From the IMG/VR virus record IMGVR_UViG_3300020473_000115, positions 1 to 25,480 of that record: a DNA stretch of 25,480 nt, one strand, 5' to 3'. The notes under the pieces are model-generated. The model made no database searches and had not been told where the DNA came from. It saw nothing but the letters and a program-made list of their open reading frames with translations. The translations under genes and the position numbers were made by a program. The first letter of the stretch is position 1. Each line of letters begins with the position of its first letter. Positions 1-25,480 of the stretch are shown here, piece by piece. This DNA is from a virus.

Positions 1-266
1 ATGGTAAGAGCACTGAGAAGATGGTCATTCGATCCTAACGGCACCAATGTTGCACTTTTTTCAGTTATATCATCGCCAATGTAAGCAATAGATAGCGTTA
101 AGGTGCGATTAACGGTATCACCGTTTGTAACAACTCGCGGCCTATCCCCTGCGATAAAAATCACACTTCCCGGCACTACTGAAAAGTTAGAATCGTTAGT
201 GTTTATCTGTACTAGATTACTGTTGTCTGTAAGCGTAACGCTTGGGAACTCTCTCACTGCGGTCAT
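1..266 (-). CDS. Tail tip/fibre-type protein, N-terminal part (cut by window edge)
   Basis: An open frame begins at ATG 266-264 and runs off the left edge, giving 88 complete codons. It overlaps the stop of the J-like gene by ATGA, and a GAGG sequence lies about 10 bases upstream, so the start is well supported. The visible part begins MTAVREFPSVTLTDNSNLVQ and is rich in T, S, N and V with alternating hydrophobic residues, suggesting beta structure. Its position directly after the J-like protein is where siphophages place tip attachment or fibre proteins that contact the host. I do not recognise a named family. Function is inferred from position only. Confidence 0.6.
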   Translation of the reverse strand, partial: MTAVREFPSVTLTDNSNLVQINTNDSNFSVVPGSVIFIAGDRPRVVTNGDTVNRTLTLSIAYIGDDITEKSATLVPLGSNDHLLSALT

Positions 267-3200
267 GACGGACGCCCCTCTACGCTTATTAAACTCAATC
301 GTTGAGAATCAATGAATTGTTGCAGTAGAGCACGCTGTTGCCCTTCAACTCTTAGTCTATATGCGAATGTTGCGAGTGATGTACTGGTGTCAGTGTAAGT
401 GAATGAACCACCGGAAATTTCTAGCATGGTGCAAGTTGTAACGCCATGTTCACGGTCATCAAACTCGGTGTAAGTGACTGTTCCGTTGAAAACTTGACGT
501 TGCAGTTCTGCCCAGCCACCTCCACCTGTGCTCCGCTCTAAAATCACCGTCGCTTCAGGCACAAAGTCTTGGTTCGTGGGACACGCCTCATCCCATGTGT
601 AGGTTCCTCGCCAGCTTAAACTACAACTGACCGTTTTAGGGTTACCGTTGGTAGTGAAAGGGCCAACTTCCACTGAAGGGTTAAGAGTTAGAAGTGTTGA
701 GTCGCCACCATTTATCAATTCGCCCGTTGTTAACGAGCCACCTAGATACTCGTTTGCAAAGCTGTCTTTCCATCCATACTTTCCATTTGATTTGCGAAGC
801 TGAGCATAGTCGGGCTGTCCGTTTCCATCTAAGATCGGATCTCCTTCCCAAATAACTAAGTTGTCTGGTCCGAAGCCACCATAGTCTTGAACCCTCATAA
901 AATGCTCTAGAATTGTAACTTCTCTAGCTGCTCTTAACGTGCCTGTGAACTCTGTGTTAGCACCTATTTCAAGACGCCCACTAATAGTGTTCAACCAGAA
1001 AAACACTTCACCTGCAGTACTCGCAAAGCGAAGGTTATCCATGTAAAGCAGTATGTCACTGTCGCCATTACCGCCCTGTATACTTAGCCCGGTGAAATTT
1101 TCGTTTTCATCTACAACGCCAAGGTAATAAGTGCCGCCCAATTCACCTAGTTGTGTCTCAAGTGCTTGCATGAAGTTGATGACTGATAATTCGTCACCAT
1201 CTTTGTTCACGACCTTTACTTCGTCGAAAGCACGAACAAGGGGCGCACCAACTACCCATTCTCCGTTTTCATCTTCATAACCGATATTCACTTGCTTGAA
1301 CTCAGTAAATTGTGCAGCGACGGTTTTGGTACCTACTTTTTGTTTAAGGCCGATTATCTCTGTGCTGTTTATCTGGTTAGCGCTTACCGCTTCGGTAACG
1401 TTGTATATAAGCTGCTGATAGTCGTCGCCTTGTTCGCTGGTTTGCGTGCTCCAATACTCCACATCGTTGGTAATAGCATCGATGTGATCACCCAGCGCCG
1501 CTGGTAAACCTGGCCATTGAATTCGAGATATGATTTCTGGGTCTACTCTGTCGAACGTGGTACCTATCAAATCAGCCACGCTGAAGCTTAGCCAATTCGG
1601 GTCTACTTGGTCGCCATCAACAAGCCGATACCAAACATAGATAATGCCGTCGTGTGGGGTGTTTGTAATAGTAACGGTGTCGCCTTTACCCATATAAATG
1701 GCGCTATCGAAATGCTCCTGCTCATCGCCATCATAGGAGTACTTCCATTCATAAGTTGCGTTGTTATGGGGAAGAGTAGGGCCGTTAATCACAATGCGAC
1801 CAGGCAACACATTTACTACCACACCTTGTGTGGGCGTCGACGGTACTCCAATAGTAATGTCTCGTCCGATGCCTGGACTGGTTCTAAATCGGTTTCGTGC
1901 AGATACTGCTACGGTATAAACACCAACAGGCAAGTGCGCTAAGCTCTGAGCTCTGTTTGCAGGCGTAAATGTTAGTTGAGTCTCGGGTGTTTGGCTGTCT
2001 TTGTTGCTGACTGAAACAACATAGCTGATCACGTTAGCCGGCGATGGATGGTCCCACGTTAAAACACCTTGCCGCCAGCTGTCATTTGGGGTGGTTGTCC
2101 ACAGTAAGTTTTCAGGAGCCTGGACAACGGTAGCATCTGGCAAAGATGTGTTTGGCGTTAAGTCGCCTTCAGCAGCTTCAAAGCTGTCAGGGTAAATCTG
2201 CGGGCCATCTTCTATTAGCTGCAGTTTGGTCTGATGTTTTTCAGTATCAAAGTCTCTGTCTTCAACGGTAAATTCTTTACTCACGCCTGTTTCGACATCA
2301 ACAAACTTTATACATGTACCAGGAATGATATCTAGCCTAACACCCGGGACAATGTGTGTAGCCATAAAACCCGCGCGGCTACGTTCCATTGCTAGCTTGC
2401 CTATTCGCTGCGCTTGATGGTCGCGGGTTATTAGCGTGAAGCGCAGGTTTGACTCTAAGTAAGCACCGTCGTTTTCGCGGTACTCGGCGCTCTTTACCAC
2501 AGGGGCATTGGTCATTTGCCACTTGTGATTTGGGCTAACAAACTCGGTTTTGACCGTGTTAATTTTTTCTTTGTAAGGGCGATGAGGGCGGTACTCTGGG
2601 AACGTCATTGAGTCGTTATCTACGTCAATGACTATTGTTGCTGGGCCAGCATACATAGCGGGCTTAAAGTAGACGACACCACCTACACGATAGGGTTTGC
2701 CTCCCATGCACGCCATAATTTGATTAAGCATGTCTTGTTGGCGCATGCCATTGTTTAAAACACCGTTAACCTCAAAGCGCGTTCCTGTTTGCTCATTGCC
2801 CTCTGCGTCTCTATAGATAGCCTGTTCATCGCAGTAGTTGGCGGTAACAGCAATAAAGTCCATAGGGAGGCGTCGACGCGGAACGGGCTTTGCGCCGTAA
2901 CGGCGTAAGCAGTCGTAACTACAAAGCGATGGGTTGCTTGACCACTCCCATGTTGATTCATCATCGAAACGGTGCTCACCATCACCACCTTGCGTCGTGT
3001 CTTTTCTGGGGTCGTAAACCTTGTGGCCACGAACAACGAATTTAATTTCGTTTAGCCCGCTCGGGAACGCTTCATCATCAACTTTAATTTTTAACGTCAC
3101 ATAGGTTTGGTTTACGCCTATATGTTCCGATGTCCACCCACTGATATATTGGTTAGCAAGTGGGCACACTGTGGTTTGGTCGCCTAAATAGATTCGGCTG

Positions 3201-3607
3201 GAAACTAAACCTGAAAGCTCACTCTTGGTTTTCCCCTCTATTTCATAAATATCTACGCTCTCACACGGATGGCCAATAAGGTGAAGCACCATTATGTGGT
3301 AGTCATCACCACCGATAGTGGGCTTGGCATAGCCGACGATTTTGCCGCCTACTAGCGCCTCGCCATACACTATTTTTCTTACATCGTTAGCGTTGGTATT
3401 TAACGACTGGTCAGTGGCAGGGTCAGATGCATAGTCGCCCATATCGGGTGTAAGGGCATCACCCAGAAAATGCGTTACTGCAGCTCCGCCAACGCCAATT
3501 GCCACTGCACTTAGTGCAGCTGAAAGACCAACACCTAAAACCGTAACCGAAGCGCCTACCGCTGCGGCTCCCAACCCTAGTGCAACGCCGACAGCTACTG
3601 GTGGCAT
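263..3607 (-). CDS. J-like tail tip / host specificity protein
   Basis: This large central tail-tip protein (1114 aa from the chosen start) should form the distal hub that recognises the cell surface. I chose ATG 3607 (MPPVAVGVAL) because GGAG lies 6 bases upstream and the overlap with the peptidase gene is short; the frame stays open 23 codons further upstream without better signals. Residues about 1-52 are strongly hydrophobic and glycine/alanine-rich. A J-like central region follows, then a fibronectin-III-like segment at about 495-590 (conserved W/Y and a 'VGVYTVAVSARN' strand). Residues about 705-890 resemble the C-terminal part of lambda-type J proteins (DUF1983-like), with a variable C-terminus beyond. 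Gene order (DUF2163, NlpC/P60-like, J-like) matches siphophage and GTA tail tips. Confident as a tip protein; receptor unknown. Confidence 0.85.
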   Translation of the reverse strand: MPPVAVGVALGLGAAAVGASVTVLGVGLSAALSAVAIGVGGAAVTHFLGDALTPDMGDYASDPATDQSLNTNANDVRKIVYGEALVGGKIVGYAKPTIGGDDYHIMVLHLIGHPCESVDIYEIEGKTKSELSGLVSSRIYLGDQTTVCPLANQYISGWTSEHIGVNQTYVTLKIKVDDEAFPSGLNEIKFVVRGHKVYDPRKDTTQGGDGEHRFDDESTWEWSSNPSLCSYDCLRRYGAKPVPRRRLPMDFIAVTANYCDEQAIYRDAEGNEQTGTRFEVNGVLNNGMRQQDMLNQIMACMGGKPYRVGGVVYFKPAMYAGPATIVIDVDNDSMTFPEYRPHRPYKEKINTVKTEFVSPNHKWQMTNAPVVKSAEYRENDGAYLESNLRFTLITRDHQAQRIGKLAMERSRAGFMATHIVPGVRLDIIPGTCIKFVDVETGVSKEFTVEDRDFDTEKHQTKLQLIEDGPQIYPDSFEAAEGDLTPNTSLPDATVVQAPENLLWTTTPNDSWRQGVLTWDHPSPANVISYVVSVSNKDSQTPETQLTFTPANRAQSLAHLPVGVYTVAVSARNRFRTSPGIGRDITIGVPSTPTQGVVVNVLPGRIVINGPTLPHNNATYEWKYSYDGDEQEHFDSAIYMGKGDTVTITNTPHDGIIYVWYRLVDGDQVDPNWLSFSVADLIGTTFDRVDPEIISRIQWPGLPAALGDHIDAITNDVEYWSTQTSEQGDDYQQLIYNVTEAVSANQINSTEIIGLKQKVGTKTVAAQFTEFKQVNIGYEDENGEWVVGAPLVRAFDEVKVVNKDGDELSVINFMQALETQLGELGGTYYLGVVDENENFTGLSIQGGNGDSDILLYMDNLRFASTAGEVFFWLNTISGRLEIGANTEFTGTLRAAREVTILEHFMRVQDYGGFGPDNLVIWEGDPILDGNGQPDYAQLRKSNGKYGWKDSFANEYLGGSLTTGELINGGDSTLLTLNPSVEVGPFTTNGNPKTVSCSLSWRGTYTWDEACPTNQDFVPEATVILERSTGGGGWAELQRQVFNGTVTYTEFDDREHGVTTCTMLEISGGSFTYTDTSTSLATFAYRLRVEGQQRALLQQFIDSQRLSLISVEGRPS

Positions 3608-4011
3608 GGCACACTCCAACAACCTAATGCGCGATTCAATGGCATAGTGGCAAGGCCATTTAGTGTCGCCACCCAAATTTTTCCGCTAGCAACAACCCCT
3701 AAGGCATCACCCGTGTCGGTTTCAACAAGCACCAAGTCACCGCGACCTGCGTTTAAACGGGGTTTAAGCGGACCAAATATGGCATTTAACGTACTTTTAA
3801 TATCGCCATGGCCATATTTAATTAATGCCTTGGCTGCCCCTTTTTCAGTGGTGTATTTACCTCTAAACGGTTCGGCAAAATCTTTTCCTGTCATCGCGTG
3901 AACAGCATTTGCAGCGAACAAGCAGCAATCAAACGTGCCCCACTTAAACGGGGTGTCTAAATTCTCTTGCAGGTAAGTGACAAGCTTTTCTGGCCAATTC
4001 TTGTTTCTCAT
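3595..4011 (-). CDS. NlpC/P60-like tail peptidase (DUF6950 type)
   Basis: A 138-aa protein with the pattern of tail-associated cysteine peptidases: 'FKWGTFDCCLFAA' at about residues 22-34 gives the D28-C29 nucleophile motif. 'FRGKYTTEKGAAKAL' and 'GRGDLVLV' follow, as in DUF6950 proteins. These are thought to cut peptidoglycan locally or mature the tail tip during DNA entry. Instead of the 'GH' that usually supplies the catalytic histidine in NlpC/P60 enzymes, this protein reads 'GDALGVVASG', so the active site may be non-canonical, or the protein may be structural. The start overlaps the DUF2163 gene by ATGA, and the end overlaps the J-like start. Confidence 0.8.
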   Translation of the reverse strand: MRNKNWPEKLVTYLQENLDTPFKWGTFDCCLFAANAVHAMTGKDFAEPFRGKYTTEKGAAKALIKYGHGDIKSTLNAIFGPLKPRLNAGRGDLVLVETDTGDALGVVASGKIWVATLNGLATMPLNRALGCWSVPCHQ

Positions 4012-4649
4012 CGTTGGTGGGCTCCGCTTCTACCGCGCGTTGAACGTCTACCGCCACCGCCGTAATTTGTCTTAACTGGAAGGCTGGAAAGAGGGGAGCC
4101 TGCGATCACTTCCACAAGGTCAAAAAATCGGTCCCCCGGGTGAAGTTCTTGTTGCGCTGCGTCGGTGGTTTTTACCACTTCGACAGGTTGAGCCCATCGC
4201 TCGAACCAGTCATTGATAGTGATTTTGATAACCGCAGGTTTGTTCGCTGCGCGTTTACCTGTGATAACTTTCAGGTCAACCATTTCTGCATCGATAAAAT
4301 AGTCAGCGCCTTCTGTTATTTGGCGGTTCTCATCGAACGCCACTAAATGGATGAAACATTCACGACCGTTGGGGTCTTCGTTCATGACTTCACTGAGCAA
4401 CGATGGGTCACGCACAACAAGTGAAAGCGTGGTTCTGTTACCACTTTGGCTCGCGTTCTCTCTAACTCTGCCAATGCTGCCAAGCTCACCAATGCCTAGA
4501 TAGGTCTGCCCGTTATAAACGCGGGAGCCCACACCTGTGTGAACTCGTACCCAGCCAGACTTAAAGTTTAATTCTGCGAAGGCGAGCAAGCGCGACGGGC
4601 TGGCTTGCGCGGCTTCTAACATAGTGGGTGAAATAGCGCTCTCAATCAT
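4008..4649 (-). CDS. DUF2163-type minor tail protein
   Basis: A 213-aa protein with features of the DUF2163 family found in tails of siphophages and gene transfer agents. The N-terminal region reads 'LLAFAELNFKSGWVRVHTG' and then 'VYNGQTYLGIG'. A beta-rich middle and 'DWFERW' follow. In the GTA tail the DUF2163 protein is part of the hub between the distal tail ring and the J-like protein, and this gene holds the same place. The C-terminus is unusual: a Gly/Arg/Ser-rich stretch (about residues 196-213, 'NYGGGGRRSTRGRSG') replaces an ordered domain end. It overlaps both neighbours by ATGA, so stoichiometry may be set by translational coupling. Confidence 0.75.
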   Translation of the reverse strand: MIESAISPTMLEAAQASPSRLLAFAELNFKSGWVRVHTGVGSRVYNGQTYLGIGELGSIGRVRENASQSGNRTTLSLVVRDPSLLSEVMNEDPNGRECFIHLVAFDENRQITEGADYFIDAEMVDLKVITGKRAANKPAVIKITINDWFERWAQPVEVVKTTDAAQQELHPGDRFFDLVEVIAGSPLSSLPVKTNYGGGGRRSTRGRSGAHQR

Positions 4650-5257
4650 GTAAATGCCTCTTCAAAATCAAGCGTAATATTGCGGTACAAACGGCGGTTG
4701 CCAGACAGCTGCTGTATTTGTTCTGGTTTAATCCATCGCGCGATGGTTTTAAGCGAAGAAACATCGCTTTGGATAACACTGTTGTCTGCGGCGGGCTCGC
4801 GTAATTCGTTTGTAAAGTAAAGCGTGGTACGACCAAACTCATCGGCATAGCAGTCTTGCCTAATCTCAAGCAGCTGCTCGCCAATCACACAGCGGTCCAT
4901 TGCACTTGCAACCAAAAGGTTTGGTACAAACCCATCGGCGTTTAACATCATGCCGTACTGGCCTGCACCATTTACTCTAGGAACGCCTGCCCACAATCCG
5001 CTTTGTTGGTTAAAGGTTGTGTCGTACAAACGCGTTTTATTAACAGGGCCGCGCAAGTGAGCTAAGTGCGCCTTCAGCACCTTACATTCTTCAAATGTCA
5101 GCACTGAAAACTTGTATGAAACAATCCATCGTTCGCCTGGGTTCTCGACAATATGCTCAAAACCGTTAAATGAACTTCTGTTCATTTTGGTATTGAACTG
5201 AGGAACAAACAGGCAACGGCTAACGGGAAGTTGAGGGAAATCAAAAATCTCATTCAT
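4646..5257 (-). CDS. Distal-tail (Dit-position) minor tail protein
   Basis: A 203-aa protein between the tape measure and the DUF2163 gene, overlapping each by ATGA. In GTA-like and B3-like tails this slot holds the distal tail protein (DUF2460 or an analogue), which forms the ring joining tube to tip. The length fits. I see no diagnostic motif. Sequence features are an N-terminal 'FDFPQLPVSRCLF', a mixed alpha/beta composition and a C-terminus ending 'NITLDFEEAFT'. The call rests on position and size; an assembly factor is possible. Confidence 0.6.
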   Translation of the reverse strand: MNEIFDFPQLPVSRCLFVPQFNTKMNRSSFNGFEHIVENPGERWIVSYKFSVLTFEECKVLKAHLAHLRGPVNKTRLYDTTFNQQSGLWAGVPRVNGAGQYGMMLNADGFVPNLLVASAMDRCVIGEQLLEIRQDCYADEFGRTTLYFTNELREPAADNSVIQSDVSSLKTIARWIKPEQIQQLSGNRRLYRNITLDFEEAFT

Positions 5258-7926
5258 GCGGCCATCGTCCCACTTAAGCTTTGCGATAATTCGCCACCAC
5301 TAGAAAAGTCTTCTCGCAGCTGGGCTTGCCACTGCAGCTGCGCCATTTCCACGCTCTCGCGTATTTTTTCTTCCATGCCTGGTACTGCATTTGTTGCGTC
5401 TATGTTGAATGTCGCTTGAAAGGTTGTATTGCCTTGGCTGCCTTGTTTCATGCCTCGCGCTGCATCGACCATGTGGCCAAAGTTATCCGCTTGAGCGGGG
5501 TTAAGAACCATCTCGTCTTTGCGAAGTAGCCATGTCCCTTCGTGAGAAGCGGGAACGCGGCCAATACCATCGTGAGCAATTCCGAGAATCGAAAGGCTTT
5601 CCGCTAGTCCCACTGTCGCTGTCATACCTGTCATGGCTGGCGCAGAGTTAGCGCCAAAGGATGCGAGTGAAGCAAATGCGGCAGCAGGCGCGTAAGCTGA
5701 AGCGAGCGCTGTTCCCGTTACTGCTGCAGTGGCTACGCTCGACGCTGCACCTGTCTTTTGTATGCCTTCCTCGATGGCGTATAGAGCCAGCTTTTTAACG
5801 CCCAGTTCGACTAAGCCCGAAATCATTGATTGAAGTGCACCTTTTGCAATGCTCTTCATAGCATCGCCAAAGCTTTGTTGCTCAAACAGTGCCGTCGCAG
5901 TTGCGTCGCCAATACCCGATGCGAAACGATCAAAAGTATTGCCCCACATGGCATCAAAATTTTCTGTTGTCCGCTCAATATGACCTTGCATCTTTTCCCA
6001 AAACGTTTGATTGGTTTGGGACATATCAAGCTGAAATTGCTCCTGGAGAAGGCGTTCGTTTTCTTGCTGGTTGCGCTTTATCTCCAACATTTTGTCAGCT
6101 TTTTCTTGCTCCAGTTGAGTAATAAGCTCCTTATTTCCTGTCGCTTTTTGAATTTCACTGTCATAAAAATCGGATATTTGCTCTTTAAGGCGGGCGTACT
6201 GCTCATTCATGGCGTCTTCAGTTCGCCACATTGATTCGTAGATTGCGGCCTCTTCGGCAGTCAGATTGCCAGCCAGCACTTGTTGCTTCACTTGCAATTG
6301 ACGGCTGTAGTTGTCCGTATCCTTTTCATATGCGGCAATTGAATCTTCTAATCGCTTGACGCCTTCAGAACGTGATTTGGCGGTAAGGCGCTCTTCTTGT
6401 TTAGCCGCGTCATCAACACTCAGTAACTTTTCTTTGAGTGATTGAGTCTCTACCAAGTCGTTCTTAAGCGCCTCAATCTCTGTAGAGATACTTCCCAGGG
6501 CGTTAGAATTACTTACTGCTTGGCTGATACCTGAAAACTGATTAGTTGCAGGTGCTGCGTTTCTATTGGCTGCCGCCTGTCTTTCTTGCTCATCTGAATA
6601 TGCTTTTTGAAGAGCAAGCAGTTTTTCTTTTTGCTGCGTCTCTTTAACATTCAGTTTGTCTATTTCGCCTTGACGCTGAACTTTATTGAGCTCTTTAAAA
6701 CGACTCACCAGCGTTGCTACTTTCTCGCTATGCTCGCTAGTCGCTACTTGTGCGTCATCTTGCTTGCTGGTGTAGTAAAGAAGAGCAGCGCCTGCAGCTA
6801 TTGCTATACCAGCAGGCCCACCCAGTAAAAGTAAAGCGCTGTTGAGACTCCGCATACTTAGCGCTAACGCATTAGTGGCGATGGTAGAAGCTGTTGCTCT
6901 GCTAGCCTGAACCCCTAATGAGGCACTAAGCCCAGTAACTGCAGGGGTTGCTATGAGTGCTTGTCTAATGAGTACACCTTTCGCAATCGCAGCACTAGTG
7001 AGCGCCCCTGCGTAGCGACCTCCGACAACAATTGAGGCTGCAACAAGGATATCTGCGACGGATTCTATGTTGTTTCCAAGCGTAGTGATGGCGGCGGTGA
7101 GAGATTCAGAAACGCCAAGCGCCTCGTCTTGCTCGCCGATAAACGCGGTAAGGTTATTTTTGGCTACCGTTAAACTTTGCTCAATTGTGGCTGTGGCTTT
7201 TGAAAATCGGGTATCAATTTCATCCGCAGCAGATGCTAAAGATTCAACGACAACACGAGCAGTAATTTGCCCCTCAGCAGCCATTTCCCGCAGCTCACCT
7301 TTTGTTACTTTCAGATACTTAGCAACAGCATTGAGTATTTCAGGGGCTTGCTCAGCAACTGAGTTAAACTCGTCGCCTCGTAACGTTCCCGAAGCCAAGC
7401 CTTGGCTCAACTGGACGATAGCCGCGTTTGCAGCTGCAGCCTCAGTCCCGCTAAGTGCAAAAGACTGATTAACCGTTTTTACTATGTCTACAAGCTCTTG
7501 GTCGGTTTCAACCAATGAGCGCGCGTTGCGCTGTAAAGTGGCATACAAATCAACGGACGATGCGAACTCAGTTCTGGTTTCGTTGGCAACCTGTAGTAGC
7601 GCTTTCTGTGCTACTTCTAGCGCCTCTGTGCTTTCAGAAACGTCTCGCAGCTTATTCTCTATAAGCGTTGCCTGGTCGGCGTAATTTGAAATGTCTCGAA
7701 GAGCAAATGCGCCCGCTAACGATGCTCCAAGCCCAAGGGTCGTTGTCTTGATGCTTGATATAGAGCGTTCAACAGAATCGATTTGCGAGGACGCACGTGA
7801 TGCTTGACGGCCAGCTTGTTCGGTTTCATTGCCAAACTTCTCAATTTCGTCTCGCGATTTCTTTACACCGCGCACAAGTCCATCGTTGTCTGCTTTAAGT
7901 CTTAAGCCAACTTCGATATCACTCAT
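5254..7926 (-). CDS. Tail tape measure protein
   Basis: The longest helix-rich protein after the chaperone genes (890 aa), as expected of a siphophage tape measure. Residues 1-60 are charged and coiled-coil-like. Residues about 75-260 carry the conserved tape-measure domain ('TLIENKLRDVSES', 'VQLSQGLASGTLRGDEFNSV', 'APEILNAVAKYL'). Residues about 285-385 and 700-760 are hydrophobic and Ala/Gly-rich, fitting segments that insert into or cross the host membrane. A long Gln/Glu/Lys-rich coiled coil lies between them. Near the C-terminus 'GTWLLRKDEMVLNPAQADNF' resembles the conserved end of many tape measures. With the rough rule of 1.5 angstrom per residue the tail would be about 130 nm (inference). 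The start overlaps the upstream stop as TAATG. Confidence 0.92.
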   Translation of the reverse strand: MSDIEVGLRLKADNDGLVRGVKKSRDEIEKFGNETEQAGRQASRASSQIDSVERSISSIKTTTLGLGASLAGAFALRDISNYADQATLIENKLRDVSESTEALEVAQKALLQVANETRTEFASSVDLYATLQRNARSLVETDQELVDIVKTVNQSFALSGTEAAAANAAIVQLSQGLASGTLRGDEFNSVAEQAPEILNAVAKYLKVTKGELREMAAEGQITARVVVESLASAADEIDTRFSKATATIEQSLTVAKNNLTAFIGEQDEALGVSESLTAAITTLGNNIESVADILVAASIVVGGRYAGALTSAAIAKGVLIRQALIATPAVTGLSASLGVQASRATASTIATNALALSMRSLNSALLLLGGPAGIAIAAGAALLYYTSKQDDAQVATSEHSEKVATLVSRFKELNKVQRQGEIDKLNVKETQQKEKLLALQKAYSDEQERQAAANRNAAPATNQFSGISQAVSNSNALGSISTEIEALKNDLVETQSLKEKLLSVDDAAKQEERLTAKSRSEGVKRLEDSIAAYEKDTDNYSRQLQVKQQVLAGNLTAEEAAIYESMWRTEDAMNEQYARLKEQISDFYDSEIQKATGNKELITQLEQEKADKMLEIKRNQQENERLLQEQFQLDMSQTNQTFWEKMQGHIERTTENFDAMWGNTFDRFASGIGDATATALFEQQSFGDAMKSIAKGALQSMISGLVELGVKKLALYAIEEGIQKTGAASSVATAAVTGTALASAYAPAAAFASLASFGANSAPAMTGMTATVGLAESLSILGIAHDGIGRVPASHEGTWLLRKDEMVLNPAQADNFGHMVDAARGMKQGSQGNTTFQATFNIDATNAVPGMEEKIRESVEMAQLQWQAQLREDFSSGGELSQSLSGTMAA

Positions 7927-8264
7927 TAGGATGCTGCCTTATCGTTGAGTTCGTTTGAAATAAATGTCGCTAGCTTTCTCAGCAGAACATACTCTTTGGG
8001 TGAAAATTGTCTTTCAGACATTTGCGCGTCAGCTTGAACCGCGCTGACATCTAACCCTTGATATCTTCCACCCCAAAACTTGAGTAGGTGCCTTACTTCG
8101 CTAAACCAGGCAATGACTGGCATGTTTTCACGAAATATTTCAAAGTCTGAGTGGTGTGACATCGCATCAATTTGCTTTTTAATGTATTCAGGCTTTGCGC
8201 CTAGTGCTTCGAGTTGCTCACGTAACTCGCTTACTTCATCTTTTTTGGGGCCGTGCCCATTCAC
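7926..8264 (-). CDS. Tail assembly chaperone, downstream (T-like) frame
   Basis: An open frame of 112 codons counted from GTG 8264, ending exactly at the tape-measure start. There is no ATG and no well-placed Shine-Dalgarno for the GTG. The frame is instead open upstream to the slippery A AAA AAC site at 8288-8294 in the -1 frame relative to the preceding gene. I therefore think it is mainly expressed as the C-terminal half of a 230-aa frameshift fusion, like lambda gpG-T. The segment 'AWFSEVRHLLKFWGGRYQGLDVSAV' resembles DUF1799-type proteins found at this position in D3112/B3-like phages. The fusion would bind the tape measure and recruit tube subunits. Confidence 0.75.
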   Translation of the reverse strand: MNGHGPKKDEVSELREQLEALGAKPEYIKKQIDAMSHHSDFEIFRENMPVIAWFSEVRHLLKFWGGRYQGLDVSAVQADAQMSERQFSPKEYVLLRKLATFISNELNDKAAS

Positions 8265-8284
8265 CCAATAATGGGCTGCCCCCT

Positions 8285-8617
8285 CTAGTTTTTTTCCAGA
8301 TGCCCTGTGGCCGCTTCGTGATAGGCTCTGATATAGCCTGCGCGAACGTAGCCAAAGCTTTTAAACAGCCTTTGCTTATTTTCTTCACTGGAGGGAACGA
8401 TGCTTCCGTCTTCGAACTTAACGTCGCGGCCTAAGTCCTTAACCACACGGCAGAGAAAGTCGACATCCGGTTTTGTCTTCCACGTGTCATATTCCTCAGG
8501 CTCAAGGATCTCAAAAAGTGAAGAACACTCTCTAGGCTCGGTGGTGCCGCCATCAACGCTCTCGTGAATAGTTACTGGCCACCAGATTTCTTTTTTGGTT
8601 TTTAAAACGAACGGCAT
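8285..8617 (-). CDS. Tail assembly chaperone, upstream (G-like) frame
   Basis: A 110-aa acidic protein (MPFVLKTKKEIWWPV...) located between the tube gene and the tape measure, the classic place for the abundant short form of the tail assembly chaperone. It starts at ATG 8617 with an AGG about 10 bases upstream. Its last codons read CTG GAA AAA AAC TAG, so the A AAA AAC heptamer sits directly before the stop. Most ribosomes should end here and make the short form. A minority slipping back one base would make the fusion with the next frame. Known members of this class set tail length by coating the tape measure and are absent from the finished virion. Confidence 0.75.
   Translation of the reverse strand: MPFVLKTKKEIWWPVTIHESVDGGTTEPRECSSLFEILEPEEYDTWKTKPDVDFLCRVVKDLGRDVKFEDGSIVPSSEENKQRLFKSFGYVRAGYIRAYHEAATGHLEKN
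8288..8294 (-). promoter_or_regulatory. Programmed -1 ribosomal frameshift site (A AAA AAC)
   Basis: On the minus strand the bases 8294 to 8288 read A AAA AAC in the zero frame of the upstream chaperone gene, which fits the X XXY YYZ rule exactly. The zero-frame stop TAG follows at once (8287-8285). In the -1 frame the codons CTA GAG GGG GCA GCC CAT TAT TGG lead without a stop into the downstream frame. The G/C-rich sequence just after the site can form short stems (CCCA with TGGG, GGGGC with GCCCC), which could stimulate slipping. Confidence 0.75.
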
Positions 8618-8660
8618 GTCTTTACCTTGAATAAGTTGCCGTCCTTGGCCGTGATTAATC

Positions 8661-8700
8661 GCTGACTCCGTTGCTCAGCGTCTCTGACGCCCTACGGGGC
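8661..8700 (-). other. Three tandem small inverted repeats between tube and chaperone genes
   Basis: The 91-base gap 8618-8708 contains no gene, but three adjacent dyads: GCTGA/TCAGC (8661-8665 with 8675-8679), GCGTC/GACGC with a 3-base loop (8678-8690), and GCCC/GGGC with a 4-base loop (8689-8700). None is followed by a T tract on the minus strand, so they are not standard terminators. Adjacent stems share bases, so they could switch. They may protect or process the abundant tube mRNA, or damp read-through. The function is inference. Confidence 0.45.
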
Positions 8701-8708
8701 ACGTTGTA

Positions 8709-9656
8709 TTAGCGAGTAACGAGCTGGCTGTCGTTGCCACGAATAACGCGGTAACTAATATCCCAGGCCTGTTTACCTTTCACCTCTGCAGGGCTGACCG
8801 TTAAAATCTGAACCCCTGTGCTCTTTTGAGCGACAACTTGGCCCTCATTAGCGCCATGGGTAAGTTCGAACGGGATGATCACGCCAGACAGCTGTATAGC
8901 AAATGGGTCGAACGTGCTCAGCGTGGGTGTCTCAATTATCCATTTACCCTCTTCGTTCCAGTCGTTAATGAAAATTTGCTTACGCTCAGTTCCTTCATCG
9001 TATTGAACGTCTTCATTGCCGTTTAGCTCGTATTCATAGAGGTTGAGTGCTTGACCATCTAGCGTAAATGTCGTGTTGGTATTGGACATGGGCAAAGGAT
9101 CTGAAAACTCGCTGAAATCTGGTTCAGGCGGTGTACCTTCCAACGTGCCCCCATACACACCTTTAATTTCAGCGGTACCCATTAAGCGTTCATTAATTTT
9201 GCCTGCGTAGGAAATACTCGCTTTACCTGCTAATAAGATGTGATACATCCCTTCCCAGTAGAAATAGATCGTACCGTCTAACTCTTCAGATGCATTTTGA
9301 ATACGGTTGTGTGACACCTCAGTCGCCACTTCCGTGTTTTCATCTTTACCTGATAGTTGAACCAGAGATGACCAAGCTGCAGGCGAAGATGCTGTACCAG
9401 AACCAGCCAGCTCAAAAGGCGCTGTGATACTAATCATTTCGCTGGTATGAATGACGGGTTGCCCGCCGTTCCTGCCGTCGTCAAGGTCACGACTAACTTG
9501 TTCAGTTTCTAAAGGCTTTACGCTTAGGCCTGTGGTCAATATGGCTTTAGGCGTTGCACCTGCAGCGATATAGTCAGTGCCTGAAGTATCACTGTCTCTG
9601 CGAAGCGCGAGTAAGATGAACTTTTTCTTTTCCTTAAACCCTGGAGTGATACTCAT
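8709..9656 (-). CDS. Major tail tube protein
   Basis: A 315-aa beta-rich protein just upstream of the chaperone pair, where siphophages encode the tube subunit. It starts MSITPGFKEKKKFILLALR and contains 'TSEMISITAPFELAGSG' and 'GKINERLMGTAEIKGVYGGTLEG', typical of large tube proteins in Mu-headed siphophages. The region around residues 180-260 may be a surface-exposed extra domain ('NTNTTFTLDGQALNLYEYEL'). The C-terminus ends in repeated beta segments ('AWDISYRVIRGNDSQLV'). The start overlaps the preceding small gene by ATGA. The absence of any sheath gene between this and the tape measure means the tail is non-contractile. Confidence 0.82.
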   Translation of the reverse strand: MSITPGFKEKKKFILLALRRDSDTSGTDYIAAGATPKAILTTGLSVKPLETEQVSRDLDDGRNGGQPVIHTSEMISITAPFELAGSGTASSPAAWSSLVQLSGKDENTEVATEVSHNRIQNASEELDGTIYFYWEGMYHILLAGKASISYAGKINERLMGTAEIKGVYGGTLEGTPPEPDFSEFSDPLPMSNTNTTFTLDGQALNLYEYELNGNEDVQYDEGTERKQIFINDWNEEGKWIIETPTLSTFDPFAIQLSGVIIPFELTHGANEGQVVAQKSTGVQILTVSPAEVKGKQAWDISYRVIRGNDSQLVTR

Positions 9657-9859
9657 GATTTCTTCTCCTGTGCTTTTGGCTGCGCTTTGGTTTCAATTGG
9701 GCGGTCTTCAACAACCACGACTTTTAGCTTTGGATGTGCACTAATTTGCGCGCGTTTGCCGTCGCTTAGCTCACCCGTTTTAAACTTGTTTTCACCAGGC
9801 TTAAACGTTACGGCTGCACGCGTAATATCGTTGTCGCTGGCGTTGGTCACTATGATCAT
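9653..9859 (-). CDS. Small FluMu-N-like (HI1506-type) protein
   Basis: A 68-aa protein beginning MIIVTNASDND. I chose ATG 9859 because it overlaps the gp37-like stop (ATGA) and has GAGG 9 bases upstream; the frame is open 17 codons further upstream. The core 'RAAVTFKPGENKF' plus 'KLKVVVVED' aligns without gaps to the core of the 116-aa gp35-like protein at 10727-11077, so the two appear to be diverged copies of one fold. The C-terminus is Lys/Gln-rich and probably disordered. It lies between the tail terminator candidate and the tube gene, which suggests a head-tail joining or tube-decoration role. No firm function. Confidence 0.7.
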   Translation of the reverse strand: MIIVTNASDNDITRAAVTFKPGENKFKTGELSDGKRAQISAHPKLKVVVVEDRPIETKAQPKAQEKKS

Positions 9860-10281
9860 GTTGCATTTCCTCTGTACCAGGTATTGGTTGAAAATCTGTC
9901 TATCCACCAAAGGCCGTCGTTGGTGAAACCGATAAGGTCGCCATTCCCCAAAATAACGCGTTCATGCTCATCATTAGGTTTCCAACCGAACAGCGAGTCA
10001 CGCAGTGTATTGCGCAGGCTTTCAAGTTCTGCAAGCGTTCGCTCGCCTGTAGGGTCGTTAATGGCACGTAATCCAATGACTACACCAAACGTCACGATAA
10101 ACTCTTGTAGCGGACGGCCCATATCGACATCACGGCTATTTGTCATGGGTCGATTGCTGACTGGCACGACAAACGCGGCGCTATTGCGATGCAGAGGTTG
10201 GCTCATTGCTTTTCGCACGTTGGCGGCGGTGCCAACCTCGTCGAACAGGCTGGCAATACGGGGTTTAACCAAATTCAGCAT
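9856..10281 (-). CDS. Mu gp37-like (DUF1834) protein, likely tail terminator
   Basis: A 141-aa protein starting at ATG 10281, which overlaps the gp36-like stop as TGATG. Its place after gp36 and before the tube matches Mu gp37/DUF1834 and the tail terminator of siphophages, which caps the tube and joins it to the head. Visible features are 'AAFVVPVSNRPMTNSRDVDMGRPLQEFIVTFGVVIGLR', 'LESLRNTLRDSLFGW' (the 'R..l...L.gW.P' pattern of terminator proteins) and 'GLWWIDRFSTNTWYR'. It is shorter than Mu gp37. Role by family and position. Confidence 0.72.
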   Translation of the reverse strand: MLNLVKPRIASLFDEVGTAANVRKAMSQPLHRNSAAFVVPVSNRPMTNSRDVDMGRPLQEFIVTFGVVIGLRAINDPTGERTLAELESLRNTLRDSLFGWKPNDEHERVILGNGDLIGFTNDGLWWIDRFSTNTWYRGNAT

Positions 10282-10703
10282 CAAATAAACCCCTTTGAGT
10301 TGCGACGGCTAAACACGCCTTCCTCACTCTGAATTTGTATCTGGTCGTCAGATGCGGGCGACTCGTTGCTATCTGATAGACCTAACCGCACTTCGCCTTT
10401 TCCCACCGACTTCAAAAAGTCCATTGCCGCCTTGTTGTTCTTATCGACGGTTTCAGGAACGGTGTGGTCGTACATATTGAACCTGGCGATGTCAGCGCAT
10501 ATTTTAATTAGCACGCTAGGCACAACATTAAGGGGCAGGGTGTAACGCCCACCCAAATAGCCATCAATCAAATCACTGGCATCCTCTATGGCTGCACTCA
10601 CTGCTTGCTCGTCAATAAAGCCGTTATTGTCGCGGTCAGTAAGACGTAACAGTTCATCGGCTCCGTAACGGTCAATTAAGTTGTCAGTTGTGCAATACGC
10701 CAT
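10281..10703 (-). CDS. Mu gp36-like (DUF1320) head-tail connector
   Basis: A 140-aa protein with clear DUF1320 features: N-terminal 'MAYCTTDNLIDRYGADELLRLTDR', then 'AVSAAIEDASDLIDGYLGGRYTLPL', 'PSVLIKICADIARFNMYDH' and 'AMDFLKSVGKGEVRLGL'. This family is the Mu gp36 type of head completion or adaptor protein that sits under the portal. A GGAG Shine-Dalgarno lies about 8 bases before the ATG. It is followed directly by the gp37-like gene. Confidence 0.88.
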   Translation of the reverse strand: MAYCTTDNLIDRYGADELLRLTDRDNNGFIDEQAVSAAIEDASDLIDGYLGGRYTLPLNVVPSVLIKICADIARFNMYDHTVPETVDKNNKAAMDFLKSVGKGEVRLGLSDSNESPASDDQIQIQSEEGVFSRRNSKGFI

Positions 10704-10726
10704 AGTGATGCTCCGACTAGCGCTAA

Positions 10727-11077
10727 TTAGGCGCTAGCACCCGTGTCGTTGGTTGTGCTGGCTTTACCCGTTGCTTTCGCTCCCGTCGACTTGGTAGGTG
10801 CGGCTTGCGAAGCAGTCTTTTTCTCTTTCGTCTTTTCTTCAGCGGCGGAAGCGGTGAGCGCGGCAGAGATAAGTGAGGTATCAACGCCTTCTGGGATGGC
10901 ATCGGACTGCACTTCACGGACAGACAGCTTTTTCTCTTTGTGAATAGCGTTGAGTTGCTCTTCTGTAAAGTAACCTTCAGGGAAGGCTTTTCCGGCGTCA
11001 GTAAAGGTTGTGCCGGCACGACGAAAGGAAGGCACACTTGCGGTAATAATTAATGAGACAATAGCGAGTTTTGACAT
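10727..11077 (-). CDS. Mu gp35-like / HI1506-type (FluMu N-terminal) protein
   Basis: A 116-aa protein. I start it at ATG 11077 (MSKLAIVSLI), which has GGAG 7 bases upstream, rather than at a TTG six codons earlier. The N-terminal half holds 'SFRRAGTTFTDAGKAF...LSVREV', the HI1506/FluMu-N fold found after the major head gene in Mu-like elements. The C-terminal third is a low-complexity Ala/Lys/Thr/Ser tail, probably disordered. It may decorate or stabilise the capsid or act at the neck; the exact role in Mu is poorly known. Its core is paralogous to the 68-aa gene at 9653-9859. A hairpin with a short T run lies just upstream. Confidence 0.78.
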   Translation of the reverse strand: MSKLAIVSLIITASVPSFRRAGTTFTDAGKAFPEGYFTEEQLNAIHKEKKLSVREVQSDAIPEGVDTSLISAALTASAAEEKTKEKKTASQAAPTKSTGAKATGKASTTNDTGASA

Positions 11078-11088
11078 AACATTTCTCC

Positions 11089-11121
11089 AAAACAACTGGC
11101 CTTTATCTAAAAGCCAGTTGT
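11089..11121 (-). terminator. Hairpin with short T run after the major head gene (attenuator candidate)
   Basis: A perfect 9-base inverted repeat (ACAACTGGC with GCCAGTTGT, loop of 12) is followed on the minus strand by TTTTGG. It lies in the 83-base gap between the major head gene and the gp35-like gene, and its last bases are close to the next Shine-Dalgarno. The T run is short, so I read it as a partial terminator or mRNA 3'-end stabiliser that raises head protein output relative to downstream genes. Confidence 0.55.
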
Positions 11122-11160
11122 AGTAGTTGTAGTGATTGTTAAGGTTCTAGGTATTCAGGC

Positions 11161-12087
11161 TTATAGGAAGTCGGGACTTAGGACTGTAAACTTGCCCTTA
11201 AGCTCGTTGCTTACCGTCACGCCGCCGTCGTCAATTTGCTCGCGCTCGTTAATTTGCGTAGCAAGTTTGTGCAGTGAGGATGGTACGACTAGCGTTAACT
11301 TGTTTTTGCCTAAGCCCAATGAGCGACCACCGTCTGCCTTAAAGCTGCGGAATAAATTAATAGCTTCCCAAAGCGTTTCAGATGTTAGTTCTTTCTTGAC
11401 GCCTACTGCCATTTGCCAGAAGCCGTAGCCCACATTACAGCGGCAATCTACGCCGTAGCGGAAAACCTTATTCATGAACACTTGTTCGTCGTTAGGGTTA
11501 TCCATGGCGACAAATTGCATACCTTTGCGCTCTTGGAAGATAAGCGGCTTTAAGCTTCGCGATGTGTCTAACAGATACCAGGCATCGCCTGCGTAGCCTG
11601 CATCAATGATTGCGTTAGAAAACGAGGTGTCTGCACCGCTACCATCTACTTCAGCATTGACTGGGTGGTCGGTGTCAAAGAAGTACTGCCCGTCGTAACA
11701 GGTAGACGTAAAGCCAGCACCCAACAAAGGGAATACCAATTCGTCTGGAAATACAGACGCCGCGTAACCCATCTCGTCCATCATGGGCGAATAAACGCCA
11801 AGGTTATCGTCTTCAATATCGTTTCGGTCTACTGCTACCGTCGATTCAAAGTCTTTATTGGTAATTGAGTAGCCATGCTCTTTGATTGACTTAAGCTGAC
11901 GCTCGCCAACCCATTCGCTGAAGCCTGGCCATTGCCCTAACCAGCCATATGTATTCGATTTGGTTGAGGATGGAACGACGGTAGCGACGGCATTAAACAT
12001 CGGCATACCGCGAGTTTTACCGTCTTCAAAGTTTTTACGAAACCCAGTGCGGATTGCGTTTAATACAGGTGAGGTAATAATAGCCAT
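11161..12087 (-). CDS. Major head protein (Mu gpT-like)
   Basis: A 308-aa protein of the Mu gpT family, the main capsid subunit. Family features are the N-terminal 'IRTGFRKNFEDG', 'WLGQWPGFSEWVGERQLKSIKEHGYSITNKDFESTVAVDRNDIEDDNLGVYSPMMDEMG' and the C-terminal 'LVVPSSLHKLATQINERE'. The order protease/scaffold then major head protein is that of Mu genes I/Z and T. Length fits Mu gpT (about 305 aa). Unlike HK97-type subunits, assembly depends on the scaffold encoded within the preceding gene. GGAG lies 11 bases before the start. Confidence 0.93.
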   Translation of the reverse strand: MAIITSPVLNAIRTGFRKNFEDGKTRGMPMFNAVATVVPSSTKSNTYGWLGQWPGFSEWVGERQLKSIKEHGYSITNKDFESTVAVDRNDIEDDNLGVYSPMMDEMGYAASVFPDELVFPLLGAGFTSTCYDGQYFFDTDHPVNAEVDGSGADTSFSNAIIDAGYAGDAWYLLDTSRSLKPLIFQERKGMQFVAMDNPNDEQVFMNKVFRYGVDCRCNVGYGFWQMAVGVKKELTSETLWEAINLFRSFKADGGRSLGLGKNKLTLVVPSSLHKLATQINEREQIDDGGVTVSNELKGKFTVLSPDFL

Positions 12088-12129
12088 GTGCTTTATTTCT
12101 CCAAATTAAGTGTGTGGTTAGGCGTAGAG

Positions 12130-12708
12130 CTAGTCTTTCTTAAGCTCGGTGGCGTAGTCCTCGTGGGAAATGCCCAGTTGGTCTGCTACAAGCTTTTGGT
12201 CAGCGGTAAGGGCCGCAACGGCGTTTTGGTCTTCACCGTCTGGTTTCTTTTCTTTGGTTTGTTTACCACCAAAGGCTTCCACGCTTGCGCGGCCATCAAG
12301 CTGTGCTTTAAGCGCTGCCATGCTACTTTTGCCCAGGCTGCGTAAGTAAGGCAGCTCCGCTTGCGCCACGAACTTGCCGTCTTTTTGGGCCTGCTCAATG
12401 AGCTGGTCGACAGTTACCGCACTGTGGTTTGCCGATAACGCTGCTAGCTCTGCTACCACGCCGTTATAGGTTTCAATAGGCACATACTCGGCTGGGTTAA
12501 TGCCTTCTTTGGCTTGCTCAACTTTTGCCGTAAGCGCGGCAATTTGTTCGTCGCTTTGTGCTGCGCCGTCTAACTTGGACTTAATTTCGTCAAGCTTGGC
12601 TTTCACGCCTGGCTTAGTTAACTGTGCATGTAATGCAGCAGCATCGATGTCGGTAGACGGGGTAGTAATACCCAGCAGGTTAAATAGCAGGGCTAATGCT
12701 TCGTTCAT
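12130..12708 (-). CDS. Scaffold protein from internal start (Mu gpZ-like)
   Basis: Within the protease gene, ATG 12708 (codon 212, MNEALALLFNLLG) is preceded by GGAG 9 bases upstream and is in frame to the shared stop, giving a 192-aa product. Mu makes its scaffold Z from the 3' part of gene I in this way. The product is rich in Ala, Gln, Lys and Glu with helical heptads, and ends in a short acidic-then-basic C-terminus typical of scaffolds. The start is inferred from the Shine-Dalgarno and the domain boundary. Confidence 0.65.
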   Translation of the reverse strand: MNEALALLFNLLGITTPSTDIDAAALHAQLTKPGVKAKLDEIKSKLDGAAQSDEQIAALTAKVEQAKEGINPAEYVPIETYNGVVAELAALSANHSAVTVDQLIEQAQKDGKFVAQAELPYLRSLGKSSMAALKAQLDGRASVEAFGGKQTKEKKPDGEDQNAVAALTADQKLVADQLGISHEDYATELKKD

Positions 12709-13341
12709 GGGCGTAGGCTCCGATGGTTGGTTATTAACGTTTGCATGAAGGGCGGCAGCTTGACTCATGCCCTTTACTGCTGGGTCATTAGTGAGAGCGG
12801 CGCTGTGAAGGTCTAACACTTCACCTGTGTGTTTGTTGTAAATGACGACCGGGGAGTAGTATTTGTACTCACCGTCTTTGATGTGCTTTCGCGCGGTTGG
12901 CGTGAAATTAAGCTGAGCGAATAAGCCTTTGTCTTCTCGCCATTCGAATTTATTACCCCATGCACTGGCAGGGGCTTTAGAGCCGTTCTCTTTGGCAAGT
13001 AGGGTTTGGTGGTCGTAGTCGACAAGCAGCTGCTCGCCCGCATCAGCTCGCGCATTTAATTTCGCGGCGAGGGCTTCGCCTTTGGCATTATCGATGCGCC
13101 ACTTATTACCAGGCACTTCAGTAGGGCGGCCATCATAGGCAGCGAAGTCAGCTCCCGGGAGTATTTGTTGCCAGGGCTGTTCTATATCAATTGAAAAAGT
13201 ACAGGCAGCAACACCAAGTGGAGACTCAGCGTTATCCGACTGGTTCGATAGGGCAGCAAAGGACACGGCTGCTGCTAGCGTTGTCGCTACATGGCTGCCT
13301 CCAAGTACTGAAGATGTAAGTGTGGTTAATTGTTTTTTCAT
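12130..13341 (-). CDS. Head maturation protease with scaffold domain (Mu gpI-like)
   Basis: A 403-aa protein of the Mu I family. After about 45 variable residues the protease domain begins ('CTFSIDIEQPWQQILPGADFAAYDGRP'), with 'LLVDYDHQTLLAKENGSKAPASAWGNKFEWRED' and 'KYYSPVVIYNKHTGEVLDLHSAALTNDPAV' as in other Mu-like I proteins. The C-terminal half from residue 212 is Ala/Lys/Glu-rich and helical, as expected for the scaffold. The protease should cut itself and the scaffold from the prohead. The start has no good Shine-Dalgarno, and a GCCCGAC/GTCGGGC hairpin ends one base before the ATG, so the true start or its control is uncertain. An accessory gene is inserted just upstream, separating I from G. 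Confidence 0.88.
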   Translation of the reverse strand: MKKQLTTLTSSVLGGSHVATTLAAAVSFAALSNQSDNAESPLGVAACTFSIDIEQPWQQILPGADFAAYDGRPTEVPGNKWRIDNAKGEALAAKLNARADAGEQLLVDYDHQTLLAKENGSKAPASAWGNKFEWREDKGLFAQLNFTPTARKHIKDGEYKYYSPVVIYNKHTGEVLDLHSAALTNDPAVKGMSQAAALHANVNNQPSEPTPMNEALALLFNLLGITTPSTDIDAAALHAQLTKPGVKAKLDEIKSKLDGAAQSDEQIAALTAKVEQAKEGINPAEYVPIETYNGVVAELAALSANHSAVTVDQLIEQAQKDGKFVAQAELPYLRSLGKSSMAALKAQLDGRASVEAFGGKQTKEKKPDGEDQNAVAALTADQKLVADQLGISHEDYATELKKD

Positions 13342-13342
13342 A

Positions 13343-13362
13343 GCCCGACCAGTATGTCGGGC
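13343..13362 (-). promoter_or_regulatory. Hairpin abutting the protease I start codon
   Basis: A 7-base perfect inverted repeat (GCCCGAC with GTCGGGC, 6-base loop) ends one base before the ATG at 13341. No T run follows, so it is not an intrinsic terminator. It would hide the ribosome binding region unless unfolded by ribosomes finishing the upstream gene. The same arrangement occurs before the endolysin gene (22463-22483). Confidence 0.5.
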
Positions 13363-13376
13363 GATAGGGAAGGAGG

Positions 13377-13396
13377 GGGATTAGTCTAGGTTTGGG
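13377..13396. repeat. 20-base junction motif, copy 1
   Basis: On the plus strand this reads GGGATTAGTCTAGGTTTGGG. It matches the copy at 22494-22513 at 18 of 20 positions. Here it spans the last codons and the stop of the two-helix accessory gene. Both copies mark the 3' end of a probable cargo gene and are followed, in the transcription direction, by 10-14 bases and a hairpin that abuts the next start codon. Confidence 0.55.
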
Positions 13397-14214
13397 GTGT
13401 CGTTAGCTAGCATAATCGTCTGTTCACAATGATGAATGATAGCATTCAAGACTGAGGTTATGGGTAAAACAGTATCTTCAATTTCAAGTGATTCTATCTG
13501 ACGCTCTACATTTTGCAGCGATTCATGAAAACGCTCTAATCGACCGAGGTAAAGAAGGTTGTTAACACCAAGCTTTTGATATTCCTCAGCGAAAAAATAA
13601 ATTTCGGTTGCGTATCGTACAGTAGAATTCAGTGCGATATTCAAACTATCTAAAAGCACCTGGTCTTTAGGGGAAAATAAAATGTCTCTTATGACGTCAG
13701 CCTTTTGCTCTAAAGTTTCTAGGGTTAAGTAAATGGTTCCGTCCGATTTGCTTACACCATCTCCTAGTCTTAAAGCTTCCCTGTATATATCTCCGTCCTT
13801 CGAGATAGTTAGAAAGCTGTTCAACAGAGAGTCATGATAATTCGCGACTGCACTGTCAAATTCTTTGTAAGTCTTCTCATAAATATCCACTGCTTGGTTA
13901 TGTTTCATGGTTTCTTTATGAATTTCCGCAGTAGCTCTTAGCTCGGCAGCGGTTGAATTAAGCTCACTTCGTTGGTATCTAAGCTGACGAAGCAAAAGCA
14001 AAATGGTAAGGAAAGAAAGCATTGGGTTTAAGATGCCACCGAAGAAATCGCCAAATGCGCCGAAGTCACCCTGATCACCAAAACCACTGTGAAAATTGAA
14101 AAAGTATGCCGCTAACATCAATATGGCGATGGGCACTGCGAAATATGGGAAATAATGAATTATTTTATCTAACGTCGAGTTTTCGTCTTCGACAAGGGGC
14201 TTCCCTTCGCTCAT
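13381..14214 (-). CDS. Two-helix membrane protein resembling putative phage abortive-infection (AbiC-like) proteins
   Basis: A 277-aa protein with two N-terminal membrane helices (about residues 20-41 and 57-76) and a soluble helical C-terminal region. Between and within the helices it reads 'FGAFGDFFGGILNPMLSFL', followed by 'LRQLRYQRSELNSTAAEL'. This helix-then-GDFFGG(I/L)LNP-helix layout is the signature I recall for the 'putative phage abortive infection protein' family (putAbiC), which are membrane-anchored candidates for phage defence. The gene interrupts the conserved G-I order of the Mu head module, is visibly more AT-rich than its neighbours, is flanked by hairpins on both sides and ends at the 20-base junction motif. 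I infer a cargo (moron) gene, possibly for superinfection exclusion. The start at 14214 has only AAGGA 11 bases upstream. Confidence 0.6.
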   Translation of the reverse strand: MSEGKPLVEDENSTLDKIIHYFPYFAVPIAILMLAAYFFNFHSGFGDQGDFGAFGDFFGGILNPMLSFLTILLLLRQLRYQRSELNSTAAELRATAEIHKETMKHNQAVDIYEKTYKEFDSAVANYHDSLLNSFLTISKDGDIYREALRLGDGVSKSDGTIYLTLETLEQKADVIRDILFSPKDQVLLDSLNIALNSTVRYATEIYFFAEEYQKLGVNNLLYLGRLERFHESLQNVERQIESLEIEDTVLPITSVLNAIIHHCEQTIMLANDTPNLD

Positions 14215-14259
14215 TGCTGTTTAAATCCTTTCAGAAGTGTTTAAGTTTTTTAATTGGTA

Positions 14260-14284
14260 ACTTTGCTCGTCTAATTAGCAAAGT
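14260..14284 (-). other. 8-base inverted repeat upstream of the accessory gene
   Basis: In the 97-base gap 14215-14311 a perfect repeat ACTTTGCT/AGCAAAGT with a 9-base loop lies between the G-like gene and the accessory gene. No T run follows on the minus strand. The AT-rich sequence after it could hold a weak promoter (TTGCTA, 17 bases, ACCAAT), but the -10 match is poor. It marks the 5' boundary of the inserted gene. Confidence 0.45.
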
Positions 14285-14311
14285 CGCCTTAGGATGTCTT
14301 ACAGGGCGCTT

Positions 14312-14764
14312 TTATGCAATAGCATCTTTCAGGTGGTCTTGCAGTATTTCAACAATCTCGTCTGCATCTCTCCATGGCCCTGTTGTGAGACCTAAGAATG
14401 GTCGGGCAGGTATGCCGTCTTCTTCTCTACCGAATTGGTGTGTAGCGGCGTATTCTTGGTTGCTTCCGAATGTGAGTACTCTTCCCGTTATCTGATAGGT
14501 TAACAAATCACGCATGGTACCGGATTGCTGCAGTATCCTATCTTCGCCACCTTTTCGTGCTAACGTCTCTGGCGCTAGCGGTTCCCATTGCTCACCATTG
14601 GGCGCTAGCTCAAGCTTAAAACGTTCTTGGGTTGCTTCTATCAGATAGTCACCGATTTCCGCGAACGCTGGCTCTAAGTCAGTTCCTGCCCTAGCAATGC
14701 GAGAAAGCAACGCATTTATCTCACCACTGCCATAAGCACGAACGGTAATGAAGCTGCCAGCCAT
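14312..14764 (-). CDS. Virion morphogenesis protein (Mu gpG-like)
   Basis: A 150-aa protein of the phage virion morphogenesis family (Mu G, P2 gpS-type fold). Features are 'SRIARAGTDLEPAFAEIGDYLIEATQERFKLELAPNGEQWEPLAPETLARKGG', 'ILQQSGTMRDLLTYQITG', and 'ATHQFGREEDGIPARPFLGL' (the conserved 'H.fG......pARPfLG' block). In Mu, G acts in head assembly and head-tail joining. The start is one base after the stop of the small preceding gene. In Mu-type modules I follows G directly; here an accessory gene separates them. Confidence 0.88.
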   Translation of the reverse strand: MAGSFITVRAYGSGEINALLSRIARAGTDLEPAFAEIGDYLIEATQERFKLELAPNGEQWEPLAPETLARKGGEDRILQQSGTMRDLLTYQITGRVLTFGSNQEYAATHQFGREEDGIPARPFLGLTTGPWRDADEIVEILQDHLKDAIA

Positions 14765-14765
14765 A

Positions 14766-14963
14766 TTAATCTGCCTGCAGCACTAGGTTAGAAAGAAGAT
14801 CACCAAACATGGCTTTTTCATGTTCAGGGGCTTTTTTCATTAGCGCTTCAATACGTGCTTGCTTTTCTGCAGTTGGTACCGACGATTGAAGCACTTGCTG
14901 TGCGTCACGCAGCTGCTCGCTTTCTTCTTTATGGCCATCGTTAATTTTATCGAAAATACTCAT
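14766..14963 (-). CDS. Small helical protein between F and G
   Basis: A 65-aa hydrophilic, helix-forming protein (MSIFDKINDGHKEESEQLRD...). The start overlaps the F-like stop as TAATG, and the stop is one base from the G-like start, so it is part of the coupled head operon. I recognise no family. It is rich in Glu, Lys, Gln and Ala and has no membrane segment. It may be a small head assembly factor. Confidence 0.6.
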   Translation of the reverse strand: MSIFDKINDGHKEESEQLRDAQQVLQSSVPTAEKQARIEALMKKAPEHEKAMFGDLLSNLVLQAD

Positions 14964-16381
14964 TACAGTAGTTCCCCCATTAGTTCGTCGAAGTATGCGA
15001 CTATCGCTGGATAGTGCGTTTCAAGCATGGCGCGATTAAGCGCCCATGCGGCAAAGTGCTCGGCATGCCATTCCATGGTGTCTTGCATACTGTAAGTGGT
15101 AATACTCTCATTTAAGCCCGGTGTAGGAATTTCCATGCGCATGGCCTGAAATTGAACTTGGTGTCCCATTTCATGAAGCCATGTGATTATTGCGCCACCA
15201 TGATCACCACTGTCTGTATAGTGCCTTACAATATGCGACAGCGACCATTGCCGCTTGCCAGCCTGTAAAGCGAGTATTGCCGCCTCTACCGCATTGGTTA
15301 AGTCGGTAATGTCGGCAATTTTATTTAAGTTTACACCTGTTTTGGCTTTTACGACGACGTGTTTCCAAGCAAGTGCTGTGTAACCATTTGCACGTCGTGC
15401 GGTGTTACTGGGTACAGGCCAATGGCCATTGGCTTTTGATATTGGGACATTTAAATAACTGGTAATGTCCTCTTCCAACTCTTTGGCTTTCTTGCTTCCA
15501 CGCACCATTTCAGTCGGTTTCAGAAACAAGGTTTTCATACCGTAGGTGGTAATAAAATCGGTCACTTGACGCATTTGTGGTTGCGCTTGGCTCAATTCTG
15601 AAATGACCTTGTTTAGCCCATGAATGGTTACATTCTTATTGGTTGAGTAAGCGCTAGGTACCGCACGTTCAGGAAGGCGGTTTTTTAGTGGCGGCTTTGA
15701 AATTTGCTGCTGGCGCAATACATCGGCTTGCGATTTTGAGCCCGGCGAATAATCGAAACCAGGGTCGATACCTACAGGCACTTGGTGCGCTTCACCTGTT
15801 TTCTTATCTACCCATTCGCGCGTTTCAATAACAGGCTCTTTGCTTAACGTCATGTTCTTGCGCTTAATACTGCGCTCTGTCTCACCAAACACTTTGCATT
15901 TACAGCCCCAACCGTTTTGGGGAAACCAGGTAAGCCAGAACGGCGACTCTTTAGGTAAAATGGTACCGTCTTTACTTTGGTGATGTGGGCGAGGGTAGCG
16001 ACTATCCCCGTGCGCATAGCGCCAGTAGGGAAAATTCTGCAGCTGCTGGAAGCGACCCGCGTTATATGCTTGGCGCATGTTCGTGTCATAAATGATGTTA
16101 GCTCGCCATGCGGCACTGCCTGTGTGTTCCCATCCATGCTTTTTAACCAGGTGTTTAAACTCTTTTTGAAACCAGCTTAAACTTTTGCCCTCTGCTATTG
16201 CGCTGTCTACCATTTGGCGAATGTCGGCCAACAAATCCGTCTTCGTTGCGCCAGCCACCATAAAGGCGTTGTTGTGCTGTTCGCGCCACACATCAGCCCA
16301 GCGTTCGCTGGGCATGTTTAACTTGTTTCTAAAGTGGGTAATGGCTTCAGAAAACTTCTGAGGGCCGTACTGGGCAGGCAT
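14963..16381 (-). CDS. Minor head protein (Mu gpF/gp30-like) with zincin-like C-terminal domain
   Basis: A 472-aa protein. I chose ATG 16381 (MPAQYGPQKF), with AAGG 9 bases upstream, over a TTG two codons earlier. The N-terminal half is the Mu F / SPP1 gp7 domain: 'WRANIIYDTNMRQAYNAGRF', 'YWRYAHGDSRYPRPHHQSKDG' and 'WFPQNGWGCKCKV'. Mu F is a minor capsid component needed for head assembly near the portal. From about residue 240 a separate region follows that ends with 'WLHEMGHQVQF' (HEMGH at 403-407) and 'MEWHAEHFAAWALN' (E437 and E441). This is the HExxH plus downstream Glu layout of gluzincin metallopeptidases. It could act in head maturation, be ejected with DNA, or be inactive. Confidence 0.85.
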   Translation of the reverse strand: MPAQYGPQKFSEAITHFRNKLNMPSERWADVWREQHNNAFMVAGATKTDLLADIRQMVDSAIAEGKSLSWFQKEFKHLVKKHGWEHTGSAAWRANIIYDTNMRQAYNAGRFQQLQNFPYWRYAHGDSRYPRPHHQSKDGTILPKESPFWLTWFPQNGWGCKCKVFGETERSIKRKNMTLSKEPVIETREWVDKKTGEAHQVPVGIDPGFDYSPGSKSQADVLRQQQISKPPLKNRLPERAVPSAYSTNKNVTIHGLNKVISELSQAQPQMRQVTDFITTYGMKTLFLKPTEMVRGSKKAKELEEDITSYLNVPISKANGHWPVPSNTARRANGYTALAWKHVVVKAKTGVNLNKIADITDLTNAVEAAILALQAGKRQWSLSHIVRHYTDSGDHGGAIITWLHEMGHQVQFQAMRMEIPTPGLNESITTYSMQDTMEWHAEHFAAWALNRAMLETHYPAIVAYFDELMGELL

Positions 16382-16383
16382 CC

Positions 16384-18009
16384 TCAATTACCTTCATTCA
16401 CATCAAATCGTCCGCTTAACTCAGCTGCGGTAAATGCTTGGCCCAAAAGTAGTTGATAATCCTCAACGGGCAGTTGATCTTCTAATTCCAGCAGCTGCTC
16501 TAATAGCGCCTCCAGTGAATCAACATTCGCTACGAGTGATTCAATGGGTTGCATTAACTGACTGAACGACTCGCCAGCCTGTTGTGCTAAACGCTTGGTA
16601 AGTACATCTGCACCGTCATCTTTCGGTTGTTGTGCTTTAAGTGCAGCGAGCGCTAAACGCAATGCAGCGGTTTGCGGCTCTTGTTTTGGGTCGTCCTTAT
16701 CCGCACCTTTTTCCTCTGGCTCTTTAACAGCAGGCGTGGCGGCAGCGCGAGCCAAGATAGCCTCTTCGCCTTCAGGCTCCGGAATGCGCAGCTTATCTTG
16801 CGCCCAGCTGGCCGGAATACGAAAACCAATGTCGACCAGCTTGGGTAAGCTATCAGCGTATTGGCTGATGTCTTCGGGCTCTTGTGTGTCAAATATAATG
16901 CGCGGCTTACGTCTTGGGTCGCCTCGGTAGCTTAGGCTGTTAAGCGCGTGCATCGGCAACACAAGGTCACGATTTAGCGTGTTAGCAATTTGGCGTAAGT
17001 CATGGTCGCGAATGTCTTGTCGTACTTCATTGTGCACGTTGCCTAGCGCTTGGCTGCCCGTGCTGTCTACCTGCGATGTGAGGGTTTGACCCAAAATGAC
17101 TTTGGATTGAATGCGCTCACACCAGCTCATCATGGTCATGAAGGGGTCGCTGCCGCCGCCTTTCGCAGCTTCGTGAAATTCAATTTCCATGCCTTTGGGG
17201 ATTATGCCCCCAGCATTGTGGCCAATGCCGAGTACTGCCTGAAGCAAGCGGCTCTTTTCAGTATCAGTTGCACCACTAGGGTACTTACCCAATTTAATAG
17301 GAATGCCGTAAATCTCTAGGAACTCGGCTAAGTCGCGTACAGAATAGTTTTTGAATATGAACGGCCATGCCAGCTGACGAATTAGGCCTATACGTGCGGC
17401 ATAACCGCTCTTTGCAGGATGGCGGTGCTGCAGCCAATTAAGCGGGCGTAGTTTCTCACCTTTGCCTGTTTGGTCACGAAGGGCAATGCAGTCCTGGTCG
17501 TCGTGGTGTAACTGAAACCATGTAGCAGGGCGGTGCACGAATGCCTCAGGAATACGGAAGTTATTGTAAAAGCCCCATTCATACTCAATGTTTGAAAAGC
17601 CTTTTAAAATGCCGTCACCCATACCAAATAGAATGTTGTGCCAGTCTTCCACATCTTTCAGCATTTGCTCTATGTTGGCCGCATCCTTTTGTTCCTGGGC
17701 GGTGGCATTCACAGGCGGCTCTATCTGCCAATCGATATCGGTTAGCGCCATCTTACGCTTGAATATTTCAGCCTGGATGTGACCGTCTTTCTCTTCTATG
17801 TCTTCAGCCAGATAGCACTGTTCTAATAAGCTACCTTGTTCAGCATTTTTAAGAATGACCGCCAACGTGGCAGGCGTTAGCCCAGAACTAGGGTGCTCAG
17901 CAAACTCGCGGCGCATTTGCGCCACACGTGCTGAATTGTCGGTTTGTTTGGTTTTAAGGCCGCGTTCGCGTACACGAAAGCGCGTACCGTTTTGCTCGTA
18001 GGTTTCCAT
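16384..18009 (-). CDS. Portal protein (DUF935, Mu gp29-like)
   Basis: A 541-aa protein of the DUF935 family, the Mu portal. I start it at ATG 18009 (METYEQNGTRF), which overlaps the terminase stop as TAATG; the frame is open to a GTG three codons earlier. Family features include 'LAEDIEEKDGHIQAEIFKRKMALTDIDWQI', 'GMGDGILKGFSNIEYEW', 'FEFHRP'-like 'FVHRPATWFQLHHD', 'AWPFIFKNYSVRDLAEFLEIYGIPIKLGKYP' and 'GQTLTSQVDSTGSQALGNVHNEVR'. The dodecameric portal forms the DNA entry vertex and docks the terminase. The C-terminal 120 residues are Gln/Glu/Leu-rich and helical. Confidence 0.92.
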   Translation of the reverse strand: METYEQNGTRFRVRERGLKTKQTDNSARVAQMRREFAEHPSSGLTPATLAVILKNAEQGSLLEQCYLAEDIEEKDGHIQAEIFKRKMALTDIDWQIEPPVNATAQEQKDAANIEQMLKDVEDWHNILFGMGDGILKGFSNIEYEWGFYNNFRIPEAFVHRPATWFQLHHDDQDCIALRDQTGKGEKLRPLNWLQHRHPAKSGYAARIGLIRQLAWPFIFKNYSVRDLAEFLEIYGIPIKLGKYPSGATDTEKSRLLQAVLGIGHNAGGIIPKGMEIEFHEAAKGGGSDPFMTMMSWCERIQSKVILGQTLTSQVDSTGSQALGNVHNEVRQDIRDHDLRQIANTLNRDLVLPMHALNSLSYRGDPRRKPRIIFDTQEPEDISQYADSLPKLVDIGFRIPASWAQDKLRIPEPEGEEAILARAAATPAVKEPEEKGADKDDPKQEPQTAALRLALAALKAQQPKDDGADVLTKRLAQQAGESFSQLMQPIESLVANVDSLEALLEQLLELEDQLPVEDYQLLLGQAFTAAELSGRFDVNEGN

Positions 18010-19664
18010 TAGTAACACCCACTTTGTTGGATTGAGTAGTTGTCGTCATTGTTGCGGTTGTCGCGCCTTTCGGCTTTGGAAGGCAGGCTCATGTAGTCAA
18101 TTTCACCGCCCTCCATTTTACTGGCCGCAACCATCATGCAGCAGGCAATAGCGCCGTCGCCATGTCGCTGTTTTTTACTGTCGGTTTTCGCATCGGGTAT
18201 GCGAGGCACGCCCCGGTTGTTAATTTGAATCGAGCGCAGGTCATCCAAGATGTCAGCGTCACTCGGCAGGACAATAGTGAAGTCCTCAAAGTGGGCCTTC
18301 ATAGGCGGCATGCTTTCTCGATACCAGTTTTCGGTGATCTTGACCGACTCGATAAGCCCCGCGCCGTAATGGTCAACTGCTTGCTCTGCTAAGTATTCAC
18401 CGTTACCCGTGGCATCCAATTGCGCGCCAATGAAGCGCGGTAGCCTGTCGATGATGAAAAATAGAATTTGCTCCTGCTGCTTGTAGGGAATGTTTTTAAG
18501 TTCCACCACAAGCGGTACACGAAGGCTTAAGTCTTGCTGTATTGCACCAACCCATAAACACGTTAAATCGCCAGAACGTGCAAAGTCCTCCCCTAAGCAG
18601 TGGCGCTGCTCTGGGTTTAACTTCTCCAGCTGTGGCAGTAACACCTCTTTGCACCAGTCTTTAATATCAGCAGCGCGCAAGTCAGGGCGCACCTGGTTCC
18701 ACTCAGCGCTTTGTGCATAGTGGATAACGGTGGGCTGGCCACTTTCGTCGGGTTGCACCATAGCCTTATCGATAAGGGCACGGCTGATGTAAGCGCCACC
18801 GCCCGATTTAGGCACACAGAAATACTCTTCCAGTGCATCCTCTTGGCTGGCGGTATCGTTAAGTAAATCGTCCTTCCACTTTTGTTCGGCCTCTTGGCTC
18901 CAGTCGTTCCCTTTAACCTGGCATATGCGCTGGTACAAGCCTTCATTGCATGCGTCATCTAGCGTAATTCGATGAATGCTGTAACGCTTTTTGCCTGCTC
19001 GGCTATCTTGTATTAGCTGGTTAAAAAGGTTCTCTGCACCGTTGTGAGTACTGATAAGGCGCACCTTTGCGCCCCACATGGTAAGTGCAAGTGCAGCCTT
19101 GAGTACTTCCGCTAATTGATCGTGAAAGGCAGCTTCATCAATCGTTACGTTACCCTGCATACCACGCAGGTTAGACGGCTTCGAGCTCAGCGCTTGGATT
19201 TTAAAGCCACTGGCGAAGTGAATAACGAAGGTAAGAATTTCTTTGCCTTCTTGGCCATCATCAATGAACAGCTCTTCTTCAATGTCACCTGCAGCTTTAT
19301 CAAAGGCTTTTGCCCACATGGCCGCTGCATCAATGAACTCGCGGGCCATTTCCTTGTTTGAGCCCACATAGAAGTGATTGGTACCGTGTGCGCTTTTGGT
19401 TCTACTGGCGGTAAGCACAGCGTCTGACGCTTCGGCCCACGTGATACCGGTTCGACGGGACTTCTCAGCAATCTTCAGCGGTGACTCATCGGCTACCCAG
19501 CGTTTCTGGTACCCAAGTAAAAGTTCGTTCTCATCGAAGGGAATGAAGGTAGGAAGGCCAAACCGCGTTTCAAGCCTGTCGCATTGTTCAATGGCTTTTT
19601 GATATTGCGTTTTACTGGGCCTGATTTCCTTAGGTGTAGGAGCAGGCTGTGGTGGCAGCTTCAT
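18009..19664 (-). CDS. Terminase large subunit (Mu gp28-like)
   Basis: A 551-aa packaging motor. The N-terminal ATPase has a Walker A-like 'EKSRRTGITWA' (about 67-77) and Walker B 'VTIDEAAF' (173-180, D176-E177). The C-terminal RNase-H-like nuclease shows three expected acidic residues: D360 in 'LGEDFARSGD', D417 in 'GAQLDATGNG' and D503 in 'RHGDGAIA'. The protein translocates DNA into the prohead and cuts it. Mu-type gp28 packages by headful from the integrated copy; whether this phage does so depends on its replication mode, which the window does not show. The start overlaps the small subunit stop as TAATG. Confidence 0.94.
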   Translation of the reverse strand: MKLPPQPAPTPKEIRPSKTQYQKAIEQCDRLETRFGLPTFIPFDENELLLGYQKRWVADESPLKIAEKSRRTGITWAEASDAVLTASRTKSAHGTNHFYVGSNKEMAREFIDAAAMWAKAFDKAAGDIEEELFIDDGQEGKEILTFVIHFASGFKIQALSSKPSNLRGMQGNVTIDEAAFHDQLAEVLKAALALTMWGAKVRLISTHNGAENLFNQLIQDSRAGKKRYSIHRITLDDACNEGLYQRICQVKGNDWSQEAEQKWKDDLLNDTASQEDALEEYFCVPKSGGGAYISRALIDKAMVQPDESGQPTVIHYAQSAEWNQVRPDLRAADIKDWCKEVLLPQLEKLNPEQRHCLGEDFARSGDLTCLWVGAIQQDLSLRVPLVVELKNIPYKQQEQILFFIIDRLPRFIGAQLDATGNGEYLAEQAVDHYGAGLIESVKITENWYRESMPPMKAHFEDFTIVLPSDADILDDLRSIQINNRGVPRIPDAKTDSKKQRHGDGAIACCMMVAASKMEGGEIDYMSLPSKAERRDNRNNDDNYSIQQSGCY

Positions 19665-20236
19665 TAGGCAATCCCCAAAATCTCACGCTTGATTTGCGCA
19701 GCACCATCTGCGGTTAGTCCCGCTGCTTTGGCTACCTCTGCGGCACGCTCTGCGGCTTCTTCCGCCATGGCCTTGCGGATTTCTTTTTCACGCTTGGTAC
19801 TTTCAGTAGCGGCTTTCTCAAGTTTTTCTACTCCAACGGCAAGTTCTTTAATGAATTTTGGGGGAACCGCCTCACCAGACTCAGACAGTTTTAGCACTTG
19901 GTCGAACGCTAGGGTACGAACCATCTCAATAAGCACTTTCGAGACTTCACCTGTTGGCTTACCGCCCAGCTGGTCTACCCATTGTTTAGACACTTCACGG
20001 GCTTCCTGAATGCGACTGCCCACTGTGGCCATGCGCGTGGCATAGCGGTTAAGGCCGCTACGTGAGATATGTTCTTCTTCGGGTAAGCCAGCCTCACGAA
20101 TAAGAGTGTTAACCCGTTCAAGCACTTCGGTTTGCGTGACGGATTTATCGCGCAATAGCTCAATCAGCTCAGACTTTATGTCGTCGGGAAGCTGGTCTAT
20201 TTTGCTGGGCTTGCCACGGGTGCGCTTATCACTCAT
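19664..20236 (-). CDS. Terminase small subunit-type protein (DUF3486, Mu gp27-like)
   Basis: A 190-aa protein of the DUF3486 family. It begins 'KRTRGKPSKIDQLPDDIKSELIELLRDKSVTQTEVLERVN', a helix-turn-helix-like DNA recognition region, with 'SGLNRYATRM' following. A long coiled-coil region occupies the second half ('AATESTKREKEIRKAMAEEAAERAAEV'). In Mu, gp27 recognises the packaging start and delivers DNA to gp28. The location directly before the large subunit supports this. AGG lies about 8 bases upstream of the ATG. Confidence 0.88.
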   Translation of the reverse strand: MSDKRTRGKPSKIDQLPDDIKSELIELLRDKSVTQTEVLERVNTLIREAGLPEEEHISRSGLNRYATRMATVGSRIQEAREVSKQWVDQLGGKPTGEVSKVLIEMVRTLAFDQVLKLSESGEAVPPKFIKELAVGVEKLEKAATESTKREKEIRKAMAEEAAERAAEVAKAAGLTADGAAQIKREILGIA

Positions 20237-20241
20237 GGCTG

Positions 20242-20535
20242 CTACCTCGGCCCTGGGCGTTTAACACCTGGTGTGGTGGCAAGGCCTCGCTCAACGTCTA
20301 GGCCGCGCTGTGTAATGCGGGCTATGGTGTAACTCTCATGATGGTCTAATGTGACTAAGCCTTGCTCTTTCAACCAATGAAGCTGAGTGCCTAGCTTATC
20401 GATGGTCATTGTGTTGCCGTAGCTGGCGCACACACCCTGAATAATGCTGTTGTTTGCGGCATAGTCATCCATTGCTGCTAGGCAGTGCAAAATGCTTAAG
20501 CGCTCGTGTTCGTTTACTATAATTGCAATTGCCAT
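20242..20535 (-). CDS. Mu gp26-like (VpaChn25_0724-type) winged-helix protein
   Basis: A 97-aa protein. The pattern 'RLSILHCLAAMDDYAANNSIIQGVCASYGNTMTIDKLGTQLHWLKEQGLVTLDH...YTIARITQRGLDVERGLATTPGVKRPGP' is that of the small winged-helix proteins found between gp25 and gp27 in Mu-like phages. The fold resembles ArsR-type DNA-binding domains, so it may bind DNA or assist the terminase; its role is not established. The start overlaps the DUF2730 stop as TAATG. Confidence 0.8.
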   Translation of the reverse strand: MAIAIIVNEHERLSILHCLAAMDDYAANNSIIQGVCASYGNTMTIDKLGTQLHWLKEQGLVTLDHHESYTIARITQRGLDVERGLATTPGVKRPGPR

Positions 20536-20924
20536 TAGTTCTTGTCTCCGCGCAACTCGTTTTCAAAAAGTATGTTTACGTTGTTTAACACCTGTTTAAA
20601 CAAAGGTTCCATGCCTTCTAATCGTCCATTTAAACGGGCTATTTCTTCTCGAAGGGCGGCGCTTTCTCCGGCACTTGGAAGGTGCTTAACGTGGCTGTCA
20701 ATTTCATGCACCTTATCGCGTAGCTTGTAGTGCTCAATCTGATGGTCTTTGAACTTCAGTTCGTTTAGTTTGAAGCGCTCTTCCTGGCTGTTAACGTGCG
20801 CTGCTAACTCTGTCTTTGTCGCGAAATACTTGCTCAGCCAATACAATCCAGCCATCAGCATTACCGATACAAAGAACGAATAAATTTTCCAGTTGTCGTT
20901 AAGGTGGCTTACTACATGTTCCAT
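20535..20924 (-). CDS. Mu gp25-like (DUF2730) membrane coiled-coil protein
   Basis: A 129-aa protein with one N-terminal membrane helix (about residues 13-33, 'IYSFFVSVMLMAGLYWLSKYF') and a long coiled coil ('LAAHVNSQEERFKLNELKFKDHQIEHYKLRDKVHEID', then 'LREEIARLNGRLEGMEPLFKQVLNNVNIL'). This matches DUF2730, Mu gp25. The topology would leave the coiled coil in one compartment next to the membrane. A lysis-related role, for example as a spanin substitute, has been guessed for such proteins but is not established. Confidence 0.78.
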   Translation of the reverse strand: MEHVVSHLNDNWKIYSFFVSVMLMAGLYWLSKYFATKTELAAHVNSQEERFKLNELKFKDHQIEHYKLRDKVHEIDSHVKHLPSAGESAALREEIARLNGRLEGMEPLFKQVLNNVNILFENELRGDKN

Positions 20925-20925
20925 G

Positions 20926-21153
20926 CTATCGATTCCCGTTCTCTACATCTTGTTGGCAATCGGCGCAGCGCTGAGCATCGACTATTATTCTGCGGCGTTG
21001 AGTTATATCGGCATCACAGCGCACGCATAGTGGTGCGCCGTTCTCATCTGTTTTAATGGGGGGCGTTGGTGTCACCTGGTTAGGCTTGAAACGCATGAAC
21101 GTCATCCGCCTAAACGACGCGCTGGCTTTGTCAGCCATATCCGCTGCATCCAT
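20926..21153 (-). CDS. traR: TraR/DksA family C4 zinc-finger protein
   Basis: A 75-aa protein of the short phage/plasmid TraR type. The N-terminus 'MDAADMADKAS' carries the two Asp residues (D2, D5) corresponding to those of TraR that reach the RNA polymerase secondary channel tip. The zinc finger is 'LCVRCDADITQRRR...RCADCQQDVE' with C43, C46, C63 and C66. Known TraR proteins bind RNA polymerase and imitate the combined effect of DksA and ppGpp, lowering rRNA promoter activity and raising some others. I chose ATG 21153 (TGATG overlap with the holin stop, AAGGGG upstream) over a TTG one codon earlier. The late position suggests host expression control during virion production. Confidence 0.88.
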   Translation of the reverse strand: MDAADMADKASASFRRMTFMRFKPNQVTPTPPIKTDENGAPLCVRCDADITQRRRIIVDAQRCADCQQDVENGNR

Positions 21154-21671
21154 CAACTGGCCCCTTGTTTGGAAAACTTATCCCATGTTCTAAAGCCAAA
21201 CCAAGCAAGCACTGGCGAAGCGATAAGTAGCGCTATCTCCCAGTTAGCACCGTTGCCATGGTCGAAGGCATTGAGCAATTCCATTACAAAGATATACGCG
21301 GCTGTGAACCAGCTGTGCCGCCGCGCAATTTCAGGGCGAAATGTTTTAATTTCTTTGCCCGAACGCAAGGTTTCTTGCTGCTGAGTATGCATCCCCAAAT
21401 CATGAGTTAGCCTGGCTTTCTCTCGCTCGGCTTCAATTTGTGCTAGCCCTAGCTCAATTTCGCCTACAACCTCGGGCGGTAAGCTGTCTACGGTGGCCTT
21501 TACCTTGGCTACGCTACTAGGCGATGTGTCGCCGTTAACTGCCTCTACGACATCGGCAATGGTGTGTGCGACTTGCTCTGTCGTACCGCCTTTACTCTCA
21601 CCAAGAATGCGAATCAGTGACGGACCATATTTAATGAGGGCTGAAATTCCTGCAGTGGCTAATAAAGACAT
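21153..21671 (-). CDS. GTA-type 3TM holin
   Basis: A 172-aa protein. After a hydrophobic N-terminus ('LLATAGISALIKYGPSLIRIL') and an acidic/helical middle, the C-terminal part has 'RPEIARRHSWFTAAYIFVMELLNAF', then 'WEIALLIASPVLAWFGFRTWDKFSK'. This is the arrangement of the GTA_holin_3TM family. It would form the inner membrane lesion that releases the endolysin and sets lysis timing. It follows the endolysin gene rather than preceding it. The start overlaps the upstream stop as TAATG. Confidence 0.82.
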   Translation of the reverse strand: MSLLATAGISALIKYGPSLIRILGESKGGTTEQVAHTIADVVEAVNGDTSPSSVAKVKATVDSLPPEVVGEIELGLAQIEAEREKARLTHDLGMHTQQQETLRSGKEIKTFRPEIARRHSWFTAAYIFVMELLNAFDHGNGANWEIALLIASPVLAWFGFRTWDKFSKQGAS

Positions 21672-21940
21672 TAAGCATGTGCTCCAAGTTGTTTACGTAT
21701 TTTAGTAATGTGTTGCTCGGCATTCAGTCGCTGAGGTGTCTCACCATTGTCTAGGTAAGCTTCCAGCTCTTGGCGCGTCACACTATTCCAGCCCTGCCGC
21801 CAGTACCAATGAGCAGTAGCGCGATAGCTGCTTTCAGGCAGTATCGTAAGGGCTCCTGAAAGTCTCGCTACTCTTTCGGCTTTAAAGCGTGCACGGCGAC
21901 CCGTGTTAAACCATTCTTGGTTAAATTTGCTTACGGGCAT
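21671..21940 (-). CDS. Small basic protein with faint ribosome-modulation-factor resemblance
   Basis: An 89-aa basic protein overlapping the endolysin end by 10 bases and the holin start as TAATG. The segment 'FKAERVARLSGALTILPES' followed by 'HWYWRQGWNSV' recalls RMF ('GYQAGIAGR..CPY..........WLGGW'): a basic helix, Gly, then W-x-x-GW after about 20 residues. The CPY/NPY triplet of RMF is absent (LPE instead), and the protein has about 35 extra C-terminal residues. RMF dimerises and silences ribosomes. The resemblance is weak, so an unrelated lysis-cassette protein is equally possible. Confidence 0.5.
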   Translation of the reverse strand: MPVSKFNQEWFNTGRRARFKAERVARLSGALTILPESSYRATAHWYWRQGWNSVTRQELEAYLDNGETPQRLNAEQHITKIRKQLGAHA

Positions 21941-22461
21941 GGCGGCACACTTAAGTCTAATGGAGTAAGGTTATACAAATACGCATTGGCATTATCCATG
22001 TAATGCTTCACGGTGCCTTTGCCTGCCATTGAGTTGTAAAACTGTTTCCAGTACTCGGCGCGACCTCGCAGTGACGAAGGGATTGGCTCTGGACGTAAAC
22101 GGTAGTGCAGACGACAGAATATGAAGCTTAAAAGCGGGTCATCCGCCAAGTTGGTGTGCACCAGCTTTCTAATGTCATAACCGAATTCCATGTGAATGGT
22201 TTTCACTATTCGCATGGGGGTGCGCTGAATAATGTCTTGAAATGCAATGAGGTCGTGCTGACAAAGCCCCATACCTGCGCCGCCTGGGGTAGGGTCTTCA
22301 TAAAGGCCAAGACACGTTTCAGCTGCTGCAGTTTCAAGCAGCAGGTTCGTAGCACAGCCAGTCGCGCCATGGCCCAACACATCACATGCTTGACGCGCTA
22401 GTGTAATGGCTTTGATTTTCGACGTTAGGCCGTAGTGGTAAGTGGGATTTTCTTGGTTCAT
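21931..22461 (-). CDS. Endolysin / lysozyme-fold murein hydrolase
   Basis: A 176-aa protein with a lysozyme/transglycosylase-like core: 'LLLETAAAETCLGLYEDP' (E43 and E48 are catalytic Glu candidates), followed by 'GGAGMGLCQHDLIAF', which fits the 'G.(G/A)lGl(f/c)Q' block after the catalytic Glu in soluble transglycosylase folds. 'LSFIFCRLHYRLRPEPIP' and 'RAEYWKQFYNS' follow, as in related phage proteins. No signal peptide is visible, so release should need the holin two genes downstream. A 9-base hairpin ends one base before the ATG, and no separate Shine-Dalgarno is seen, which suggests tight translational control. Assigned by motif and neighbours. Confidence 0.7.
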   Translation of the reverse strand: MNQENPTYHYGLTSKIKAITLARQACDVLGHGATGCATNLLLETAAAETCLGLYEDPTPGGAGMGLCQHDLIAFQDIIQRTPMRIVKTIHMEFGYDIRKLVHTNLADDPLLSFIFCRLHYRLRPEPIPSSLRGRAEYWKQFYNSMAGKGTVKHYMDNANAYLYNLTPLDLSVPPCP

Positions 22462-22462
22462 G

Positions 22463-22483
22463 CCGCCATCGTAGCGATGGCGG
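22463..22483 (-). promoter_or_regulatory. Hairpin abutting the endolysin start codon
   Basis: A perfect 9-base inverted repeat (CCGCCATCG with CGATGGCGG, 3-base loop) ends one base before the ATG of the endolysin gene. There is no T run. The only purine-rich bases that could serve as ribosome binding site (GATGGCGG) lie inside the stem, so folding should block translation. Confidence 0.55.
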
Positions 22484-22493
22484 TGAGATAGGT

Positions 22494-22513
22494 GGGATTA
22501 GTCTGGGTTTAGG
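22494..22513. repeat. 20-base junction motif, copy 2
   Basis: On the plus strand this reads GGGATTAGTCTGGGTTTAGG and matches 13377-13396 at 18 of 20 positions. It lies immediately after the stop of the lipoprotein gene, followed (minus direction) by 10 bases and the hairpin before the endolysin. Since copy 1 is coding and copy 2 is not, coding constraint does not explain the match. Confidence 0.55.
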
Positions 22514-23020
22514 TTAACTTTTAACTTCGGCTAAAAAACGTTTGAGCGCATGGTATGACTTACTATCTTTACCATTGTCTATGATAGCGTCCTCTATTGT
22601 ACCGTCGGGCGTTTCAACTCGCATCCATACTCTATTGGCGTTTTCAATGTTTTCAAGGGTTTCTAGACTCACTGAAAAAGCTTTCGAACTGTTTCGCGTG
22701 TAGCCATCGACGTCGTAACTTGAAACAAGTTGGCTTTCTTTAAGCGTGATAATGTCACCATCAATATTTAACTGCGCACCAAAAATTGGAGTGACGTTAT
22801 TGAATACTTGAACGATCATAAAAGCATCATCTGGATACTTACTATTCCATTGAAGACCGAAGCCAGTGCAAGTCATGTCAGTGCAAGCGTTACCGTGGGG
22901 CGCAATATTAACGACTTTTGAATTATCAAAACCAGAATGACTGACTTTTGGGGCTAGCCCAGACGTATTCGAACAAGCGCCAATGGCTAAAGCAGAAAGA
23001 AACACTACAGTTCTAAACAT
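22514..23020 (-). CDS. Lipoprotein, probable cargo gene
   Basis: A 168-aa protein with a lipoprotein signal: 'MFRTVVFLSALAIGAC', C16 being the lipidated Cys, with Ser at +2 favouring the outer membrane. The mature part has a Cys pair ('NACTDMTCTG') that may form a disulphide, and a beta-rich domain ('FMIVQVFNNVTPIFGAQLNIDGDIITL', 'RVWMRVETPDGTIEDAII'). I recognise no family. It is the first gene after the terminator at 23092-23117, has its own strong Shine-Dalgarno (AAGGAG, 6 bases) and a possible promoter, and is AT-rich. Phage lipoproteins in such places often block superinfection or change the host surface; that is inference. It is not an obvious spanin. Confidence 0.7.
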   Translation of the reverse strand: MFRTVVFLSALAIGACSNTSGLAPKVSHSGFDNSKVVNIAPHGNACTDMTCTGFGLQWNSKYPDDAFMIVQVFNNVTPIFGAQLNIDGDIITLKESQLVSSYDVDGYTRNSSKAFSVSLETLENIENANRVWMRVETPDGTIEDAIIDNGKDSKSYHALKRFLAEVKS

Positions 23021-23044
23021 ATTAGACTCCTTTTAAAACCCAGT

Positions 23045-23073
23045 AGAATGGATCGCATTTTGAATTCAGTCAA
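23045..23073 (-). promoter_or_regulatory. Possible promoter before the lipoprotein/late genes
   Basis: On the minus strand TTGACT (23073-23068) is separated by exactly 17 bases from CATTCT (23050-23045), which then leads to AAGGAG and the ATG at 23020. The -35 is good and the -10 poor, as in activator-dependent late promoters. A dyad TTTGA/TCAAA overlaps the -35. It lies between the upstream terminator and the first late gene. Confidence 0.35.
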
Positions 23074-23091
23074 ATTTAAACACCACCTTTC

Positions 23092-23117
23092 AATAAAAAG
23101 CCCGCACATGGCGGGCT
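23092..23117 (-). terminator. Intrinsic terminator ending the regulatory transcript
   Basis: On the minus strand AGCCCGC, a 5-base loop and GCGGGCT form a perfect 7-base stem running straight into TTTTATT. It lies just past the stop of the small gene at 23123. It separates the Rha unit from the late operon. Confidence 0.85.
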
Positions 23118-23122
23118 GGCGT

Positions 23123-23296
23123 TTATCGACTTAGCGTATCGATTAGCTTCCCTTGCTGCGACTGAAGGTAGTCGAGTAAAACAGCGAGTTTACGCGTAGA
23201 ACATAGTCCCTCGGGTACTGCACCCAACAATTCGGCGAGCGCCTCTTGGCATGTGGTAAGCGTGTTTAGCTCTTCTAAAAAGTCTGTATTATCCAT
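23123..23296 (-). CDS. Small acidic helical protein after Rha
   Basis: A 57-aa protein from ATG 23296 (MDNTDFLEELNTLTT), chosen because AAGGAG lies 8 bases upstream. An in-frame ATG two codons earlier overlaps the Rha stop but sits only 2 bases from that Shine-Dalgarno. The protein is Leu- and Glu-rich, helical and has two Cys. I recognise no family. Co-transcribed with Rha and followed at once by a terminator, it may be an accessory regulator. Confidence 0.6.
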   Translation of the reverse strand: MDNTDFLEELNTLTTCQEALAELLGAVPEGLCSTRKLAVLLDYLQSQQGKLIDTLSR

Positions 23297-23301
23297 TTGC
23301 A

Positions 23302-24000
23302 TTACTCCTTGCAAAAATAAGCGTGAGAGATACCGATAATTTCGCTCTCCCAGTGGATGCCTTCATAATCTGCCAGCCATTTGCGGGCTGTTTTATCATC
23401 CTTTTTGAAACCAGCAGCCGCCATTACATTTGTTTTATTCGCCCCCGGGTGTTGACGAAGGTACTGGACAACGTTTTGTATGAACTGGTGCTTCTTATGC
23501 TCGAAGTATTTATTGCTGGGTGACTTTCTTGTGCTGGCCTTCTTAGTGTGCGACAGCTGCTGTTCTAACAACTGGGCTTTGTCGCGGTAGAGCTGCAACA
23601 ACTCGCCTTGCAAGTCTTGATTGGTAGCCTGTAATGCTTGTACTGCACTGCTGTCGTACTGACTGCTTTGTAATGTATCGGCCATTTGATTGAACGCATT
23701 GATGTACGCTTCTTTTATGGCGGCGGCTTGTTTGCCTGTAAAGCCCATCACCAAGAACATGAAACCGTCTTTAGTGACATTATACATAGGCAGCTTACGA
23801 CCAGTTGTATCGGTGAATTCACTCAGCTCAAAATTGAGCGCAGTAAAATAGCTAGAGCATTCGATTGATCTAATGGCACGCAAAACGTTGCGATGCTCTT
23901 TTTCAAACACTTCTGCAATGCGCGTTGAAGGAGTATAGAGTTGATTCTCTTTGACAGAGATGTAGTGGCGCAAGTCCACGTCAGGGAGTTGATTGACCAT
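23302..24000 (-). CDS. Rha-family phage regulatory protein
   Basis: A 232-aa protein. Residues about 13-105 fit the Rha domain: 'LYTPSTRIAEVFEKEHRNVLRAIRSI', 'FTALNFELSEFTDTTGRKLPMYNVTKDGFMFLVMGFTGKQAAAIKEAYINAFNQM'. A coiled coil (112-152) and a basic linker follow, then a C-terminal module (168-232, 'AAGFKKDDKTARKWLADYEG') that is clearly homologous to the end of the AAA ATPase upstream. Rha proteins interfere with growth of some phages and often sit in antirepressor positions. Shine-Dalgarno AGGAG is 6 bases from the ATG, and the bases CACATAG overlapping it are complementary to part of the structured leader. It is probably controlled by the candidate C4-like RNA. Confidence 0.88.
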   Translation of the reverse strand: MVNQLPDVDLRHYISVKENQLYTPSTRIAEVFEKEHRNVLRAIRSIECSSYFTALNFELSEFTDTTGRKLPMYNVTKDGFMFLVMGFTGKQAAAIKEAYINAFNQMADTLQSSQYDSSAVQALQATNQDLQGELLQLYRDKAQLLEQQLSHTKKASTRKSPSNKYFEHKKHQFIQNVVQYLRQHPGANKTNVMAAAGFKKDDKTARKWLADYEGIHWESEIIGISHAYFCKE

Positions 24001-24023
24001 AATGGTCTCCTATGTGATTGTAG

Positions 24024-24074
24024 TTAACGTCTACCAGTTAGTAGCTGGTAGCCGGGTGTCAACTGAAGCCACAT
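24024..24074 (-). CDS. Leader peptide candidate upstream of Rha
   Basis: A 16-codon frame (MWLQLTPGYQLLTGRR) with GGAG 4 bases before its ATG ends 24 bases before the Rha start. Its start codon lies inside the segment complementary to 24204-24218. In P1-type immunity the antisense C4 RNA blocks a small frame whose translation is coupled to the antirepressor, and this frame is in the equivalent place. A similar peptide end occurs, as I recall, in Ash/Icd-like proteins. Translation is unproven. Confidence 0.35.
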   Translation of the reverse strand: MWLQLTPGYQLLTGRR

Positions 24075-24253
24075 AGAGCTCCGGGCCTATTTCCCTTGCG
24101 GGTCTTGTATTAACGCCTCTCCACCCGGCCATTGAAAATGGACGGATCTATGCCTAACTTACAGGCATAAAAAGGCCGCAAGGCTTTCGGGTGCGGTTGT
24201 CCGCTATGTGGTATCAGTGCGGCAACCTTAATCCCGTGCGTGCGGCGTGTCAA
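24031..24253 (-). ncRNA. Candidate C4-type antisense RNA and its target leader
   Basis: The leader between the ATPase and Rha genes holds several paired elements. Bases 24204-24218 (plus strand ctatgtgg, ta, tcagt) are complementary to 24062-24076 at 13 of 15 positions. Bases 24122-24129 are a perfect 8-base complement of 24051-24058. Local hairpins lie at 24149-24169 (TATGCCT/AGGCATA) and 24031-24051 (CTACCAG/CTGGTAG). A consensus TTGACA -35 sits at 24253-24248. The upstream half could be released as an antisense RNA that pairs around the leader peptide start and stops Rha expression, as C4 RNA does for antirepressors in P1/P7. Exact ends are unknown. Confidence 0.45.
24110..24253 (-). other. 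Ash-like reading frame within the structured leader
   Basis: A 47-codon frame from TTG 24253 (AAGGA just upstream) to TAA 24110 encodes a segment with 'PHSGQPHPKAL' and 'LGIDPSIFNG', which recall the phage Ash family found in P4/P1-like immunity regions. The typical continuation ('LIQDPQGK', then 'MWLQLTPGY') is present but in other frames after stops. So this is either a decayed ash gene or conserved RNA that happens to translate this way. Family match is from memory. Confidence 0.35.
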
Positions 24254-24317
24254 TGTTTCCTTATGCAAATGATTGGGTATTTGTGCAAAACGTGTAGAAG
24301 GTCTACAACAGCTACAA

Positions 24318-25208
24318 CTACAACAATTGGTAAAATATGCGGGTGTGGCGTTTAGAGCTTTTCCAGTAAATACCGTCGTATTTTTCTAGTCGAGCGCGCG
24401 CGGTTTTATCATCTTTAGCATATCCAGCGGCGTTAAGCAGGTCGCCTTTTCCCACTTGGCCTTCTCGAACTAGTACATGCTTAACTTGGTTTACGAACTC
24501 AAGGTCTTGCTCTGAGGCTTGCGCTTCAATTAAATCTACTTCTTCTAGGTTTAGCGTATTCGGGTCGATATCAAATGCCTTATCGACGATAGCAGCTCGC
24601 TCTTTTCTTACTTCAAGAATTACACCTACGCCTTCAGCAAGCTCACGCTTCTTAAGCTGATACATATTGTCTAGGCTATTTCTAATTGCATTGCTGCCCT
24701 GGTAATTGCGCCCGTCTTTATTGCTGTGACCGAGTATAAGAATGGTACCGCCTGCTTCTCTAATATCTTTTAGCAGGTTCATTACCAGTCCGATTTTGGC
24801 TTCGTTGTTTACATCGGCGAAGTCTCGAAGACTGTCTACAAAGAAGATCATGTTTTCAAATTGATTAGCAGTCGCGTTCTCTGCCAACGTTCTTAATAGT
24901 TCGAATGGGGGCAGGGGGCTTTTACTGCGTTGCACATAGTGCAAGTTCGGGTGTGGAGCGATAAGCAGCTCGTGCACCTTGCGTTCCTTTAATACACTTA
25001 GTGGGTTGTCAAAATCCAAGTAGAACACTTGTTTCATTCGAGGGGCACAGTATTTTGCCAGCGCAAACGCTAACCAGCTTTTGCCGTTGCCGCCATCGGC
25101 ATACACCATGGTCATCATGCGCTTAGTGATGAAGCCTTCAATAACGAAATCTATCTTTTGATTAAAATCAGCTTCACAGAGGCTTGCTTGTGTGAGTATT
25201 TGGAGCAT
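24318..25208 (-). CDS. RepA-like AAA ATPase
   Basis: A 296-aa RecA-fold ATPase. Walker A is 'YADGGNGKSWLA' (GGNGKS at 39-44), Walker B 'MIFFVDSLRDF' (FFVD at 122-125), and 'ILILGHSNKDG' (157-166) fits the sensor strand of RepA/AAA_25 proteins. Related proteins are hexameric replicative helicases of plasmids such as RSF1010 or phage replication ATPases, so a role in DNA replication is likely. The C-terminal 60 residues (236-296) form a separate module shared with Rha ('NAAGYAKDDKTARARLEKYDG'). It is the last gene before the structured leader. The start at 25208 has AAGG about 10 bases upstream. Confidence 0.82.
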   Translation of the reverse strand: MLQILTQASLCEADFNQKIDFVIEGFITKRMMTMVYADGGNGKSWLAFALAKYCAPRMKQVFYLDFDNPLSVLKERKVHELLIAPHPNLHYVQRSKSPLPPFELLRTLAENATANQFENMIFFVDSLRDFADVNNEAKIGLVMNLLKDIREAGGTILILGHSNKDGRNYQGSNAIRNSLDNMYQLKKRELAEGVGVILEVRKERAAIVDKAFDIDPNTLNLEEVDLIEAQASEQDLEFVNQVKHVLVREGQVGKGDLLNAAGYAKDDKTARARLEKYDGIYWKSSKRHTRIFYQLL

Positions 25209-25220
25209 TTATTCGTTGCC

Positions 25221-25367
25221 TTATTTTGTTTCAATTAACTTGCATATCATTGCGCCTATCGAACATTGCATCATCGCAAGCCATATACACAGTGTTTCTT
25301 GTTCGATAGTTACCGCAGAAATCATAAGAATGATTGACCCTACCCCCAAAACTTTACTGTACTTCAT
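25221..25367 (-). CDS. 48-aa membrane peptide
   Basis: A small frame (MKYSKVLGVGSIILMISAVT...) starts at ATG 25367, overlapping the preceding stop as TAATG, with GAGG 4 bases upstream, and ends 12 bases before the ATPase start. It has two hydrophobic stretches (about residues 6-21 and 26-42) separated by an acidic 'EQE', so it could form a membrane hairpin. No family recognised. Confidence 0.5.
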   Translation of the reverse strand: MKYSKVLGVGSIILMISAVTIEQETLCIWLAMMQCSIGAMICKLIETK

Positions 25368-25480
25368 TAAACCTCTCCCAATGCTTGGTATTTGATGGTG
25401 TGATACACGCCACCAAAATGTTCAATGTCTTCATCTGTAAAGCCAGCAGCAATCAAATGGTCTTTGGTTAAACTTTCAAA
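25367..25480 (-). CDS. C-terminal fragment of an early-region protein (cut by window edge)
   Basis: An open minus-strand frame enters from the right edge and ends at TAA 25369-25367 after 37 codons ('LTKDHLIAAGFTDEDIEHFG' and on). Its stop overlaps the next start, and downstream spacing fits a coupled operon, so it is likely real. Too little is present to name it. Confidence 0.55.
   Translation of the reverse strand, partial: FESLTKDHLIAAGFTDEDIEHFGGVYHTIKYQALGEV

Follow-up and report, generated by a model that had tools for sequence, protein, structure and literature searches.

A candidate antisense RNA switch of the sRNA-Xcc1 family in the leader of a phage rha gene

Results

The rha leader and its RNA

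We analysed a stretch of viral DNA of 25,480 nucleotides (positions 1-25,480 of the IMG/VR virus record IMGVR_UViG_3300020473_000115), hereafter called the window. By PHROGs, its positions 1-23000 hold a structural module with terminase large subunit, portal, minor head protein, head maturation protease and tape measure protein. The leader studied here lies on the minus strand and precedes rha, whose product also matches several PHROGs named anti-repressor. The assignment of an antirepressor-type gene to this leader in a first-pass annotation of the window is thus borne out by the family matches and the gene context. Rha and the AAA protein encoded upstream of it (24318-25208) have a C-terminal stretch in common (AAGFKKDDKTARKWLADYEGIHW and AAGYAKDDKTARARLEKYDGIYW, respectively), and both match phrog_6357. 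The features of the leader are collected in Table 1.

Table 1. Features of the rha leader, in window positions.
Feature	Position	Strand	Basis
Predicted sigma-70 promoter (-35 TTGACA, 24253-24248; 17-nt spacer; -10 TAAGGT, 24230-24225)	24225..24253	-	conserved arrangement
Upstream target b2-a2, ACUGAUACCACAUAG	24204..24218	-	complementary to a' and b'; covaries
Candidate antiterminator GCGG-ACAA-CCGC	24193..24204	-	same join in relatives; folding probabilities
Candidate intrinsic terminator CCGC...GCGGCC-UUUUU	24169..24196	-	hairpin and U-run conserved in relatives
Putative antisense RNA, sRNA-Xcc1 (RF02221)	24042..24130	-	65.9 bits, gathering score 53
Closing stem, 5' strand (pairs with 24058-24050)	24122..24130	-	Rfam alignment and folding
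Antisense box a', CUAUGUGG, hairpin loop	24069..24076	-	covariation with targets
Antisense box b', CAGUUGAC, between hairpin and closing stem	24058..24065	-	locus-swap test, folding
Spacer hairpin UACCAG-CUACUAA-CUGGUA, between sRNA and target	24032..24050	-	folding
Downstream target box b, GUUAACUA	24021..24028	-	predicted full-leader fold: paired with b'
Downstream target box a, CACAUAGGAG, over the Shine-Dalgarno	24007..24016	-	full-leader fold: paired with a'
rha, encoding Rha (Phage_pRha, antirepressor-type), regulated gene	23302..24000	-	PF09669, E=1.4e-29; PHROG 518, Rha-like

The complementary segments pointed out by the first-pass annotation were all found in the minus strand, and by locus swaps among the 170 hairpins described below, such complementarity exceeds chance. 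ACTGATACCACATAG (24218-24204) is complementary to CTATGTGGCTTCAGT (24076-24062) at 13/15 positions and GCCGGGTG (24129-24122) to CACCCGGC (24058-24051) at 8/8, while CACATAG (24016-24010), which runs into GGAG, is 7/7 complementary to CTATGTG. The latter can therefore choose between partners, as proposed, being complementary both to the upstream box and to the CACATAG at the Shine-Dalgarno.

The roles originally given to these segments had to be exchanged. sRNA-Xcc1 (RF02221) is the sole Rfam family in the window and scores above its gathering threshold there. In the Rfam alignment, 24130-24122 and 24058-24050 form the closing stem, and CUAUGUG is a loop segment of the second hairpin, so that the presumed downstream target is the antisense loop. 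The antisense RNA would thus be 24130-24042, and the upstream segment 24218-24204, previously taken for an antisense element, becomes one of its two targets. The second segment pair keeps its full complementarity, but as part of the closing stem rather than as box and target, according to both the Rfam alignment and folding. A closing-stem helix of at least 7 pairs is present in 96.5% of 201 relatives, compared to 59% after loci were swapped; we relied on locus swapping and not on pair counting since a MAFFT alignment of 51 diverse RNAs moves the closing stem between subgroups. C4 (RF01695), c4-a1b1 (RF03163) and isrK (RF01394) gave no match up to E=10 within window positions 23500-25000 and were rejected as names for the element. 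C4 RNA is processed at its 5' end by RNase P at a GGW site; the putative RNA of the window begins with GGCC. Window-like relatives also conserve another hairpin beyond the U-run, AUGCC...GGCAU (24147-24169, minus strand).

The first-pass annotation had also described a 16-codon ATG frame with its own GGAG, envisaged as a small frame coupled to rha and blocked by antisense RNA from the upstream segments. The frame exists in the window, yet it finds no support as a gene: an ATG occurs at the a' site in only 4/18 window-like leaders, where it opens frames of 2, 2, 12 and 16 codons. We thus regard the ATG as a by-product of the a' sequence of the window phage, with no icd-like coupled frame, and a leader peptide was rejected. 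Although complementarities and frame are indeed present in the window phage, this version retains next to no probability and is already refuted in its details by the relatives, as the frame is not conserved, one segment pair makes up the sRNA's closing stem, and the upstream region is laid out like c4-a1b1, the known C4 target found upstream of C4 in P1, P27 and P4. An Ash-like protein, suggested for the frame at 24110-24268, was likewise rejected, as no Pfam or PHROG family matched and the alignment contains single-base length differences within the span.

Folding of the full leader (-79.7 kcal/mol, z -3.8) closes a':a and b':b over the rha Shine-Dalgarno, the downstream target b-a as a whole covering 24028-24007. 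With all boxes in one transcript, this fold would also suit a leader acting in cis only, in which the loop pairs intramolecularly with the Shine-Dalgarno or the upstream box and no free antisense RNA arises. We consider this unlikely. The closing stem, which makes the module self-contained, is conserved, and P1, with the same layout, acts via a processed trans-acting RNA (PMC5320573, PMC8546580). Furthermore, sRNA-Xcc1 of Xanthomonas was cloned, and Northern blots and end mapping showed it to be a discrete 88-nt RNA (PMC2996969). RNA-seq in EHEC EDL933 gave an abundant sRNA-Xcc1 signal, whose ribosome coverage (0.02) lies far below the limit of 0.197 applied to non-coding RNA (PMC5331693, NC_002655 coordinates). 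In the EDL933 record, a phage antirepressor gene closely follows an sRNA-Xcc1 element; this is presumably the locus of that study, although coordinates differ by about 2.6 kb between assemblies.

Coordinated change of loop and targets

Covariation among homologues, named beforehand as a test of the proposed pairing, is present. With blastn, the same leader was found at 77% identity in Stx phages, where antirepressor genes follow it; Vibrio phage VHML has a part of this leader. The upstream box, loop and Shine-Dalgarno segment read CCACATAG, CTATGTGG and CACATAGGAG in the window, CTTCAAAG, CTTTGAAG and CTTCAAAGGAG in P27, and CAAATAAG, CTTATTTG and CAAATAAGGAG in P32; hence, the three segments covary between the window and the Stx phages.

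A pattern scan with the RNA core yielded at least 120 stretches in IMG/VR and at least 119 in genomes. The matches listed contain 170 distinct hairpins, and loops and leaders swapped between different loci served as control. Among these 170, a' matched the start-codon-proximal target over at least 7 nt in 58.2% (5.7% when swapped) and the upstream target in 76.5% (9.6%), while b' matched the downstream region in 36.5% (9.7%) and the upstream region in 66.5% (13.7%). Complementarity of loop and targets is far above chance. Every target is ordered b then a, as fits a'-b' pairing, and the downstream target ends a median of 9 nt before the next ATG or GTG (IQR 8-10, n=107), so it covers the ribosome-binding site.

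Three relatives of the window phage (L011, L056 and L077) are 93-99% identical to it over the aligned stretches. In L077, each of the three boxes carries one changed base (CACATAG to CACAAAG twice, CTATGTG to CTTTGTG), and its leader differs from that of the window at only few other positions. In L056, all three boxes are different yet complementary to each other again, the rest of the leader being nearly identical to the window. In a matrix of duplex energies, cognate pairs averaged -18.5 kcal/mol compared to -12.0 kcal/mol; the cognate pairing was best in only 7/12 rows because boxes of near relatives overlap, and duplex energy alone is thus no clean proof of specificity.

Promoter and attenuator

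Strict consensus scans for promoters and terminators returned nothing at the thresholds used and did not call the promoter, which is therefore argued from conservation: window-like relatives keep TTGACA-17/18-TAAGRT or CATACT, followed by 6 nt and ACT. The predicted transcript start, A24218, is the first base of b2.

At the other end of this target in the window, a2 and GCGG have one base in common, the final one of a2 and the first G of GCGG. An a2 adjoining GCGG-N-CCGC-N-GCGG-U-run was found in 78 leaders, sharing that base in 67/78, and the arrangement appeared in 22/1078 control trials with an a' from another locus. A T-run follows a2 in 128/151 leaders. When 82 leaders were folded, median probabilities of antiterminator and terminator were 0.80 and 0.07 in the free state and 0.055 and 0.80 with a2/b2 held unpaired; the way the leaders were selected accounts in part for the alternative pairing, but not for the exact a2 join. 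In the window, blocking the first G of GCGG alone left both near balance (antiterminator 0.37, terminator 0.39), and the switch became clear only with two bases covered (0.02 and 0.89); in addition, the unbound leader can fold a second hairpin, AAAGCC/GGCCUUU. The C4 leader of P27 showed no antiterminator in the same calculation. As the window's own switch is less clean, we grade attenuation at the upstream site as a plausible, predicted second action, less secure than the block of translation.

The same upstream site could also be used for positive control, as in IsrK: a short 5' RNA consisting of b2-a2 and the terminator might act as a decoy for the antisense segment, free the Shine-Dalgarno and turn rha on. 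This is a possibility we hold only tentatively. IsrK activates anrP translation in trans (PMC4825925) and the Rfam isrK model overlaps the equivalent upstream site at the C4 loci of P4 and P27, but the upstream part of the window leader lacks an isrK covariance-model match (up to E=10). Such a decoy is compatible with attenuation, since decoy and attenuator can be one RNA.

Other sRNA-Xcc1 loci

Genes downstream of sRNA-Xcc1 relatives are mainly antirepressor-type. Pfam matches of 150 downstream proteins, each of which may match several families, comprised Bro-N (45), P22_AR_C (20), AntA (17), KilA-N (16), Phage_pRha (14), P22_AR_N, ORF6N and ORF6C (8 each) and SymE (3); a cassette of symE and sRNA-Xcc1 has been described in integrons (PMC12444791). 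Escherichia phage PhiR5_2 carries two tandem elements (L006:300-388 and L006:837-922) that differ in their boxes, and each precedes an antirepressor gene of its own.

Xanthomonadaceae-type copies deviate from the window. Among the 31 such hairpins in the matches listed, the upstream site (at least 7 nt) is kept in 31/31 and the T-run in 30/31, but a start-codon-proximal match occurs in only 3/31. Blocking the adjacent gene is hence not the role of every member, and copies without this target must act otherwise. Loci of this kind include L129, L138 and L188, and several of them then encode related proteins with a YFLPEDSQ.RL motif, outside the antirepressor-type families. One might take these copies to mean that trans regulation of host genes is the main role of the sRNA and that its position beside antirepressor genes is incidental, the more so as the title of a work cited in PMC12444791 (reference 82) calls the Xanthomonas copy trans-acting and virulence-regulated. 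We judge this very improbable, given that most other members are complementary, locus by locus, to the ribosome-binding site of the adjacent gene.

Discussion

Building on the RNA family, the two targets, the covariation of three boxes, their position at the ribosome-binding site and the gene context, all read from sequence, we infer that the rha leader is an antisense RNA switch, in which sRNA-Xcc1, free or in cis, blocks translation of rha and probably also cuts leader transcription short (probability roughly 0.83). The promoter at about 24250 would give a leader transcript for rha, the middle of which would fold into the sRNA-Xcc1 RNA. By analogy, excision or termination may release this segment as an RNA of about 89 nt. 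Either the released RNA, possibly acting in trans, or the same segment in cis would pair through a' and b' with b-a over the rha Shine-Dalgarno, and antisense block of rha translation is the likely mechanism. The antirepressor-type protein would thus be kept off in the lysogen as well as in a superinfecting phage whose boxes are the same, which is the presumed role in immunity. At the 5' end of the transcript, a'/b' could bind b2-a2 as well, and such pairing would probably disfavour the GCGG:CCGC hairpin and favour the CCGC:GCGG-U5 terminator, by which transcription of the leader may be shortened too.

Since loop and two targets covary in about 170 relatives among the matches listed, sRNA-Xcc1 looks like a widespread phage immunity switch working like P1 C4 RNA. 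Going further, the whole family may at its root be an antirepressor immunity RNA of phages, with a scaffold parallel to C4/P4-CI and a double action (loop on the ribosome-binding site, antiterminator-to-terminator change at the 5' end). Boxes would then set the heteroimmunity types of near-identical phages, and integron cassettes of Xanthomonads would be a domesticated copy without the antirepressor target. This wider proposal seems to us slightly better than an even bet. A full-text literature search for Xcc1 together with antirepressor found no paper linking them within its coverage, outside which many subscription papers fall, and Rfam assigns sRNA-Xcc1 to no clan. The reading would give a phage function to a family so far held as an orphan sRNA in Rfam and as an integron RNA of plant pathogens in the literature. 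It places a candidate RNA switch before the antirepressor genes of many phages (among them Stx phages) and prophages, and an 8-nt box would predict which phages share immunity. For the P4/P1 class, it also puts forward a concrete antiterminator/terminator model, testable with simple reporters.

Among known systems, the X. campestris sRNA-Xcc1 belongs to the same family by Rfam score, but is described as a virulence-regulated integron-cassette RNA, and Xanthomonadaceae-type copies keep upstream target and terminator while mostly missing the start-codon-proximal target of the window. IsrK/STnc1160/anrP of Gifsy-1 resembles the window in its order of a short terminated upstream RNA, a second stable RNA and an antirepressor gene (PMC4825925); it differs in that its isrK model has no match up to E=10 around the window element, and its reported effect is activation through orf45 coupling. 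In P4, the CI RNA likewise lies between upstream and downstream complementary sites, seqA and seqC (PMC4825925), which we confirmed in the P4 sequence (GTGAGAA and TTCACAGG). Unlike the window RNA, CI matches the C4 model (74.9 bits), and its outcome is premature termination of replication genes instead of antirepressor control.

The C4 model matches P1, P27 and P4, with complementary sites on both sides of the RNA in all three (P1: TTGACAG and GTTAGTG upstream, TTGACAG and GTTAGTGA downstream; P27: TTGGCGT and GAAAAAGG). Rfam names the upstream C4 site c4-a1b1, 'a1, b1 targets of C4'. Stx phage P27 has both a C4 and an sRNA-Xcc1 system before different genes (L002:122-211 and L247:1501-1586), a pair of RNA switches that share their layout but not their scaffold. 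A close parallel to the window is C4 of P1/P7: both have antisense boxes a' and b', a target pair upstream and another over the downstream ribosome-binding site (as has P27 C4), a closed three-stem fold of similar length (87-position models), a terminator after the upstream target and an antirepressor operon, the latter judged in the window by Rha and the antirepressor-type domains dominating the 150 relatives. The scaffolds are different: RF01695 has no match in the window and RF02221 none in P1, the second target pair at 24218-24204 is present but not matched by RF03163, and sRNA-Xcc1 has its own conserved core, AAUACAANACCCGNAAGGGRAAUA. Furthermore, in the window it is the Shine-Dalgarno of the antirepressor gene itself that forms the downstream target, and a conserved small frame between RNA and gene, such as icd in P1, is lacking. 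Of the P1/P4-like switch originally proposed, the antisense-box logic stands while membership of the Rfam family does not: the window element is C4-type by architecture and outside the C4 family by model score.
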